A stretch of DNA of 64,000 bases from Myxococcaceae bacterium (GTDB taxonomy: Bacteria > Myxococcota > Myxococcia > Myxococcales > Myxococcaceae): assembly GCA_016793095.1 (NCBI GenBank), contig JAEUJQ010000054.1:1-64000 (forward strand), read 5' to 3'. The notes below the pieces were generated by a model. The model searched no databases, had not been told where the DNA came from, and saw nothing but the letters and a program-made list of their open reading frames with translations. The translations under genes and the position numbers were made by a program. Position 1 is the stretch's first letter; each line of letters begins with the position of its first letter. This document shows, piece after piece, positions 1 through 64,000 of the stretch.

Positions 1-50
1 CGAACCAGCCCTTGACAAGCCGGTTATCTGCCGCGAGCGAGTCCCGATGT

Positions 51-1820
51 TCAAGCCAGGGTCCTCATGCCGCACTCAAGTGATCGATCTTGCTGCGTTC
101 TCGCACGCCATCGCGGTGCCAGATTGGGAACTGCACCCAAGTAGATTGCTTCCGGGGTGGTGACAAGCGCCCGGCCGGGAACCGTCTCGACGCCAGTTCC
201 CGCATCGAACACTGATACTCGGAGGGCCTCGAACTGGCTGTTGAAACTCCAACCATACGTAATCCAGAATTCTCCCGGCGGCGTCGCGACCCACATTTGT
301 GATGTTGGAAAGCGAGGCAGAGTGCCGACCGCCAACATGTCGCCCTGAGTGTTGAGTATTGCGTAGTATTGGTAATCCCAGGTAACGAGAAAGTGGTGCG
401 CATGCGCGAAGATTTCGCCGTGCACGCCCGCCCCAACTGGCCGCGACGGAGAAACGTGAAGCCCTGCGTCGAACTCGGTCAGGACTCGGAGTGCGAGGCC
501 GGTTGGAGTTCGCTCGAGAATGGCTGCACTGTCGGTCTCAGTTCCCACTACGTCGGTGATGGTGATCCCGCTGAGATCGATCCCGGTCGGACTGAACGCC
601 CCACCGTCGAGGTCGACCCTGAAGAGACGCTGGCGGCCTTCATAGCCGTACAGTGGGCCTTCTTCTCGGGCCAGGGTCCAGAAGCGTCGGGCCCAGCCGA
701 AGCCGTGCGGCCAGACGCTTGGTGTTGCTCGCAGCATGCGAACGAAACGAATGCTCGAAGGCACACCCGGCCGAAAGAGAACCGCCGCGGGTGCGTCGAG
801 CATGAGACACTCGCTGAGACCGCAAGCCAGCTCACCGAGGCGCACATTGCCAAGGCTGACATGGGGGCCACCCGGAGAACTCACGAAGGCCGTCGAATTC
901 ATCGTCCACGACATGACCAGTCCTCCGTCAGCGTCATGTGCCCACTGACCCAGATTCACGGCAGTCGCGGCGGGTGAGAACTCAGTCGCGCCAGGCTCGA
1001 TCCAGCTGCCGGTGGCACTCAGCCTGCGCTGAAGAACGGCAGGGGCGCTCAACCAGACGATCCGGAAGGCCCCCGTCTCCGGCACGATTCGGACGTCGCC
1101 CGTGCTGGTCCCGAGGGAGACTGCTGTCTGCGACGACGTCATGAGGTTGTAGAGGAGTACCTGCCGAGGGACTCCGAAGCTCCCACGGACAGCAATCGCA
1201 AGCACGTCGCCAGAGGTTGCGAAGTCCCCGGGGCCTCCTCCGCCGGGAAGGCTCAGGTACCGTGCAGCCCCAGTGGTGAGCCCCGCGTCTCCGACAGCGA
1301 TGCTCGTCACCGACGCAAAGCCTGCATCGTTGGCCACCGACGACGCGAGAAGCCAGGCTCCTCTATGCGAGACGACCTTGTTGAGTTCGCCCACTCCGAG
1401 GACCGAGGGGGACCCGATGAGCCCCTGACCGTCGACCAGCGCCAAGGTGACCTCGGCTCCGGAGTGGCCCAACAGGATGGTTCGTGTCCCGTCGATGGGC
1501 ACGGCCGTGAGTCTGTCAACAGAGGCGAAGTCGCTCGAGGTGGCGAATCCAACCGGCGCCAGACCGCCATCGTCCCAGAGCGTCGTGAAGTAGAAGCCCG
1601 AGCGAGGTCGGGCGGGCCAGAAAGCACAAAAGCTGTTCGCCCTGCCCACCACCGCTCCGCCAGCCTTCGTGAACGGAATGTCCTGCTCGGGAAACCACGC
1701 TTGCTGCGGTTGCGAGGCTTCGATCCCGAGTTCAGCGCGGTTGGCCGCGACCTGGTAGGCGGGCTCTGGGCTGCGTGTGCAGCCCGAGACGCCGAGGAAG
1801 AGGACCAGTACTCGCCTCAC
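51..1820 (-). CDS. Hypothetical secreted lipoprotein
   Basis: A 589-residue protein of unknown function. It begins with a short positively charged hydrophobic leader ending in a lipobox (LGVSGC, cysteine 14), so it is probably lipid-anchored. The body is rich in Gly, Ala, Val, Asp and aromatic residues and has repeated short beta-like blocks, which suggests a beta-propeller-like fold, but no family was recognised. The start is a GTG at 1820; no good ribosome-binding site precedes it, but the lipobox position supports it. The gene is complete, with its stop at 51, and is divergent from the kinase gene to the right. Asp-Ala-Gly-rich lipoproteins of this style are common in myxobacteria. Confidence 0.7.
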   Translation of the reverse strand: MRRVLVLFLGVSGCTRSPEPAYQVAANRAELGIEASQPQQAWFPEQDIPFTKAGGAVVGRANSFCAFWPARPRSGFYFTTLWDDGGLAPVGFATSSDFASVDRLTAVPIDGTRTILLGHSGAEVTLALVDGQGLIGSPSVLGVGELNKVVSHRGAWLLASSVANDAGFASVTSIAVGDAGLTTGAARYLSLPGGGGPGDFATSGDVLAIAVRGSFGVPRQVLLYNLMTSSQTAVSLGTSTGDVRIVPETGAFRIVWLSAPAVLQRRLSATGSWIEPGATEFSPAATAVNLGQWAHDADGGLVMSWTMNSTAFVSSPGGPHVSLGNVRLGELACGLSECLMLDAPAAVLFRPGVPSSIRFVRMLRATPSVWPHGFGWARRFWTLAREEGPLYGYEGRQRLFRVDLDGGAFSPTGIDLSGITITDVVGTETDSAAILERTPTGLALRVLTEFDAGLHVSPSRPVGAGVHGEIFAHAHHFLVTWDYQYYAILNTQGDMLAVGTLPRFPTSQMWVATPPGEFWITYGWSFNSQFEALRVSVFDAGTGVETVPGRALVTTPEAIYLGAVPNLAPRWRARTQQDRSLECGMRTLA

Positions 1821-1925
1821 CTGTTTGAGCGAAGCACAGCAGCCGCATCGTCGGCCACCCCAACCAGCAGCCGCCCGGACCCAAGCGAAAACTCGTCACC
1901 CGCCCCATCCCGGAGGAAAACCCCA

Positions 1926-3005
1926 GTGGTGGATCGCACGCTCTCGGCCCCCGGGAAGCTCTTCCTCGCCGGCGAGTACGCCGTGCTCTGGGGCGGAGTC
2001 GCGCGCGTCGCCGCCGTCGGCCCCCGCGTTCGCGCGTACGTGCGTCGCCGCGCCGATCGCCGCGTCGAGTTGCTCCTCGCCGAGGGCCGCCTCTCAGGTG
2101 ACACCACCCCGCTCGGCGCCCGGTGGCAGGCCACGCCGTCGCCCGCGTTCCACTTCGTCGCCCGCACCGTCGATCTCGCCCTGCGCGCCGTCGCCCAGGA
2201 CAGCCCCGGCTTCTCCATCGCCTTCGAGCCGTCGCCCACCGCCGCTGGCCAGAAGCTCGGCTTCGGCTCCTCCGCGCGCGCCTGCGTGCTCGCCGCCGAG
2301 GCCTGCCGCACCGCCATGGGCGCTACCTTCGACGCCCTCAAGCTCGCGCTCGTCGCCCACGCCTCGGCCCAGCAGGGCAAGGGCAGCGGCGCCGACGTCG
2401 CGGCCTGCTTCGCCGGAGACGTCGTTCGCTACCGCCGCGCCGACGTCACCGCCCTCATCGACGCCGGGAACAAGGGCGGCTTCAGCGGCGCCCTCACCAG
2501 CTCGCCGCCCATCGACGTCTGGCGCGTCAACCCGCCACGCCTGCCCATGCTGTACGTCTTCTCCGGCGCCAGCGCCTCCACGCCCGGCCTCATCGCGGAG
2601 GTCGAGCGCGCGCTCGCCCCGAAGGACCGCGAGCGCTTCGTCCTCCAGAGCGACGCGCTCGGCCTGCAGCTCGAAGAGGCCCTCGCCCGCGGCGACTTCG
2701 CTGGCGCCCGCGCCGCCACCGAGGCCCTTCAGGCGCTCCTCTTCTCCCTCGGCCCCACGCGCACGCCAGGTCTCGAGCGCATCCTCCAGCTCGCCAGCGC
2801 CGCAGGGTGTGTCGCCAAGCAGTCCGGCGCCGGCGGGGGAGACGGCTGCCTCGTCTTCGCGCCCGACACCGCCGCCCGCGACGCGGCCCGCGAGTCCTTC
2901 ACGGCGCGCGGCCTCTTCGCCTTTCCCGTCAGCACCGAGCCCGGCCTGCGCGGCGAGGTGCAGCCCGCGCTCGAGCTCGTCCGCTGGACCGACGCCGCCG
3001 CGTAG
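1926..3005 (+). CDS. GHMP kinase, probable phosphomevalonate kinase
   Basis: A 359-residue GHMP-superfamily kinase, most like phosphomevalonate kinase, which converts mevalonate 5-phosphate to the diphosphate in the mevalonate route to isoprenoids. Three GHMP motifs are visible: SAPGKLFLAGEYAVL at residues 7-21, the ATP loop GFGSSA near 112-117, and SGAGGGD near the C terminus. The GEYAVL form of motif 1 and the segment GKGSGADVAA favour phosphomevalonate kinase over mevalonate kinase. An open frame extends far upstream, but a GGAGG at 1912-1916 nine bases before the GTG at 1926, together with the kinase N terminus, fixes the start. No other mevalonate-pathway gene is in the window. It converges with the acyltransferase gene, with a 3-bp gap. 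Confidence 0.75.
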   Translation: MVDRTLSAPGKLFLAGEYAVLWGGVARVAAVGPRVRAYVRRRADRRVELLLAEGRLSGDTTPLGARWQATPSPAFHFVARTVDLALRAVAQDSPGFSIAFEPSPTAAGQKLGFGSSARACVLAAEACRTAMGATFDALKLALVAHASAQQGKGSGADVAACFAGDVVRYRRADVTALIDAGNKGGFSGALTSSPPIDVWRVNPPRLPMLYVFSGASASTPGLIAEVERALAPKDRERFVLQSDALGLQLEEALARGDFAGARAATEALQALLFSLGPTRTPGLERILQLASAAGCVAKQSGAGGGDGCLVFAPDTAARDAARESFTARGLFAFPVSTEPGLRGEVQPALELVRWTDAAA

Positions 3006-3008
3006 CCG

Positions 3009-4571
3009 TCAGAAGACGCCCGAGCGCTCCGCCAGCATCGCCTTCAGCAGCCCGTCGATGGTGTCGCGCACCTGATCGTTCAGCCGCTGCACGAGGGCCA
3101 GATCGCCCGCCGCCTCCGCCCCGCCTTCGACCTCCACCGGCGCCCCGAAGCGGATGAACCAGCGGGCGGGCAGGGGAGGCAGCGTCACCGGCAGGAACTC
3201 CACGCCGAACAGCCCGCCTGGCAGCTTGCCCAGCAGCGGCACCGACTCCTCCGCGCCCACAATCGCGACCGGCACGATCGGCACCCCCGCGCGCGCCGCG
3301 ATCTTCACGTAGCCGCCACGCCCGAACCGCTGCAGGTGGTAGCGCTGGCCGAACGGCTTCGCGAGCCCCTGCAGCCCCTCGGGGAAGACGATGATCGGCG
3401 TGTCGTCGGCGAGCAACTGCAGCGCGTTCTCGGGGCTCGCCCGCACCGCGCCCAGGCGGTTCCACAGCACACCCACGCCCGGCGCGTAGAACACCTGATC
3501 CTCGAGCAGCCAGCGCGCGGGCTTCAGATCGGCCCGCTCCCGCTTGAGCGCGTGGTGCAGCAGCGGCCCGTCGATCGGCAGCGCGCCGGCGTGGTTCGCC
3601 ACCAGCACGCACGCGCCGGGCGGCAACCGCTCGGCGCCCTCCACCCGCACCCGCCAGTACCGCTGGTACAACGCGTCGGCGAGCGGCTGCAGGCGCTCCA
3701 CCAGGCCCTCATCACGGCCGTACGCATCGACCCGCGCGTCCTTCCCCGCGCGCCCCAGGAACGTGCGCAGCGCCGACGCCACGCCCTTCACCGAGGCGAC
3801 CACCCCGTCACCCGAGAAGAGGCTCGGGCGCAGCTCCACGCGCCTCGCCCGTTCGCTCAGAGAACCCGCCGCGGGCGGGCTCGGCTCCGGCTCCACCGAC
3901 TCGGGCGCCGCCGCGTGCGGCACGGGATCCGCCTGCACGCCGGGAGAGTGGGGGTGAGCGACCGCGACCGCGTCGAGCTCGGACGCGACCGGCGCTCCAG
4001 CGTGCGGCACGGGATCGACCACCACCGCCGGCGAGCCCGCGTGCGGCGTCACCGCTTGGATCGTCGTCGCCTGCGGCGCGGCCGCATGGGCGACGGGGTC
4101 GGCCACCACGAAGGGCGAGTGCGAGTGCCGCGCGGGCGCCCGGCCGAGGGTGAAGGCCTCAGGCGTGGCGTCGTGCGCGACCGGGTCGGCGCTGAGCCTC
4201 GGCGACCCGGCGTGCGGCGCAGGCTGCCTGCCGAGCTCCGTGCCCGTGGGCACCGCGGCGTGCGGCACCGGGTCGGCGACGACCGTCGGCGTGTTCGCGT
4301 GCGCCGCCGGCATCGGGCCGAGCGGCGTCGCCCGCGGGGTCTGCTCGTGGCGGATCGGCTCGGCCCCCCTGGGCTTCCCGCCGACGCGCTTCGTCGGGCG
4401 CACCGGCGGCGGCGGCGGCAGGGGCTTCGTCGGTGGCGTCACCACCTCGGGCGTCACCGGCCGACGGGCGGTCGCGTCCATCGGCGTGAGCACCGGCTTC
4501 GTCGCCGCCGGCACCCGCGGCGCAGCCCCTCGCTTGAACGGATCGTTCCCGAGCACTCGTTTCGCAGCCAT
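3009..4571 (-). CDS. PlsC-type acyltransferase with N-terminal HxxxP repeat array
   Basis: A 520-residue two-part protein. Residues 1-70 are basic and proline-rich. Residues 71-223 are about five copies of a 29-residue repeat built on DPVxHxxxP followed by PAxHxxSP. From about residue 250 there is a lysophospholipid acyltransferase (PlsC/LPLAT) domain with the acceptor-site motif NHAGALPID at 326-334, a variant of the H(X)4D box, and FPEGLQGL further on. The domain family transfers acyl chains to lysophosphatidate or related lipids at the inner membrane. No signal peptide is seen. The start lies 2 bases after the stop of the upstream reductase gene, so the two are co-transcribed and probably translationally coupled. 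The repeats are the unusual part and their role is unknown. Confidence 0.8.
   Translation of the reverse strand: MAAKRVLGNDPFKRGAAPRVPAATKPVLTPMDATARRPVTPEVVTPPTKPLPPPPPVRPTKRVGGKPRGAEPIRHEQTPRATPLGPMPAAHANTPTVVADPVPHAAVPTGTELGRQPAPHAGSPRLSADPVAHDATPEAFTLGRAPARHSHSPFVVADPVAHAAAPQATTIQAVTPHAGSPAVVVDPVPHAGAPVASELDAVAVAHPHSPGVQADPVPHAAAPESVEPEPSPPAAGSLSERARRVELRPSLFSGDGVVASVKGVASALRTFLGRAGKDARVDAYGRDEGLVERLQPLADALYQRYWRVRVEGAERLPPGACVLVANHAGALPIDGPLLHHALKRERADLKPARWLLEDQVFYAPGVGVLWNRLGAVRASPENALQLLADDTPIIVFPEGLQGLAKPFGQRYHLQRFGRGGYVKIAARAGVPIVPVAIVGAEESVPLLGKLPGGLFGVEFLPVTLPPLPARWFIRFGAPVEVEGGAEAAGDLALVQRLNDQVRDTIDGLLKAMLAERSGVF
3903..4361 (-). repeat. In-frame 87-bp repeats encoding the HxxxP array
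   Basis: This part of the acyltransferase gene encodes about five tandem 29-residue units of the form xDPVxHxxxPxxxxLGxxPAxHxxSPxxx, with the last units degenerate. Each unit has two His-x-x-x-Pro elements spaced 13-16 residues apart, giving about ten to eleven in a row. DNA copies are diverged, so the pattern is conserved at protein level and is not a recent slippage product. Confidence 0.75.
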
Positions 4572-4572
4572 G

Positions 4573-5526
4573 TCATCTCCGCATCGTCGCCATCGCCTCG
4601 TGTACAGGCAGGTGAGGCAAGAAGTGAAGCTCCCGCGCCGCCCGCGTCCCGTCCGCGAGCCAGGCGTAGCGGAAGAAGTCCATCAGCGCCCAGGGGCTGG
4701 CCGGGAGCCCGGCGGCCTCCATCGCGGCGATCGCCGAGCGGAGCAGCGGCCCCGGCAGTGGCACCGGCGTCGCCCCGGCCTGCTGGAGCAGCGCCGACAC
4801 CGGCGCCACCCCCTCACCGACGATGTTGAAGACGCCCTTCGCGCGCGTGTGCAGCGCCAGGTGCAGCGCGCGGGCCGCGTCGTCCTCATGCACGACCTGC
4901 CACAGCGGATCGAACCCGAGCACCGTCGGCACCACCTTCGTGCGGACCAGCCGCGTGAAGGGGTTGTTCGAGCGCTCGCCGACGATCGGCGCGAAGCGCA
5001 GCGTCAGCACCTCGAGGTCGGAGAAGCGCTCGGCGAACTCGGCGACGGCGCGCTCGACCTCGATGCGATCGTTGACGAACCTGATGCCCGGCACCGGGTG
5101 GAGCGCGGAGGACTCGGGCAGGTACGCCGCCGCCTGGCGCCTTGCGCCGTACAAGGCCGTCAGCGAGGGCACGATCAGCCGGCCCACCCGGGCCTGGCCC
5201 GCCGCCGCCAGCACGTTCAGCGTGCCCAGCACTTCGAGCTCGTGCGCGAACGCCGCCCGGTGCACCCGCGAGTTCACGAACGCCAGGTGGAAGAGGGCGT
5301 CGACGCGCGTCGCGCCGAGGGCCCGCGAGAGCTCGACGTCCACCCCCGGGCGCAGCAGATCGACCCGCTCGAAGTGCACCGGCGCAGGCAGGCCGTCAGG
5401 GCGTGACACGTCGAAGACGACCAGCTCCTCGACGCGCTCGTCGTCGAGCAGCTTCGGCATCAGGAGCCGCCCGAGATCGCTCGACGCGCCAGTCAGCCCG
5501 ACCCGTATGGTTCGCCCCGCCCGCAT
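4573..5526 (-). CDS. NAD(P)-dependent epimerase/reductase (extended SDR)
   Basis: A 317-residue extended short-chain dehydrogenase/reductase. The N terminus has the nucleotide-binding glycine motif in the form TGASSDLG, followed by an acidic end of beta-2 (VVFDVSRPDG) typical of NAD binding. The length and the conserved middle (LFHLAFVN) fit sugar epimerase or sterol dehydrogenase-like members; the substrate cannot be read from sequence. The start at 5526 was chosen because it places the Rossmann motif at the N terminus; an upstream ATG at 5565 would overlap the divergent gene. It is the first gene of a two-gene unit with the PlsC-type acyltransferase. From memory, an SDR next to a PlsC protein also occurs in actinobacteria (Rv0501-Rv0502), which suggests a lipid or glycolipid role. 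Confidence 0.75.
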   Translation of the reverse strand: MRAGRTIRVGLTGASSDLGRLLMPKLLDDERVEELVVFDVSRPDGLPAPVHFERVDLLRPGVDVELSRALGATRVDALFHLAFVNSRVHRAAFAHELEVLGTLNVLAAAGQARVGRLIVPSLTALYGARRQAAAYLPESSALHPVPGIRFVNDRIEVERAVAEFAERFSDLEVLTLRFAPIVGERSNNPFTRLVRTKVVPTVLGFDPLWQVVHEDDAARALHLALHTRAKGVFNIVGEGVAPVSALLQQAGATPVPLPGPLLRSAIAAMEAAGLPASPWALMDFFRYAWLADGTRAARELHFLPHLPVHEAMATMRR

Positions 5527-5563
5527 CGCCGAAGCCTGATACGACACCGCGCCGTCCGATGCC

Positions 5564-6553
5564 ATGCGTCGCCAGAGCCTTCTCCTCGTCGTGCTGCTGA
5601 TCGTCGCCAGGCCGGCGCTCGGCCACGACGCTGACGTCATCTACGCGCGCCTCGAGGACGCGCCGGGAGGCTTCGTGCAGATCGTCACCCTCACGAACGC
5701 GACCCTCTCGCAGCTCGCGCCGGTGGACGGCGACGGCGACGGGCTGCTGACCCAGGGCGATCTCGACGCCCGCGGCGCTGCCCTCGTCGCCGGCGTGTGG
5801 AACGACGTGCCCCTGTCGGCCGGTGGCGTTCCCTGCGCGCGCTCCGACGAGACGGCCCGCCTCGAGGACGGCTACGTGACGCTCACGGCGCGCTTCCGCT
5901 GCGGCGAGGGCGACCTGCGCCAGGACTTCAAGGTGCTGCGCGTGCTGCCCACCAACTACCGGGTGGTGCTGGGCAGCCAGCTCGAGGGTGAGCGCGGGCG
6001 CCGCTTCGCGCAGGGCGTCTTCACCGCGCTCGAGATCCCGAGGCCACGCCCGCCGTCCGTGTTCGATGGTGCGCGGCTGAGGTCGGGGGTGATCCGGGGC
6101 CTGGCCGACACGGGCGTCGCGGAGGGGCTCGCCGCGTTGCTGCTGTCGTTCATCACCGCCGGCGCGTTCCGACGTGGCGCGCTGCGGCTCGGCCTGCTCG
6201 TCGCGGGAGGGCTCGTGGTGCTCGGAGGACGGGGCGCTGAAGCCCTGGTGCCGTGGAGCCTTGGCCTGGGCGCGCTCGTGCTCGGCTTCGTGCGTGATCG
6301 GCCTGGCGTGCGCGCGCGGCTGCTCGACGCGACCTGCCTCGTGCTGGGGGGCGCGCTGGGGCTGCGGGCCACGATCCCCGTCGCCGCCGAGGGGCTGGGC
6401 TGGGTGACCGGCCTCGCGCTCGTCGCGGCGGTGACGTTCGCCGCCGGCGTGCCGCTGGGTCGACTGCTCGCGCGCCGGCCGCCGCTCTTCTTCGGCGCGC
6501 GCCTCGCCCTCGTCGCCCTCGCGCTCTTCTCCGCAGGCCTGCGGCTCACGTAA
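5564..6553 (+). CDS. Secreted-domain membrane protein, HupE/UreJ-like N domain
   Basis: A 329-residue membrane protein. Residues 1-20 are a signal peptide ending at ALG-HD. The next 150 residues form an extracytoplasmic domain with an EF-hand-like acidic loop (DGDGDGLLTQGDL, about residues 58-70) and two cysteines. Residues from about 185 to the end contain six or seven hydrophobic helices separated by short Arg-rich loops. The ectodomain looks like that of HupE/UreJ-type proteins, but the GxxHxxxGxDH helix typical of that family is absent, so the assignment is tentative. It starts 38 bp from the divergent reductase gene and is followed 40 bp later by a coiled-coil protein gene. Confidence 0.6.
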   Translation: MRRQSLLLVVLLIVARPALGHDADVIYARLEDAPGGFVQIVTLTNATLSQLAPVDGDGDGLLTQGDLDARGAALVAGVWNDVPLSAGGVPCARSDETARLEDGYVTLTARFRCGEGDLRQDFKVLRVLPTNYRVVLGSQLEGERGRRFAQGVFTALEIPRPRPPSVFDGARLRSGVIRGLADTGVAEGLAALLLSFITAGAFRRGALRLGLLVAGGLVVLGGRGAEALVPWSLGLGALVLGFVRDRPGVRARLLDATCLVLGGALGLRATIPVAAEGLGWVTGLALVAAVTFAAGVPLGRLLARRPPLFFGARLALVALALFSAGLRLT

Positions 6554-6593
6554 CGCTTGCCAGCCTTCGCGCCTGACCCGACACTCCGAGGCG

Positions 6594-7367
6594 ATGGCGA
6601 AGGAGTCCTACAACGATCTGATCTTCCAGCTCGGCGATCTCGCGCGCGAGCACCTGGCCGAGAAGCAGCCGCTGCCCAGGACGATGGCGGCGGTCTTCGA
6701 AGCCGAGGAGGTCCTCCTGGGGATTCGCGACGAGATCGCCGCGCTGGAAGGCGAGATGAACGAGGAAGACGGCGCGTACCAGGACTTCCTCGATCAGCAG
6801 GCGGCCGAGAAGGAAGAGCAGGACGCGATCACCAAGAAGTGGCGCCACGCGGTCGCCGGCGTCGAGAGCCGCAGCCGCGAGCTGCGCAAGTCGCTCTCGT
6901 CTCAGAAGGCCGCCTACCGCTACCAGAAGAACTCGCTCGCCCTCGCCGATCAGAAGCACAAGGAGCTCGAGCAGCGCGAAGGCCACGACATCCGCAAGAT
7001 CGACACCAGCAAGGCCAACCTGAAGACCTTCCGCCTCAAGATGATGCGCTTTGGCCGCATGCTCGAGGACATGGAGATGGAGCTCAACCAGGTGCTCACG
7101 CCCCGGCCGGGGCAGGTCGGCGCCCAGGGCATCCTCGCGCACAAGCGCATCCTCGAGATGGAAGACGAGGCCGAGGAGCGCAAGGCCCAGCACGAGGACC
7201 GCATGAAGGAGCTCGACGAGGCGCTCGCCGGCAAAGAGGCCGAGGCCCAGGCCGCGGAGGAAGAGCTCGACGCCTGCCTCTTCGATCTCGGTGAAGAGGT
7301 GTACGGCGATCGCGTCGCGCACCCCGCGCTGAACCCGCTCTACCCCCGGCTCGACAAGGCCGGGTAG
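6594..7367 (+). CDS. Hypothetical coiled-coil protein
   Basis: A 257-residue soluble protein with no signal peptide or membrane segment. Most of residues 40-245 is strongly charged with heptad-like Leu/Ala spacing and Glu/Lys/Arg runs (for example EMEDEAEERKAQHEDRMKEL), predicting a long coiled coil broken by one Pro-Gly stretch (TPRPGQVGAQG, about residues 168-178). The C terminus ends in a short non-coiled tail (NPLYPRLDKAG). A GAGG precedes the ATG. No family was recognised. The position just before rpsA, with its own separate promoter downstream, says little about function; a structural or scaffolding role is only inference. Confidence 0.65.
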   Translation: MAKESYNDLIFQLGDLAREHLAEKQPLPRTMAAVFEAEEVLLGIRDEIAALEGEMNEEDGAYQDFLDQQAAEKEEQDAITKKWRHAVAGVESRSRELRKSLSSQKAAYRYQKNSLALADQKHKELEQREGHDIRKIDTSKANLKTFRLKMMRFGRMLEDMEMELNQVLTPRPGQVGAQGILAHKRILEMEDEAEERKAQHEDRMKELDEALAGKEAEAQAAEEELDACLFDLGEEVYGDRVAHPALNPLYPRLDKAG

Positions 7368-7493
7368 GCTCGGGGAGCGACGTCAGCCCGGTCTGATGCA
7401 GCCCACCGGTTGAACGAGTTCATGGTGAAGCTGGGGCAGATCGGGCGCGCTGAAGCCGTGCCGGCTGCGGCGAAACAAACTCCGCGGGGTTGC

Positions 7494-7523
7494 TTGACCC
7501 CGGCCGGTCTTCCCGCCTAGAGG
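7494..7523 (+). promoter_or_regulatory. Probable sigma-70-type promoter of rpsA
   Basis: TTGACC at 7494-7499 is followed after 17-18 bases by CTAGAG/TAGAGG at 7517-7523. The -10 match is partial. It would give a leader of about 120 nt before the S1 start, within which a small hairpin (GGGGT 7598-7602 with ACCCC 7608-7612) is possible; S1 genes are known to be autoregulated through their leaders in enterobacteria. Confidence 0.4.
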
Positions 7524-7647
7524 CGCCCCACTGCCCGTCATGGAGACGAGTGGGACGACTCACGCCAGCCCCGCGTGTGCCTCGAGCAGTGTTCTCCGGG
7601 GTGCAGTACCCCAGCAGCGTCAGCAGCCTGGTCAGGACAACCACTTC

Positions 7648-9363
7648 ATGCAGCAGAACGTGAATCAGCAGGGCTTTTCTCCCGAAGGTGATGAGGATTT
7701 CGCGGCGCTCTTCGAGGCCTCGCTCAAAGAGACCGGTGGCACCGGCCTCGTGAAGGAGGGCGAAGTCATCAAGGGCATCGTGGTGCGGGTCACCGGCGAG
7801 TTCGCCGTCGTGGACATCCGCTACAAGAGCGAGGGCCAGGTGCCCATCGCCGAGTTCACCAGCCCCAAGGGCGAGCTCACCGTCAAGCCCGGCGATTCCG
7901 TCGACGTGTACGTCGAGTCCCGCGAAAACGACACCGGCATGGTCGTCCTCTCCAAGGAGAAGGCCGACAAGATGCGCATCTGGGACGAGATCTCGAACGC
8001 CGTGAAGGGCGACGAGATCATCAAGGGCATCATCACCGGGCGCGTGAAGGGTGGCCTCCAGGTGGACATCGGGGTGAAGGCGTTCCTCCCCGGCTCGCAG
8101 GTCGACATCCGCCCCGTGCGGAACCTCGACCAGTACCTGGGCAAGGAGTTCGAGTTCAAGGTCATCAAGTTCAACCAGAAGCGCGGCAACATCGTGCTGT
8201 CGCGGCGCGTGCTCCTCGAGAAGCAGCGTGAGGAGCAGAAGAAGGAGACGCTGAAGAACCTGAAGGAAGGCGCGATCATGAAGGGCCAGGTGAAGAACCT
8301 GACCGACTACGGCGCCTTCATCGATCTCGGCGGCATCGACGGCCTGCTGCACATCACCGACATGTCGTGGGGCCGCGTCGGCCACCCGAGCGAGATGTTC
8401 AACGTCGGCGACGAGGTGCGCGTCGTCGTCCTCAAGTTCGATCCTTCGCAGGAGCGCGTCAGCCTCGGCCTCAAGCAGATCCAGGAAGACCCGTGGCACC
8501 GCGCCGACGAGAAGTACCCGGTCGGCACCCGCGTGCGCGGCAAGGTCGTCAGCCTCACCGACTACGGCGCCTTCGTCGAGCTCGAGCAGGGCGTCGAGGG
8601 CCTCGTGCACGTCAGCGAGATGACGTGGAACAAGCGCGTGAAGCACCCCTCGAAGATGATGGAGGTCGGCCGCGAGGTGGAAGCCGTCGTCCTCGACATC
8701 GACCCGAAGGCCAAGCGCATCGCGCTGGGCATGAAGCAGATCGAGGTCAACCCCTGGACGGCGCTCGAGGACAAGTACCCGATCGGCTCCGTCATCAAGG
8801 GCATCGTCCGCAACGTCACCGACTTCGGCATCTTCGTCGGCGTCGAGGAGGGCGTGGACGGCCTGGTGCACGTCTCGGACATCTCGTGGACCCAGCGCAT
8901 CAAGCACCCGGGCGAGCTCTTCAAGAAGGGCGACGTCGTCGAGGCGGTGGTGCTCAACATCGACGTCGAGAACGAGCGCTTCTCCCTCGGCATCAAGCAG
9001 CTCAGCCAGGATCCGTGGGACACCCTGTCCGAGCGTTTGCCCGTCGGCAGCCGCGTGAAGGGCAAGGTCACCAAGGTGACGGACTTCGGCGGCTTCGTCG
9101 AGATCGAGCCGGGCATCGAGGGCCTCGTGCACGTCTCGGAGATCAAGGAGGAGCGCGTGGAGAACCCCCGCGACGCCCTCGCCGAGGGACAGGAAGTGGA
9201 CGTGAAGATCATCGACATCAACACCTCCGACCGGAAGATCGCCCTGTCGATCAAGGCGCTCCTCCACGAGGGTGAGGATGACTACCGCGAGTACCTCAAG
9301 AAGCAGGCCGAGCAGGCCCGCTCGCGGCTCGGTGACGTCATGGCGGGCAAGCTGAAGAAGTAA
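7648..9363 (+). CDS. rpsA: 30S ribosomal protein S1
   Basis: A 571-residue protein with six S1 RNA-binding OB-fold domains at about residues 35-105, 120-190, 205-275, 290-360, 378-447 and 465-535. Domains 3-6 have the canonical start (for example GTRVRGKVVSLTDYGAFVEL) and the LVHVSE/DxSW core, while domains 1 and 2 are diverged, as in ribosome-binding S1. S1 sits on the small subunit and draws mRNA to the ribosome. Length fits the family. An in-frame ATG at 7540 would add 36 poorly conserved residues; the start at 7648, with AGGA ten bases upstream, gives the usual size and was preferred. No typical strong Shine-Dalgarno is present. Confidence 0.95.
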   Translation: MQQNVNQQGFSPEGDEDFAALFEASLKETGGTGLVKEGEVIKGIVVRVTGEFAVVDIRYKSEGQVPIAEFTSPKGELTVKPGDSVDVYVESRENDTGMVVLSKEKADKMRIWDEISNAVKGDEIIKGIITGRVKGGLQVDIGVKAFLPGSQVDIRPVRNLDQYLGKEFEFKVIKFNQKRGNIVLSRRVLLEKQREEQKKETLKNLKEGAIMKGQVKNLTDYGAFIDLGGIDGLLHITDMSWGRVGHPSEMFNVGDEVRVVVLKFDPSQERVSLGLKQIQEDPWHRADEKYPVGTRVRGKVVSLTDYGAFVELEQGVEGLVHVSEMTWNKRVKHPSKMMEVGREVEAVVLDIDPKAKRIALGMKQIEVNPWTALEDKYPIGSVIKGIVRNVTDFGIFVGVEEGVDGLVHVSDISWTQRIKHPGELFKKGDVVEAVVLNIDVENERFSLGIKQLSQDPWDTLSERLPVGSRVKGKVTKVTDFGGFVEIEPGIEGLVHVSEIKEERVENPRDALAEGQEVDVKIIDINTSDRKIALSIKALLHEGEDDYREYLKKQAEQARSRLGDVMAGKLKK

Positions 9364-9443
9364 GCCGCCCGTCGGGCAGTCCCCTCGAGGCCGGTGGCTC
9401 CACGAGTCGCCGGCCTCGTGCGTTTGTGTGGGAAGAGGTGCTG

Positions 9444-10574
9444 GTGCGGCGGATCCTGAACATCGCGGCGGCAGCCCTGCTGGTGCTGGTGGCGCCCCTC
9501 GCCGCCGTGCCGTCGTGGGACTTCCCACCGCCGCGCCCCTTCACCGGCTCGGCGTGGCGCAACCCCTACGAGGGCTGGCAGGGCGGCTTCAAGAAGGTGA
9601 ACCTGCACGCCCACTCGCGCGCGTGGGGCGGCCTCACCAGCGGCGCGTCATCGGCCGCCGAGCTCGCCGAGGTGTACGCGGCGCAGGGCTTCGACGCGCT
9701 CGCCATCTCGAACTACTTCCAGCTCACGAAGCTCGAGCAACCGCCGCTCTCGCTCGTGCGCGGCTGGGAGCACGGCCTCAACCTCACCAAGGCCCACCGC
9801 CTGGTGCTGGGCACCGACGAGATCGTCCCCATCGACTTTCCGATCTCGACCCGGGCGACGCGCCAGTGGGTGTTGAACATGCTCGGCGGCACCGGCGCGC
9901 TCGTCGGCTTGAACCACCCGTCGTTGCGGGGCGGGCACGACTGCGAGGAGGTCGAGGCGCTTACCGGCTTCCAGCTCTTCGAGGTGCACAACGCCTACGC
10001 CACCAGCCACTTCGAGTGGGACTGTGCGCTCACGGCGGGGCGGCTCGCGTGGGCGATGGGCAACGACGACTCCCACTCGGCGGCGGCCGGCATCGGCATC
10101 GCCTGGAACATGGTGGGAGCGGAGACGGCAGCCGAGGGCCCGATCCTCTCGGCGTTGGGCTCGGGGCGCTCGTACGTCGTGCGTGGCGAGGGCGGGCGCA
10201 TGGACGTCGAGGTGCAGAGGCTCTCCATCGAGGGAGACGGCGTCGTGCTCGTCCTGAGCGCTCCGGCCTCGAGCATCGAGTGGATCACCGACGGCGGGCA
10301 GCGTCGCCAGCTCGATCGCGACACGGCGTCGTCGCGCTTCGTGCCGGGCCCCGAGCACCACTACGTCCGCGCCGTGGTGCGCACGCCGATCACCGAGCTC
10401 GTGCTCAACCCCCTCGTCCGCGAGGGCGCCTGGAGCGCGCCCCGGGCCACCATCGCCTGGCCCCGTACCATCGGCTCGTGGGCGCTCTGGTTGGCTGCAG
10501 CGGTCTTCGTCGCGTGGCTGACGAGGCCCCGCCGCACGTTGAGCCTGGTGCCTCGCGAGCGCCGGGCGGCCTGA
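9444..10574 (+). CDS. PHP-domain phosphoesterase-like membrane protein
   Basis: A 376-residue protein. After a hydrophobic N-terminal signal or anchor (about residues 4-22) comes a PHP (polymerase and histidinol phosphatase) type metal-binding domain: NLHAHS near residue 53, then LGTDEI, LNHPS and NDDSH, which supply the expected His/Asp/Glu metal ligands. A hydrophobic helix near the C terminus (IGSWALWLAAAVFVAWL) followed by Arg-rich residues suggests a second anchor, so the domain is probably extracytoplasmic. The GTG at 9444 is preferred over a GTG at 9426 because AGAGG lies five bases before it. Substrate unknown. Confidence 0.7.
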   Translation: MRRILNIAAAALLVLVAPLAAVPSWDFPPPRPFTGSAWRNPYEGWQGGFKKVNLHAHSRAWGGLTSGASSAAELAEVYAAQGFDALAISNYFQLTKLEQPPLSLVRGWEHGLNLTKAHRLVLGTDEIVPIDFPISTRATRQWVLNMLGGTGALVGLNHPSLRGGHDCEEVEALTGFQLFEVHNAYATSHFEWDCALTAGRLAWAMGNDDSHSAAAGIGIAWNMVGAETAAEGPILSALGSGRSYVVRGEGGRMDVEVQRLSIEGDGVVLVLSAPASSIEWITDGGQRRQLDRDTASSRFVPGPEHHYVRAVVRTPITELVLNPLVREGAWSAPRATIAWPRTIGSWALWLAAAVFVAWLTRPRRTLSLVPRERRAA

Positions 10575-10702
10575 GCCGGAGGCGGTCGGGCCGGGCTCCA
10601 CCCTTCGTCCGGTTGCTGACGCACGTCGCCTTTGTCTGCTCAAGTGCACGCGCCGCGAAACCCGCTGCCCCGAGCCGGTGTCAGGGGCCCTCTGGAGCCG
10701 CC

Positions 10703-12274
10703 ATGAGATCCGTCACCCTCGCCGTCGTGTCGCTGTCCGTCCTCGTCGCCTGGCCGGCCGCGGCCTTCTGTGGCTTCTACGTGTCGGGCGGCGGCGCCGA
10801 GCTGTTCAACAACGCCACCCAGGTGGCCCTCATGCGCAGCGGCACCCGCACGGTGCTGTCGATGCAGAACGACTACCAGGGGCCGCCCGAAGACTTCGCC
10901 ATGGTGATCCCGGTGCCCGTGGTGCTCAAGAAGGAGCAGGTGAAGACGCTCAAGAAGGCGATCTTCAGCAAGCTCGACACGCTCTCGGCGCCGCGGCTGG
11001 TGGAGTACTGGGAGCAGGACCCCTGCCCGAAGCCGCTGGCCGATGGGTACGGGTACGGCCTCGGCGGCGTGGGGACGCTCGGGGGCGGGCGGGGCTACGG
11101 CTCCATCAGCCTGGGCGGTGTCGGCCGCTCGACGGTGCGGGTCGAGGCCGAGTTCGACGTCGGCGAGTACGAGGTTGTGATCCTCTCGGCCGAAGACGCG
11201 CTCGGCCTCGAGCAGTGGCTCACCGAGAAGAGCTACAAGATCCCCCAGGGCGCCGCGCCGCTCTTCCGCCCCTACATCCAGCAGGGCATGAAGTTCTTCG
11301 TCGCGAAGGTGAACGTGAAGAAGGTCACCTTCGACAAGGCGGGCCACGCGGCGCTGTCTCCGCTGCGCTTCCACTACGACTCCGAGAAGTTCGAGCTGCC
11401 GGTGCGCCTGGGCCTCATCAACGCGAAGGACACGCAGGATCTGATCGTGCACGTGCTGGCGCGCGGGCAGCGCTACGAGGTGGCGAACGCGCCGAACGTC
11501 ACCATCCCCACCAACATCGATCTCGTGCCCAGCGCGAAGAACGAGTTCGGCCCGTTCTACGCGTCGCTCTTCGATCGCACCCAGGCGAAGGAGAAGGGCA
11601 GCGTGGTGACCGAGTACGCCTGGGACGCGATGAGCTGCGACCCGTGCCCGACGCCGCCGCTCAACGACGCCGAGCTGACCGAGCTGGGCCTCGACGTGAT
11701 CGATCCGTCCGAGGAGTACGTCGAGCCCGAGCTCGAGGTGAAGAACGCGGACAAGCTGGCGCCGCAGCAGAAGCAGCAGCTCGACGTGCTCCTCACCAAC
11801 GCGAAGCGGCAGCTCAAGCTGCAGCACGATCGGCGCCGGCGGGGCAGCGGCTTCGTGGTGACGCGCCTGCACGCCCGGTACACGAAGGCGTCGCTGGGCG
11901 AGGATCTCGTCTTCCGCGCGGCGCCGCCCATCCAGGGTGGCCGCGAGTTCATGAAGGACGAGAGTGGCCTCGAGCGCGGCGCCACGCCCGGCCCCATGAA
12001 CAACTTCCAGGCGCGCTACGCGGTGCGCTACCCATGGACGGGCCCGGTCGCCTGCAAGAACCCGCAGTGGGGCGTCTGGGGCGGCAAGCCCGGCAAGGAC
12101 GAGGAGTACTCCGTCGGCGGGCGCGCGGCCGGCTCGGCCCTCAACACCGCCTTCGTCAAGCGCGACAAGCCCATCGAGAAGCTGATCGAGAGCCCCATCG
12201 CCGAGCTGGAGCTCAAGGCGAAGAAGGCCGGCGCCGGGCTGTCGAGCCGGGCGAAGAAGGTGGCGCTCCCCTGA
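10703..12274 (+). CDS. DUF2330 protein, copy 1
   Basis: A 523-residue secreted protein of the DUF2330 family, whose function is unknown. A signal peptide ends at AAA-FCGFYV. The hallmark block follows: CGFYV, GGGAELFNNATQV, RTVLSMQN and EDFAMVIPVPVVL. After the conserved VEYWEQDPC there is a variable segment, here Gly/Tyr-rich (GYGYGLGG), then a long region highly conserved with the next two genes (GEYEVVILSAEDALGLEQWL, FRPYIQQGMKFFVAKV, FGPFYASLFD). The start ATG is preceded by GGAG. It is the first of three tandem paralogues and carries a C-terminal tail with Lys/Glu-rich segments. Confidence 0.85.
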   Translation: MRSVTLAVVSLSVLVAWPAAAFCGFYVSGGGAELFNNATQVALMRSGTRTVLSMQNDYQGPPEDFAMVIPVPVVLKKEQVKTLKKAIFSKLDTLSAPRLVEYWEQDPCPKPLADGYGYGLGGVGTLGGGRGYGSISLGGVGRSTVRVEAEFDVGEYEVVILSAEDALGLEQWLTEKSYKIPQGAAPLFRPYIQQGMKFFVAKVNVKKVTFDKAGHAALSPLRFHYDSEKFELPVRLGLINAKDTQDLIVHVLARGQRYEVANAPNVTIPTNIDLVPSAKNEFGPFYASLFDRTQAKEKGSVVTEYAWDAMSCDPCPTPPLNDAELTELGLDVIDPSEEYVEPELEVKNADKLAPQQKQQLDVLLTNAKRQLKLQHDRRRRGSGFVVTRLHARYTKASLGEDLVFRAAPPIQGGREFMKDESGLERGATPGPMNNFQARYAVRYPWTGPVACKNPQWGVWGGKPGKDEEYSVGGRAAGSALNTAFVKRDKPIEKLIESPIAELELKAKKAGAGLSSRAKKVALP

Positions 12275-12360
12275 CGAAGGAACCCTGGCAGCAGCTCGAA
12301 CGTCTCACCGCGCGTCGCGGGAGCCGCTACAGTCCGCGCCGCACACCCAAGGGGGTTCCC

Positions 12361-13893
12361 ATGCGTCTCGCCGTCGCCTCGCTCATCACCGTCGCCCTGG
12401 GGGCCTCGACCCCTGCGCACGCCTTCTGCGGCTTCTACGTGGCCGGCGGCGGGGCCGAGCTGTTCAACAACGCCACGCAGGTCGTGCTCATGCGCAACGG
12501 CACCCGCACGGTGTTGTCGATGCAGAACAACTACCAGGGGCCGCCTGAAGACTTCGCGATGGTGATCCCGGTGCCGGTGGTGCTCCAGAAGGAGAACGTC
12601 AAGACGCTCGCCCGCAACGTCTTCGACAAGATCGACAAGCTCTCGGCCCCGCGCCTCGTGGAGTACTGGGAGCAGGACCCCTGCTACCAGCCCGACTACG
12701 AGAAGGCGAAGAAGAGCGAAGCGAAGATGGCGCCGCGGAGCATGGCCGCTCCAGCGCCCTCGGGCAGGATGGACTACGACGATCGCGTCACCATCGAGGC
12801 GCAGTTCGACGTGGGCGAGTACGAGATCGTGATCCTCTCGGCAGAGGACGCGATGGGGCTCGAGCGCTGGCTCGGCAAGAACGGCTACAACATTCCCAAA
12901 GGCGCTGAGCCGCTGTTCCGCCCCTACATCCAGCAGGGCATGAAGTTCTTCGTCGCCCGCGTGAACTCGAAGAAGGTGACGTTCGCCAACGGCATGGCGA
13001 CGCTGTCGCCGCTGCGCTTCCACTACGACACCGAGAAGTTCGAGCTGCCGGTGCGCCTGGGGCTCATCAACGCGAAGGAGAAGCAGGATCTGATCGTGCA
13101 CGTGCTCGCGCGGGGGCAGCGCTACGAGGTGGCCAACTTCCCGAACGTCACCATCCCCACCAACATCGATCTCGTGCCCTCGACGAAGAGCGAGTTCGGG
13201 CCGTTCTACGCGTCGCTCTTCGACAAGACGCAGGCGAAGGGGAAGGGCGCGGTGGTGACGGAGTACGCGTGGGACGCCAACACGTGTGATCCCTGCCCGA
13301 CGCCGGCGCTGTCGATGAGCGATCTCACCGCCTTCGGCCTCGACGTGATCGACGGCGCGACCGCGGCCGCGGTGACGCCGAGCATCGAGGTGAAGAACCT
13401 GTCGGAGCTGCCGCAGCAGGAGCAGCAGTACGTCTCTCAGGCCGTCAACAACATCACCCAGCAGAGCCTCATGCGGCAGATGCGCAACGTGAACTGGCGC
13501 GGCTTCGTGGTGACGCGCCTGCACGCCCGCTACGACAAGAAGTCGCTCGGCGAAGATCTCGTCTTCCGGGCGGCGCCGCCCATCGCCGGAGGCCGCGAGT
13601 TCCTCACCGACGGCGTCAAGCTCGAGCAGGGCGCCGTGCCGTACGGCACCAACAACTTCCAGGGCCGCTACGCCATCCGCTACCCGTGGACGGGCGAGAT
13701 CGCCTGCGCGAACCCGGTGCGCGGCCGCTGGGGCGGGAACCCGAACGGGGGCCGTGGTCGCCCCGAGCCGCTGCAGAACGCCGCCTTCGCCCCGCGCGGG
13801 AAGGAGCTGAGCAGCTTCGTCGAGAGCCCCGTCGCCGAGCTGGGCGTCAAGGGCAAGAAGACGGTCGCGGGCGTGCCGGTCAACGTGAAGTGA
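12361..13893 (+). CDS. DUF2330 protein, copy 2
   Basis: A 510-residue paralogue of its neighbours, with a signal peptide cleaved at AHA-FCGFYV and the same block order throughout. The variable segment after VEYWEQDPC is Lys/Met/Pro-rich (about residues 105-140) and unlike that of copy 1. Conserved cysteines include the one in CGFYV, the one after WEQDP, the TCDPCP pair and a late one (EIACANP), which could form disulfides in the periplasm. It starts 86 bp after copy 1 and ends 11 bp before copy 3. Family function is unknown; periplasmic or outer-surface location is inferred from the signal peptide. Confidence 0.85.
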   Translation: MRLAVASLITVALGASTPAHAFCGFYVAGGGAELFNNATQVVLMRNGTRTVLSMQNNYQGPPEDFAMVIPVPVVLQKENVKTLARNVFDKIDKLSAPRLVEYWEQDPCYQPDYEKAKKSEAKMAPRSMAAPAPSGRMDYDDRVTIEAQFDVGEYEIVILSAEDAMGLERWLGKNGYNIPKGAEPLFRPYIQQGMKFFVARVNSKKVTFANGMATLSPLRFHYDTEKFELPVRLGLINAKEKQDLIVHVLARGQRYEVANFPNVTIPTNIDLVPSTKSEFGPFYASLFDKTQAKGKGAVVTEYAWDANTCDPCPTPALSMSDLTAFGLDVIDGATAAAVTPSIEVKNLSELPQQEQQYVSQAVNNITQQSLMRQMRNVNWRGFVVTRLHARYDKKSLGEDLVFRAAPPIAGGREFLTDGVKLEQGAVPYGTNNFQGRYAIRYPWTGEIACANPVRGRWGGNPNGGRGRPEPLQNAAFAPRGKELSSFVESPVAELGVKGKKTVAGVPVNVK

Positions 13894-13904
13894 GGAGAGA
13901 CTCC

Positions 13905-15425
13905 ATGAGACTTCTGTTCGCAGCCGCGGCGGTGCTGGCCTCGACGACGGCCTCGGCCTTCTGTGGCTTCTACGTGGCGGGCGGCGGCGCCGAGCTCTTC
14001 AACAACGCCACCCAGGTGGTGCTCATGCGCAGCGGCACCCGCACGGTGTTGTCGATGCAGAACAACTACCAGGGCCCCGCCGAAGACTTCGCCATGGTGG
14101 TGCCGGTGCCGGTGGTGCTGCAGAAAGAGAACGTGAAGACGCTCAACAAGGCGATCTTCGACAAGGTGGACAAGCTGTCGGCGCCGCGGCTCGTCGAGTA
14201 CTGGGAGCAGGACCCCTGCTACGTGCCGCCCGAGCCGAGGTACGACCGCCGCAGGGTCAAGAGCATGGCGAGGCCGATGGCCGAGCTCGAAGACGCCATG
14301 CCCGCCGAGCGTGACTACGGCGTGAAGATCGAGGCGAAGTTCGAGGTGGGCGAGTACGAGATCGTGATCCTCTCGGCGAAGGACGCGCTGGGCCTCGATC
14401 GCTACCTGCGCGACTCGAAGTACAAGATCCCCCAGGGCGCCGAGCCGTTGTTCCGCCCGTACATTCAGCAGGGCATGAAGTTCTTCGTGGCGAAGGTGAA
14501 CGTGAAGAAGGTCACCTTCGTCGACGGGCAGGCGAAGCTGTCGCCGCTGCGCTTCCACTACGACTCCGAGAGGTTCGAGCTGCCCGTGCGCCTCGGCCTC
14601 ATCAACGCGAAGGACAAGCAGGATCTGATCGTGCACATCCTCGCGCGCAACCAGCGCTTCGAGTCGGCCAACTACCCGAACGTCACCATCCCGACGAACA
14701 TCGATCTCGTGCCGAGCACGAAGAGCGAGTTCGGCCCGTTCTACGCGTCGCTCTTCGACAAGACGCTCGCGAAGGCGCCGAAGGCCGTCGTCACCGAGTA
14801 CTCGTGGGACTCGAGCACGTGTGATCCGTGCCCGATCCCCGCGCTCGACGAGACGGATCTCACGACGCTCGGGCTCGACGTGCTCGACTCGGGCAAGTTC
14901 GTGGCGCCGGAGATCGAGGTGAAGAACATGGACAAGCTCGATCCGCAGGATCAGCAGACGGTCACGTACTCCCTGAACCAGCTCCAGTCGCAGATCCGCC
15001 AGCGGCACAGCGGCGGGCAGGGCGCCTGGGGCTTCGTGCTGACGCGGCTCCATGCGCGCTACGACAAGAGCTCGCTCGGCGAAGATCTCGTGTTCAAGGC
15101 GGCGCCGGGCATCGCGGGCGGGCGCGAGTTCCTCACCAACGGCACCTCGCTCGAGCAGGGCGCGGTCGCGTCGGGCAACAACCAGTTCCAGGGCCGCTAC
15201 GCCATTCGCTACCCGTGGACCGGGCCCATCGCCTGCAAGAACCCGGTGCGCGGCCGATGGGGCGCCAACCCGAACGGCGGCCAGGCGCCTCCGCTCGCGG
15301 CCCAGGACACGGCCTTCGCCCCGCGCGGGAAGGATCTCGCCACCTTCGCCGAGAGCCCGGTGTCGGAGCTGGGTGTGAGCGGGAAGAAGCAGCGCGCTGG
15401 TCAGCCGGCGAACCTGAAGAACTGA
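13905..15425 (+). CDS. DUF2330 protein, copy 3
   Basis: A 506-residue third paralogue, with a signal peptide ending at ASA-FCGFYV. GAGGAGA lies seven to eight bases before the ATG, overlapping the stop of copy 2, so translation is probably coupled. It has the same conserved blocks and cysteines as copies 1 and 2; the variable segment after VEYWEQDPC is Arg/Met/Glu-rich. Copies 2 and 3 resemble each other more than copy 1, including the LQKENVKTL and TDLTTLGLDV-like blocks. The stop lies only 5 bp before the cytochrome c gene, tying the two together in one operon. Confidence 0.85.
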   Translation: MRLLFAAAAVLASTTASAFCGFYVAGGGAELFNNATQVVLMRSGTRTVLSMQNNYQGPAEDFAMVVPVPVVLQKENVKTLNKAIFDKVDKLSAPRLVEYWEQDPCYVPPEPRYDRRRVKSMARPMAELEDAMPAERDYGVKIEAKFEVGEYEIVILSAKDALGLDRYLRDSKYKIPQGAEPLFRPYIQQGMKFFVAKVNVKKVTFVDGQAKLSPLRFHYDSERFELPVRLGLINAKDKQDLIVHILARNQRFESANYPNVTIPTNIDLVPSTKSEFGPFYASLFDKTLAKAPKAVVTEYSWDSSTCDPCPIPALDETDLTTLGLDVLDSGKFVAPEIEVKNMDKLDPQDQQTVTYSLNQLQSQIRQRHSGGQGAWGFVLTRLHARYDKSSLGEDLVFKAAPGIAGGREFLTNGTSLEQGAVASGNNQFQGRYAIRYPWTGPIACKNPVRGRWGANPNGGQAPPLAAQDTAFAPRGKDLATFAESPVSELGVSGKKQRAGQPANLKN

Positions 15426-15430
15426 GCGCC

Positions 15431-17503
15431 ATGATCCTGTCCCTCGTCGCCACGCTCCTCGCCGTCGAGCCGGTGCTCCCGGTCGATCAGTCGCCGTGGG
15501 CGCCAGGGCTGCTCTCGCAGGACGAGCGCGGGAAGCTGCCGTCTGCCAGCCTCGATGACGTGAAGGTCTGCGGGAGCTGTCACATGGACGTGGCGGCCCA
15601 GTGGCGCACCAGCGCGCACGCGCTCGCGTCCTTCACCAACCCCCTGTACCGCGTGTCCATCGAGCGGCTGCGGAAGGACCGGGGCTTCAAGGAGAGCCGC
15701 ATGTGCGGCGCGTGCCACGATCTCGCGCTGCTCACCTCGGGCGGCCTCGATCAACCCGTCGCGCCCGGCGATCCCCGCGCGCACGCCGGCGTGAGCTGTA
15801 CGAGCTGCCACAGCGCGGTGCACGCGACCCTCGACGGCAACGGCAGCCTCACGCTGCGCTCCGACGACGCCCTGCCCGAGCGGGTCGAGGACGCCACCGT
15901 CGAGAACCACAAGCAGCGCGTGGCCAACGCGCCCCTGCGCACCGCCGAGCTCTGCGGCGGCTGTCACCGCGCGTTCCTCTCGCAGGCGACCGGCAACGGC
16001 TCTGCGTTCTTCGGCATGGACGACTTCGGCGCCTGGCAGAGGTCAGCCTTCAACCACTCGCGCGCCGATCGACCCGATGACGTCAAGGCCCGGGACTGTC
16101 GCGGCTGCCACATGCCGAAGGAGCCCGCCGTGCTGGGCGACGTGGCGGCGAAGAAGGGGCAGATCGTCTCGCACCGCTTCCTGGGCTCGCACACGTCGTT
16201 GGCGGTGATGCGGGGTGACGACGAGACGAGGAAGCGCGTGGAGGACTTCCTCAGGGGCTCGGTGACGGTTGACCTCGCCGCGGCGCGCGTCGGTGGAGGG
16301 CCGTGGCTGCCCACGGCGTCGCACGCTTCGGTGAAGGGTGGCGACTCGCTGGAGATCGACGTGGTGGTCTTCAACGAGAAGGTGGGCCACCGGTTCCCCG
16401 GCAGCGTGCTGGACAACCAGGGCACCACCGTCGAGGTCGAGCTGCGGACGAGTGAGGGGCGGGTGCTGGCGCGCTCGACCGATCACCAGCTGCGCGCAGA
16501 GATCGTCGACCTCGAGGGCGAGCCGCTGCACGAGCGCGAGACGCACCGCTTCGTGGCGCCCGTCTGGAACCACACGGTCCCTGCCCGAGATGCCCGGGCA
16601 GCCCGCATCGCCTTCGAGATCCCGCCTGGGCTTCAGCCGCGTGACTTCCCGCTGTCGGTGCACGCAGCCGTCGTCCACCGCACGCGCCTGCCCGAGCTGC
16701 ACACGCTGGCCTGTCAGGACGCCCGGACGCCGAACGGCGCGGCCTTCCTCGCGGCCGGCGAGCAGCTCACCGGTCACCGCATCGATCCGTGCGCCGAGGT
16801 GCCGAGCACGGTGATCTCCAGCGCCGTCGCGACGCTGCGTGGGCAGGGCAAGCCCACCTTCGACTCTGTCTGGCGTCGTGCGCTCGCCTTGTCGGTGTCG
16901 CTGCAGGAGTACCTCGGCGAAGCGGAGCAGGCGTTCCGGTTCGCGCGCGACGCCGCGAAGACGCGAGACGAGCGGGGCAGGGCGGCGTGGGGGCTCGCGG
17001 TGATCGCCGGGAAGCGCGGCCAGACCGACGAGGCGCTCCGGCTGCTGGCCTCGGCCGAGCAGCTGCTCGGGGAGCTGCCGTCGACGTGGCGGACCCGCGG
17101 CGACATCTACGCGCAGGTGTGGCGCTGGCCGCTCGCCGCCGAGGCCTACCGCCGCGCCGCCCAGCTCGCCCCCCAGGACGTCTCCGTCTGGCAGATGCTC
17201 GCCATGAGCGAGGCCAGCGCCGGTCGCTTCCCCCAGGCCCTCGAGGCCGCCCAGGCAGGCATCCGGCTGTACCCGCGCGACGCCGACTGCCTGCGCGTGC
17301 AGGCCCTCGCCCTGGCCCAGCTGGGCGCCCCGGAGCTCGTCCGCGAGAAGTCCCTCGCCGCCGCCCTCGAGTGGCGCCTGCCCGACGACGGGCCCGCCGC
17401 GAAGGGGAAGTGCAGCAAGCGCATCGTCGGCTGCGCCGAACGCCGCAACCCCGTGCCCCGCTTCACTGCCCTTCCGACCGGGCCCCTCGCCGCCACTCCC
17501 TGA
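15431..17503 (+). CDS. Pentaheme cytochrome c with C-terminal TPR region
   Basis: A 690-residue protein with an N-terminal hydrophobic leader (weak signal peptide) and five CxxCH heme-attachment motifs: CGSCH 47-51, CGACH 92-96, CTSCH 123-127, CGGCH 175-179 and CRGCH 223-227. The arrangement resembles cytochrome c554-type multiheme proteins. After the hemes is a beta-rich domain with the signature GHRFPGSVLDN, then from about residue 470 a TPR region (REALRLL/AWGLAVIAGKRG and YRRAAQLAPQD-like helices). Multiheme cytochromes move electrons in the periplasm or outer membrane; a TPR part suggests binding to a partner. It is 5 bp downstream of the third DUF2330 gene. Confidence 0.85.
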   Translation: MILSLVATLLAVEPVLPVDQSPWAPGLLSQDERGKLPSASLDDVKVCGSCHMDVAAQWRTSAHALASFTNPLYRVSIERLRKDRGFKESRMCGACHDLALLTSGGLDQPVAPGDPRAHAGVSCTSCHSAVHATLDGNGSLTLRSDDALPERVEDATVENHKQRVANAPLRTAELCGGCHRAFLSQATGNGSAFFGMDDFGAWQRSAFNHSRADRPDDVKARDCRGCHMPKEPAVLGDVAAKKGQIVSHRFLGSHTSLAVMRGDDETRKRVEDFLRGSVTVDLAAARVGGGPWLPTASHASVKGGDSLEIDVVVFNEKVGHRFPGSVLDNQGTTVEVELRTSEGRVLARSTDHQLRAEIVDLEGEPLHERETHRFVAPVWNHTVPARDARAARIAFEIPPGLQPRDFPLSVHAAVVHRTRLPELHTLACQDARTPNGAAFLAAGEQLTGHRIDPCAEVPSTVISSAVATLRGQGKPTFDSVWRRALALSVSLQEYLGEAEQAFRFARDAAKTRDERGRAAWGLAVIAGKRGQTDEALRLLASAEQLLGELPSTWRTRGDIYAQVWRWPLAAEAYRRAAQLAPQDVSVWQMLAMSEASAGRFPQALEAAQAGIRLYPRDADCLRVQALALAQLGAPELVREKSLAAALEWRLPDDGPAAKGKCSKRIVGCAERRNPVPRFTALPTGPLAATP

Positions 17504-17609
17504 GCGATCTCGCCGGGTTGCTGCATCTGCGAATGACGACCCGCTGAACGCCTGTGGAAACAGTGGCTTGTTGATTGTGCGTGTGCGAAAGGAGGCGCCA
17601 CGCAGGGCC

Positions 17610-17638
17610 TTGACCCCTGCGGGCCGCGGCGAGATACA
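17610..17638 (+). promoter_or_regulatory. Probable sigma-70 promoter of the thiolase gene
   Basis: TTGACC at 17610-17615 and GATACA at 17633-17638 are separated by exactly 17 bases. The predicted start near 17645 gives a leader of about 30 nt carrying GGTGGAG at 17661-17667. It sits in a 170-bp gap in which nothing else was seen. Confidence 0.6.
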
Positions 17639-17673
17639 GCCGATCGGCGAACCCTCTTTCGGTGGAGACGAAC

Positions 17674-18852
17674 ATGGCTCGAGATGTGGTGATCGTTGGC
17701 GCGGCGCGGACCCCGGTTGGTGCGTTTCAGGGAGCGCTCTCGTCGCTCCGGGCGCCCGAGCTGGGAGCAGTGGCGATCAAGGCGGCGCTCGAGCGGGCGG
17801 GCGTGAAGGCCGAGCTGGTCGAGCAGATCTTCATGGGGCACGTGCTGCAGGCGGGCGTCGGGCAGGCGCCAGCGCGGCAGGCGGGTCGGCTCGCGGGCCT
17901 CCCTGACGGGACCCCGGCGGTCACGGTGCACAAGGTGTGCGGCTCGGGCCTGCAGGCGGTCGTCAACGCCTACCAGGTGATCGCGCTCGGCGAGGCGGAC
18001 GTGGTGGTGGCCGGTGGCATGGAGTCGATGTCGAACGCGCCCTACCTCTCGCACCAGCTGCGCGGCGGCGCGCGCATGGGCCACGTCGAGTTCAAGGACT
18101 CGATGGTGTCCGACGGCCTCACCGACGCCTACGACAACGTGCACATGGGCCTCTGCGCCGAGCAGTGCGCGACCGAGATGAAGATCTCGCGCGCCGCGCA
18201 GGACGAGTTCGCCACCGAGTCCACCAACCGCGCGATCCGGGCGCAGAAGGAAGGGCTCTTCAAGGCGGAGATCGCCGGCGTGTCGGTGCCGCAGAAGAAG
18301 GGCGACCCGATCATGGTGCTCGAGGACGAGGGCCCGAAGAACGCGAAGCCCGACAAGATCCCCACGCTCAAGCCGGTCTTCAAGAAGGACGGCACGGTGA
18401 CGGCGGCGAACGCGTCGTCGATCAACGACGGCGCCGCGGCGCTGGTGCTGATGAGCGCGGAGAAGGCGAAGGCGCTCAACCTGCCCGTGCTGGCGCGCAT
18501 CGCCGGGCACGCGGCGGCGGCCCGCAAGCCCGTCGAGTTCACGATCGCGCCCACCGATGCGATCAACAAGCTGCTCCAGCGCACCGGCAAGACGGTCGCC
18601 GACGTCGAGACGTGGGAGATCAACGAGGCCTTCGCCGTCGTCTCGCTCGCGAACAACCAGCTGCTCAAGCTCGATCCGTCGAAGGTGAACATCCGCGGCG
18701 GCGCGGTGGCGCTCGGTCACCCGATCGGCGCCTCGGGCGCGCGCGTGCTGGTGACGCTGCTCCACACGATGAAGGATCACGGCTTCAAGCGCGGCGTGGC
18801 CTCGCTCTGCATCGGCGGCGGTGAGGGCATCGCGCTGATGGTCGAGCGCTGA
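17674..18852 (+). CDS. Acetyl-CoA C-acetyltransferase (thiolase)
   Basis: A 392-residue thiolase, which condenses two acetyl-CoA to acetoacetyl-CoA or runs in reverse. All catalytic elements are present: the nucleophilic cysteine in HKVCGSGLQAV (C89), GHPIGASGAR with the active histidine near 349, and the second cysteine in CIGGGEG near 379. The N terminus VVIVGAARTPVG is typical of biosynthetic/degradative acetoacetyl-CoA thiolases. GGTGGAG lies six bases before the ATG. With the CoA-transferase genes about 600 bp downstream it forms a plausible acetoacetate pathway: CoA-transferase activates acetoacetate and thiolase cleaves it. It could equally feed the mevalonate route. Confidence 0.92.
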   Translation: MARDVVIVGAARTPVGAFQGALSSLRAPELGAVAIKAALERAGVKAELVEQIFMGHVLQAGVGQAPARQAGRLAGLPDGTPAVTVHKVCGSGLQAVVNAYQVIALGEADVVVAGGMESMSNAPYLSHQLRGGARMGHVEFKDSMVSDGLTDAYDNVHMGLCAEQCATEMKISRAAQDEFATESTNRAIRAQKEGLFKAEIAGVSVPQKKGDPIMVLEDEGPKNAKPDKIPTLKPVFKKDGTVTAANASSINDGAAALVLMSAEKAKALNLPVLARIAGHAAAARKPVEFTIAPTDAINKLLQRTGKTVADVETWEINEAFAVVSLANNQLLKLDPSKVNIRGGAVALGHPIGASGARVLVTLLHTMKDHGFKRGVASLCIGGGEGIALMVER

Positions 18853-18855
18853 TTC

Positions 18856-19120
18856 TCTCAGCTCGACTCCGCCTGCGTCCGGCCTGCGCTCCTCGGCGGG
18901 CAGGTGGACGCAGGTGACGTTCGCCTCGTCGACTCCGCCCGAACTCCGGCTTCGTCTCGCGGTTTCTCAGCTCGACTCCGCCTGCGTCCGGCCTGCGCTC
19001 CTCGGCGGGCAGGTGGACGCAGGTGACGTTCGCCTCGTCGACTCCGCCCGGCCTCCGGCTGCGTCTCGCGGTCTCCCTGCTCGACTCCGCCTGCGCCCGG
19101 CCTGCGCTCCTCGCAGGTCG
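18856..19120. repeat. Non-coding 109-bp tandem repeat, about 2.4 copies
   Basis: Two nearly identical 109-bp copies (18856-18964 and 18965-19073) are followed by a partial third copy ending about 19120. Each full copy contains a hairpin: CCTGCGTCC pairs with GGACGCAGG (18872-18880 with 18906-18914, and again 109 bp later), with an inner CCTGC/GCAGG stem. It fills the gap between the thiolase stop and a small gene on the other strand, and could act as a terminator. Confidence 0.85.
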
Positions 19121-19132
19121 CGTTGGCCTCGA

Positions 19133-19402
19133 TCAGGGCCGCTTCTTCGCCAGGCCGGCGATCAGATCGCGCACACCCCAGAAGATGCCGCCCGCGCCAC
19201 AGAAGAGCAGGAAGCTCGAGATCTCCCACGCGAGCTCCCCGGCGTCGCGGCGCGACTGCCCCGCGAACGGCTCGCGCGTGGACACCCAGAACGCGTCCGC
19301 CCACGGCGCCAGCAGCACGCCGACCCCTCCGATCACCAGGCTCGCAGCAATCAGCGTCAGGCTGGACCACACCGTCGGCTCCCGTCGGCTCATGACGGTC
19401 AT
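19133..19402 (-). CDS. Small two-helix membrane protein
   Basis: An 89-residue protein with two hydrophobic segments, about residues 12-35 (LTLIAASLVIGGVGVLLAPWA) and 58-82 (ISSFLLFCGAGGIFWGVRDL), joined by a polar loop. The C terminus is Lys/Arg. It lies alone on the minus strand between the 109-bp repeat and the CoA-transferase genes. Two start codons are possible, 19402 and 19393. No family was recognised. The clear two-helix pattern and plausible codon use are the reasons for calling it real. Confidence 0.55.
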   Translation of the reverse strand: MTVMSRREPTVWSSLTLIAASLVIGGVGVLLAPWADAFWVSTREPFAGQSRRDAGELAWEISSFLLFCGAGGIFWGVRDLIAGLAKKRP

Positions 19403-19459
19403 CAGACCCCAGCGTTTCCCCTGTTGTCATCGCCTGCGGCCTGCGGAAGAACCCGCCCC

Positions 19460-20158
19460 ATGAACAAGGTCGTCGCTTCGGCCGACGAGGCCGTCAAAGA
19501 CATCCCCGACAACTGCACCCTCATGTCCGGAGGCTTCGGCCTCTGTGGCAACCCCGAGAACCTGATCACCGCCATTCACAAGAAGGGCGTGAAGGGCATC
19601 ACGATCATCTCGAACAACTGTGGCACCACCGATCTCGGGCTCGGCGTGCTGCTGAAGAACACGCAGGTGAAGAAGCTGGTCTCGTCCTACGTGGGCGAGA
19701 ACAAGGAGTTCGAGCGCCAGTTCCTCTCGGGCGAGCTCGAGGTCGAGCTCAACCCCCAGGGCACTCTCGCCGAGCGCATTCGCGCGGGCGGCGCGGGCAT
19801 CGGCGGCTTCTTCGTCCGCACCGGCGTCGGCACCGAGGTCGCGAAGGGCAAAGAGGTGCGCGTCATCGACGGCCACGAGTACGTGCTCGAGTCACCCCTC
19901 AAGGCCGACTACGCGATCGTGCGCGCCTGGAAGGCCGACGCCTGGGGCAACCTCGTCTTCCGCAAGACGGCGCGCAACTTCTCGCCGCTCATGGCCATGG
20001 CCGCGAAGATCACGATCGTCGAGGCCGAGCACCTCGTGCCCGTCGGCGACCTCGAGCCGGACCAGATCCACGTGCCGTCGGTCTACGTGAAGCGCGTGGT
20101 GCTCTCGCAGGGCCTCAACAAGTGGATCGAGCGGCGCACCGTGCGCCCGCGCACCTGA
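19460..20158 (+). CDS. scoA: 3-oxoacid CoA-transferase subunit A
   Basis: A 232-residue alpha subunit of a family I CoA-transferase, probably succinyl-CoA:3-ketoacid CoA-transferase. The family signature is near the N terminus (GGFGLCGNPENLI, about residues 24-36), followed by ISNNCGTTDLGLG and GGAGIGGFFVRTGVGT. Together with the beta subunit it moves CoA from succinyl-CoA to acetoacetate. The ATG at 19460 starts the conserved protein; the frame is open further upstream but has no conserved sequence. Twelve bases separate it from the beta subunit gene. The upstream thiolase supports an acetoacetate/ketone-body role. Confidence 0.92.
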   Translation: MNKVVASADEAVKDIPDNCTLMSGGFGLCGNPENLITAIHKKGVKGITIISNNCGTTDLGLGVLLKNTQVKKLVSSYVGENKEFERQFLSGELEVELNPQGTLAERIRAGGAGIGGFFVRTGVGTEVAKGKEVRVIDGHEYVLESPLKADYAIVRAWKADAWGNLVFRKTARNFSPLMAMAAKITIVEAEHLVPVGDLEPDQIHVPSVYVKRVVLSQGLNKWIERRTVRPRT

Positions 20159-20170
20159 CAGGACACTCCC

Positions 20171-20827
20171 ATGCCATTGACCCGTGAACAGATCGCAAAG
20201 CGTGTGGCCCGGGAGCTGCGTGACGGCTTCTACGTCAACCTCGGCATCGGCCTGCCGACGCTGATCCCCAACTACATCCCCGCGGGGGTCGAGGTGGTGC
20301 TCCAGAGCGAGAACGGCATGCTCGGCACCGGGCCGTACCCGCTCGACGGCGACGAGGACCCCGATCTCATCAACGCCGGCAAGGAGACCGTCACCGCGCT
20401 GCCTGGCGCCGCGTACTTCGACTCCGCCGCGAGCTTCGCGATGATCCGCGGCGGCCACATCGATCTCGCGGTGCTCGGCGCCATGGAGATCTCGGAGTTC
20501 GGCGACCTCGCGAACTGGATGATCCCCGGCAAGATGGTGAAGGGCATGGGCGGCGCGATGGACCTCGCCGTCGGCGCGAAGCGCGTCATCGTCGCCATGG
20601 AGCACGCGACGAAAGAGGGCGGTCACAAGATCCTCAAGGAGTGCCGCCTGCCCCTCACCAGCAAGCGCTGCGTCAACGCCATCTGCACCGATCTCGCGTG
20701 GATGGACGTGACCGCCGAGGGCCTCGTGCTCACGGAGCTGGCGCCTGGCGAGACGGTGGAGTCGGTGCAGAAGCTCACCGGCCCCACGCTCAAGGTGGCG
20801 AAGGACCTCAAGACGATGGTGGTGTGA
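20171..20827 (+). CDS. scoB: 3-oxoacid CoA-transferase subunit B
   Basis: A 218-residue beta subunit of the same CoA-transferase. The N terminus [19 protein letters not shown] and the motif [17 protein letters not shown] are typical. The catalytic glutamate, which carries CoA as a thioester in this family, is in [14 protein letters not shown] (about residues 41-54). MNCIC-like and KLTGP C-terminal blocks are present. The length is normal for scoB. It sits 12 bp after scoA, and its stop is followed directly by the GTG of the DUF1569-like gene, so the three are one transcription unit. Confidence 0.92.
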
Positions 20828-21262
20828 GTGGGCGCGCCGCGGCGCATCTCGACGTTCGAGGCGCTCCTCTCCGAGGTGCGGGCGGTCGCCGCCGAGGCGC
20901 CCGTCGGCTTCGGCGCGGCGATGGCGCACTGCGCCCAGTCGATCGACTGCTCCATCGACGGCTATCCGAAGCCCGCGGCCTGGCTCGTGCGCGCGGTGAT
21001 CGGCCCGCGCGTGCTGAAGAAGTTCCTCGCCCAGGGCTTCATGCAGCACGACACGAAGGCTCCGGTGCCCGGCGTGCCTCCGCCTGAGCCGGGCCTCGCG
21101 TCAATGGCGGGGCTCGAGCGGCTCGAGGCCGCCATCGGCCGGTTCCGCGCTCACACCGGCCCCTTCGCGCCCCACTTCGCCTACGGAGCCGTCTCGAGGG
21201 ACGCCTGGGAGGCGGTGCACTCGATGCACGTGGCCAATCACCTCGACGCCCTGCTCGTGTAA
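20828..21262 (+). CDS. DUF1569/DinB-like protein
   Basis: A 144-residue protein that looks like the DUF1569 branch of the DinB/YfiT four-helix superfamily. It has HCAQSIDCSIDGYP (about residues 38-51), RAVIGPRVLKKF, and the C-terminal HFAYGAVSRDAWEAVHSMHVANHL, supplying histidines in the places where such proteins bind metal. The function is unknown; related proteins act as thiol- or metal-dependent enzymes. The GTG start directly abuts the scoB stop codon, so it is probably translated by coupling. Its link to CoA metabolism is only positional. Confidence 0.65.
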   Translation: MGAPRRISTFEALLSEVRAVAAEAPVGFGAAMAHCAQSIDCSIDGYPKPAAWLVRAVIGPRVLKKFLAQGFMQHDTKAPVPGVPPPEPGLASMAGLERLEAAIGRFRAHTGPFAPHFAYGAVSRDAWEAVHSMHVANHLDALLV

Positions 21263-21274
21263 GGTGCGCGCACC

Positions 21275-21661
21275 ATGGCAGACAAAGCCCCGAAGACGTC
21301 CGACAACAAGCCCACCCGCAAGGCCGAGCGCCTGCAGCACGAGCTGCTGGTGGCGTACCGAACGGTTGACGGGTTCATCACGGACTGGGCGGTGAACATC
21401 AGCCGTGGTGGCATCTTCATCAACACCCGCAACCCCCTCCCGGTGGGCAGCGTGGTGCGCCTCATCATCTCGTTGCCCGACGCGGCGTTCCCCTTCGATC
21501 TCACCGGCCGGGTGATCCGCGCGCAGCCCCACGATCCCCAGGCCGATCAGACCTCGGGCATGGGCATCGAGTTCATGGATGTTGACGACGAGAAGCGGGC
21601 GCGCCTCGAGCGCTTCGTCGATCGCCTGCGGGCCGAGCTGCCCGAGCCCGCGAAGAAGTGA
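21275..21661 (+). CDS. PilZ-domain protein, Myxococcus paralogous type
   Basis: A 128-residue single-domain PilZ protein. The core runs from RLQHELLVAYRTVDGF through NISRGGIFINTRNPLPVG to GMGIEFMDV. The second PilZ box (NISRGGIFI) is clear; the RxxxR c-di-GMP box is weak (RLQHELL), so nucleotide binding is uncertain. This matches the TIGR02266-type domain, much expanded in myxobacteria. No membrane segment. The same domain type forms the N terminus of the Hsp70 fusion about 2.7 kb downstream. It lies 12 bp after the DUF1569-like gene and 3 bp before the methyltransferase gene. Confidence 0.85.
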   Translation: MADKAPKTSDNKPTRKAERLQHELLVAYRTVDGFITDWAVNISRGGIFINTRNPLPVGSVVRLIISLPDAAFPFDLTGRVIRAQPHDPQADQTSGMGIEFMDVDDEKRARLERFVDRLRAELPEPAKK

Positions 21662-21664
21662 CGT

Positions 21665-22927
21665 TTGCGGCGGCTCGAGCTCACCATCACGAGGCTGTCG
21701 AAGTCGGGTGACGGCGTGGCCGAGGTCGGGGGCCGCGCCGTCTTCGTTCCGGGCACCGTCCCGGGTGATCGGGTGCTCGCCGAGGTCTTCGAGCAGGGCA
21801 AGGCCATGCGGGGCGAGGTGCTCGAGGTGCTGCAGCCCGGCGCGGGCCGACGGTCTGCGCTATGCCCGCTCGCTGAGCGCTGCGGTGGCTGCGACTGGAT
21901 GCACCTGACCGAAGAGGTGCAGCACCAGCACAAGGAGCAGATCGTCGTCTCGGCCCTCGAGCACCTCGGCGGCGTGGCGCACGATCGCTACGAGCTGAAG
22001 CCCTTCGTGGCGTCGCCCATGCCGTACAACACGAGGCGGCGCGCGGTGCTGCACCCCGTCAAGGGGCGCCTGGGCTTCTTCGGTCGGCGCAGCCACACGC
22101 ACGTCGAGGTCGAGCTCTGCCCTGCGCTCACGCCCCCGCTGGAGTCGATGCCCGGGGAGCTCGCCGACGCCTTCGGGAGCGCGCTCAAGGACGTCGATGA
22201 GGTCGCGCTGCTCGAGGTGGGCGGAGCGGTCGCGATCGCGCTCACCGCGAAGGGGGCCTTGCGGCCGAAGCACCGCGAGGTCGCGCACGCGCTGATCAGG
22301 GACGAGGCGGTCGCCGGCGTGGTCCTGGTGCCGGGCGCGGGCAAGGGCCCCTCGGAGCTGCTGGGTGAGCCGGTGCTCGAGGCGGGCGGCGTGCTCCACC
22401 GCCCCGACAGCTTCGCGCAGGCGAACGCCGACGTGAACGAGGACCTCGTCGCGCACGCGGTCGCAGAGCTCGAGGCCGGCCCGGACGACGCCGCGCTCGA
22501 GCTCTACGCGGGCAACGGGAACTTCACGTTCCCGCTCGCCGCCGCGGCCCGCTCGGTCCTCGCGGTCGAGTCCTCCACGGTGTCGCTCGCGCTGGCGCAA
22601 CAGGCCGCGCGCAGACAAGGCTTCACCAACATCCGCTTCGTGCAGGGCGACTGTGAGAAGGCCGCCGCCGGGCTGGTGAAGGAGGGCAAGCGCTTCGAGC
22701 GCCTGCTCCTCGATCCCCCTCGCACGGGCGCGCCCGGCGTCGGCGACTGGGCGTCGAAGCTGCTCGTCTCGCGCGTGGTGTACGTGGCGTGTGACCCCGG
22801 CGCGCTCGCTCGGGACGCAGCCGAGCTGCTCGCGCAAGGCTTCGAGCCCGTCTCGGTGAGGCTCTTCGATCTCTTCCCTCAGACGCGCCACGTCGAGGTG
22901 GTGATGTCGTTCTCGCGCGGCGGGTGA
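21665..22927 (+). CDS. 23S rRNA/tRNA m5U methyltransferase (RlmD/TrmA family)
   Basis: A 420-residue SAM-dependent RNA uracil-5 methyltransferase. The N-terminal TRAM-like domain (GDGVAEVGGRAVFVPGTVPGD) is followed by the iron-sulfur cysteines of the RlmD/RumA type (CPLAERCGGCDW near residues 67-78, and a later CPALTPP). The SAM-binding motif is LELYAGNGNFTFPLA, the catalytic cysteine is in VACDPGALARD (about 377), and FDLFPQTRHVEVV is at the C terminus. It methylates a uridine in rRNA or tRNA; which one cannot be told by eye. The start is a TTG three bases after the PilZ gene. Confidence 0.88.
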   Translation: MRRLELTITRLSKSGDGVAEVGGRAVFVPGTVPGDRVLAEVFEQGKAMRGEVLEVLQPGAGRRSALCPLAERCGGCDWMHLTEEVQHQHKEQIVVSALEHLGGVAHDRYELKPFVASPMPYNTRRRAVLHPVKGRLGFFGRRSHTHVEVELCPALTPPLESMPGELADAFGSALKDVDEVALLEVGGAVAIALTAKGALRPKHREVAHALIRDEAVAGVVLVPGAGKGPSELLGEPVLEAGGVLHRPDSFAQANADVNEDLVAHAVAELEAGPDDAALELYAGNGNFTFPLAAAARSVLAVESSTVSLALAQQAARRQGFTNIRFVQGDCEKAAAGLVKEGKRFERLLLDPPRTGAPGVGDWASKLLVSRVVYVACDPGALARDAAELLAQGFEPVSVRLFDLFPQTRHVEVVMSFSRGG

Positions 22928-22931
22928 CGCG

Positions 22932-24332
22932 ATGATGGAGACGCGCATCGTCGAGTTCGCCGAGGTGCTGCGCCAGAACGGCCTCAAGGTGGCCGTCACT
23001 GAGACGCGCGACGCCGTCGAGGCCGTGGGGCACGCGGGCCTCGACGACCCCGAGCTCTTCCGCGCGACGCTCGAGGCCACGCTCTGCAAGCGCGCAGCAG
23101 ACGTCGAGACGTTCAACCGCGCCTTCACGCTCTTCTTCACCGGCGCGGTGAAGCTGCTCGAGCAGCTCGATCAGTCGCTGGCTGACCGCATTCGCGAAGA
23201 GGGGCTGCTCGAGGGCGACGAGCTCAAGATGATCGTGTGGATGCTCGAGCGCCTCGCGGGCCAGCTCTCGCCGCTCACCCAGGCGGTGCTCCAGGGGAAC
23301 CGCGCCCAGCTCGCGAACCTCTTCCGGCAGGCGACGCTGCAGCTCGACTTCGCCCGCGTTCAGAACGCGCTCCAGACGGGCTTCTACAGCCGCCGCCTGT
23401 TGACCGGCGCGGGGTTCGAGCAGCTGCGCACCGACGTCGAGGCGATCAACGACGAGCTCACCGCGCGCGGCGTCTCGGCCCGGGGCGTGGAGATCGTCGG
23501 GCGGCAGCTGTCGAACGCGCTCCGACAGGTCGAGGAGGCGGCGCGCGCGGAAGCCGCCCGGCAGATCACCGCGCGGCTCAAGAAGGCGCAGGGTTCGGTC
23601 TCGGACAAGGCGCTGCACCTGCTCACCCGGCAGGAGATCGAGATCGCGCAGCGCGCCGTCCGCGCCCTCGCCGAGAAGCTGAAGGCGCGGCTCGTTCGCC
23701 GGCAGCGCTCGCGCAAGCGCGGCCAGCTGAACCCCCGGCGCACCCTGCGGAAGAACCTGTCGGCGGGCGGCGTGCCGATGGTGCCGCAGTTCCGCTCGCG
23801 GCGTCCCGCGCGGCCCGACGTCGTGGTGCTCTGCGACGTGTCGGACTCGGTGCGCGTCACCTCTCGCATGATGGTGCTCTTCACCTTCACGCTCCAGTCG
23901 CTCTTCGCCCGCGTGCGCAGCTTCATCTTCGTGTCCGAGCTCGGGGAGGTGACGAAGTTCTTCAAGGACGCGAAGCCCGAGGAGGCCATCGACGCCGCCA
24001 CGCAGTCAGGGGTGATCTCGCTCGCGTCGAACTCCAACTATGGCCACGCGCTCGCCGAGTTCAACCGCGGGTACCTGGGCTCCGTCACGCGGCGGACGAC
24101 GGTGTTGATCATCGGAGACGGCCGCAACAACCACAACCCGCCCAACGTCTGGGCGCTCGAGGACGTGAAGCGCAAGGCGAAGCGGGTGGTGTGGATCTGC
24201 ACCGAGCCCCGGCAGAACTGGGGCTTCGGCGACTCGGAGATGCTGCGCTACGAGAAGGCCGTCTCGCAGGTGGTCACCGTGCAGTCGTTGTCCGACCTCG
24301 AGCGGATCGCCCAACAGCTCGTGCCCGTGTGA
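22932..24332 (+). CDS. VWA domain protein, CoxE-like
   Basis: A 466-residue protein with a C-terminal von Willebrand A domain of the CoxE type. The MIDAS metal site DVSDS is at about residues 303-307, after the family block RRPARPDVVVLCDVS; later blocks are FIFVSELGEVTKFF and VLIIGDGRNNHNPPN. The N-terminal 280 residues are helical and Arg/Glu-rich, ending in a basic RRRQRSRKRGQLNPRR-like stretch. CoxE-type proteins usually act with a MoxR ATPase to insert metals or remodel complexes, but no moxR gene is in this window. Two adjacent ATGs (22932, 22935) are possible starts. It begins 4 bp after the methyltransferase. Confidence 0.8.
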   Translation: MMETRIVEFAEVLRQNGLKVAVTETRDAVEAVGHAGLDDPELFRATLEATLCKRAADVETFNRAFTLFFTGAVKLLEQLDQSLADRIREEGLLEGDELKMIVWMLERLAGQLSPLTQAVLQGNRAQLANLFRQATLQLDFARVQNALQTGFYSRRLLTGAGFEQLRTDVEAINDELTARGVSARGVEIVGRQLSNALRQVEEAARAEAARQITARLKKAQGSVSDKALHLLTRQEIEIAQRAVRALAEKLKARLVRRQRSRKRGQLNPRRTLRKNLSAGGVPMVPQFRSRRPARPDVVVLCDVSDSVRVTSRMMVLFTFTLQSLFARVRSFIFVSELGEVTKFFKDAKPEEAIDAATQSGVISLASNSNYGHALAEFNRGYLGSVTRRTTVLIIGDGRNNHNPPNVWALEDVKRKAKRVVWICTEPRQNWGFGDSEMLRYEKAVSQVVTVQSLSDLERIAQQLVPV

Positions 24333-24374
24333 TCTCGACTGACGAACCGTCGCGGTGCGCCTACCATCGCCGCC

Positions 24375-27086
<2,712 letters not shown>

Positions 27087-27112
27087 GCGCCGCCAGTCGG
27101 CCGACGAACGGC

Positions 27113-29923
27113 TCACCTGGGGCTGCGCGCGCCGAGCGTTCTCTTCAACTGCTCGGCCTCTGCCCGCGATCCGTACGAGGCAGGCCACGCGAGCAGCGCC
27201 TCGTCCACGAGAGAGCGCGCGCGGGCCGTGTTGCCGAGGGCCTTCGCGAGCAGGAACGCAGCGTCAGCCCGCTCGATGGACTTCGGCGACGCGAGCGCCA
27301 GGGACTGCTCGAGGAACCCTCGCGCGGCGCCCGCGTTGCCTTGCAGGAGGCGGGTCGCGCCCAGCCCGGTGAGGTTGCGCGCCAGCTCGGGGCTCGTCGC
27401 GCCCAGCACCTCCTTGCGGATCTCGAGCGCCCGCTGATCCGACACGAGCGCCGCGTCGAGGGCGCCGGCGCGGCGTTGCGCGGTCGCGAGGTTCGTGAGC
27501 GTGACGGCCACGGTCGCGGCCCTGGGGCCAGCAGTGGCCTCCTTGATCGCGAGGGCCCGCTCCAGCATGGCGAGCGCGTCTCTCGGGCGATCCGCGTCGA
27601 GCAGCACCGCGCCCAGGTTCGACAGCGACAGCGCGACCTTGGGGCTCTGCTCGCCGAAGGCCTTCTCGCGGATCGCGAGGGAGCGCTCGAGCCGGGTGAC
27701 GGCCTGCGCGTGATCTCCGGCGTCATGCAGCGCGTTGGCGAGGTTGTTCAGCGTGTCCGAGACCGCCGGGTGATCGGGCGCCAGCACCTTCTCTTCGATG
27801 CCGAGCGCCCGCTCGAACTCGGCGATCGCGTCGTTCACCCGGCCGAGCGCGCGGAGCGAGATGCCGACGTTGTTGTGGCTGCGGGCCGCCATCGGCGATC
27901 CAGCGCCGAACACCGCCTCGCGCAGCGCCAACGCCTTCTGGTGAAGCGCGAGGGCCTCTTCGTGCCGGCCCTGTCGGCTGCGCAGCACGGCCTCGTTGTT
28001 CGCGAGCGACGCCTCGAGCTCACGGGGCGCGCCGTAGCGGTTGACGGCGACGCGCGCGTACCGGGCCCAGCGCTCGGCGTCGTCGACCGGCAGCGTGCTG
28101 GCTCCAGCGAAGCCCACGCGATCGACCCAGGCGCGCGCGACGAGCTCGTCGGACTGGTGCTGCTGCGCGAGGAGAATGGCGTCTTCGGCGAGCAGGTCGG
28201 CCTTCACGAAGTCGAGCTCCGCGGCCGACAGCCTCGCGGAGAGCCAGGTGGCCTCGGCCATCGCGTCGGTCGCCTCTTGCACGCGCGCCTGCTCCAGCAC
28301 CTGCGCGATGCGCCCCCGGGCGTCCTTCAGCTTGCCGGCCTCGATCAGCGCCTTCACTCCGGCGAGCCCCTGACGCAGCTCGTCGCCCTCGACCGCGGTC
28401 TGCGCGACCGCTTGCTGATCGCAGGCGCCCAGGGGCGGCAACGACGAGGCGAGGGAGACGGCCCGCTCGACGACGTCCGCGTCGGCCTTTCGGAAGAGCT
28501 GCGCCGTGGCGTCGAAGTCGGCGAGCCGGCGGCTCAAGCAGACGATCGCCTGGCCGACCTGCTCATCGGCGCGCCCGTCGCTCGCCTCACACGCGGCGCG
28601 ACGCCTCTCGACCCACCGCCGGCCCCACGCGTCCATCAGGCGCGCCGTCTCGCTCCAGGCAGAGCCGGCCCAGGGTCGATCGGTGCGCTCGAAGGCTGCC
28701 TTCGCCTCGGCCCGCGCCCGGTCGCCCCAGACGCCGGCCAGCCTCGACGAGAAGCCGGCGCACCGCTGCGCCTCCCGACGGGACAGGGCCACGACGATCA
28801 CCAGCGCCGCCGTCGAGAGCGCGGCCACCAGCAGGGTGAGGAGCTGGCGGTTGCGCGACGTCTTCCGGCGCCCGAGCTGAATCAGCAGCGCCCGCAGCGT
28901 CTGGAAGCGCTCGTCGGGGTTGGCCCGGAGCGCCTTGAGGAGCAGGTGGTGAATGCGCCGGGGCACGCGCGTCGCGCGGGGAGGCGGGCGCACGCGGTTG
29001 GCCTGGATCTCCGCGGCGACCGCGGGGGCCGTCGTGCCCTCGAACGGTCGAGCGCCGTAGAGCGCCTCGTACAGCGCGATGGCGAAGCTGAACTCGTCGC
29101 TGCGGGGATCCGTCTTCTGGCCGAACATGGCCTCGGGCGACATGTACGCCGGCGTACCGAGCATGATGCCGGGCAGGGTGATGCGGCGGCGGATCGACCC
29201 GGTCGGCGTCTCGGCGGTGGGCGTGATGGGCTGCGGCGCCGGCTGCGAGCTCTCGTGCGCGTGCGCGAGGCCGAAGTCCATCACGCGGGCGCGCTCGTTC
29301 CTGCCGATCACCACGTTGTCGGGCTTGAAGTCCCGGTGGGTGACGCCGGCGTCGTGCGCCGCGGCCAGGCCCTCGCCCGCCTCGAGGAAGACCGAGAGGA
29401 TCTCCTGCCAGGTGCGTGGCCGCTCCGCGAGCCACCGGGTGAGGGTCTGTCCTTCGACGAACTCCATCGCGAGGTAGACCTGCCCCTCGACGATGCCGAC
29501 GTCATGCACGGTGACGACGTTCGGGTGGCCGATGCGCGCGAGCGCCTGCGCCTCCCGCATCAGGCGCAGCCGGAGCTCGTCAGCGATGCTGCTCGACTGG
29601 TGCTCGGCCTTGAGCAGCTTGAGCGCGACCTTGCGATCGAGCACCGGATCCCACGCGGCGACCACCTCGCCCATGCCGCCCTTGCCGAGCTGCTCGAGCA
29701 CGACGTAGCGATCGAGGGCGGCGCCTTTCTCCAGCGCCGGCGCGGCGGCGGGAGCCGGCTCGGGGTGCTCGCCCGAGTGGTGCGTGGCCTCGAACGCGGG
29801 GTCGGTCACCGGCCCGCGCGCGGGTGTGAGCGTGTCCCCCAGCAGGGGATCGTCTTTGGGGTGCGAGTCCGCCACGGGTCCGGGTGTCGGCGACCGGGCT
29901 CGCCGACGCGGCCGTTCAACCAT
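27113..29923 (-). CDS. Ser/Thr protein kinase with transmembrane helix and TPR repeats
   Basis: A 936-residue eukaryotic-type kinase. The kinase domain (about residues 72-345) has the glycine loop GKGGMGEV 80-87, lysine 102, HRDFKPDN 196-203 and DFG 216-218, so it should be active. A single membrane helix lies at about 361-380. The extracytoplasmic C-terminal part carries about six TPR units of the LHQKALALREAVFG / LERALAIKEATAG type. Residues 1-70 are disordered with Asp/Pro/His. Kinases of this layout are abundant in myxobacteria. It converges with the PilZ-Hsp70 gene, 26 bp apart, and is divergent from the next gene. Confidence 0.92.
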   Translation of the reverse strand: MVERPRRRARSPTPGPVADSHPKDDPLLGDTLTPARGPVTDPAFEATHHSGEHPEPAPAAAPALEKGAALDRYVVLEQLGKGGMGEVVAAWDPVLDRKVALKLLKAEHQSSSIADELRLRLMREAQALARIGHPNVVTVHDVGIVEGQVYLAMEFVEGQTLTRWLAERPRTWQEILSVFLEAGEGLAAAHDAGVTHRDFKPDNVVIGRNERARVMDFGLAHAHESSQPAPQPITPTAETPTGSIRRRITLPGIMLGTPAYMSPEAMFGQKTDPRSDEFSFAIALYEALYGARPFEGTTAPAVAAEIQANRVRPPPRATRVPRRIHHLLLKALRANPDERFQTLRALLIQLGRRKTSRNRQLLTLLVAALSTAALVIVVALSRREAQRCAGFSSRLAGVWGDRARAEAKAAFERTDRPWAGSAWSETARLMDAWGRRWVERRRAACEASDGRADEQVGQAIVCLSRRLADFDATAQLFRKADADVVERAVSLASSLPPLGACDQQAVAQTAVEGDELRQGLAGVKALIEAGKLKDARGRIAQVLEQARVQEATDAMAEATWLSARLSAAELDFVKADLLAEDAILLAQQHQSDELVARAWVDRVGFAGASTLPVDDAERWARYARVAVNRYGAPRELEASLANNEAVLRSRQGRHEEALALHQKALALREAVFGAGSPMAARSHNNVGISLRALGRVNDAIAEFERALGIEEKVLAPDHPAVSDTLNNLANALHDAGDHAQAVTRLERSLAIREKAFGEQSPKVALSLSNLGAVLLDADRPRDALAMLERALAIKEATAGPRAATVAVTLTNLATAQRRAGALDAALVSDQRALEIRKEVLGATSPELARNLTGLGATRLLQGNAGAARGFLEQSLALASPKSIERADAAFLLAKALGNTARARSLVDEALLAWPASYGSRAEAEQLKRTLGARSPR

Positions 29924-29983
29924 GAACGGTGGCGGCGCTCCACTCTCGATGCAGGCGCGCGGCCGCGTTACGGTCGCCCCGCC

Positions 29984-30496
29984 ATGTCAGACGTCAAGAC
30001 CCTGCGGCTGGCCTCCGCGCAGCTCACGGCCGAGTCCCTCGAGGCCTTCCTCACCTATCAACGCACGCTCCTCTCGGCGCTCGCTGCCAGCGGCGACGCC
30101 CAACACGCGACCTGGGCAGGCCGCTTCGCGTTCGCCCACGGAACGGCGCTGGCCGAGAGCGGCCTCGATGCGCTGACCCAGCAGCGGCTCAAGGTGCTGG
30201 TGAGCGAGTTCTGCGGAAAACGCTCGGCCTGGCTCACGGTGAAGCAGCGCGCCGCCGACGCCGAGGCCGCGGTCCACCAGGCGAAGGCGCATGGAAGACC
30301 CGTGCCTGAGAAAGAAGCGCTCATCCTCTCCCGGGCGAGCGCCGAGCTGCACCGCCTCGAAGACTTCTCGCCGTTCGCTGCCCGCTACGGGCCGGAGGCG
30401 CTCGAGCTGCTGCGCGGGCGCGATCTCGAGGTGGTGACGCTGCACCGCGAGCTGAGCCGCCTCGAAGGCTCTGGGGGCCACCTCCACCCGGGGTGA
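29984..30496 (+). CDS. Hypothetical helical protein
   Basis: A 170-residue soluble protein with no signal peptide and no recognised family. It is largely alpha-helical, with Leu/Ala/Arg-rich segments (LTAESLEAFLTYQRTLLSAL, SEFCGKRSAWLTVKQRAADA, AELHRLEDFSPFAARYG). The frame is open far upstream, but the ATG at 29984 is the first that gives a sensible N terminus (MSDVKTLRLAS) and it lies 60 bp from the divergent kinase gene. The C terminus is unstructured (Gly/His/Pro). Function unknown; a regulatory link with the divergently transcribed kinase is possible but unsupported. Confidence 0.5.
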   Translation: MSDVKTLRLASAQLTAESLEAFLTYQRTLLSALAASGDAQHATWAGRFAFAHGTALAESGLDALTQQRLKVLVSEFCGKRSAWLTVKQRAADAEAAVHQAKAHGRPVPEKEALILSRASAELHRLEDFSPFAARYGPEALELLRGRDLEVVTLHRELSRLEGSGGHLHPG

Positions 30497-30554
30497 TCGA
30501 GTCATCTTCAGCGGTTGACACGCTCGGCGAGGAGCGTCAGAAGCCCCGGCCGAC

Positions 30555-31352
30555 ATGACGACCAAGAAAGAGCTGAAGGAGCTGAGGGCGCCTGACGAGC
30601 TGCAGAAGATTGGCCAGCAGGCCGTGCCCTTCCTCGAGCAGCACGGGAAGAACATCGTGCTGGGCGTGCTGGCCTTCGTGGGCGTCGGCGGCGGCATCGC
30701 GCTCGTCGGGCACATTCAGAAGCGCAGCCTCGAGGCGTCGATGTACCAGTACGGCTCGGCCCTCAAGGTGCTCGACCGCGAGGTGAACGCGAACGCCACG
30801 AAGGCCGACGGCGTCCCCGAGGACGAGGTGCCCTTCAAGTCCGAGAAGGAGAAGGACGAGGCGATCATCGCGAAGCTCACCGCCTTTCGCAGCGACAACA
30901 AGGGCAAGAAGACCGCCGCCAACGCCGCGCTCCCCCTCGCCCAGGCGCTCTTGCGGCAGGGCAAGGCCAACGACGCGCTGCCCCTCGCCGAGGAGTTCCT
31001 CAAGGAGGCCGACCCGGCTGATCCGCTGCGCCCCGTCGCGCTCGAGACCCGTGGCTACGCCCTCGAGTCGGTCGGCAAGCTGGACGAGGCCGCGGCGGCC
31101 TTCGACAAGCTCGCTCAGGAGAACAAGAGCGACTTCATGAAGGGCATGGGGCTGTACCACTCGGCGCGGCTGCTCGAGAAGAAGGCCGATCTGAACGGCG
31201 CCATGAAGCGGTACGGTGAGGTCGCCGCCAGCGCGGCGGACTCGTCGGCGGCACGCCTCGCGAAGGAGCGCATGAGCCTGCTCGTCGCGAAGGGCGTGGC
31301 GATGCCCGAGTCCATGGCCGCCCCCGCGCCGGCTGCTGACGCCGGCAAGTGA
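30555..31352 (+). CDS. YfgM-like TPR membrane protein
   Basis: A 265-residue protein with one N-terminal membrane helix (NIVLGVLAFVGVGGGIALV, about residues 34-52) and a periplasmic TPR-like domain (LALAQALLRQGKANDALPLAEEFL, ALESVGKLDEAAAAFDKL). This is the YfgM layout, in which the ancillary SecYEG/periplasmic chaperone factor is anchored in the inner membrane. The next gene is BamB-like; yfgM-bamB adjacency is also known in Escherichia coli, which strengthens both calls. The two genes overlap or nearly abut. The C-terminal tail is Ala/Pro-rich. Confidence 0.75.
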   Translation: MTTKKELKELRAPDELQKIGQQAVPFLEQHGKNIVLGVLAFVGVGGGIALVGHIQKRSLEASMYQYGSALKVLDREVNANATKADGVPEDEVPFKSEKEKDEAIIAKLTAFRSDNKGKKTAANAALPLAQALLRQGKANDALPLAEEFLKEADPADPLRPVALETRGYALESVGKLDEAAAAFDKLAQENKSDFMKGMGLYHSARLLEKKADLNGAMKRYGEVAASAADSSAARLAKERMSLLVAKGVAMPESMAAPAPAADAGK

Positions 31353-31372
31353 TCGCCGGCCGGACCCCGACG

Positions 31373-32557
31373 ATGAGAACGGCGTTCCTCCTCACGCTCG
31401 TCGGCCTGTCCGCGTGCAAGGCCATTCCACTCTCCGACGATCCCACCAACCCGATCCGCGTGGCGCAGGTGAGCCCGCCGGCGCTGTGGGAGATCGACTG
31501 GTCGAAGGACCTCGTGAAGTCCCCGCTGCTCGAGTACCAGCCGCGCGAGACGGCGAAGCCGGCGATCGATCCCGACACCGAGCGCGTCATCGTCGCCACC
31601 CGCGACGGGATGATCCGGTGCCTCTCGCCCGTCGATGGGGCGGTGCTCTGGGAGAAGAAGACCAACGGGAAGTTCTTCTCGGGAGCGCAGGTCGCGCAGG
31701 GCGTCGCCTACGTGCCTGGCGGTGACGGGGTGCTGTACGCGATCCGCATCCTGTCGGGCGAGCTGGTCTGGGAGTTCAAGGCGAACGAGGAGCTGATCAC
31801 CCCGCCCGTCATCGCCGAGGGCCGGGTGCTGGTGACGTCGTCGCAGGACACCCTGTTCGCCGTCGACGCGACGACGGGCAAGTGGGTCTGGCAGTACAAG
31901 CGCGACATGCCGCAGGGCTTCTCGGTGCGGGGCGCCTCCACGCCCACGGTGAGCGACGGGCTCGTCTTCGCGGGCTTCGCCGACGGCTTCCTGGTCGCGC
32001 TGGGCCTCGATGACGGCGTCGCGCGCTGGGAACGCAAGCTGACGATCTCGGGCGGGCAGCAGTTCAAGGACGTGGACTCGTCGCCGGTCGTGGACGAGGA
32101 GGGGCGCCTCTTCGCCGCGAGCTACAAGGACGGCGTCTTCTGCCTCGACGCGAAGACGGGTGACCTCAGGTGGACCACCTCGCGCGCCGGCATCACCTCG
32201 CTCATCCAGCGTGGGGAGGTGCTGTTCGCGACGGGCGACGGCACCTTGACGGCCTTCGACAGCCGTGGCGGCCGAGCGCTCTGGAGCCTCGACCTGTCCG
32301 ATCGCACCCCGAAGGGGAAGACGAACAACGCGGGCCGCGCGCCCGTCATGACACGCGGCTACATCGTGGTGCCGACCTCGACCGCGCTCGCCTTCGTCGA
32401 TCCGACCGTCGGCAAGGTGCGCACCGCCTGGAACCCGGGTCGGGGGATCTCGGCCACGCCGACCCGCTTCGTGTCCGCGAAGGGCGGGAACCGGCTGTAC
32501 GTGCTGAGCAACCTGGGCACCCTCTACGCGCTCCAGCTGATCGGGAGCGGCGGGTGA
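31373..32557 (+). CDS. bamB: BamB-like outer-membrane assembly lipoprotein
   Basis: A 394-residue lipoprotein (lipobox LVGLSAC, cysteine 15) that folds as a PQQ-type beta-propeller. Repeated blades are clear: DGAVLWEKKTNGKFFSG, SGELVWEFKANEEL, TGKWVWQYKRD, DGVARWERKL and TGDLRWTTSRAG. BamB helps the BAM complex insert beta-barrel proteins into the outer membrane. The ATG at 31373 is preferred over a GTG at 31349 because it gives a short normal signal peptide. It lies just after the YfgM-like gene and overlaps the Nudix gene by GTGA at 32554-32557. Confidence 0.82.
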   Translation: MRTAFLLTLVGLSACKAIPLSDDPTNPIRVAQVSPPALWEIDWSKDLVKSPLLEYQPRETAKPAIDPDTERVIVATRDGMIRCLSPVDGAVLWEKKTNGKFFSGAQVAQGVAYVPGGDGVLYAIRILSGELVWEFKANEELITPPVIAEGRVLVTSSQDTLFAVDATTGKWVWQYKRDMPQGFSVRGASTPTVSDGLVFAGFADGFLVALGLDDGVARWERKLTISGGQQFKDVDSSPVVDEEGRLFAASYKDGVFCLDAKTGDLRWTTSRAGITSLIQRGEVLFATGDGTLTAFDSRGGRALWSLDLSDRTPKGKTNNAGRAPVMTRGYIVVPTSTALAFVDPTVGKVRTAWNPGRGISATPTRFVSAKGGNRLYVLSNLGTLYALQLIGSGG

Positions 32558-32964
32558 AGCGCATCCGCGTGGTGGCCGGCCTCATCGCCGACCCGACCGA
32601 TGCGACGCGCTTCCTCGTCCAGCAGCGCCTCCCGAACGCGAGCCGCGCCAACCTCTGGGAGTTCCCTGGCGGGAAGATCGAGCCCGGCGAGACCGAGGCC
32701 GAGGCGCTCGTGCGCGAGGGCAGGGAAGAGCTCGACGTCGAGCTGTCCGTCGGGCGGCGGCTGTGGGGCACGGTGCACGAGTACCCGGATCTGATCGTCG
32801 AGCTCGAGCTGCTGGTCGCCCACATCGTCACCGGCAGCCCGAAGGCGCTGGGCGCCCAGGCGATCCGCTTCGCCACGCCGCACGAGATGAAGGCGCTGCC
32901 GTTCTGCGAGGCCGACGTGCCGCTGCTCGACGCGCTGGCGACGGGCGCCGTGCCCACGCGATGA
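32554..32964 (+). CDS. Nudix hydrolase, MutT-like
   Basis: A 136-residue Nudix protein. The Nudix box spans about residues 40-62 (GKIEPGETEAEALVREGREE with Asp instead of the final Gly), with all metal-binding glutamates in place. The leading VVAGLIAD and FLVQQR blocks and the WEFPGGK entry match MutT-type (8-oxo-dGTP or related) pyrophosphohydrolases; the exact substrate is not certain. The GTG start overlaps the bamB stop, and the stop overlaps the ATG of the next gene, so the run bamB-nudix-yprB is translationally coupled. Confidence 0.88.
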   Translation: MKRIRVVAGLIADPTDATRFLVQQRLPNASRANLWEFPGGKIEPGETEAEALVREGREELDVELSVGRRLWGTVHEYPDLIVELELLVAHIVTGSPKALGAQAIRFATPHEMKALPFCEADVPLLDALATGAVPTR

Positions 32965-33791
32965 GCGGCTTCCTCGAGCGCACCTTCCAGTTGTCGAAGG
33001 GCGTCGGGCCGTACCGGGAGCGCGACCTCTGGGCGCGAGGCTACGAGACCTGGGCGCAGTTCGAGGCCGCCGCCGCGAAGGAGATCGTCATGTCGAAGAC
33101 GATCGACGCGCAGACGCTCGAGCACATCGGGCTGGCGCGGGCGGCGCTCGCGAAGAACGATCTCGCCACCCTCGCGACGCTGGTGACGCCCAGGGAACAC
33201 TGGCGCCTGTACCCGCACTTCGTCGAGCAGGCCGCGTTCTTCGACATCGAGGCCGACGGCGAGAACGTGCCGACGGTGGTGGGCGTGATGGACCGCGAGG
33301 GCGTCGCGTCGTTCCGGCGCGGCGTGTCGCTGCACGAGCTGCCTGCGCGGCTGGCGAAGAGCCCGATCTGGGTCACCTTCAACGGCGCGGTCTTCGACGT
33401 GCCGGTGCTCGAGAGCGCCTTCGAGGACGTGGAGTTCCCGACGCCGCTGGTGCACGTCGATCTGCGCTTCCTCGTGCGGCGCACGGGGCTCAAGGGCGGC
33501 CTCAAGGGCATCGAGGAGGAGCTCAAGCTGCACCGGCCACCGCACCTCAAGGGCGTGAAGGGCTTCGACGCGATCCGCCTCTGGCGCGAGTGGAACGATC
33601 GGCGCGACGTGGCCGCGCTGCGGATCCTGCTCGAGTACAACCTGTACGACGCGATCAACCTGCGCTCGGTGTTCGAGTGGTGTCAGTGGAAGCTGGCCGA
33701 GCAGTTCGCCTGGCAGCTCGAGCGGCGGCCGATCTTCGAGCGCGGCGACGTGCTGTACGACGTGAGCCGGCTGGTGCTCGGGGCGGGCTAG
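32961..33791 (+). CDS. YprB-like RNase H-fold exonuclease
   Basis: A 276-residue protein with the YprB/DEDD exonuclease fold. Motif I is AFFDIEADG (about residue 95), motif II is WVTFNGAVFDVPVLE, and motif III YNLYDAINL lies near the C terminus, supplying the acidic metal-binding residues. The N-terminal 80 residues include a helix-hairpin-like SKGVGPYRERDLWARGY. It is probably a metal-dependent nuclease acting on DNA or RNA. It overlaps the Nudix gene (ATGA), and its own stop shares bases with the stop of the convergent lipoprotein gene at 33788. Confidence 0.78.
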   Translation: MSGFLERTFQLSKGVGPYRERDLWARGYETWAQFEAAAAKEIVMSKTIDAQTLEHIGLARAALAKNDLATLATLVTPREHWRLYPHFVEQAAFFDIEADGENVPTVVGVMDREGVASFRRGVSLHELPARLAKSPIWVTFNGAVFDVPVLESAFEDVEFPTPLVHVDLRFLVRRTGLKGGLKGIEEELKLHRPPHLKGVKGFDAIRLWREWNDRRDVAALRILLEYNLYDAINLRSVFEWCQWKLAEQFAWQLERRPIFERGDVLYDVSRLVLGAG

Positions 33792-34336
33792 CGCTTCTTC
33801 TTCTTCTTCGACTTCTTCGAGGGCGCGCCGGGCTCGGGCTGCACCTCACCGCCGATGCGGAAGGGGAGCCGCAGCTCGGTGTATTCGGCGCCTCGCGCGT
33901 CGCGGAAGGTGTCCTTCGTCTCGCCGTCGAGGAGCAGCGCATAGCCCCGGCCTGTCTTGAGGGGCGTGAGGAAGCTGATCCGGTAGACGAAGCCGCCGTC
34001 GACGCTGGCCTCGTCGTCGCTCGGCACCACGGCGTCGGTCCAGTCCATGACGCGCACCCGAAGGTCGTCGAGCGGCTCCGCGAAGTGGAGCGTCACCGCC
34101 CGCACCTGGGGGAGCTCGGCGCCCGCGTCGAGGCCATCGAGGGTGAACGTGCCGGCGTCGACCGTGTCGAGGGTGATCGAGAACCGCAGCGGCTCGGGCC
34201 CGGCGTCCGGCGCGCCCGCGTCGATGGCCGCGTCGATGGCCGCGTCAGGCTCGGAACCGGGGCCGGCATCGGCGACGGGCGCTGGCGGCTTCGGGCAGCC
34301 GGCGAGCAACAAGAGCGACAGGCACAGGCGCTTCAT
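33788..34336 (-). CDS. Hypothetical lipoprotein with Asp-Ala-Gly-rich linker
   Basis: A 182-residue lipoprotein (lipobox LLLLAGC, cysteine 14). Residues 20-50 are an Asp/Ala/Gly/Pro linker of the type common in myxobacterial lipoproteins, then a beta-rich domain (VTLHFAEPLDDLRVRVMDW) resembling the Ig-like domains used for anchoring, then a strongly basic tail of Lys and Ser. Function unknown. The stop overlaps that of the convergent YprB-like gene, sharing the bases CTAG. A second lipoprotein gene lies 12 bp upstream on the same strand, so the two probably form one unit. Confidence 0.65.
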   Translation of the reverse strand: MKRLCLSLLLLAGCPKPPAPVADAGPGSEPDAAIDAAIDAGAPDAGPEPLRFSITLDTVDAGTFTLDGLDAGAELPQVRAVTLHFAEPLDDLRVRVMDWTDAVVPSDDEASVDGGFVYRISFLTPLKTGRGYALLLDGETKDTFRDARGAEYTELRLPFRIGGEVQPEPGAPSKKSKKKKKR

Positions 34337-34348
34337 CAGGATCCCCGG

Positions 34349-34885
34349 TCAGCAGCCACAGGCGAAGTCGTCGGCGGTCGGCGTGAGGCACTGCAGGCGG
34401 CAGCTGGGGCCGGGCGTGAAGGTGACGCGGCGGGTGGACGAGCAGTCGCGCTCGGGCACGTGCGCGTAGGCCTCGGGGCAGCCCGGGTCTACGGCGAGCC
34501 ACAGTTGCTTCAGCTCGAGCAGGCGCGTGCCGCCATCGACGCCCAGCTCGGTCCAGCGGTAGCGCATGGTGGCGCAGCGTCGCGACGGCTCTCCCCCCAG
34601 CACCAGCTCGACGTCGTTGCCGGTGGCGAAGTCGGTCCTCGAGCCCGCGATGAGCGCGCCGGCGTCTTCGCGCCCCGGACCCCAGAAGGCGTTCAGCGAC
34701 GAGCTCACCACGAGCCGGCCGCCGCTGGAGGTGCCCACGAAGAGGTTCCCGGTGGTGCCGGTGAAGCGGTGGGGCCGGCAGTCATCCTCCAGGGTCTCGA
34801 AGACCATCGGGCCGATCGCGCCTGTCGCGTCCTCGGCGACCGGCTGGCACGACGCGAGGATGAGGGCGGCCAGCAGGCGCTTCAC
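34349..34885 (-). CDS. Hypothetical cysteine-rich lipoprotein
   Basis: A 178-residue lipoprotein (lipobox ALILASC, cysteine 13). The mature part has many cysteines (eight or so, including the terminal CRLQC and ACGC), suggesting disulfides in the periplasm or at the surface. It has beta-like segments (RLVVSSSLNAFW, ATMRYRWTELG). No family was recognised. It is read leftwards and starts 12 bases beyond the tRNA terminator, so it is probably transcribed separately from the tRNA. The gene ends 12 bp before the next lipoprotein gene. Confidence 0.65.
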   Translation of the reverse strand: MKRLLAALILASCQPVAEDATGAIGPMVFETLEDDCRPHRFTGTTGNLFVGTSSGGRLVVSSSLNAFWGPGREDAGALIAGSRTDFATGNDVELVLGGEPSRRCATMRYRWTELGVDGGTRLLELKQLWLAVDPGCPEAYAHVPERDCSSTRRVTFTPGPSCRLQCLTPTADDFACGC

Positions 34886-34896
34886 GAGAACCCCTG

Positions 34897-34936
34897 AAAA
34901 GAACGAAGGGAACCGGCCTTTCGACCGATTCCCTTC
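34897..34936 (-). terminator. Intrinsic terminator of tRNA-Leu
   Basis: GAAGGGAATCGG pairs with CCGGTTCCCTTC across an eight-base loop on the minus strand (34936-34905), a 12-bp stem with one G-U pair, followed by GTTCTTTT at 34904-34897. It begins three bases after the tRNA and is a textbook factor-independent terminator, rare in such GC-rich DNA. Confidence 0.85.
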
Positions 34937-34938
34937 AG

Positions 34939-35022
34939 TGCCCAGGAGAGGACTCGAACCTCCACGCCGTTTCCGGCACTAGACCCTGAATCTAGCGCGT
35001 CTACCAATTCCGCCACCTGGGC
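34939..35022 (-). tRNA. tRNA-Leu(CAG)
   Basis: An 84-nt tRNA read leftwards. The acceptor stem is GCCCAGG with CCTGGGC, the D arm is GCGGAATTGGTAGACGC, the anticodon stem CTAGA/TCTAG encloses the loop TTCAGGG with anticodon CAG, and a long variable arm (TGCCGGAAACGGCGT) marks the class II type used for leucine. The T arm contains TTCGAGT. The 3' CCA is not encoded; the bases after the discriminator A are CTG. Confidence 0.95.
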
Positions 35023-35033
35023 GAGGCGCGGGG

Positions 35034-35062
35034 CTTGTACGGGGGGAACCCCGGTGTGTCAA
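35034..35062 (-). promoter_or_regulatory. Promoter of tRNA-Leu
   Basis: On the minus strand TTGACA (35062-35057) and TACAAG (35039-35034) are separated by exactly 17 bases and end 12 bases before the tRNA. This is a near-consensus sigma-70 promoter. Confidence 0.85.
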
Positions 35063-35128
35063 CGACGACGACGAGCAGTCGCCGGCAGGCCTGACGAGCG
35101 CGCCGGAGCGACTGGCGCAGCCGGGTGA

Positions 35129-35512
35129 TCAGCTGAACTTCGCCGGCGGCCACTTCCCCTCGGCCTCGAGCGCCTTCCGCTCGTCCGGGTTCTCGTCCAT
35201 GTAGGCCTTGAGCGACTCCTCGGTGATCCACACCTCGACGTCCTCGCCGCCCACCTTCGCCTGACAGCCGAGCCGCGAGCTGGCGCGCACGTCGAACGCG
35301 AGATCGAGGCGATCCATCTCGAGGTCCTCCTGCTCCGAGAGCGAGTCGAGGCCCTTCTTCACCCAGACGTGGCAGGTGGAGCAGGCGCAGACGCCTCCGC
35401 ACGAGTGGCCGACCTGCGCGTGGGCCTGCTCGGCGGCGTCGAGCAGCGACGTGCCCTCGGGCACCTCGACCGTGAGATCCTGCAGGGGCGAGAGGAAGTG
35501 GACGCGCGGCAT
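35129..35512 (-). CDS. fdx: [2Fe-2S] ferredoxin of the Isc system
   Basis: A 127-residue ISC-type ferredoxin. Cluster ligands follow the CX5CX2C...C pattern: SCGGVCACSTCH (about residues 37-48) and LGCQAK near 82. MPRVHFLSPLQDLTVEVPEG and the acidic loop SEQEDLEMDRLDLAFD fit the family. It provides electrons for cluster assembly on IscU. Relative to E. coli Fdx it has a C-terminal extension of about 15 residues (ENPDERKALEAEGKWPPAKF). It is the last gene of the isc operon, 3 bp after hscA. Confidence 0.92.
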   Translation of the reverse strand: MPRVHFLSPLQDLTVEVPEGTSLLDAAEQAHAQVGHSCGGVCACSTCHVWVKKGLDSLSEQEDLEMDRLDLAFDVRASSRLGCQAKVGGEDVEVWITEESLKAYMDENPDERKALEAEGKWPPAKFS

Positions 35513-35515
35513 ACG

Positions 35516-37357
35516 TCAGAAGCTCTGAATGCTGTGGCCGACCGCTGCCTTCGCGATCGCGCGGTTCATGATGCGCTCGACGAAGGGCTTCGCCTGCTCG
35601 TCCAGCTCGTGAATGGCGTTCTTCAGCGCCGCGTGATCCGACGTCGTCTTCGAGAGCTCCTCGAGGGCGCTGACGCCCAGCTCGAAGCGCTTGCGCTCGT
35701 CGGCCGACAAGAGGTCGCCGTTCTCACCGAGCTGCTTCTTCGCGTCGATCAGCACCCGCGTCGCCTCGACCTGCTGCTCCACCAGCAGCCGCTGGTCGAT
35801 GTCCTCTTCCGCGTGATCGATGGAGTCGAGCAACATCTGCTCGATCTCCTCGTCCGACAGGCCGTGCGTCGGCTTCACGGTGATCGCCTGTTCGACGCCG
35901 GTGGTCTGCTCCTTCGCCTTCACCGAGAGGATGCCGTCGGCGTCGATGGAGAACGTCACCTGCACGCGGCCCATGCCCGCGGGCATCGGTGGAATGCCCG
36001 ACAGTCGGAAGCGCGCGAGCGAACGACAGTCCTTCACCAGCTCGCGCTCGCCCTGCACGACGTGGATGTCCATGCCGGTCTGCGCGTCCTGGAAGGTCGT
36101 GAAGACCTGCGCCTGCGCGATGGGAATGGCGCTGTTCCTCGGGATCACCTTCTCGGCGATGCCGCCCATCGTCTCGAGGCCGAGGGACAGCGGAATCACG
36201 TCGAGCAGCAGCACCTCGTCCTGGCGCTCGGCGTTGGTGAGCAGGTCGGCCTGAATCGCTGCGCCCAGCGCGACGACCTGGTCGGGGTCGATGTCGGCCA
36301 GGGGCGGCTTGCCGAACAACGCCTCCACGAACCGGCGCACCGCGGGCACCCGCGTCGAGCCTCCGACGAGCACCACGCCCTTCACGTCCGCCGCCGTGTG
36401 CCCCGAGTCCTTCAGCGCCCGCCGCACCGCTGCGCCCGTCTTCTGGAGCAGCGCATCGATCCACCCCTCGAAGGCCTCGCGGCTGATGCGCAGCGTCTGG
36501 CCGTCGAGCTCGAGCGTCGTCTCGGTGAGCTCGGTGAGCCGCTCCTTCGCCGCCCGGGCGAGCTGGAGCAGCAGCGCGATCTGCGAAGGGGAGGGCGCAG
36601 TGATGCCGAACGCCGTCAGCGCCTGCTGCACGATCGCGCGATCGAAGTCGTCGCCGCCGAGGGCCGAATCGCCGCCGACCGCCTTCACCTGAAACACGCC
36701 ATCGACCAGCTCGAGGATCGAGATGTCGAAGGTGCCGCCGCCGAGATCGTAGACGGCGAAGGTCCCCTGAACGCCCTTGTCCAGGCCGTACGCCAGCGCG
36801 GCCGCGGTGGGCTCGTTCAAGAGGCGGAGCACCTCGAGGCCCGCGAGCCGTCCGGCGTCCTTCGTGGCCTGCCGCTGCGCGTCGTCGAAGTAGGCCGGCA
36901 CGGTGATGACGGCCTGCTCCACCTTGCCCGCGAAGGCTGACTCGGCGCGCCGCTTGAGCGTGCGGAGGATCTCCCCGCTCACCTCGATGGGCGTCACGGG
37001 CTGTCCGCCCGCGACCTGGAAGCGCACGACGCCGGAGCCCTCCAGGAACTTGTACGCGCCGAGCTTCTTCGTCTCGACGTCGCCGAGCGACTTCCCCATG
37101 AAGCGCTTCACCGACTTGATGGTGTCGGTGGGGAACCGGGGCAGGAGCTCGACGGCGCGCCTGCCGACGATCACGCCGCCGTTCGACGCGTAGTGGACTA
37201 CCGAGGGCAGCAGCAGCGCGTCACCCTCGTCCGCGGCCACACAGGTGGGCTTGCCCTGAATGACGGCCGCCACGAGAGAGTTCGTCGTGCCCAGATCGAT
37301 GCCGACGACGTGCCCCTTCGGCTTGAGCGGATCGTGGATCTGCAGGAACCCCTTCAC
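35516..37357 (-). CDS. hscA: Fe-S assembly chaperone HscA (Hsp70)
   Basis: A 613-residue Hsp70 of the HscA type. The ATPase domain has [13 protein letters not shown] (about residues 18-30), [15 protein letters not shown] and [13 protein letters not shown]; the beta domain contains the substrate-binding region ([16 protein letters not shown]-like) and the helical lid follows. HscA uses ATP to release the cluster from IscU, binding its LPPVK motif, which is present in the IscU encoded here. The operon position between hscB and fdx is the standard one. The ATG overlaps the hscB stop by four bases. Confidence 0.95.
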
Positions 37358-37875
37358 GACAGCGTCTCCTCTTCGAGCGACTCCACCTCTTCGACGAAGC
37401 GCGTGAAGTAGCGCACGCGACCGAGCTGGTGCGCTGCGCCCGCGAGATCGTCCTTCGCGAGCGCGGCCTTCGCGCGCTCGAGCGCCGCGCCCTTGTCACG
37501 CTCGATCTCGTCGGCCATGGCGCGGGCCTTCGCGACGTCGCGGGTCTTCTTCAGGGCCTCGAGCCGCTCGCGGCGCTCGATCACCTCTTCGAGGAACTCG
37601 AGCGGCATCTTCGCCTGGGCGGCGGAGGCCTCGTTGTCGAGATCGATCCCCCTGAGCTTGAGGACGTAGAACGCGCGGCGCACCGGGTCCTTGAGCACCT
37701 TGAAGGCGTCGTTGAGCGCGGTGGTGCGCTCCAGCGCGATCAGCCGGGTGTGAGCGTCTGCCTGAACGAAGCGATCGGGGTGGTACTCGAGCGACAGCTC
37801 GCGCAGCCTCTGCTCCAGCGCCTTGACGTCGAGCTCGAGCGTTGGCGTCAGGCCGAAGACCTCGAAGTGGTTCAT
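37354..37875 (-). CDS. hscB: Co-chaperone HscB (J-domain)
   Basis: A 173-residue HscB. The N-terminal J domain starts at MNHFEVFGL and has the diagnostic HPD at 32-34 (LEYHPDRF); the C-terminal three-helix part binds IscU. A start at 37902 is possible but would overlap iscA; the ATG at 37875 gives the usual N terminus and lies five bases from the iscA stop. HscB delivers IscU to HscA. Its stop overlaps the hscA start (ATGA). Confidence 0.92.
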
Positions 37876-37879
37876 GACG

Positions 37880-38275
37880 TCAGACCGAGAAGCTGTCGCC
37901 ACACCCGCACGCGGCCTTCTCGTTCGGGTTCCTCAGCTTGAAGCCCGACGCCATGATCGTCTCTTCGAAGATCAGCTCGGTGCCCATCAAGTACAGGTAG
38001 CTCTTCGGATCGACGAAGACGCGCACGCCGTCGCGCTCGAAGACCTTGTCACGGGGCTTCGGCTCCTCCGCCCACTCCATGTGGTAGGCGAGGCCCGAGC
38101 AGCCACCGCCCTTCACGGCCATGCGGAGGCCGGCGTTGGGGGTGTTGCGATCGGTGAGGAGCTTCTTGAGCCGCACCACCGCGCTGTCGTCGATGCCGAT
38201 GCCCTTGCCGCCCGGCTTCCCCGTCGGGAGCGCGTTCGGGTTGGGGGCGATGACGGTGGAGGCGGCCTCGGTCAT
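37880..38275 (-). CDS. iscA: A-type Fe-S carrier IscA
   Basis: A 131-residue A-type carrier. The three conserved cysteines are in GGGCSGLAYHM (about residue 59) and ACGCGDSF near the C terminus. Relative to IscA of E. coli (107 residues) it has about 25 extra N-terminal residues rich in Ala, Pro, Asn and Gly, before GIGIDDSAVVRLKKLL. It carries iron or [Fe-S] clusters to apoproteins. It overlaps iscU by four bases. Confidence 0.92.
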   Translation of the reverse strand: MTEAASTVIAPNPNALPTGKPGGKGIGIDDSAVVRLKKLLTDRNTPNAGLRMAVKGGGCSGLAYHMEWAEEPKPRDKVFERDGVRVFVDPKSYLYLMGTELIFEETIMASGFKLRNPNEKAACGCGDSFSV

Positions 38276-38706
38276 GGCGTGCTCACGGTCGCGGAGGGAG
38301 CCGGCGCCGGCTTCTCGCCGAGGCGCTTCGCGCGCTTCTCCTGGAAGTCCTTGATGGCGGCCTTGATCGCGTCCTCGGCGAGCACCGAGCAGTGGATCTT
38401 CACCGGCGGCAGCGACAGCTCCTTCGCGATCTCCTTGTTGGTGATCTGCTGCGCGTCCTCCAGCGACTTGCCCTTCACCCACTCGGTGACGAGCGAGGAC
38501 GAGGCGATCGCCGAGCCGCAGCCGAAGGTCTTGAACTTCGCGTCCTGAATCACGCCCTCGTCCGAGATCTTGAGCTGCAGCCGCATCACGTCGCCGCAGG
38601 CCGGCGCGCCGACCAGGCCGGTGCCGACGTTCGGATCTTCCTTGTCGAGCGTGCCGACGTTCTGGGGGTTCTCGTAGTGCTCGATGACCTTGGTGCTGTA
38701 CGCCAT
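38272..38706 (-). CDS. iscU: Fe-S cluster scaffold IscU
   Basis: A 144-residue IscU. The three ligand cysteines are in APACGDVM (C37), FGCGSAIASSSL (about C63) and KIHCSVLAED (about C106), with the conserved Asp two residues after the first. The HscA-binding LPPVK is present just before the third cysteine. Compared with E. coli IscU (128 residues) it has a C-terminal Pro/Ala-rich tail of about 16 residues. It begins 24 bp after iscS. Confidence 0.95.
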   Translation of the reverse strand: MAYSTKVIEHYENPQNVGTLDKEDPNVGTGLVGAPACGDVMRLQLKISDEGVIQDAKFKTFGCGSAIASSSLVTEWVKGKSLEDAQQITNKEIAKELSLPPVKIHCSVLAEDAIKAAIKDFQEKRAKRLGEKPAPAPSATVSTP

Positions 38707-38730
38707 GGGTTCTCCTCGGGGGTCGGTGGG

Positions 38731-40092
38731 TCAGTGGGCGGTCCAGGCGATCGACTTCAGATCGACGCCTTCTTTCGCCATCTCGTACAAGGGCGACATG
38801 TCGCGCAGCTTCTTCACGGCGCGGGTGACGAGGTCGATCACGTAATCGACCTCTTCCTGCGTGGTGAAGCGCCCCAGCCCGAAGCGGATCGACGAGTGCG
38901 CCATGTCTTCGTCGACGCCCAGGGCGCGCAGCACGTAGCTGGGCTCGAGGGACGCCGAGGTGCACGCCGAGCCTGAGCTCACCGCGACGTCCTTGATGGC
39001 CATCATCATCGCCTCGCCCTCGACGTAGGCGAACGAGACGTTGAGGTTGCCGGGCAACCGGTGCTCCACGGAGCCGTTCACCGTCAGGAGATCGAGGTTC
39101 TTCGACAGGCCGGCCCAGAGGCGATCTCGCAGCGCCGCGACGCGGCTCGCCTCGGTGGCCAGCTCGCTCTTCGCGATCTCGGCGGCGGCTCCGAAGCCCA
39201 CGATGCCGGCGACGTTGAGCGTGCCCGAGCGCATGCCCCGCTCATGACCGCCGCCGTCGATCTGCGCGCCGAGGCGAACGCGTGGCTTGCGGCGCACGTA
39301 CAGCGCGCCGACGCCCTTGGGCCCGTACATCTTGTGCGCGGTGAGCGAGACGAGGTCGGCCTTCACCGCCTCGACGTCGAACGGGATCTTGCCGATGCCC
39401 TGCACCGCGTCGGTGTGGAAGAGCACGCCCTTCTCCCGGCAGATCTTCCCGATCTCGGCGAGGGGCTGGACGACGCCGATCTCGTTGTTGGCGAACATGA
39501 TGCTGACGAGGATCGTCTTGTCGGTGATCGCCGCGCGCAGCTGGTCGAGATCGACGAGCCCGTCCTTCTTCGGGGCCAGGTAGGTGACGCGGGCGCCGAC
39601 GCGGGTCTTGTCGATCCACCGCTTCAGCACCTCGTCCTTCTCGAGCTCGTGCTTGATCTCCAGCGTCGCGAGCTCCTCGGCCGCGACGTCGCGCCCGGTG
39701 AGCTCCATGAGCCGCTGCAGCTTCAGCTCGTCGAGGCGATCGAGGCGCTGCCGCTCGAGCCGCTTGCAGGTGTCGAGCACGGCCTTGTGCTCGGTGGACA
39801 TCGTGACGATGTGGTCGCCCTTGTCCTTGTAGAACTCCACCACGCCCTTGATGGCGAGGTTGTTCGACTCGGTCGCGCCGGAGGTGAAGACGAGCTCCTT
39901 GTCCGACGCGCCGATGAGCGCCGCCACCTGCTTGCGGGCCTTCTCGACCGCCGCCTCGGCCTTCCACCCGAAGGCGTGATTGCGCGAAGCCGCGTTGCCG
40001 AAGTCGTCGGTGAAGTACGGCTTCATTGCCTCCAACACGCGCGGGTCCATCGGCGTGGTGGAGTGGTAATCCATGAAGATCGGCAGCTTCAT
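38731..40092 (-). CDS. iscS: Cysteine desulfurase IscS with internal insertion
   Basis: A 453-residue cysteine desulfurase that gives sulfur to IscU. The N terminus [19 protein letters not shown], the pyridoxal-phosphate lysine in [12 protein letters not shown] and the active cysteine in [10 protein letters not shown] are all present. Typical IscS is about 404 residues; here residues about 114-167 (39592-39753) are a charged helical insertion between [15 protein letters not shown] and [10 protein letters not shown]. The start at 40092 gives the normal N terminus. It is the first gene of the isc operon. No iscR gene is adjacent. Confidence 0.95.
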
Positions 40093-40112
40093 CTTGAGAG
40101 TCGCTTTCAAAA

Positions 40113-40129
40113 TGGACCAGCCAGGTCCA
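40113..40129. promoter_or_regulatory. Operator-like 17-bp palindrome, downstream copy
   Basis: TGGACCAGCCAGGTCCA is an almost perfect palindrome (TGGACC/GGTCCA arms). It lies about 17 bases downstream of the predicted transcription start of iscS, and 14 of 17 bases match the second copy at 40161-40177. The centre-to-centre distance is 48 bp. Confidence 0.65.
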
Positions 40130-40143
40130 GAATCACGGTTTTG

Positions 40144-40172
40144 TCGTAGCGGCGGAGATGTGGACCCGTCAA
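40144..40172 (-). promoter_or_regulatory. Promoter of the isc operon
   Basis: On the minus strand TTGACG (40172-40167) and CTACGA (40149-40144) are 17 bases apart. The leader is about 45 nt. The -35 box lies inside the upstream operator-like palindrome, and the downstream palindrome lies just past the start point. Confidence 0.65.
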
Positions 40173-40177
40173 GTCCA
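40161..40177. promoter_or_regulatory. Operator-like 17-bp palindrome, upstream copy
   Basis: TGGACCCGTCAAGTCCA is flanked by ATG and CAT-like bases, giving an outer perfect inverted repeat ATGTGGAC/GTCCACAT with a seven-base spacer. It overlaps the -35 box of the isc promoter and matches the copy at 40113-40129 at 14 of 17 positions. Confidence 0.7.
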
Positions 40178-40369
40178 CATTGACCTCCGTCACGGTCTCT
40201 CAAGAACGTCAGGGTGTTGCGCCGCCGCTTCGGACTGGTCGCGGTGTTCCGTGCTGGGGCGCGCTGAACTGGCCCACCCGTCCGCCCCCCCTCGGGTTTG
40301 AAGGGGTTTGGACCGCGGCACGGGTGTCGCTCAGGCCCAGCCCCGTCCCACCCTCATCACGGAGCGCCC

Positions 40370-41905
40370 ATGTCCCGCCCACCCAACGCGAAGGATCTGC
40401 CCTCGGTCGTTGTCTCCGAGGTCGAGCCCACCCGGTACACGCAGGGCTGGCGCCGCGGGAAGCCCGAGGAGGACCCCGACAAGCTCAAGCGCTGGGGCGT
40501 CATCTCGGCGCGGCCGAGCGAGTTCCTGATCCGCATGCGCGGCGGTGACGTGATCACGAGCGGGCAGGGCGCCACCGTCTTCAAGTGGCCGTGGGACTCG
40601 GTGGCGATCGTCCCCACCACCGTGCAGCGGCTCACCTTCACGGCCGATCAGATCACCATGGAGAAGGTCGGCGTGAAGGTGACGGGCATCGTCGTCTACC
40701 GCATCGCCGAGCCGCTCATCGCGTTCCGCATGCTGAACTTCAGCTTCCCCGAGCGCGCCCAGGAGAAGCTGGCGCTGATGATGGAGGAGATGTGCATCGG
40801 CGCGACCCGGCGCCTGGTGGCGAACCTCACCCTCGAGGAGTGCCTTACCCGCCGGAAGGACGCGCTCGCCTCGGAGCTGGTGCGCGAGGTCGCGCCGGTC
40901 GTCTCGGGCAACGGACAGCTCGAAGACTCGACCAACCGCGGCTGGGGCGTGATCGTCGACACCATCGAGATCCAGGACGTGCGCGTCACCTCGCAGCAGG
41001 TGTTCGCGAACATGCAGGCGCGGTTCCGCCAGGAGCAGGAGCGGGTGGCCCGCGAGGCCGAGCTGGTGAAGCAGCGGTCGATCAAGCTCAACGAGGCGTC
41101 CACCGAGCAGGAGGTCGAGCTCTCGCGCGTCGCCGCGCAGACCGAGATCCGCCGCAAGAAGCAGGTCGCCGAGGAGGACGCGCGGCTCGAGAAGATCCAC
41201 GGTGACGCGCGGGTCGAGGAGCAGCGCCTCGCGCAGGAGCGACTCAACCGCGCCAACCAGGTCGCCGCCGAGCGCGAGTTCCAGCTCGCGAAGATCCACG
41301 CGGAGCAGGAGGTGCGGCAGCGCAAGCAGCTCGCTGACGAGGCCGCCGCCCTCGAGGCCGCCCAGGCCCAGGCCCGGCTCGCCGAGGCCAGGGTGGCCGC
41401 CGAGGAGAAGCTCGCGCTCGACAAGCAGCTCGCCGACGCCCGCCTGCAGCAGGAGCGCCTGCGCAACGAGGTCGAGGTCGCGCGCCTCGAGGCAGAAGCG
41501 GAGCAGGCCCGCCACTCGGCGCGGGTCGCCGAGGAGCAGCAGCAGGCCGAGCTCATGCGCTCACGCTCGGACGTCGCCGAAGCGAAGCGCCAGCTCGCCG
41601 AGATCGAGGCGAAGACGGTCGAGCTCGAGGTCAAGAAGCAGGAGCTCCTGTCGAAGCTCGAGCTCGATCGCGCCGCGCGCTTCAAGGAGATCGAGAACAC
41701 CCTGTCGCCCGAAGCCATTCAGCTCGCCATCGCGCACAAGCTGCCGGAGCTCGCCCAGGCCTTCCAGCAGAAGATGGGCGAGGTGCACGTCACCGCCGTC
41801 GATGGCGCCAACCCGTTCGGGTACATCGCTGCGGCCGTCGAGGGCGTCATGGGGCTCGCCCGCAGCGCCGGCCTCGAGCTGCCGAAGAAACCCACGGACT
41901 CGTGA
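40370..41905 (+). CDS. SPFH/band-7 coiled-coil protein (flotillin-like)
   Basis: A 511-residue protein. Residues 20-210 are an SPFH/PHB-like domain (EFLIRMRGGDVITSGQGATV, QITMEKVGVKVTGIVVYRI, WGVIVDTIEIQDVRVTSQ). Residues 215-430 are a long Glu/Ala/Arg/Gln coiled coil, and the tail (LAIAHKLPELAQAFQQKMG) includes a short conserved helix. Such proteins assemble membrane-associated scaffolds; no clear membrane helix is present, so membrane attachment is uncertain. GGAG precedes the ATG. It is divergent from the isc operon, sharing the operator-containing gap, and is followed 44 bp later by a DsbD-type gene. Confidence 0.75.
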   Translation: MSRPPNAKDLPSVVVSEVEPTRYTQGWRRGKPEEDPDKLKRWGVISARPSEFLIRMRGGDVITSGQGATVFKWPWDSVAIVPTTVQRLTFTADQITMEKVGVKVTGIVVYRIAEPLIAFRMLNFSFPERAQEKLALMMEEMCIGATRRLVANLTLEECLTRRKDALASELVREVAPVVSGNGQLEDSTNRGWGVIVDTIEIQDVRVTSQQVFANMQARFRQEQERVAREAELVKQRSIKLNEASTEQEVELSRVAAQTEIRRKKQVAEEDARLEKIHGDARVEEQRLAQERLNRANQVAAEREFQLAKIHAEQEVRQRKQLADEAAALEAAQAQARLAEARVAAEEKLALDKQLADARLQQERLRNEVEVARLEAEAEQARHSARVAEEQQQAELMRSRSDVAEAKRQLAEIEAKTVELEVKKQELLSKLELDRAARFKEIENTLSPEAIQLAIAHKLPELAQAFQQKMGEVHVTAVDGANPFGYIAAAVEGVMGLARSAGLELPKKPTDS

Positions 41906-41949
41906 ATCTCCCTGAAACCCCCGGGCCTCTGATTACATAGGGACCCGGT

Positions 41950-43503
41950 ATGGGACGACTTCAGGTTCTTGGCATCGCGGTGTTGGCGGCGGTCGGCCTG
42001 GCGGTCGTGCCCGAGCTCTTGCCGACCGGACCCTCGAACACCCTCGATCCGACGAAGCTGCTCGAGTCTGGCCAGTGGATGATCGCCGCCGGGCTCGTCT
42101 TCGCCGGCGGCCTGCTGACGTCGCTGACGCCGTGTGTCTACCCGCTGATCCCGATCACCGTCGGAGTCTTCGGGGCCCGGCAGGCCTCGAGCCGCGGGCG
42201 CGCCTTCGTCCTCACCAGTGCGTACGTGAACGGCATGGGCCTCGTCTTCGCCATCCTCGGCGTGGTGGCGGGCATGACGGGCAAGGCCTTCGGCTCGGCC
42301 CTCGGTAACCCGTGGGTCGTCACCGGCCTCGCGCTCTTCATGCTGGTGCTCGCGTCGTCGATGTTCGGCGCCTTCGAGCTCGCCCTGCCGTCGGGGCTGG
42401 CGCTCAAGTTGAACAACGTGGGCGGCGGAGGCCTCCTCGGCGCGCTGCTCATGGGCTCGGTGGCGGGGTTCCTCGCGGCGCCCTGCACCGGCCCGACGCT
42501 CGCGGGACTCCTGGCGTGGATCTCGAAGACGCAGGATCCGACGCTCGGTGGGCTGCTGCTCTACGTCTACGCCCTCGGCATCGGCGTGCCCTTCTTCATC
42601 ATCGGCGTCTTCACGGTGCGGCTGCCCAAGGGCGGCGTGTGGATGGAGTGGGTGAAGAGCATCTTCGGCGTCGCGCTGCTGGCCCTCGCCGCCTCCTACC
42701 TGCGCGACGCGTTCCCCTCGATCCGGACGGCGCTCGAAGGCCTCGGCATCGCGACGGGCAAGGCCTTCGGCATCGGGATCGCCTCGGTGCTCGCCTTCGT
42801 CGGCGTGCTGCTGGGCGCGATCCACCTGTCCTTCAAGGAGAAGGGCGAGTGGCCGCTCAAGGCCGTCGGCGTCACCGCCGTGGTGATGGCGTTCCTGCTG
42901 CGCATGTCGGCCGGCGCCGCGCCCGAGCCGGTGAAGGTCGATCCCCAGCTCGCCGACCAGCGCGCCCTGATCGAGCGGGAGATCGCCGAGCTCGATCGGC
43001 AGCTCGGCCTCGAGACTGACCAGGAGAAGAAGAACGTGCTCGCCGCCCGGCTGGCCAGCGCGCGCGACGGCCTCGCGAAGCTCAGCGGCGATCAGGTCGA
43101 GTTCGAGTGGGGGCTGGTCTTCAAAGCCGAAGAGTCGAAGTCGGCGGACCCGTTCGACGCCGCGCTCGCGAAGGCCAGGGCGGACTGCAAGCCGGTGATG
43201 ATCGACTTCTTCGCTGACTGGTGCGCCGCCTGTAAGGAGCTCGACCAGCACACCTACGTCGCGAAGGAGGTCGCGCACGAGGCCCACCGCTTCGTCACCA
43301 TCAAGGTCGACGCGACCAACGATCACGAGGTGACGGACAAGCTGTACGAGAAGTTCGGCGTGCGCGGCCTGCCGACGGTCGCCTTCGTCAGCCCCACCGG
43401 CGAGGTGCTCGACAAGCCCCGCGTCACCGGGTTCATGAAGCCGAAGGAGTTCCTCTCCGAGATGCAGAAGGTCGCGGTCGCGACATGCACGGCCTCGCCC
43501 TGA
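41950..43503 (+). CDS. Short DsbD-type thiol:disulfide interchange protein
   Basis: A 517-residue DsbD-like protein. A beta domain of about eight membrane helices carries the redox cysteines TPCVYPLIP and APCTGPTL, and the C-terminal thioredoxin domain has WCAAC at 424-428 and a GLPTVAF block. The N-terminal alpha domain of E. coli DsbD is absent. It passes electrons from cytoplasmic thioredoxin to the periplasm, for example for c-type cytochrome maturation, which fits the pentaheme cytochrome elsewhere in this window. Between the two parts is a Gln/Glu-rich linker. The stop overlaps the next gene by 19 bp. Confidence 0.88.
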   Translation: MGRLQVLGIAVLAAVGLAVVPELLPTGPSNTLDPTKLLESGQWMIAAGLVFAGGLLTSLTPCVYPLIPITVGVFGARQASSRGRAFVLTSAYVNGMGLVFAILGVVAGMTGKAFGSALGNPWVVTGLALFMLVLASSMFGAFELALPSGLALKLNNVGGGGLLGALLMGSVAGFLAAPCTGPTLAGLLAWISKTQDPTLGGLLLYVYALGIGVPFFIIGVFTVRLPKGGVWMEWVKSIFGVALLALAASYLRDAFPSIRTALEGLGIATGKAFGIGIASVLAFVGVLLGAIHLSFKEKGEWPLKAVGVTAVVMAFLLRMSAGAAPEPVKVDPQLADQRALIEREIAELDRQLGLETDQEKKNVLAARLASARDGLAKLSGDQVEFEWGLVFKAEESKSADPFDAALAKARADCKPVMIDFFADWCAACKELDQHTYVAKEVAHEAHRFVTIKVDATNDHEVTDKLYEKFGVRGLPTVAFVSPTGEVLDKPRVTGFMKPKEFLSEMQKVAVATCTASP

Positions 43504-43928
43504 TCCTGGCGCTCGCCGCCGACGCCGGGGTGGCGCCGCGCGACGAGGTCCTCACGCTCGTGCAGAAGCAGGTGGCGGCGTGGAACCGGGGCGATCTCGA
43601 CGGCTTCTGCGCGGTGTACGCCGATGACGCCGTCTTCGTGACGCCTCCACGCGCCGCGCAGGCCGACGCGGGCGTGAGCGCCTCTGACGGGGTGACGCGC
43701 GGCCGCGCCGAGGTGCTCGCCCGCTACAAGAAGCGGTACCCGGACGGGAAGGCGATGGGCCAGCTCGCGATCGAGCCGTGGGACGTGCGCGAGACGAGGG
43801 ACACGGTGTCGATCTCGGCGAAGTGGACGCTGCGGTACCCGGACAAGCCGGCGCTCAGCGGCAACACGGTGATCGTCCTCCTGCGCGGCGCCGGCGGCTG
43901 GCGCATCGTGCACGACGCGTCGATGTGA
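43485..43928 (+). CDS. SnoaL/DUF4440-like protein
   Basis: A 147-residue protein with a short hydrophobic N terminus (probable signal peptide, MHGLALILALAADAG) and a SnoaL/NTF2-like alpha+beta domain: VQKQVAAWNRGDLDGFCAVYADDAVFV, RGRAEVLARYKKRYPDG and WRIVHDASM. Members of this superfamily have varied ligands; no catalytic residues identify a reaction. It overlaps the end of the DsbD gene by 19 bp, so it is co-transcribed. It is followed by a non-coding minisatellite. Confidence 0.75.
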   Translation: MHGLALILALAADAGVAPRDEVLTLVQKQVAAWNRGDLDGFCAVYADDAVFVTPPRAAQADAGVSASDGVTRGRAEVLARYKKRYPDGKAMGQLAIEPWDVRETRDTVSISAKWTLRYPDKPALSGNTVIVLLRGAGGWRIVHDASM

Positions 43929-43950
43929 GCCGCAGGACGTGTCGAGCTGC

Positions 43951-44070
43951 GCCCCACGAGCGTCGAGGGAGCCCCACGAGCGTCGAGGGAGCCCCACGAG
44001 CGTCGAGGGAGCCGCACGAGCGTCGAGGGACCCTCACGAGCGTCGAGGGACCCCACGAGCGTCGAGGGGA
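43951..44070. repeat. 20-bp minisatellite, six copies plus degenerate flanks
   Basis: Six consecutive 20-bp units of GCCCCACGAGCGTCGAGGGA, the first three identical and the others with one to three changes, run from 43951 to 44070. Degenerate copies extend to about 44140, and a partial copy of GCCGCAGGACGTGTCGAG lies at 43930 and again near 44112, bracketing the array. It fills the 333-bp gap between the SnoaL-like gene and the next lipoprotein gene; nothing else was seen in that gap. Confidence 0.9.
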
Positions 44071-44261
44071 GCCCACGATGCGCCGAGGTGAGCCGCACGA
44101 CGCGCCGATGCGAGGCCGCAGGACGTGTCGAGGTGAGCCGCACGACGGCGCCCCCTGGCCGCGCGAGCCGGCGAGGGCGGAGGACCGCGCCACCGTGCCT
44201 CAACCCTCGAGCAGCGCGCCGAGGGTCGCGCCGCGACCGCAGGTGGAATACGACGCAGCGG

Positions 44262-45206
44262 ATGCGTCACCTCGTCCTCGTCGCCCTCGTGTCGTGCGCG
44301 CCCCGCCCGGGTCAGCTCTTCGTGCCCGTGGGCGCTGGCGACGCGGGCGAGGCGTCCACGTCCGACGCGGGGCTCACCTGCGCGCCCACCTGCGCGGCGT
44401 GGACGAACCCGAGGTCGGTCGGGCTGGTCCTCTCGCCGGTCGTCGAGCTGTCGGGCCTCGTCGCGAGTCGCCGGCAGAGCGGGGTGCTGTTCGCCCACAA
44501 CGACTCGGGTGACTCGGCGCGCTTCTGGGCGCTGTCGGTCTCGAGCGCGGCCATCCTCCAGGAGTTCACCGTGCAGGGCGCGACCAACCGCGACTGGGAG
44601 GATCTCGGCTACGGCCCCTGCGGCGACGCGGGCACCTGCCTCTTCGTCGGCGACATCGGCGACAACAACCGCGTGCGCACCGACTATGCCGTCTACGTCG
44701 TCCCCGAGCCGCGGGTGACGCCGGGCGGCGCAATGATGGCCGTGCCCGGCGAGCGGCTGCCCTTCCAGTACCCCAACGCCGACAAGCACAACGCCGAGGC
44801 GCTGATCGTCGACCCGTCCTCCGGGCGCCCCTACGTGCTGACGAAGGAGCCCGGCGGACAGGCGAGCCTGGCCTTCCGCTTTCCGCTGCCGCTGACGCCC
44901 GGCGTCCAGGTCACCCTCGAGCCGGTGGCGACGCTGCCGGTGCCCACGCCCACCGATCTGCAGCTCACCGGCGCCGACGTGAGCCCCTGCGGTGACGCGC
45001 TGCTGCTGCGCACGTACAACCGGCTCGTCCTCCTGCGCGCCGACGGCGGCCTCGAGTCGGCCTTCGCGGCCGCGCCCCAGAGCGTGCCCGTGGCCCAGGA
45101 GGGGCAGGGCGAGGCGGTCGCGTTCGCTGCCGACGGGCGCTCGTACTTCACCGCGAGCGAGACGCTCACCACCGCGCCCGATCTCTTCCAGTCGTCCTGC
45201 CGATGA
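44262..45206 (+). CDS. Hypothetical secreted lipoprotein, propeller-like
   Basis: A 314-residue lipoprotein (lipobox LVALVSC, cysteine 12). After an Asp-Ala-Gly linker come repeated beta-type blocks (LSGLVASRRQSGVLFAHNDSGD, GTCLFVGDIGDNN, NAEALIVDPSSGRPYVLTKE) resembling a propeller of the esterase/SMP-30-like kind, although no family was identified with confidence. Four to six cysteines are present. The frame is open upstream, but the ATG at 44262 gives the lipobox. Its stop overlaps the ATG of the next gene. Confidence 0.65.
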   Translation: MRHLVLVALVSCAPRPGQLFVPVGAGDAGEASTSDAGLTCAPTCAAWTNPRSVGLVLSPVVELSGLVASRRQSGVLFAHNDSGDSARFWALSVSSAAILQEFTVQGATNRDWEDLGYGPCGDAGTCLFVGDIGDNNRVRTDYAVYVVPEPRVTPGGAMMAVPGERLPFQYPNADKHNAEALIVDPSSGRPYVLTKEPGGQASLAFRFPLPLTPGVQVTLEPVATLPVPTPTDLQLTGADVSPCGDALLLRTYNRLVLLRADGGLESAFAAAPQSVPVAQEGQGEAVAFAADGRSYFTASETLTTAPDLFQSSCR

Positions 45207-45775
45207 GCTGGAAGGGCCGGCTCGGCTGGGCGCTCGCCCGCGTCGTCCAGACCGTCGGGGCCGCCAGCGCTGCGCCACGCCGCCACCTCGACGAGCGCGA
45301 GCGGCGGATCCTCGAGGCGATCTTCGGCCCGGCCCTCGACACCGGCGCCATCGAGGTGCGCGAGGCGCTCGAGGGGCTCATCAACGTGAGCCGGCGCGCG
45401 TTCGTGATCGAGAACACCATGTACCTGCCGCTCCCCGTCCGGGCCGTGCCCACGCACCTGCTCGTGCACGAGGCGACGCACGTCTGGCAGTTCCAGAACG
45501 GAGGGCACGCGTACATCACCGACTCCCTCGCGGCGCAGTCCTTCGGTGACGGCTACCAGCTCGAGAAGGGCCTGCTGCAGGGCAGGAGCTGGGCCGAGCT
45601 CAACTGCGAGCAGCAGGCGACCCTCGTCGAGCACGCGTGGGAGCAGGGGTGCTTCGAGGGGCGGCCGCTCGTGATCCGCGGGGGGGATTGGACGCACGCC
45701 TTCGACGCCGCGCGGACCGAGTGGCGCGCCGGCCGGGGCGCGGCCTTCACTTCCGCCGGAACACGCGGTCGATGA
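45203..45775 (+). CDS. Hypothetical protein with HEATH (zinc-peptidase-like) motif
   Basis: A 190-residue protein with the motif HEATHVWQF (about residues 93-101), an HExxH zinc-binding pattern of the kind seen in DUF4157-like bacterial proteins, preceded by PTHLLV. No second downstream Glu or His ligand can be assigned with certainty, so catalytic activity is doubtful. There is no clear signal peptide (the N terminus is Arg/Ala-rich). It starts in the last codon of the upstream lipoprotein gene (ATGA), so the two are coupled. Its end overlaps the end of the convergent gene at 45747. Confidence 0.6.
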   Translation: MSWKGRLGWALARVVQTVGAASAAPRRHLDERERRILEAIFGPALDTGAIEVREALEGLINVSRRAFVIENTMYLPLPVRAVPTHLLVHEATHVWQFQNGGHAYITDSLAAQSFGDGYQLEKGLLQGRSWAELNCEQQATLVEHAWEQGCFEGRPLVIRGGDWTHAFDAARTEWRAGRGAAFTSAGTRGR

Positions 45776-46235
45776 CGATCGGCTCCTTGCCGTCCGGGAG
45801 CAGGCTGATCCGGTAGGTCATCAGCCCGTCCTCGCCCAGCCACCGCCTCAGGTTGATGCCCGACTTCTTCGCGTCGTCCGTCATCCGCCCGGTCGAGACG
45901 AACACGCCGTCTTCGAGCACCGTCGTGTACGAGAACTCGTCGCCGAAGAACTCGTCCTTCGTCAGCGTCTTTCCATCGAGGACGATCTGGTAGCGCTTCT
46001 TCGCGATCGTCCCGTCGATCTCCAGGAAGAGGGTGCCGTTGTTCACGCGGATCCGGTGAATCGGTCGCACCGACTTCGCCGCCTTGCGCACGAACCAGTT
46101 GATGCCCAGCTTCTCGAGGATCGGCGCGGTGTCGGTCGACTTCTCGAGGTCCAGCTGCCAGACCCCCTCGAGCGGGTGCGAGGACACGCCGGCGTCGGGG
46201 GTCTGGGCCAGCACCAGCAGGAGCAGCGCGGTCAC
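45747..46235 (-). CDS. Hypothetical secreted protein
   Basis: A 162-residue protein with an N-terminal signal peptide (MTALLLLVLAQTPDAG) and a compact beta-rich body: GVWQLDLEKS, NGTLFLEIDGTIAKKRYQIVLDGKTL and YRISLLPDGKEPIVIDRVFRRK. This pattern looks lipocalin-like, but no family was recognised. It begins one base before the PlsB-type gene ends, so it probably follows that gene in one transcript. Its 3' end overlaps the convergent HEATH gene by 29 bp. Confidence 0.6.
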   Translation of the reverse strand: MTALLLLVLAQTPDAGVSSHPLEGVWQLDLEKSTDTAPILEKLGINWFVRKAAKSVRPIHRIRVNNGTLFLEIDGTIAKKRYQIVLDGKTLTKDEFFGDEFSYTTVLEDGVFVSTGRMTDDAKKSGINLRRWLGEDGLMTYRISLLPDGKEPIVIDRVFRRK

Positions 46236-46236
46236 G

Positions 46237-48789
46237 TCACTTCACCTCCGGCACGAAGAGCCGCAGCTGGTTGATGAGCTCTTCGAGCGGTCGTTCGGGC
46301 ACGAGCTTCTTGTTCTGCTCCCCGAGGTAGCCCTGCTCGAGCAGGTACGTGAGCGCGTTCTCGAGCGCCGACTTGGACACGGCCTCGGCCGAGAGGATCG
46401 TGCCGCCGAGAAAGTCGGCGCGACCGTTCTCGAGGGCCTTCTTGAGGAACTCCTTCTTGTCCTGGCCGTCCTTCGGCACGTCGGCGGCCTGGTGCGCCGC
46501 GAGCAGGTAGGCCTCGAGCACGTCGAGCAGCAGATCGGCCAGGAACTGGACGGTGCCGCGCACGTGAGGCTCCGGCGCGAGGGCCAGCGTGTGATCCTCC
46601 CGGACCGCCAGCCCGAGCGAGAGCAGGTGCTCGAGCGTCGCCTCGAAGATGTGCTCGAAGGTCTGCCCGACCGGGTAGATGAACTCCATCTTGAGCAGCC
46701 GCGACAGCACCAGCGCCCGCTCGCGGACCGCCGCCAGGCCACGCTCAGGCTCGCACGACAGCATCGCCGCGCAGACGATGGTGCGGCCGGCGATCAGGTT
46801 CATCAGGGTGTTCTTGTAGAAGCTGAGCTCGACGCGGCGGTCCTCTTCGACCTGGTAGATCGGCTCGCCGCGCGCCTCGACGATGCGCACGAAGCCCTCC
46901 GACGCGAACATGCGCATGGCGTCGTGGATCGGCCCCAGCACCGTCGGTGACGACGGTGCGTCGTTCAGCTGCACCGAGAGCGGCGCCTTGAGCTCCGTCG
47001 CCATCTTCCTCAGCAGGACGACGCGATCGGTGATCTCCCGCACCGAGATGCCGCGGCGGCGGTGGGCCAGGAGGGCCGAGGCGAGGAGGGCGTGCGGCGT
47101 GACCGTCGAGACGCGCGAGATGCCGTGCATCACCCGGTGTCCGAGTGAGCGCACCAGGGCCTTCTTCTGCTCGTCGGTGGCGCTCCGCGCGTCGATCCCA
47201 CGCTCCTTCATCAGCTTCGCGAGCGACACCGGCTCGTCGAAGCGAAGGTGAATTCGGCCGTAGTTCTCGGTCAGCACCGTCGGGGCCGACAGCAGCGCCT
47301 TGAGATCCTCCGGCTTCTTCTCGCCGCCCGCCAGCTCGGCGCGGTAGCTCGCGCCCTCGACGACCCGCTCGTAGTCGATGGCCACCGGCACGAAGAGCAG
47401 ATCGTTGCGGGCCCCCTCGAGCACCGCGTCGACGAGCCAGGTGAAGAGGCCCAGCTTCGGCGGCAGCAGCTTGCCGGTCCTCGAGCGACCGCCCTCGGGG
47501 AAGAACTCGTGGTGAATGCCGTCGTGCACGAGCTTCTTGAGGTACGCCTTGAAGACCGCCGTGTAGAGCTTGTCGCCTTTGAAGCTCCGCCGCAGAAAGA
47601 ACGCGCCACCGCGGCGAAGGAACGGCCCCAACGGGAAGAACGACAGGTTCGCGCCGGCGGCCACCAGCGGCACCGTGTAGCCCCGCTGGAAGAGCACGTA
47701 GCTCATGATCAGGTAGTCGACGTGGCTCTTGTGCGACGGCGTGAGCACCATCGGCGCGTCGGCCGCGGCCTTCATCGCCCGCTCGAGGCCCGCCTCGTCC
47801 ACCTCGACGCCGTCGTAGATGCGGTTGAAGACCCAGTGAAGGATCGGCGCGGTGAAGCCCACGACGCTCGGGCTGTAGCGCGCGGCGATGGACCCGAAGT
47901 TGCGCTTCGCCGTCCGGTGCACCGCCTCGATGGGGCGATTCTGCTCCTTCGCCACCTCGGCCGCCGCCGACTGGAACACCTTGTCCCGCATCGCCTCGTC
48001 GATCAGGCGATCGGTGGGCTTGCGCGGGGGGCCGAAGACCGCGCGCGTCTCCTTCGCGAGGTGGTGGTGCAGAGTGGAGCGCACCTTCCTGGCGATCAGC
48101 TCGGTGGACTCGGAGGCGTGATCCGCCACGAAGGCCTTCAGATCGATGGCCTCGCCGACGCGGAACTGCGCGCGGTGGTAGTTGCGGAAGAAGGCGCCGA
48201 CGCTGTGCAGGAACCCCGGCGCTTCGGGGCTGCCGAAGATGCGATCGAAGACGCTCGGCGTGATCTTCTGCAGCCACTTCTCCCAGACGAAGAGCTCGGG
48301 CACGAGGAAGATGGGGTGCTCCGACGTGCGGGCCAGGTCCACCAGCGCGGGGAACGGATCTTCTCCCGACTTGCCGCGCGCCGTGTTGAACGCCGCCTCG
48401 CGCAGGAAGATGAGCCCCGAGCCGCCCTGACGGCGGGCGTACGTGAAGCGCACGTCGAAGGCGCCGCGCTGCGCTGCGAGCGTGAACGGCTTCGTGAACC
48501 ACGGTCGCAGGTTGACGACGGCGCGCACCGGCGGGAGCCCGCGACGCACCATCGCCCAGTGCAGGTAGAGGAAGTTCACCCACGCGGTGGTCCGCATGAT
48601 GTGAACGACGAAGCCCTTCTGGTGCAGGCTCGTCAGCTCGTCGGCGGCGGTCTGCGGGAAGCGCACCGGCTCGAAGTAGCGGCGCGCCAGCCACCGACCC
48701 CATGGCCCGAACTCCTGGTACACCTCTGGCGTGAGCTCGGCCGGGGGCTTGGCGATCAGCGCGTCCACGGCCGCGAACCATAGCGGCAA
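46237..48789 (-). CDS. plsB: Glycerol-3-phosphate acyltransferase (PlsB type)
   Basis: An 850-residue PlsB-type acyltransferase, which puts the first acyl chain on glycerol 3-phosphate at the inner membrane. The acyltransferase domain has the catalytic SHKSHVDYL (H(X)4D, about residue 350) and the substrate motif FPEGGRSRTGK (about 428). N- and C-terminal regions are long and of family length. The start is uncertain: TTG at 48789 or the internal GTG at 48768. It is co-directional with the downstream small secreted protein gene. It shares a lipid theme with the PlsC-type gene at 3.0-4.6 kb. Confidence 0.85.
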   Translation of the reverse strand: MPLWFAAVDALIAKPPAELTPEVYQEFGPWGRWLARRYFEPVRFPQTAADELTSLHQKGFVVHIMRTTAWVNFLYLHWAMVRRGLPPVRAVVNLRPWFTKPFTLAAQRGAFDVRFTYARRQGGSGLIFLREAAFNTARGKSGEDPFPALVDLARTSEHPIFLVPELFVWEKWLQKITPSVFDRIFGSPEAPGFLHSVGAFFRNYHRAQFRVGEAIDLKAFVADHASESTELIARKVRSTLHHHLAKETRAVFGPPRKPTDRLIDEAMRDKVFQSAAAEVAKEQNRPIEAVHRTAKRNFGSIAARYSPSVVGFTAPILHWVFNRIYDGVEVDEAGLERAMKAAADAPMVLTPSHKSHVDYLIMSYVLFQRGYTVPLVAAGANLSFFPLGPFLRRGGAFFLRRSFKGDKLYTAVFKAYLKKLVHDGIHHEFFPEGGRSRTGKLLPPKLGLFTWLVDAVLEGARNDLLFVPVAIDYERVVEGASYRAELAGGEKKPEDLKALLSAPTVLTENYGRIHLRFDEPVSLAKLMKERGIDARSATDEQKKALVRSLGHRVMHGISRVSTVTPHALLASALLAHRRRGISVREITDRVVLLRKMATELKAPLSVQLNDAPSSPTVLGPIHDAMRMFASEGFVRIVEARGEPIYQVEEDRRVELSFYKNTLMNLIAGRTIVCAAMLSCEPERGLAAVRERALVLSRLLKMEFIYPVGQTFEHIFEATLEHLLSLGLAVREDHTLALAPEPHVRGTVQFLADLLLDVLEAYLLAAHQAADVPKDGQDKKEFLKKALENGRADFLGGTILSAEAVSKSALENALTYLLEQGYLGEQNKKLVPERPLEELINQLRLFVPEVK

Positions 48790-48906
48790 CGGAACTGGCG
48801 GCGGCAGCTTTCAGGACTTCCGGGCCGAGGGGAGTGCTTCGGCCATGATGCAGTGCATCGCGGGCTGCGTCGCACCGGCCCTGGTGCGCGCCCGCGCGGC
48901 GAGCGG

Positions 48907-50475
48907 TCAGCCTGAGCGACGCAGGGGCTCGCGGGAGAGCGCAGCCCAGCGCGCGTACGACGTTGGCCCTGACACGATGGGATCGGTAAAGAGCGCGCGC
49001 AGCTGCGCCCGATCGAGCCGGCCGGCGCGGTGGGCCTGGTAGAGCGCCTCGCCCAGCAGGTATCCGATGGCGTGGCTGACGGCGTTGAACTGCTCGGACG
49101 ACGTCGGGAGCAGCCGGCGCACCGAGGCGCTCGTCACGTCGGGCAGCGAGGTGAGGGCGAGCACGAACGCGGCCGTCTGCTTCTGGGGAGCGGAACCGTG
49201 GCGGAAGTGCGAGGCCCACTCGTCGAGGGTTGGGCAGGTGCGCTTCGGGTTCACCAGCTTCGAGCCGAAGAAGCCGATGGCCTCTTCGACGGCGCGGGCC
49301 CAGAACGCGTCGCCCCACGGTCGGTCGCGCTCCATGGCGGCGCCGGTGGCGCAGTGCCGCACGAAGTGAGCGGCCTCCTCGGCGGCGTGGTTGAGCGAGA
49401 AGCCGGACAGCCAGATCGTGCGCGCTCGGGGCACGAAGGCGCTCTGGCCCGAGAGCGCGTGGCGGCGCAGCGCTTCGAGCTCGCGTCGTGAGAACTGCCC
49501 GCGCCGCCCGATGCGCTCGAGGCCGTCGAGATCGAGCGGCGTGAGGACCTCGAGACGCGCCAGCGCCTTCGTCACCGGCACTCCAGCGAGCCGGCCGATC
49601 GCCCGCGCGAGCGCCCGCACCGTCGCCGCCATGCCGCCGTCCTCGATGGGGGCGTCTCCGGCCTCGGCCTCGCAGTAGTCGAGGAAGGTGCGCTGGCAGA
49701 CGACCGGCGAGGCGTTGAAGACGCCGACCACGTCGTCCCCGTGCTCGACCGCGTCGGTGACGTCGACCTTGCCGGCGCGGGCCAGACGCCACCACGCGCC
49801 CTCCGGGTTCTGAAACACGACGAGCTGCCGTCGGCGCGTCGTGCCTAGCGCGCGCGTCACGCAGGCAGGCAGGTGGGCCGGCGCGACGTGGTACTGCCCG
49901 ACCAGGGCCAGCACCAGCGGCCGGTCTTCCGCCTTCGCGGCCTTCGCGATCAGCTTCGCGGCGACCTCGTCCCGAATCGCGAGCGAGCGCGGCCCCGAAG
50001 CCCGTTTGTCGATCGCGATCACCTCGAGCTTCTCCCGGCGCGCCAGCTCGAAGATGGGCTTGAAGTGCGGCCAGATGTCGAAGGCGCCAGAGTACGGGTG
50101 GCCGATGCCCTCGAGGAAGCGGCGATCGGAGAGGCGACCGGCGAGGTAGCGCTCGAGGACGGTCTGGTGGCGCGCCTCGACGAACTCCAGCGCGAGCACG
50201 AGGCGGCGGCCGCTGCGCCCGGCGTGGCTCACCAGGTCGAGGAACGCGCGCTGAGCGTAGCGGAGCGTGTGGTAGTCGCCGACGTACACCACGTCAGCCT
50301 CCCGGACGCGGCCGTAGACCTGGCCCATCGAGAGCGCGGCCCGCACGCGGGTGCTCGCACGACGGTAGCGGGCCTCATAGGACTTGAAGGCCGACGACGC
50401 CCCCGAGACGAGCGCGTCGATCTGCCGTTGCTGGTGACGGAAGAGGGCCAGCTGCAGGGCGAGCGACGGCTGCAT
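48907..50475 (-). CDS. ChaN-like haem-binding/uptake domain protein
   Basis: A 522-residue protein with a ChaN-type domain in its N-terminal half: VVYVGDYHTLRYAQRAFLDL, LALEFVEARHQTVLERYLAG and LVGQYHVAPAHLPACV. ChaN-type proteins are known as periplasmic or outer-membrane haem-binding proteins. The C-terminal half (about residues 250-520) is unrecognised, helix-rich, and contains ATLFVRHCATG-like Cys and Trp-rich stretches. No signal peptide is evident. ATG at 50475 is preferred; a GTG at 50508 would add 11 residues. It is divergent from the TonB-dependent receptor, which may reflect a shared metal or haem theme. Confidence 0.65.
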   Translation of the reverse strand: MQPSLALQLALFRHQQRQIDALVSGASSAFKSYEARYRRASTRVRAALSMGQVYGRVREADVVYVGDYHTLRYAQRAFLDLVSHAGRSGRRLVLALEFVEARHQTVLERYLAGRLSDRRFLEGIGHPYSGAFDIWPHFKPIFELARREKLEVIAIDKRASGPRSLAIRDEVAAKLIAKAAKAEDRPLVLALVGQYHVAPAHLPACVTRALGTTRRRQLVVFQNPEGAWWRLARAGKVDVTDAVEHGDDVVGVFNASPVVCQRTFLDYCEAEAGDAPIEDGGMAATVRALARAIGRLAGVPVTKALARLEVLTPLDLDGLERIGRRGQFSRRELEALRRHALSGQSAFVPRARTIWLSGFSLNHAAEEAAHFVRHCATGAAMERDRPWGDAFWARAVEEAIGFFGSKLVNPKRTCPTLDEWASHFRHGSAPQKQTAAFVLALTSLPDVTSASVRRLLPTSSEQFNAVSHAIGYLLGEALYQAHRAGRLDRAQLRALFTDPIVSGPTSYARWAALSREPLRRSG

Positions 50476-50586
50476 CGGGACGCGGCTACGCTTCCATGCG
50501 CCTCCCACGCCGGCAAATTCCCGACTGCGCCGCTGCCGGCTGATTCCTGGCTTGCCTTGCGGGAGCGGTCAGCCCACCATCCCCGG

Positions 50587-53427
50587 GTGCCCCGCTCCCT
50601 CCGCGCGCTGCTGATCCTGGCCCCATGCCTGGCGCTCGCGGGTGAGCCGAAGGTGGGGTTCCTCCACAGCCCGCCGGTCGAGCTGAGGGCCAACACGCCG
50701 TTCGCGGTCGAGGGCTCGCTCACCGGCGAGGGCTCGCTGTCCACCGTGTCGCTGAAGCTGCGAGCGCCAGGGAAGGCCTACGAGTCCATCGCCCTCGAGC
50801 TGCAGTACGGCGATCTCTATCGCGGCACCATCCCCGCTGAGCGCGTCGTTCCTCCAGCCATCGAGTACTACGTCGAAGGCACGACCCGGCTTGGAGACGT
50901 GATCGCCCTCTTCGGCACCGCCTTCAAGCCGATCCGCGTGGCCGTGCCCGGCGTGGCGCCGGTGGAGGCGAAGCCCGAGCCTGCTCCACCCGAAGAGCCG
51001 GAGGAGAAGCCAGCGCCGCCGAAGCTCAAGTGCAAGAAGACGAAGAAGGGCAAGAAGTGCGAGGAGGAGCCCGCCCCAGAGCCGGTCGAGGCGAAGCCGG
51101 AGCCGAAACCAGAGCCCGTCGAAGCGAAGCCGGAGCCCAGGCCCGAGCCGAAGCCAGACAAGAAGCCTCCCGCGGAAGAGCCACGGCGCACGGAGCTGGC
51201 GAAGGCCGATGGGCCGAAGAGCGAGCCGCCCAGGCCGGATCCCCCCAGGACTGAGCCGAAGGCCGGCAAGACCGCCGAGAAGGCCGACAAGCCGGAGCCG
51301 CCCCGCAAGCGCAGTGAGCTGGAGGAAGAGCTCGCCATGTACGCCGCGGAGGAGACGGGCGCCGTCGTTCAGCGCGTCGACGACTCGAGCGCCCGCAGCC
51401 CGCTGATGCCGACCGTGCTGACGGCCGCCCACCTCAAGCAGCTCGGCGTCCGGTACGTCTTCGAGGCGCTCGGCCTGGTGCCGGGGCTCACCGTGACACG
51501 CGACGTGCAGGGATCCTTCCGGCTCGGAGTGCGCGGGCTTCGCAGCGACCCCGACGTGCTGTTCCTGCTCAACGGCCAGCGGCTCAACGCCTTCTACGAC
51601 GCGAAGGCGCTCGCGAACCTGCCCATCGACAACTTCGAGCGCATCGAGATCTACCGTGGGCCGGCGACCGCCGACGTGGGCCTCGGCAACTTCACCGCCC
51701 TCGTCAACCTGGTCTCGAATCGGCAGCAGGGGCTGCGAGCGTCCGTCAGCGGCGGCAGCTTCATGGCCTTCGACGGTCACCTCTCGGCCGCGAAGACGTT
51801 CGGCGGCTTCACCATCTTCGGAGACGCCGACGTCGTGAGCCAACAGGGGGCGCGGCGGACGATCATTCGCGACGGCCTCGACACGACCACGCCCGCGACG
51901 AGCGACAAAGTCACCAATGACAACCGCTTCCTCGTGAACGTCGGCGTGGGCGCGGCCTACGAGGGCGAGGCCGTCGGCAAGCTGACGCTTCAGGGGCGGG
52001 TGATGAGCGAGCGGCGCGGGGCGTACATCGGCCGCTTCGACGTGGTGGGCAACGACTCACAGCTCGACTGGCTGGTGGTTCAGGCGCAGCTGGGCTGGGA
52101 GCGGCGGATCGGGGACGGCGGCAAGCTCTCGGCGCGCCTCTGGTTCGATCAGCAGAACACCGATCGGCGCTGGCACCTGACGCCCGATGGCTACCAGTTC
52201 CGCGCCACCGCGCCCGAGTCGCTCTTCCCCGACGGCGTGCAGGAGCAGCAGCGCGTCGGCATGCGCGGGTTCGGCGTGGACGTGCGCGGCGAGCTCGCCC
52301 TGCCAGCGAAGAACCGGCTCGCGGTCGGCCTCAACCTCGGCGTCGACTCCTTGTCCGACTACGCGCTCATGTCGAACTACCAGCCCGGCTCGTCCGGGGC
52401 GACGCTGCGCGAAGGGGCGCTGTCGCGAGGCGTGAACCAGGACGGCTCGCAGGTCGGCTTCCCCACCGACGGACCGGCCGGCAACCGGGGCCCCGCCGCC
52501 GATCGGCTCGGCTTCGGCCTCTACGCCTTCGACACCTGGACGCCCTTCGAGGCGCTCTCGATCCAGGCCGGGCTCAGGCTCGACTTCACGCAGCTCCCCA
52601 CCAACGACAACGGCGTCTTCACCGGGGCCACGCTCGTCCCCTCGATCGGCCCGCGCGTCGGCCTCGCGCTCGCGCCGCTCAAGTCGCTGGTCTTTCGCGG
52701 CAACTACGGGCGCTCGTTCCGCGCGCCGACGCCGCAGGAGCTCGCTGAGAGCGCGATCAACTCCGACTTCAACCAGGGCCGCTTCGTGGGCAACAGCCGC
52801 CTCGAGGGCGCCTACGTGGACGCGGTCGAGCTGGGCGGCGAGTGGGTGCAGAGCATCGGCGACGCGCGGCTCCGGTTGAAGGGCCAGGGCTTCTACAACC
52901 GCTTCAACAACCCCATCGCGATGGTGGACTCGACGGGCAACCTCGCGCCGTGGGTCAACCGGCCGCAGGGGGTGCAGTCGTTCGGCCTCGAGGGCGAGGG
53001 GCGCCTCGAGCTGGTGAGCCGCTCGGCCGTGTGGCTCAACTCGAGCTGGTTCCGAGTGGAAGATCTCGGCGCCGCGCAGAACGGCCGGCTGATCACCGAT
53101 CAACCGCAGGTGCGGCTCAACGCAGGGTTCTCGCTCCCGCTCGGGCCCTTCCTCAACCTCGACGTGATCCTCCGGCACGCCTCCGAACGCCGCAGCAACG
53201 CCCGCACCGCGCTCGAACAACGCCGCCGCTTCGTCCTGCCTCCGACCTTGCTGGTGGGCGCGCAGCTGCGCACCGAGCCGCTCTTCGACCGCTTCGAGCT
53301 GGTGCTGATGGGGCAGAACGTCTTCAACCTCGAGTGGGCTGACGACGCCGCGCGGCCCGACCGCATGCCCGGGGGCGTGCCTCGCGAGCCCTTCCAGATC
53401 TTCGGTAGCCTGCGGGTGAGCCTGTGA
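50587..53427 (+). CDS. TonB-dependent outer-membrane receptor with N-terminal extension
   Basis: A 946-residue TonB-dependent receptor. After the signal peptide (RSLRALLILAPCLALAG) is an extra domain of about 110 residues (VGFLHSPPVELRANTPFAVEGS...), then a linker of about 150 residues very rich in Lys, Pro and Glu with KPEP repeats. The plug domain begins about residue 268 (LTAAHLKQLGVRYVFEALGLVPG, with the plug's RGLRSD and NGQRLN), and the beta-barrel follows to the C terminus, which ends in a typical aromatic-hydrophobic sequence (FGSLRVSL). It imports a siderophore, metal complex, vitamin or sugar. The GTG at 50587 was chosen as the only start with a good signal peptide. Confidence 0.88.
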   Translation: MPRSLRALLILAPCLALAGEPKVGFLHSPPVELRANTPFAVEGSLTGEGSLSTVSLKLRAPGKAYESIALELQYGDLYRGTIPAERVVPPAIEYYVEGTTRLGDVIALFGTAFKPIRVAVPGVAPVEAKPEPAPPEEPEEKPAPPKLKCKKTKKGKKCEEEPAPEPVEAKPEPKPEPVEAKPEPRPEPKPDKKPPAEEPRRTELAKADGPKSEPPRPDPPRTEPKAGKTAEKADKPEPPRKRSELEEELAMYAAEETGAVVQRVDDSSARSPLMPTVLTAAHLKQLGVRYVFEALGLVPGLTVTRDVQGSFRLGVRGLRSDPDVLFLLNGQRLNAFYDAKALANLPIDNFERIEIYRGPATADVGLGNFTALVNLVSNRQQGLRASVSGGSFMAFDGHLSAAKTFGGFTIFGDADVVSQQGARRTIIRDGLDTTTPATSDKVTNDNRFLVNVGVGAAYEGEAVGKLTLQGRVMSERRGAYIGRFDVVGNDSQLDWLVVQAQLGWERRIGDGGKLSARLWFDQQNTDRRWHLTPDGYQFRATAPESLFPDGVQEQQRVGMRGFGVDVRGELALPAKNRLAVGLNLGVDSLSDYALMSNYQPGSSGATLREGALSRGVNQDGSQVGFPTDGPAGNRGPAADRLGFGLYAFDTWTPFEALSIQAGLRLDFTQLPTNDNGVFTGATLVPSIGPRVGLALAPLKSLVFRGNYGRSFRAPTPQELAESAINSDFNQGRFVGNSRLEGAYVDAVELGGEWVQSIGDARLRLKGQGFYNRFNNPIAMVDSTGNLAPWVNRPQGVQSFGLEGEGRLELVSRSAVWLNSSWFRVEDLGAAQNGRLITDQPQVRLNAGFSLPLGPFLNLDVILRHASERRSNARTALEQRRRFVLPPTLLVGAQLRTEPLFDRFELVLMGQNVFNLEWADDAARPDRMPGGVPREPFQIFGSLRVSL

Positions 53428-54275
53428 TGACGCCACGGATCCTGCCGCTGCTGCTGTCGCTGCCCTCGCTGGTCGGCTGCATCGCCTTCAACGACGACTG
53501 CCAGGCGCTGGTGGACAACCCGAACGAGCGCGTCGCGTTCATCGCGAAGGGCACCGAGATCTACCTCGACCGCCCCAACGCCCGGCACGGGAACAACGCC
53601 ATCGCCCAGAGCGCGGCCGACGCGTTCGTCTGGGTCTTCAACTCGCAGCCCGACGCCACCACGAAGGTGGACTTCGGGTTGATCAACGGCGGCGCCGTGC
53701 GCGATCAGGGCGCGTGCGTGCTGCGAACGATCCTGCGTGAGGGGCCGCTCACGCGCGGCGTGCTCGGCGAGATCCTGCCGTTCGAGAACGTGGTGCGGGT
53801 GGTCGATCTGTCGGAGCAGGAGGTGTTCGACACGCTCGAGCTGTCGGTCTCGCGGCTGTTCGCGGCGCCGACGCCGATCACGTCGCCGGCGGGCGGGTTC
53901 CTGCAGGTCTCGAGAGAGGTCTCGATGGAGGTGGACTGCTCGCGAATGGCCGGCTCTCGCATCACCAGCCTGCGCATCGGCAGCCAGACGATCACCCGGG
54001 GCATGTTCCGGCCGTTCCCCGCCACGAAGCTGCGAGTGGCGATCCCCGGCTTCATCCTCGCGGGCAACGACGGCTACACGCTGCTCGCCGGCAAGGGCGA
54101 CGACCCCTCGCGCAACCCCGGTCAGGCCCAGCGGTTCAGCGGGATCGACTCGCGGGTGACCATGGCGTACCTGCTCCAGAGCGACTTCAACAAGACGGTC
54201 GAGAACGGGATCCGGGTCGATCCGATGCGCATCCGGTTCCTCAACTGCACGACCCCGTCGCGCCCCGCGCAGTAG
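53424..54275 (+). CDS. 5'-nucleotidase C-terminal-domain lipoprotein
   Basis: A 283-residue lipoprotein (LPSLVGC, cysteine 20). The mature part is a stand-alone 5'-nucleotidase C-terminal domain: INGGAVRDQGACVLRTILREG (about residue 90), LTRGVLGEILPFENVVRVVDL and the nucleotide-contacting YTLL-like C-terminal block. The metallophosphatase domain that normally precedes it is missing, so it should not hydrolyse nucleotides and might bind ligand only. It overlaps the TonB receptor gene by four bases, so receptor and lipoprotein form one operon. Confidence 0.8.
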   Translation: MMTPRILPLLLSLPSLVGCIAFNDDCQALVDNPNERVAFIAKGTEIYLDRPNARHGNNAIAQSAADAFVWVFNSQPDATTKVDFGLINGGAVRDQGACVLRTILREGPLTRGVLGEILPFENVVRVVDLSEQEVFDTLELSVSRLFAAPTPITSPAGGFLQVSREVSMEVDCSRMAGSRITSLRIGSQTITRGMFRPFPATKLRVAIPGFILAGNDGYTLLAGKGDDPSRNPGQAQRFSGIDSRVTMAYLLQSDFNKTVENGIRVDPMRIRFLNCTTPSRPAQ

Positions 54276-54348
54276 CAGACGCCAGAGACACCACGCCCCC
54301 CGGCGCCAGGTGGCGGAGCGGAGGGCGCGGAGCGGCGAAGCGGTCTGG

Positions 54349-54537
54349 TTACTTCAGGGGCGCGTCGAAGACGTCGTTGGGAGACGGCATCTTCCTGAGA
54401 TCGACCCGGGCGATCTTCCACGCCTGCTGGACGATCCACGACAGAGAGCGGTCCTGGCGCTCGGCCTCGAACTCGATCTCCTTGAGCATCTCCTCCGGGA
54501 AGTAGAGGGACTGCTTGCGGGCGTCGGTCGTCGACAT
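54349..54537 (-). CDS. Small ribbon-helix-helix-like protein, copy 2
   Basis: A 62-residue protein: KQSLYFPEEMLKEIEFEAER, then RQDRSLSWIVQQAWKIARVD. This is a ribbon-helix-helix-like fold (short beta strand, two helices) of a small family known in myxobacteria (TIGR04563-type). Such proteins usually bind DNA as dimers. The start codon shares a base with the stop of the paralogue upstream (TGATG), so translation is coupled. Confidence 0.8.
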   Translation of the reverse strand: MSTTDARKQSLYFPEEMLKEIEFEAERQDRSLSWIVQQAWKIARVDLRKMPSPNDVFDAPLK

Positions 54538-54737
54538 CAGCGCTCCTCGCGAGCGTCTGGAGCTCCGGCGACGTCATTGACGGCCGGGAACGACTTGATG
54601 CGCTCGCGGGCGATCTTCCACGCCTGCTGGACCACCCAGGACAGCGACCGATCCTGCCGGTTCGCCTCTTCCTGGATCTCCTTCAGCATATCCTCGGGGA
54701 AGTACAGGGACTGCTTGCGCTTGTCGGTTCCAGACAT
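54537..54737 (-). CDS. Small ribbon-helix-helix-like protein, copy 1
   Basis: A 66-residue paralogue of the next gene: SGTDKRKQSLYFPEDMLKEI and RQDRSLSWVVQQAWKIARER, about three-quarters identical to it in the core. GGAGA lies eight bases before the ATG at 54737. The frame is open far upstream, but the conserved family begins here. A promoter candidate is 47 bp upstream. A role as DNA-binding regulator or antitoxin-like protein is inferred; no toxin gene is adjacent. Confidence 0.82.
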   Translation of the reverse strand: MSGTDKRKQSLYFPEDMLKEIQEEANRQDRSLSWVVQQAWKIARERIKSFPAVNDVAGAPDAREER

Positions 54738-54783
54738 GTGCGGAATCTCCGGGGGCACTGCGACGAGAACGGCCAAGGGTGGA

Positions 54784-54812
54784 AATATCCGACAGGGGGG
54801 CACCGGAATCAA
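54784..54812 (-). promoter_or_regulatory. Probable promoter of the tandem ribbon-helix-helix genes
   Basis: On the minus strand TTGATT (54812-54807) and GATATT (54789-54784) are 17 bases apart in a locally AT-richer gap. The predicted leader is about 40 nt. The gap is shared with the divergent ASH-domain lipoprotein gene. Confidence 0.5.
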
Positions 54813-54845
54813 CCAAATCATCGATTCTGGGTATGAAGCCCGCCC

Positions 54846-56966
54846 ATGCGCACGTTCCCTGCGATCCTCGCCTGTCTCGCGCTCGCCCTGGGCGGCTGCC
54901 GCTGCCAGAACATGGTGAACACGGTGAAGCCGTCGCTCACCATCGCGCCGGCCAGCATCGACTTCGGGCAGGTGAAGAACGGCGACCGCCAGGCGCGGAC
55001 CTTGACCTTCGAGTCGCGGACCCAGACGGCGGTGACGATCTCGTCGATCACCCTCGAACAGGGATCGGCCGTGGGTGGCGTCGAGGGCTTCGTCCTGGGC
55101 ACGAAGCCCACCACCGTGGCGGCGTTCGAGAAGGTGACGATGCCGATCACCTTCGCGCCCACCCAGCTGGTGCAGTACCAGGCGACGTTGCTGGTCGCGT
55201 CGGATGATCCGGACAAGCCGACGATCCGCGTGCCGCTCGTGGGGGAGGGCGCGAAGCCCATCATCTCGGTGACGCCCGTGTGCGAGCGCGCGCAGCAATG
55301 CACCGGCTCCGTCACGGTGATGCCTCCGGCGATCGACTTCGGCCTGGAGCCGCTCTCGCGACCGGTAGTGACGCCGGCGAGCCAGTTGCCAGGCGTCGTG
55401 ATCACCAACGACGGGCCGGTGCCGCTCTCGGTGACGAAGGTCGCCATCGAGGGCGCCGACGCCGCGGCCTTCACGTTCGCCCGCGTCGAGGCGACGCCGT
55501 GGGAGTTGATGCCGGGCGAGGGTCGCACGCCCCAGCTCCGCTTCCGTCCCACGAGCGCGATGCAGTCCACCTACCAGGCTCGGCTGGTCGTCGAGTCCGA
55601 GGACCCCGATCGCGCCCGGGTCGTCGTGGAGCTGCGGGGAACGCTGCTCCCGAACCAGGCGCCGCAGGTCTGCTTCAACCTCACCCGGGTGACGCCGCCG
55701 CCGGAGGTCGGAGGCCCGCGCGACTACGCGACCCCCGCCGAGTGGATGCGCCTCACCACCCCGCCCGCGCAGGGCTACGACTTCACGCTCACCCGCGACG
55801 TACGGCCCGGCGAGCTGGTGCAGTTCAGCGCCTTGTCCGACGCGCTCGACGCCTCGAAGTGCACCACCGATCCGGAGGGCGGGCGGTCGAACCTGACCTG
55901 GTCCTGGCGCCTGCTGAGCTTCCCCATGGGCGCCCGCGCGCCTGCGCTCTCGGGCACGACGACCTCGCAGCTCCAGCTCCGCCCCGTCGTGACCGGGGAC
56001 TACGTCGTCGAGCTCACCGTCTCGGACGGCATGGCCATGACCGTGGTGACGGGGCGCTTCGCCTGCGTGATCAAGCAGGATCTCGTCGTGCAGCTCGAGT
56101 GGACCGGCTTCGACGGGGTGGACCTCGACCTGCATCTGGTGCGGCCGTCCGCCGCGACCTCGGTGGATCCGTTCAGCGGCGCGTTTCAGTTCTTCGACGC
56201 CCCGCTGGCCGACGGCGGCGCCACGCAGACGTCCGGTGACCTCAACGGCTACGCGGCGAAGACCGTTCGCCCCACGATCCCCGGCGCGAACTTCAACTGG
56301 GGCGAGCCCGGCTCTGCCGACGATCCCTCCCTCAACCTCGACAACACCGGCATGTCGGCCAGCGGGCCGAACGGCGACCTGATCGAGAACATCTCGCTCA
56401 ACGATCCACAGAACGACGAGCGCTGCGCGACCCAGAGCTGCCGCTACAAGGTGCTCGTGCACTACTTCCGCGACGAGCGCATGGGTGCACCTCCCACGTG
56501 TGTGGTCGACGGAGGGACCGGGTGCAGGGATGGCGAGCGCTGTGGCTGCGCGGCGGGCGCCGAACGCTGCGTCGCGGAAGGCGCGCCAATCGGTGACGCC
56601 GGCATCGGAGTGGGCAAGTGCTACGTCGCGCCCACGCCGACGGTGCGGGTCTTCCTCAAGGGCTCGCGGACGCCGGCTCAGGTCGTCCCGCTCGAGGGGC
56701 TGATACCCGCCGACATCGTGGCCCTCGGCGCTCCCTGCCAGATGTGGTCGGTCGCCGAGATCGCGTGGCCCGCCCGGAGCGCGATCGGCTCGCTGCCGGA
56801 CGGAGGAACGCCTCCCGCGCAGATCACGGCGGTTGGCCAGGGCACGCAGGGTCGCATCACGAGTCCTGCGATCGGCCGCTTCGGCTACCGCCAGACGGGC
56901 GGTGCGCTGCGGTGCGCTCCCGATCTCACCGTCAACGGGACGAGCTGGTACGGCCAGAACCCGTGA
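54846..56966 (+). CDS. ASH/choice-of-anchor-D-like lipoprotein
   Basis: A 706-residue lipoprotein (lipobox LALALGGC, cysteine 18). Two HYDIN/ASH (choice-of-anchor D-type) Ig-like domains are seen (IDFGQVKNGDRQARTLTFES... and IDFGLEPLSRPVVTPASQL...), then a domain of the LDLHLVRP type (VQLEWTGFDGVDLDLHLVRP) with conserved aromatic Trp and Asp and four or more cysteines. ASH domains in bacterial lipoproteins are a common myxobacterial surface feature; the ligand is unknown. The gene ends just before two strong hairpins at 56987-57055. Confidence 0.75.
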   Translation: MRTFPAILACLALALGGCRCQNMVNTVKPSLTIAPASIDFGQVKNGDRQARTLTFESRTQTAVTISSITLEQGSAVGGVEGFVLGTKPTTVAAFEKVTMPITFAPTQLVQYQATLLVASDDPDKPTIRVPLVGEGAKPIISVTPVCERAQQCTGSVTVMPPAIDFGLEPLSRPVVTPASQLPGVVITNDGPVPLSVTKVAIEGADAAAFTFARVEATPWELMPGEGRTPQLRFRPTSAMQSTYQARLVVESEDPDRARVVVELRGTLLPNQAPQVCFNLTRVTPPPEVGGPRDYATPAEWMRLTTPPAQGYDFTLTRDVRPGELVQFSALSDALDASKCTTDPEGGRSNLTWSWRLLSFPMGARAPALSGTTTSQLQLRPVVTGDYVVELTVSDGMAMTVVTGRFACVIKQDLVVQLEWTGFDGVDLDLHLVRPSAATSVDPFSGAFQFFDAPLADGGATQTSGDLNGYAAKTVRPTIPGANFNWGEPGSADDPSLNLDNTGMSASGPNGDLIENISLNDPQNDERCATQSCRYKVLVHYFRDERMGAPPTCVVDGGTGCRDGERCGCAAGAERCVAEGAPIGDAGIGVGKCYVAPTPTVRVFLKGSRTPAQVVPLEGLIPADIVALGAPCQMWSVAEIAWPARSAIGSLPDGGTPPAQITAVGQGTQGRITSPAIGRFGYRQTGGALRCAPDLTVNGTSWYGQNP

Positions 56967-56986
56967 CGGCGGGGTTGAAGACTGGC

Positions 56987-57020
56987 GGGGCGCTCCAACG
57001 CCGGACCATCGGAGCGCCCC
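56987..57020 (+). terminator. Hairpin, probable terminator
   Basis: GGGGCGCTCC pairs perfectly with GGAGCGCCCC around a 14-base loop. It lies 20 bases after the lipoprotein stop codon. No uridine run follows, which is usual in very GC-rich genomes. A second hairpin lies ten bases further on. Confidence 0.55.
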
Positions 57021-57030
57021 TGAAAAGAGA

Positions 57031-57055
57031 GACAGGTCGGACGAGCCGACCTGTC
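57031..57055 (+). terminator. Second hairpin, tandem terminator candidate
   Basis: GACAGGTCGG and CCGACCTGTC form a perfect 10-bp stem around a five-base loop, ten bases after the first hairpin. The remaining gap to 57200 shows nothing else recognisable. Confidence 0.5.
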
Positions 57056-57200
57056 CCGTGAGCCCTGAAGGGGAGGGGGGGACTCCAGGGCCCAACGTCA
57101 TGAATGCGTGCCGTCGGCCACCGGGAGCCCGCTACTCCTCTCCCGGCACGGCGTAAGCAAAGAATAGTCGCTGCCACGTGGCTCCGCAACCCGAGGTCAA

Positions 57201-58199
57201 GTGAAAAACGAGCCAAACGAGCAGGAGTCCTTCGCCGCCGCCTTCGAGAGTCGCGTTCGCTCGTCATTCCAAGGACTTACGGGGCATTGCCTTGTGGGAG
57301 TCTCGGGAGGGGCGGACTCCATGGCGCTGGCGGAGGCCGCCCACCGGCAGAGGGTGCCGATCGAGGTCGCCTGCCTGGATCACGGGCTCAGGATCGACAG
57401 CGTCGCGGAGGTGGAGCTGGTCCAGTCGTGGGCGTCGGCCAGAGGGGTCGCCTTCCACACGAGACGCCTCTCGCTGGAGCGGGGACCGGGGCTCGAGGCG
57501 CGCGCCCGGGCTGCCCGGTACGAAGCGCTCCTGGAGCTTGCCCGAAACCGCCAGTCCGCCCTGGTGGCGACCGCCCACACCGCGAGCGACCAGGCCGAGA
57601 CCGTGCTGATGCGCCTCACCCGCGGGTCCTCGCTGCGCGGCGCTGCTGGCATCCGGCCCCTGCGCGCTGACGGGGTGATCCGTCCGCTGCTCTTCGCCAC
57701 CCGGGAAGAGACGAGGCGGTATGTGCAGGTGCGGGCGGTGCGCTTCATCGACGATCCCATGAACGAAGATCCCTCCTTCCTTCGGGTTCGCATGCGACGC
57801 GAGGTCATTCCGCTGCTCGAGCGGGTGGTGGGAGCGCACGCCGTCACCTCGCTGGCCCGGGCGGCCCGGTACGCCGCCGAGGACGATGCCTGGCTCTCCG
57901 CCGACGCCGCCACCGCGCTCGAGCGCTGCCGGCTGCCTGAGGGGCTCGATCGGTTCGCGGTGCTCTCCCTGGGGCCTCCGATTCGGCGCCGCGTCGTTGC
58001 GGCCTGGCTGGAAGAGCAGGCTGTGGCCATCGACGCGCACCACCTCGACGACGCGCTCACCGCCATCGGGGCTGCCCGCACCGCGACGCTCCCGGGAGAC
58101 CGGCTCCTGACCGTTTCGCGGGGCACCCTGACCATCAGCCCGGCCCCGGCGCGTCTTCACGCAACTTCATCTCGTGATGACGGGCACGGACAGAAGTGA
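57201..58199 (+). CDS. tilS: tRNA(Ile)-lysidine synthase TilS
   Basis: A 332-residue TilS, which converts the wobble cytidine of tRNA-Ile(CAU) to lysidine. The PP-loop SGGADS is at 35-40, and the family blocks ACLDHGLR, ATAHTASDQAETVLMRL and RPLLFATREE are present. It starts with GTG at 57201. It is the first gene of a run with ftsH, folP and glmM. The 69-bp gap to ftsH holds no clear promoter. Confidence 0.9.
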   Translation: MKNEPNEQESFAAAFESRVRSSFQGLTGHCLVGVSGGADSMALAEAAHRQRVPIEVACLDHGLRIDSVAEVELVQSWASARGVAFHTRRLSLERGPGLEARARAARYEALLELARNRQSALVATAHTASDQAETVLMRLTRGSSLRGAAGIRPLRADGVIRPLLFATREETRRYVQVRAVRFIDDPMNEDPSFLRVRMRREVIPLLERVVGAHAVTSLARAARYAAEDDAWLSADAATALERCRLPEGLDRFAVLSLGPPIRRRVVAAWLEEQAVAIDAHHLDDALTAIGAARTATLPGDRLLTVSRGTLTISPAPARLHATSSRDDGHGQK

Positions 58200-58268
58200 T
58201 GGATTATAACGAGTTCGTTCCGGTCCCCGTCGCCAGGGGCCCACTCGAATCGAAAGGCGTTCTCAACC

Positions 58269-60185
<1,917 letters not shown>

Positions 60186-60189
60186 GCAG

Positions 60190-61251
60190 ATGATCCTCGC
60201 CCGGTCCTTTCGTGTGCAGCCGGGCGATCCGGCGCGCCTCGAGCGCAGACTGGGCAGGCCGCTCGACCTGCCGCTGGGCGCGCAGGTCGTGCTGGTGACG
60301 GGGCTCGACGAGGGGCTCGCGCGGACCCTGGGCGGGCAGGGGGATGCGGCGGTGCTCGCGCAAGGCCAGCCAGCGCCCGAGCTGATCGACCGGCTCCTCA
60401 CGCCATCAGCCCCGCTCCTTCATCTGCGCGGGGACGTCGTGCGCTTCGACGATCGCCCGCTGGTGATGGGCATCGTCAACGTGACGCCCGATTCGTTCTC
60501 CGATGGTGGACGCCACGACACCACCGGCGCGGCGATCGCTCACGCGCTCACGCTGCTCGAAGAAGGCGCGGACTGGCTCGACATCGGCGGTGAGTCCACC
60601 CGGCCCGGAGCTGCGCCCGTGCCGGCCGACGAGGAGTGCGCGCGGGTGGTGCCCGTCATCGAGGGACTCCTTCGTCGCGTGCCCGGCGCGATCATCAGCG
60701 TCGACACCTCGAAGGCCGAGGTCGCGCGACGAGCCCTCGCGGCCGGGGCGTGCGTCGTCAACGACGTGACGGCGCTCGGCGATCCCGAGATGGCCGGGGT
60801 GATCGCGCGTGCAGGGGCGTCGGCGTGCCTCATGCACATGCAGGGAACGCCGCGGACCATGCAGCAGGACCCGCGCTACGACGACGTGGTGGCCGAGGTC
60901 GCGAACGCGCTCGGGGCCTCCCTCGAGCGCGCGGTGGTGGCCGGCGTCGATCGGCGACGGCTCCTCGTCGATCCCGGCCTCGGCTTCGGGAAGACCCTCG
61001 CCCACAACCTCGAGCTGCTCCGGCACCTCGACGCGCTCAGAGCCCTCGGAGCCCCCATCCTCCTCGGCGCGAGCCGGAAGTCGTTCCTGGGCGCGATCAC
61101 CGGGGCCAGAGAGCCTTCCCAGCGGCTCGTCGCCAGCACCGCGACCATCGCCATCGCCGCGGCGCTCCGGCAGGCAGACGTCGTCCGCGTGCACGACGTC
61201 AAGGCGACCAGGGAAGCGCTCGCCATCGCCTGCGCGGTGCGGTCGGCCTGA
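60190..61251 (+). CDS. folP: Dihydropteroate synthase
   Basis: A 353-residue dihydropteroate synthase, which joins 4-aminobenzoate to the pterin diphosphate in folate synthesis. The family core starts at [16 protein letters not shown] (about residue 92), followed by [38 protein letters not shown] and [17 protein letters not shown]. The first 80 residues are an N-terminal extension with no clear homology to other FolP. The start ATG is 4 bp after ftsH. This gene ends 43 bp before glmM. Confidence 0.95.
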
Positions 61252-61294
61252 CAAGCCTCGCGTCGGCCTGAACGCGGCGGTACAAGCGCGCTCA

Positions 61295-62671
61295 ATGAAC
61301 GCAGCGAACGATGGCTCGTCCCACCCCCGGCTGTTCGGCACCGACGGCGTGCGCGGAGTCGCCAACGTCTTCCCCATGACCGCCGAGCTGGTGATGCAGC
61401 TCGGCCGTGCGCTCGGCTACATCTGCCGCGCGGGCCCCCACCGCCACCGCGTCGTCATCGGCAAGGACACCCGCCTGTCCGGCTACATGATCGAGAACGC
61501 GCTGGCCTCGGGGATCATGTCCATGGGGGTCGATGTCGAGCTCGTGGGGCCGCTCCCGACGCCCGCCATCGCCAACCTCACCACCTCGATGCGGGCGGAC
61601 GCGGGCGCGGTGATCTCGGCGTCCCACAACCCCTATGAGGACAACGGCATCAAGTTCTTCGGGCGTGATGGGTACAAGCTGCCCGACGAGCTCGAGCGGA
61701 AGATCGAGACCCTGATCTTCGAGAAGTCCCTCGACTCGCTGCGGCCGACCGCGACCCGGGTAGGCGGCGCGGTGCGGCTCGACGACGCGCGCGGCCGCTA
61801 CGTCGTCTTCCTCAAGAACACGTTCCCGCGAGAGCTGACCCTCGAGGGCCTCAAGCTGGTGATCGACTGCGCGAACGGCGCTGCCTACCGCGTCGCCCCC
61901 ACCGTGCTCGAGGAGCTGGGGGCCGACGTGATCTCCCTCGGCGTCGAGCCTGACGGGAAGAACATCAACGCGAAGTGCGGGGCGCTTCACCCCGAGGCGC
62001 TGCAGAAGGCGGTGCTCAAGCACAAGGCGCACCTGGGCATCGCCCTCGACGGCGACGCCGACCGGCTGATCGTCGTCGATGAGAAGGGGCAGGTCGTCGA
62101 TGGCGACGCCATCATGACCATCTGCACGCAAGAGCTCGTCGCCCGCAACGCGCTGAAGAAGAAGACGCTCGTCACCACCGTGATGTCGAACATCGGCCTC
62201 GAGCGCGCGGTGAGCGAGTGGGGCGTCAAGGTGGTCCGCACGGCGGTGGGTGATCGGTACGTGGTCGAGGAGATGCGCAAGCACGGCTACGTCTTCGGCG
62301 GCGAGCAGTCGGGGCACCTGGTGTTCCTCGATCACGCCACCACCGGGGACGGCACGCTTGCGGCCCTGCAGGTCCTCGCCCTCATGGTGCGCGCACAGCG
62401 GCCGCTCAGCGAGCTGACGACGATCTTCAAGCCGGTGCCGCAGGTGCTGCTCAACGTGATCGTGAAGGAGAAGCGAGACCTGGCCCACCTGCCCGAGGTG
62501 ACGAAGACGATCGGGCAGGTCGAGAAGAAGCTGGGCCGGGAAGGGCGGGTGTTCGTTCGCTACTCTGGCACCGAGCCGAAGGTGCGGGTGCTGGTCGAAG
62601 GAACGGACGCGAAGCGGATCAAACACTACGCAGAGGAGATCGGCGGCGCGCTCAAGGCCGCCCTTGGCTGA
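61295..62671 (+). CDS. glmM: Phosphoglucosamine mutase GlmM
   Basis: A 458-residue GlmM. The phosphorylated serine is in [10 protein letters not shown] (about residue 110), the metal-binding loop is DGDADRLI, and the sugar/phosphate motifs GEQSGH and [11 protein letters not shown] are in place. It makes glucosamine 1-phosphate for cell-wall precursors. It starts at the ATG with the family N terminus [15 protein letters not shown]. In many bacteria cdaA and ybbR lie before glmM, but here folP comes directly before it. Confidence 0.95.
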
Positions 62672-63439
62672 ATGGCGATTCACTTCCGCGACGAAGGGCT
62701 CGGCGAGCCGATCGTGCTCATTCATGGGCTGGGCGCCTCGCACCGCGTCTTCGACGGCGTGATCACCGAGGGCGGAGAGCGTCACCGCTTCGTCGCCATC
62801 GATCTCCCCCGCAGCGGCCGCTCGCGTCACTGGGCCGACAACACGCCCGAGGCCATCGCAGACGGGCTCGAGCCGTTCCTGGTGAACCGCGGGCTCACGC
62901 ACTTCCGGCTGTTCGGGCACAGCTTCGGCGGGCTGGTCGCGCTCTCGTACGCCGCGAAGTTCCCCCACCGGATCTCGTCACTCACGGTGGCGAGCGCGCC
63001 TGCGCTGGGCCTGCCACCCGAAGCCCGCCTCTTCCTGGAGTCTCCGCTGGCGCCCATGTCGGCCATGTGGATGACGGCCGCGCCGCTGTGGCGGCCGATG
63101 GTGAAGAACTACCTGCGGTGGCTGTGGGGCCAGCCGCAGTCCTTCAAGGACGAGACGGTCGATCACTACCTCGAGTCCCTGCAGGCCGACGGCTTCCTGG
63201 GCGGCATGATCGACTCGCTGCGGGCCGTGGGGCGGTTCCGGCTGCCGAAGGACGCCCTCACCGCGTCAGCCTTCCCGCGCCGCGTCCTGTGGGGCGACAA
63301 GGATCCGTTGGTGCCCGTCGTTCATGGAGAGCAGCTCGCGACCGCGCTCAGCGCCGACTTCCGGGTGCTGCGGGACGTCGGCCACTGCGTGCCGGAAGAG
63401 CACCCGCAGGGCGTGCTCGAGTCGATCCGCGATCACTGA
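62672..63439 (+). CDS. Alpha/beta-hydrolase fold enzyme
   Basis: A 255-residue alpha/beta hydrolase. The oxyanion-hole region IHGLGASHRVF is followed by the nucleophile elbow GHSFGG (serine 84), an Asp in LWGDKDPLVPV and His in DVGHCVPEEHP, giving a complete Ser-Asp-His triad. The substrate is unknown. The ATG directly follows the glmM stop, so the two are co-transcribed. No signal peptide, so it acts in the cytoplasm. Confidence 0.88.
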   Translation: MAIHFRDEGLGEPIVLIHGLGASHRVFDGVITEGGERHRFVAIDLPRSGRSRHWADNTPEAIADGLEPFLVNRGLTHFRLFGHSFGGLVALSYAAKFPHRISSLTVASAPALGLPPEARLFLESPLAPMSAMWMTAAPLWRPMVKNYLRWLWGQPQSFKDETVDHYLESLQADGFLGGMIDSLRAVGRFRLPKDALTASAFPRRVLWGDKDPLVPVVHGEQLATALSADFRVLRDVGHCVPEEHPQGVLESIRDH

Positions 63440-63537
63440 ACCTGAGCGAAGCGGCGTCGGGGTTCATGCCGGTGAGGACAGGGGCGTCCAGTCTTCGAGC
63501 AGGGAGGCTGGCCGAGCTGACGCACGGTGGAGTGGGC

Positions 63538-63858
63538 TCAGGGGAAGCGGACGTCGTGCGTCCCGAAGTTCACCTCGAGGCCTCCATCGGGGGTCGGATC
63601 GATGCGGACTGGCAGCTCGAGCCGACCGAACAAGCGCACCAGCGCGTCGAGGTCGAGCCCGCCGGACCGTCCCTCGAGCAGCTCGGTGATGGTGGCTTCG
63701 GGTACGTCCAGGCCACGGCTGAGGTGGTCCACCGGCGAGCGCAGCCCGCTCAACACCCGCTGGGCGCACTCGACGAGCTCGGCGTGAACGGCCTCCCACG
63801 CGGCCTCGTCCGCCGAGACGCCAACCATCGCCGCCAATGTCCGGCTGACCACCCCCAT
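63538..63858 (-). CDS. Probable HTH (XRE-like) regulator
   Basis: A 106-residue protein. The middle (LSRGLDVPEATITELLEGRSG, about residues 47-67) has the spacing of an XRE-like helix-turn-helix, followed by LDLDALVRLFGRLEL and a C-terminal strand region. It is probably a DNA-binding protein, but no partner toxin gene is adjacent. It is transcribed leftwards, between the hydrolase and pdxJ. Start ATG at 63858. Confidence 0.6.
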   Translation of the reverse strand: MGVVSRTLAAMVGVSADEAAWEAVHAELVECAQRVLSGLRSPVDHLSRGLDVPEATITELLEGRSGGLDLDALVRLFGRLELPVRIDPTPDGGLEVNFGTHDVRFP

Positions 63859-63914
63859 GGCCCGGAGTGTACCTGAAAGAGGCTTTGGGAGAACGGCGGG
63901 TGTAGATCTGCGGC

Positions 63915-64000
63915 ATGCAACGACTCGGAGTGAACGTCGACCACGTCGCCACGCTGCGCCAGGCCCGCAAGACCTCGTACCCGGATCCGGTGACCGCCGC
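63915..64000 (+). CDS. pdxJ: Pyridoxine 5'-phosphate synthase, 5' end only
   Basis: The first 28 residues of PdxJ, cut by the window end: [20 protein letters not shown] then YPDPVTAA, matching the family start exactly. PdxJ makes pyridoxine 5'-phosphate. The ATG is at 63915 and the rest lies beyond position 64000. Confidence 0.9.

Follow-up and report, generated by a model that had tools for sequence, protein, structure and literature searches.

Bacterial lipid acyltransferases are usually viewed as compact membrane enzymes. The PlsC protein of Thermotoga maritima (PDB 5kym) is the best structural match of the myxobacterial enzyme described here: both have the same fold and belong to the same superfamily (Foldseek E 2.6e-06 for 5kym_A, phmmer 1.8e-4), and the FPEG motif is present in 5kym as well. 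However, the 5kym chain counts 247 residues and has no tail of the kind discussed below, and its catalytic motif has the spacing H-x4-D (NHQSLMD), whereas that of our protein is H-x6-D. With respect to gene organization, the mycobacterial Rv0501-Rv0502 pair, in which an SDR adjoins a PlsC homologue, is reminiscent of the SDR and PlsC-type neighbours in our window, the likeness being one of description and not of sequence. PMC10593935 refers to Rv0502 as a homologue of PlsC. In Myxococcus xanthus, ElbD and the MXAN_1674-1676 ether-lipid genes are described as having acyltransferase-like domains near genes of the NAD-dependent epimerase family (PMC9131029). These are multidomain proteins encoded in other operons, and again they are likened to our locus by description, not by sequence.

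The window, that is, the whole stretch of 64,000 nucleotides that was analysed, stems from a contig of a Myxococcaceae bacterium. On its reverse strand, at 3009..4571, lies a gene for a PlsC-superfamily acyltransferase of 520 amino acids with a long N-terminal tail, as judged from the open reading frame and Pfam. The order of its parts is an N-terminal signature, VLGNDPFKRGAA (aa 6-17, 4521..4556), recognized by its order-wide conservation; a Pro/Lys-rich linker with a weaker RPxTPE[LV] element (aa 18-70, 4362..4520); an array of 11 HxxxP motifs (aa 71-223, 3903..4361); two helices predicted with low confidence in an AlphaFold model (aa 238-246 and 256-273, 3753..3860); and the catalytic domain (aa 307-437, 3261..3653), all on the reverse strand. 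An SDR gene of the epimerase family (4573..5640, reverse strand; PF01370, E 8e-14) is situated directly upstream on the same strand with a gap of a single base, as the first-pass annotation had proposed in placing both in one unit, and the two genes are probably co-translated. The true start of the SDR is likely near 5526, judging by eye from the nucleotide-binding motif. The SDR was found at 14 of 16 loci tested.

A GHMP-kinase gene (1365-3005), which resembles mevalonate/phosphomevalonate kinases with scores under the curated cut-offs, runs convergently towards the acyltransferase gene. On the other side of the operon, a divergent gene (5564-6553) has no Pfam match, and next to it lies a coiled-coil-like gene (6594-7367). 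Both of these accompany the operon in L031-L035, L041 and L045, and the first of them alone does so in L042 and L044, both of which are on short contigs; neither is beside the operon in L036-L040, L043 and L046.

The membership of the protein in the PlsC acyltransferase superfamily is borne out by the match to PF01553 (E 7.5e-17; 61.8 bits against a gathering cut-off of 23) and by the Foldseek result. The FPEG block, at residues 396-399, is invariant in a five-row alignment. The usual H-x4-D catalytic motif is not found; in its place the protein has NHAGALPID, an H-x6-D spacing, within the motif region NHAGALPIDG (aa 326-335, 3567..3596). This spacing recurs in 56 of 59 rows from the family, a few of which are repeat reads of one genome; two of the remaining rows have NR and one lacks the D. 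The spacing, in the form NH[AS]GALPxDG, is a trait of the subfamily, and by profile and fold the domain is still a member of the superfamily. The score for the 1-acylglycerol-3-phosphate acyltransferase model TIGR00530 stays below the cut-off (25.1 bits vs 102.95). A short paralogue of 284 aa in the same genome (L153) belongs to the same subfamily: it has H-x6-D (NHGGQLPFDG) and a domain that is 40-41% identical, but it is without N-terminal tail, array or GNDPF signature. Apart from the unusual spacing of its catalytic motif, we consider the enzyme an ordinary member of the superfamily.

What sets the protein apart is the array. About ten HxxxP elements had been reported ahead of the PlsC domain; 11 were found, spanning residues 75-223, with the motif His at positions 75, 91, 104, 120, 133, 149, 162, 177, 190, 206 and 219. 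The intervals between them (16, 13, 16, 13, 16, 13, 15, 13, 16 and 13 residues) reflect a 29-residue double unit, DPVxHxx[AT]P...PAxHxxSPxVxA, and the self-identity of the array is indeed highest at lag 29 (39%, compared with 6-17% at the remaining lags tested), which confirms the unit length given earlier. In 20,000 shuffles of residues 71-232, the mean number of HxxxP motifs was 2.44 and the maximum 8, so that 11 was never reached. Within the 11 motifs, His and the Pro at +4 are invariant because the motif is defined by them. Among the remaining columns, all of which vary, the steadiest is Pro at -3 (9 of 11), and the +3 position is occupied by S in four motifs, T in three, A in three and V in one. 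Since Tandem Repeats Finder detected no DNA array at 3903-4361, the copies are old, diverged in DNA and alike mainly as protein.

Other repeats are present in the window. A 20-base tandem repeat of about 11 copies (CACGAGCGTCGAGGGAGCCC) occupies 43911-44145; it starts at the 3' end of the reading frame 43485-43928 and continues past the stop, and its unit of 20 is not a multiple of three. A direct repeat of 109 bases, with 2.4 copies that are 94% alike, is found at 18854-19113.

Matches to the protein occur in 37 of 40 related genomes, and the acyltransferase domain is found at E 1e-40 in 90 of 96 genomes of the family. The part that is conserved throughout the order is the N-terminal signature VLGNDPFxRGAA at the start of the orthologues, which is separate from the HxxxP array and may itself serve as a docking peptide. 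At the DNA level, the GNDPFxRG pattern is present exactly once per genome in 28 of 40 genomes, while the reversed control gave none. The orthologues without the array in other Myxococcaceae genera, among them L012, L014, L016, L037 and L122, share the GNDPF signature, a long low-complexity tail and the PlsC domain, with an SDR upstream where this was tested. Their tails, which are Lys/Ala, Ala/Glu or otherwise low in complexity and of very different lengths, are situated at the same place and contain no HxxxP array.

The array itself has a much narrower distribution. A search with two repeat profiles, by which the proposed search for the unit in other genomes was carried out, gave arrays in 16 of the 96 family genomes for profile A1 (E 0.001) and in 17 for profile A2 (E 0.01), in combination 20 genomes belonging to nine genera (g1, g3, g5, g9, g10, g13, g16, g18 and g36). 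Extension of A1 to 145 genomes of the order returned the same 16 genomes, and A2 had 17 positives among 195 genomes of the phylum; no array was found beyond the family in these searches, which scored the first-look candidates partly (50 of 177 in genome G000), so that weak arrays elsewhere could be missed. In the genomes searched, the array always sits in the acyltransferase gene: on these contigs it shares its frame with the GNDPF signature at the start or with the PlsC domain at the end. A repeat common to other proteins can be dismissed, as all A1 and A2 matches in the genomes searched are to this gene. One weak A1 match (G006:C188, E 0.0026) proved on reading the sequence to contain no array. 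In the carriers, the array comprises from 3 to 23 motif copies. The tail contains no Pfam domain, even at E 10, the repeat profile has no match among PDB chains, and literature searches for the array or the enzyme returned nothing similar. With respect to these sources, this is a new tail on a known kind of enzyme.

In a 44-row tree built on the catalytic domain, from which G014 and G048 are left out, all 17 rows labelled as array-bearing lie to the same side of a branch whose support is 99/98. That side also holds two members without an array: G079, whose short tail has a single H..[STA]P copy, and G007, the 5' end of which is cut off. G015, labelled array-free in the tree yet having three copies with 17-residue spacing, falls on the other side. 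Therefore, either the motif predates the clade and was lost in places, or it arose more than once.

Comparison among the nine genera reveals which features of the array are kept. A motif of roughly P-x-[PA]-H-x-x-[SAT]-P is shared, at the same place in the protein, while the spacers and the spacing differ. Depending on the genus, 67-100% of the His residues in the tail are followed by Pro at +4, against a Pro background of 13-25%. A density table was made without L023 and L025, which lack an NH[AGS]G match. Counted over motifs that have H plus P at +4 and weighted by genus, the +3 residue is S in 56%, A in 32% and T in 5%, the -1 residue P in 54% and A in 29%, and the -3 residue P in 63% and A in 22%; at +6, L, V or A prevails. 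Profile A1 was built from units chosen by their H..P pattern, so that constant H and P are built into it and carry no meaning. For the most part, the spacing is 16/13 in g1 and g18, 15/13 in g16, 16 (15-17) in g36, 17 in both g3 and g10, and 18 in g9, and it is irregular in g5 and g13. In the sequences compared, the motif is retained while the surrounding frame is not.

These data bear on the suggestion that the regular His spacing serves to bind metal. The tail could be responsive to metal or pH, its His residues binding zinc, copper or nickel or changing charge near pH 6 and in this way switching or clustering the enzyme; the composition is in line with this, as 13 of the first 240 residues are His and the array has no Lys and is otherwise near-neutral (6 R, 7 D and 8 E in 162 residues). 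But the distance between motif His is mostly 13-18 residues, and neither the close HxH or HxxH clustering nor the fixed geometry of His-rich metal-binding repeats is seen in the array, the only HxH pairs in the array of the window protein being 149/151 and 206/208. The spacing is not conserved among genera, which disfavours a fixed metal-binding lattice, and the residues that are conserved, Pro at +4 and S/A/T at +3, play no role in metal binding. As it is these residues that are kept while the spacing shifts by genus, the metal-binding claim is weakened, and we hold a metal- or pH-responsive tail to be quite unlikely.

The +3 residue, in turn, might point to a substrate for modification, with HxxSP/TP recognised by a Ser/Thr kinase of the proline-directed type or by some other modifying enzyme, in the manner of tails phosphorylated at multiple sites. 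S or T precedes the Pro in 7 of the 11 window motifs, and S is also the residue found most often at +3 when the genera are taken together. Nevertheless, A or V takes this position in the other 4 window motifs, and in G014, which has 12 motifs, it is A rather than S in most units. The frequency of A and V implies that a hydroxyl is not needed, and such a role for the tail appears very unlikely.

Whether His and Pro are held by selection can be judged from codon comparisons within the genus. In an ungapped block aligned between the window and L002, amino-acid changes affect 0 of 14 motif codons and 26 of 82 others (p = 0.0099), with silent changes in 3 of the 14. Similar figures were obtained with L003 (0/14 vs 27/82, p 0.009) and, in a shorter ungapped block, with L004 (0/10 vs 22/58, p 0.024), while the nearest pair, L002/L003, is too close to tell (0/14 vs 7/82, p 0.59). 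Over the entire aligned array, the counts are 0/23 vs 60/140 for L002 (p 1.1e-5) and 0/20 vs 71/131 for L005 (p 9e-7), both against the window, and 0/28 vs 15/172 for L002/L003 (not significant, p 0.14), and one or two motif His are changed in pairs involving L004; in these longer alignments the aligner may itself favour pairing His on His and Pro on Pro. All pairs have a common history and do not represent independent tests. As sequence comparisons, they demonstrate that, within the genus, His and Pro of the motif are under purifying selection.

Together with the shuffles, the codon comparison rules out chance or plain low complexity. The array survived the check proposed in the first-pass annotation, which was whether it is ordinary low-complexity sequence with His positions drifting in relatives: the His are kept. 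A neutral repeat, in which expansion and homogenisation keep the copies alike without selection, would fit L007 and L011, whose copies within the genus are nearly identical, as expected from recent expansion. The window copies, on the other hand, are old, yet the motif is still found 11 times in register amid columns that vary, and the Pro codons of the motif change silently within the genus. This explanation is scarcely credible.

The physical state of the tail was predicted. In an AlphaFold model based on a shallow alignment of five sequences, pLDDT is below 50 at residues 1-45 and 61-260, and there is no secondary structure ahead of residue 238; the score for the domain is modest (mean 53.4, pTM 0.47). 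The tail is thus predicted to be disordered, which agrees with the disordered tether suggested beforehand. It may be asked if the tail is an entropic tether only, giving reach between the conserved N-terminal peptide and the membrane-bound catalytic domain, with a composition that hardly matters. The predicted disorder and the low-complexity tails of very different length that take the same place in orthologues of other genera would be in accordance with this. A mere spacer, however, would not need His and Pro and is disfavoured for that reason: these residues are kept as their neighbours change, and nine genera have the motif between spacers that have been rewritten. A tether of this kind is rather unlikely.

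The best explanation seems to be a disordered tail that displays multiple short docking motifs on a PlsC-superfamily enzyme, a peripheral membrane acyltransferase, and we give it slightly less than an even chance. It is favoured because the tail is predicted to be disordered, the motif is selected copy by copy and the spacing is free. As in arrays of short linear motifs, a conserved motif is combined with free spacers and spacing in a context that is, by prediction, disordered. That the orthologues in most genera are without the HxxxP motif counts against a docking function. According to this proposal, the tail would present 3 to 23 copies of a short linear motif of about P-x-[PA]-H-x-x-[SAT]-P-x-[LVA]. 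A partner would read each motif separately, such that copy number and spacing could drift freely while His and Pro are kept. Multivalent docking might then hold the enzyme, and perhaps also the SDR encoded by the adjacent gene, at a partner protein or a membrane site. Both the partner and the docking function are inferred from the pattern of conservation. It is possible to speculate further about an undescribed bacterial docking code, in which PxH-x-x-[SAT]-P is recognised by a reader protein of one myxobacterial clade, and tandem copies numbering up to 20-odd cluster the acyltransferase and the SDR, controlling where or when membrane lipid is made; we regard this as conceivable, but doubtful.

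The tail described here is an instructive example of disordered sequence being rewritten around a motif that is kept. A selected, multivalent tail, with an array found in no other gene of the genomes searched, offers a clean handle for finding the partner. It also offers a way to ask how a bacterium positions its lipid synthesis.

Follow-up and report, generated by a model that had tools for sequence, protein, structure and literature searches.

Three genes for secreted proteins of DUF2330 (PF10092), a Pfam family without assigned function, precede the gene for a five-heme cytochrome in the genome of a Myxococcaceae bacterium. Do these genes belong together, and what might the DUF2330 proteins do beside a cytochrome? 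The window that we analysed is a stretch of 64,000 nt from contig C92 of this 8.8-Mb genome. In the reading that we prefer, and to which we give roughly an even chance, the locus encodes a Myxococcota cell-envelope electron-transfer module made up of a pentaheme cytochrome-TPR protein and one to several secreted DUF2330 proteins.

Gene organization of the locus

Four ORFs on the + strand, placed as in the preliminary description, confirm its account of three secreted DUF2330 paralogues and a pentaheme cytochrome-TPR protein, as do the Pfam matches and five CxxCH motifs. D1 (10703..12274) encodes 523 aa and D2 (12361..13893) 510 aa; D2 ends 11 bp before D3 (13905..15425; 506 aa), which ends 5 bp before the 690-aa cytochrome, CYT (15431..17503), the same 5-bp gap as had been reported. 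The genes had also been assigned to a single operon. For D2, D3 and CYT this is supported by their close packing; for D1, the 86-bp gap that separates it from D2 (12275..12360) and a promoter-like element there make a transcript shared with D2 less certain. Within the gap, a block shows partial conservation among genomes of the same genus and contains a TACAGT/TATGGT element that could be an internal promoter. A simple scan of the gap found no consensus promoter and no + strand terminator, other promoter types lying outside that scan.

We read the locus in five further genomes from the genus (G001 and G003-G006), calling neighbour genes outside the window by codon usage or, on low-GC contigs, as longest ORFs; many of the relatives are MAGs with broken arrays. 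In these five genomes the module is followed by thiolase and CoA-transferase genes and preceded, where the contig extends so far, by rpsA and a CehA-like gene. The cytochrome of G003 is divided between two contigs. No D1 was seen beside D2 in G001 and G004, and in G004 D2 follows immediately on the CehA-like gene, which shows that D1 is absent rather than cut off. Beyond these genomes, three DUF2330 genes and a cytochrome cut off by the contig end are present in G007, G043 has at least five tandem DUF2330 genes on one contig and another DUF2330 gene with a cytochrome on a second, and the module is present in G182 and G183. On the tree D1, D2 and D3 each pair with their own counterpart in a related genome (L161, which is G003), and thus the copies have stayed separate from one another. 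Compared with their G006 orthologues the DUF2330 proteins are 83-86% identical and the cytochrome 74%; to judge from these values the DUF2330 proteins are better conserved between species than the cytochrome, as expected of constrained parts and not of passengers.

The cytochrome

CYT contains exactly five CxxCH motifs, all on the + strand: CGSCH (15569..15583, aa 47), CGACH (15704..15718, aa 92), CTSCH (15797..15811, aa 123), CGGCH (15953..15967, aa 175) and CRGCH (16097..16111, aa 223). They are followed by a beta-rich middle part (16265..16834, aa 279-468) and a helical TPR part towards the C-terminus (16859..17371, aa 477-647). Five such motifs in a predicted exported protein point to a c-type multiheme cytochrome, and aa 46-128 match Cytochrome_C554 (PF13435) with 33.2 bits against a cut-off of 20.8. 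The genome has a single copy of CYT and, CYT included, six Cytochrome_C554 matches. Across 25-26 aligned cytochromes all heme-motif residues are invariant, as are His63, His160 and His248 and, in the middle part, His320 and His352; His254 is 92% conserved. Read by eye rather than with a predictor, the N-terminus of the window protein is a short, plain hydrophobic start, and that of the cytochrome in several other families is lipoprotein-like. The AlphaFold2 model has pLDDT under 50 in the heme part, is therefore unreliable there, and was set aside as a guide to heme packing. A sequence search for solved relatives gave TPR proteins only, among the matches listed (at least 60).

The Cytochrome_C554 superfamily has enzymatic relatives, and CYT might itself catalyse a reaction, such as the reduction of a nitrogen, sulfur or peroxide compound, with the DUF2330 proteins binding or delivering a substrate or partner and electron carriage being secondary. 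Apart from the less conserved His254, the only conserved non-motif histidines of the N-terminal part are His63, His160 and His248 for five hemes, so one heme may be without a distal histidine and could be a catalytic site; on the other hand, His320 or His352 could act as ligands from the middle part. None of the NCBIfam enzyme models scored above its cut-off, which led us to reject CYT as NrfB (TIGR03146, 16.0 bits against 166.6) and as CycA (18 against 400). We regard the enzyme as an unlikely alternative to the electron-transfer module.

CYT was likewise rejected as an NrfA nitrite reductase (Cytochrom_C552, PF02335, 9.4 bits against 24.1) and as a member of the OmcA/MtrC decaheme family (TIGR03507, 16.1 bits against 209.3). 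It shares the C554 domain and c-type heme motifs with the cytochrome c554 family and NrfB, but differs in that its five hemes are followed by the beta-rich part and TPR, in scoring far below the NrfB and CycA cut-offs, and in having DUF2330 rather than Nrf genes as neighbours. Like the outer-membrane cytochromes MtrC and OmcA it is multiheme and exported, with the lipoprotein-like N-terminus in other lineages; unlike them it has five hemes and not ten, and no conserved porin neighbour was seen.

The DUF2330 proteins

The three DUF2330 proteins match the Pfam family with E values of 4e-58 (D1), 2e-62 (D2) and 9e-60 (D3), and with 197, 211 and 203 bits they lie well above the curated gathering cut-off of 24.7. 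D2 and D3 are 70% identical, D1 and D3 62%. Each begins with a signal peptide ending AxA (AAA in D1) that is followed by FCGFYV, and each has the same five cysteines, at positions 23, 108, 312, 315 and 451 in D1, and no CxxCH. The conserved cysteines of the preliminary description were borne out: in alignments of 145-148 DUF2330 sequences all five (C20, C105, C306, C309 and C444), together with H383, are 99-100% conserved, and equally so in cytochrome-linked, RnfD-linked (see below) and single DUF2330 contexts.

One variable segment per protein had also been described, and we find it as a stretch of about 35 residues that follows the second cysteine. In D3 it spans approximately residues 106-139 (14220..14321, + strand), of which 109-135 have pLDDT under 50 in the AlphaFold2 model and are predicted to be disordered. 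The suggestion that these segments serve different partners fared less well, its sole support being the variability and this predicted disorder.

The D3 model (pLDDT 82.9, pTM 0.82) is mostly beta. A sequence search for solved relatives of DUF2330 found none up to E = 10, and the fold matches were weak: P35 (Z 10.2, rmsd 4.6 over 216 residues) and the beta domains of M1 aminopeptidases and ribophorin I (Z ~6), with a best Foldseek match at E 3e-3 and none under 1e-3. We take these likenesses as a sign of common beta architecture, not of function. No whole-protein match appears among the matches listed, which also counts against an enzyme served by DUF2330 proteins.

Could the DUF2330 proteins themselves be redox- or metal-active? 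Their five invariant cysteines, among them a CDPC that is a CxPC-type motif, might form a metal site or a switchable disulfide, reduced or oxidised by the cytochrome or by an RnfD-like protein. The conservation of the cysteines and H383 in all three contexts fits this, as does the CxPC-type motif. Cysteine pairs of secreted proteins are usually structural, however, and a thioredoxin fold is absent among the D3 fold matches listed, which is weak evidence against it. We think such activity rather improbable. Within the preferred module, the DUF2330 proteins may serve as passive scaffolding, bind a substrate or take part in redox chemistry by way of their cysteines.

Distribution of the DUF2330-cytochrome pairing

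The preliminary description had proposed asking whether DUF2330 genes co-occur with multiheme cytochromes in other genomes. A scan of GTDB genomes with a DUF2330 alignment gave 80 loci, most of them from Myxococcota. At 21 of the 80, DUF2330 is immediately followed by a cytochrome homologue on its own strand; 20 of these cytochromes have five CxxCH motifs, and the remaining one is cut at a contig end. No CYT was detected at the other 59 loci, 13 of which end at a contig edge (two of the 13 show the start of a CYT). Among loci with readable downstream sequence, CYT stands at the end of 17 of 18 tandem DUF2330 arrays versus 4 of 48 single genes, a contrast with a Fisher p of 4e-11 when relatedness is ignored; in a relatedness-corrected test, which is not significant, there are only 5 supported independent pairs, of which about 3-4 agree and none disagree. 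Both families have a clustered distribution on the tree. Outside the 80-locus survey, G096 has three tandem DUF2330 genes without a cytochrome.

In the reverse direction, a profile of the cytochrome run against the phylum set of 195 genomes detected it in 16, and DUF2330 is directly upstream of it in 13 of these, counting G003 with its split cytochrome and G002, which was placed by coordinates. The three without an adjacent DUF2330 gene are G010, G100 and G096, the match in G096 being distant. The survey and the relatives overlap (L161-L164 and L203 seem to correspond to G003, G004, G007, G183 and G043), which leaves about 30 distinct genomes with the order DUF2330(n)-CYT on one strand, among them the cultured strains Plesiocystis pacifica and Enhygromyxa salina. 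In Plesiocystis, Enhygromyxa, Sandaracinaceae and other MAGs the module lies at other loci. Recurrence in so many genomes and at different chromosomal loci rules out a chance neighbourhood. Copies of DUF2330 per module range from one to at least four where CYT is on the same contig, and up to seven stand in arrays cut by contig ends, so three accessory proteins, as first described, are not a fixed number. No third conserved gene was found across the lineages compared.

The association is one-sided. It is strong from the cytochrome side, and most DUF2330 copies stand alone, which rules out that they are accompanied by cytochromes as a rule. The domain thus cannot depend on a cytochrome neighbour. 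It had been suggested that DUF2330 genes found mainly without cytochromes would speak against the module, and taken literally they are so found, with three of about 12 linked in the own genome and 59 of 80 survey loci without CYT; what holds is the pairing in 13 of 16 cytochrome-bearing genomes and in 17 of 18 readable tandem arrays. The own-genome number is approximate because contigs C52, C64, C86 and C87 end inside copies; C86 and C87 have an identical end, and the assembly breaks at DUF2330 repeats. None of the 9 or so other copies directly adjoins a multiheme cytochrome gene; closest comes an ORF with eight CxxCH motifs, located on C53 at a distance of six genes upstream.

In a family with this many paralogues, the cytochrome could also be no more than an operon companion of some of them under common regulation, with no physical or functional interaction. 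The copies elsewhere in the genome, and the lack of adjacency in G010 and G100, agree with this. What makes us doubt it strongly is that the same order is kept at several different loci, that start and stop codons overlap between DUF2330 copies and before CYT in several genomes, that no third neighbour is common to the lineages, and that the pairing persists with cytochromes down to 28% identity. In this last case, G115, two overlapping DUF2330 genes are followed, after a gap of 1 bp, by a pentaheme cytochrome that is 28% identical to CYT over 681 aa.

Other arrangements of DUF2330 genes were seen in the survey. At L187:7361-16967 there are four DUF2330 genes, three of them in tandem; the set of three and the fourth gene are each followed by a protein of ~540 aa in place of a cytochrome, a possible third DUF2330 context. 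At ten loci (L212, L213, L217, L218, L221, L223, L225, L227, L230 and L233) DUF2330 lies between FKBP-like and EttA-like ABC-F genes, named by eye, an arrangement conserved in about ten MAGs.

A sister clade beside RnfD-like proteins

A sister clade of DUF2330 proteins (99% support in a quick tree) has a different neighbour. Directly upstream of DUF2330 in all ten sampled members (10/10) is a membrane protein of the NQR2/RnfD family, and in G026 and G011 an RnfD-like membrane part and DUF2330 are fused into single proteins (L081:8175-10352 and L088:7453-9663). G115 has both contexts, cytochrome and RnfD-like. The [ST]GA[ST] flavinylation motif is absent from the RnfD-like proteins of the sister-clade loci, and hence their redox activity is itself presumed; RnfD-like subunits without a covalent flavin site, with an NqrC/RnfG-like partner, have been described (PMC11334425).

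These loci resemble RnfD/NqrB complexes (PMC11334425, PMC8238504) in that a membrane redox protein is paired with an extracytosolic partner, whose place is taken by the sister-clade DUF2330, twice by gene fusion. They differ in the missing [ST]GA[ST] motif, and the window locus differs in having no RnfD/NqrB-type membrane subunit. The only PF03116 protein of the own genome is on a contig other than that of the window locus (C89:97826-100699, or L155:5827-8700); it is a fusion of an RnfD-like membrane domain with FG-GAP repeats and an UnbV/ASPIC domain. No paper with both UnbU and RnfD was found in the literature searched.

Both recurrent neighbours of these DUF2330 proteins thus belong to redox-protein families, which is our main reason for preferring a redox role.

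Discussion

The comparison supports a conserved two-family module of DUF2330 proteins and a cytochrome. To the extent that the preliminary description proposed an electron-transfer module with accessory proteins, the conserved module stands, and electron transfer within it is what we infer. Located in the periplasm or attached to a membrane, the cytochrome would conduct electrons along its chain of hemes; the DUF2330 proteins would form a complex with it as docking or terminal partners, their cysteines and their separate copies perhaps having roles of their own; and tandem duplication would yield several non-identical DUF2330 versions. A bolder form, which we offer as distinctly speculative, sees in DUF2330 a novel type of extracytoplasmic partner for electron transfer, a five-cysteine beta-fold that attaches to a pentaheme cytochrome or to an RnfD-like protein; the tandem DUF2330 duplicates of Myxococcota would then be interchangeable terminal modules of an undescribed envelope electron conduit.

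The claim that such a module would be undescribed agrees with the open literature searched, in which no paper names DUF2330 or COG4402, and the arrays with a cytochrome therefore appear to be new; nor did the titles and abstracts searched contain a description of the module. DUF2330 and the pentaheme cytochrome are a testable two-family module, and this partnership, with the RnfD-like fusions of the sister clade, may be the first concrete handle on the role of DUF2330.
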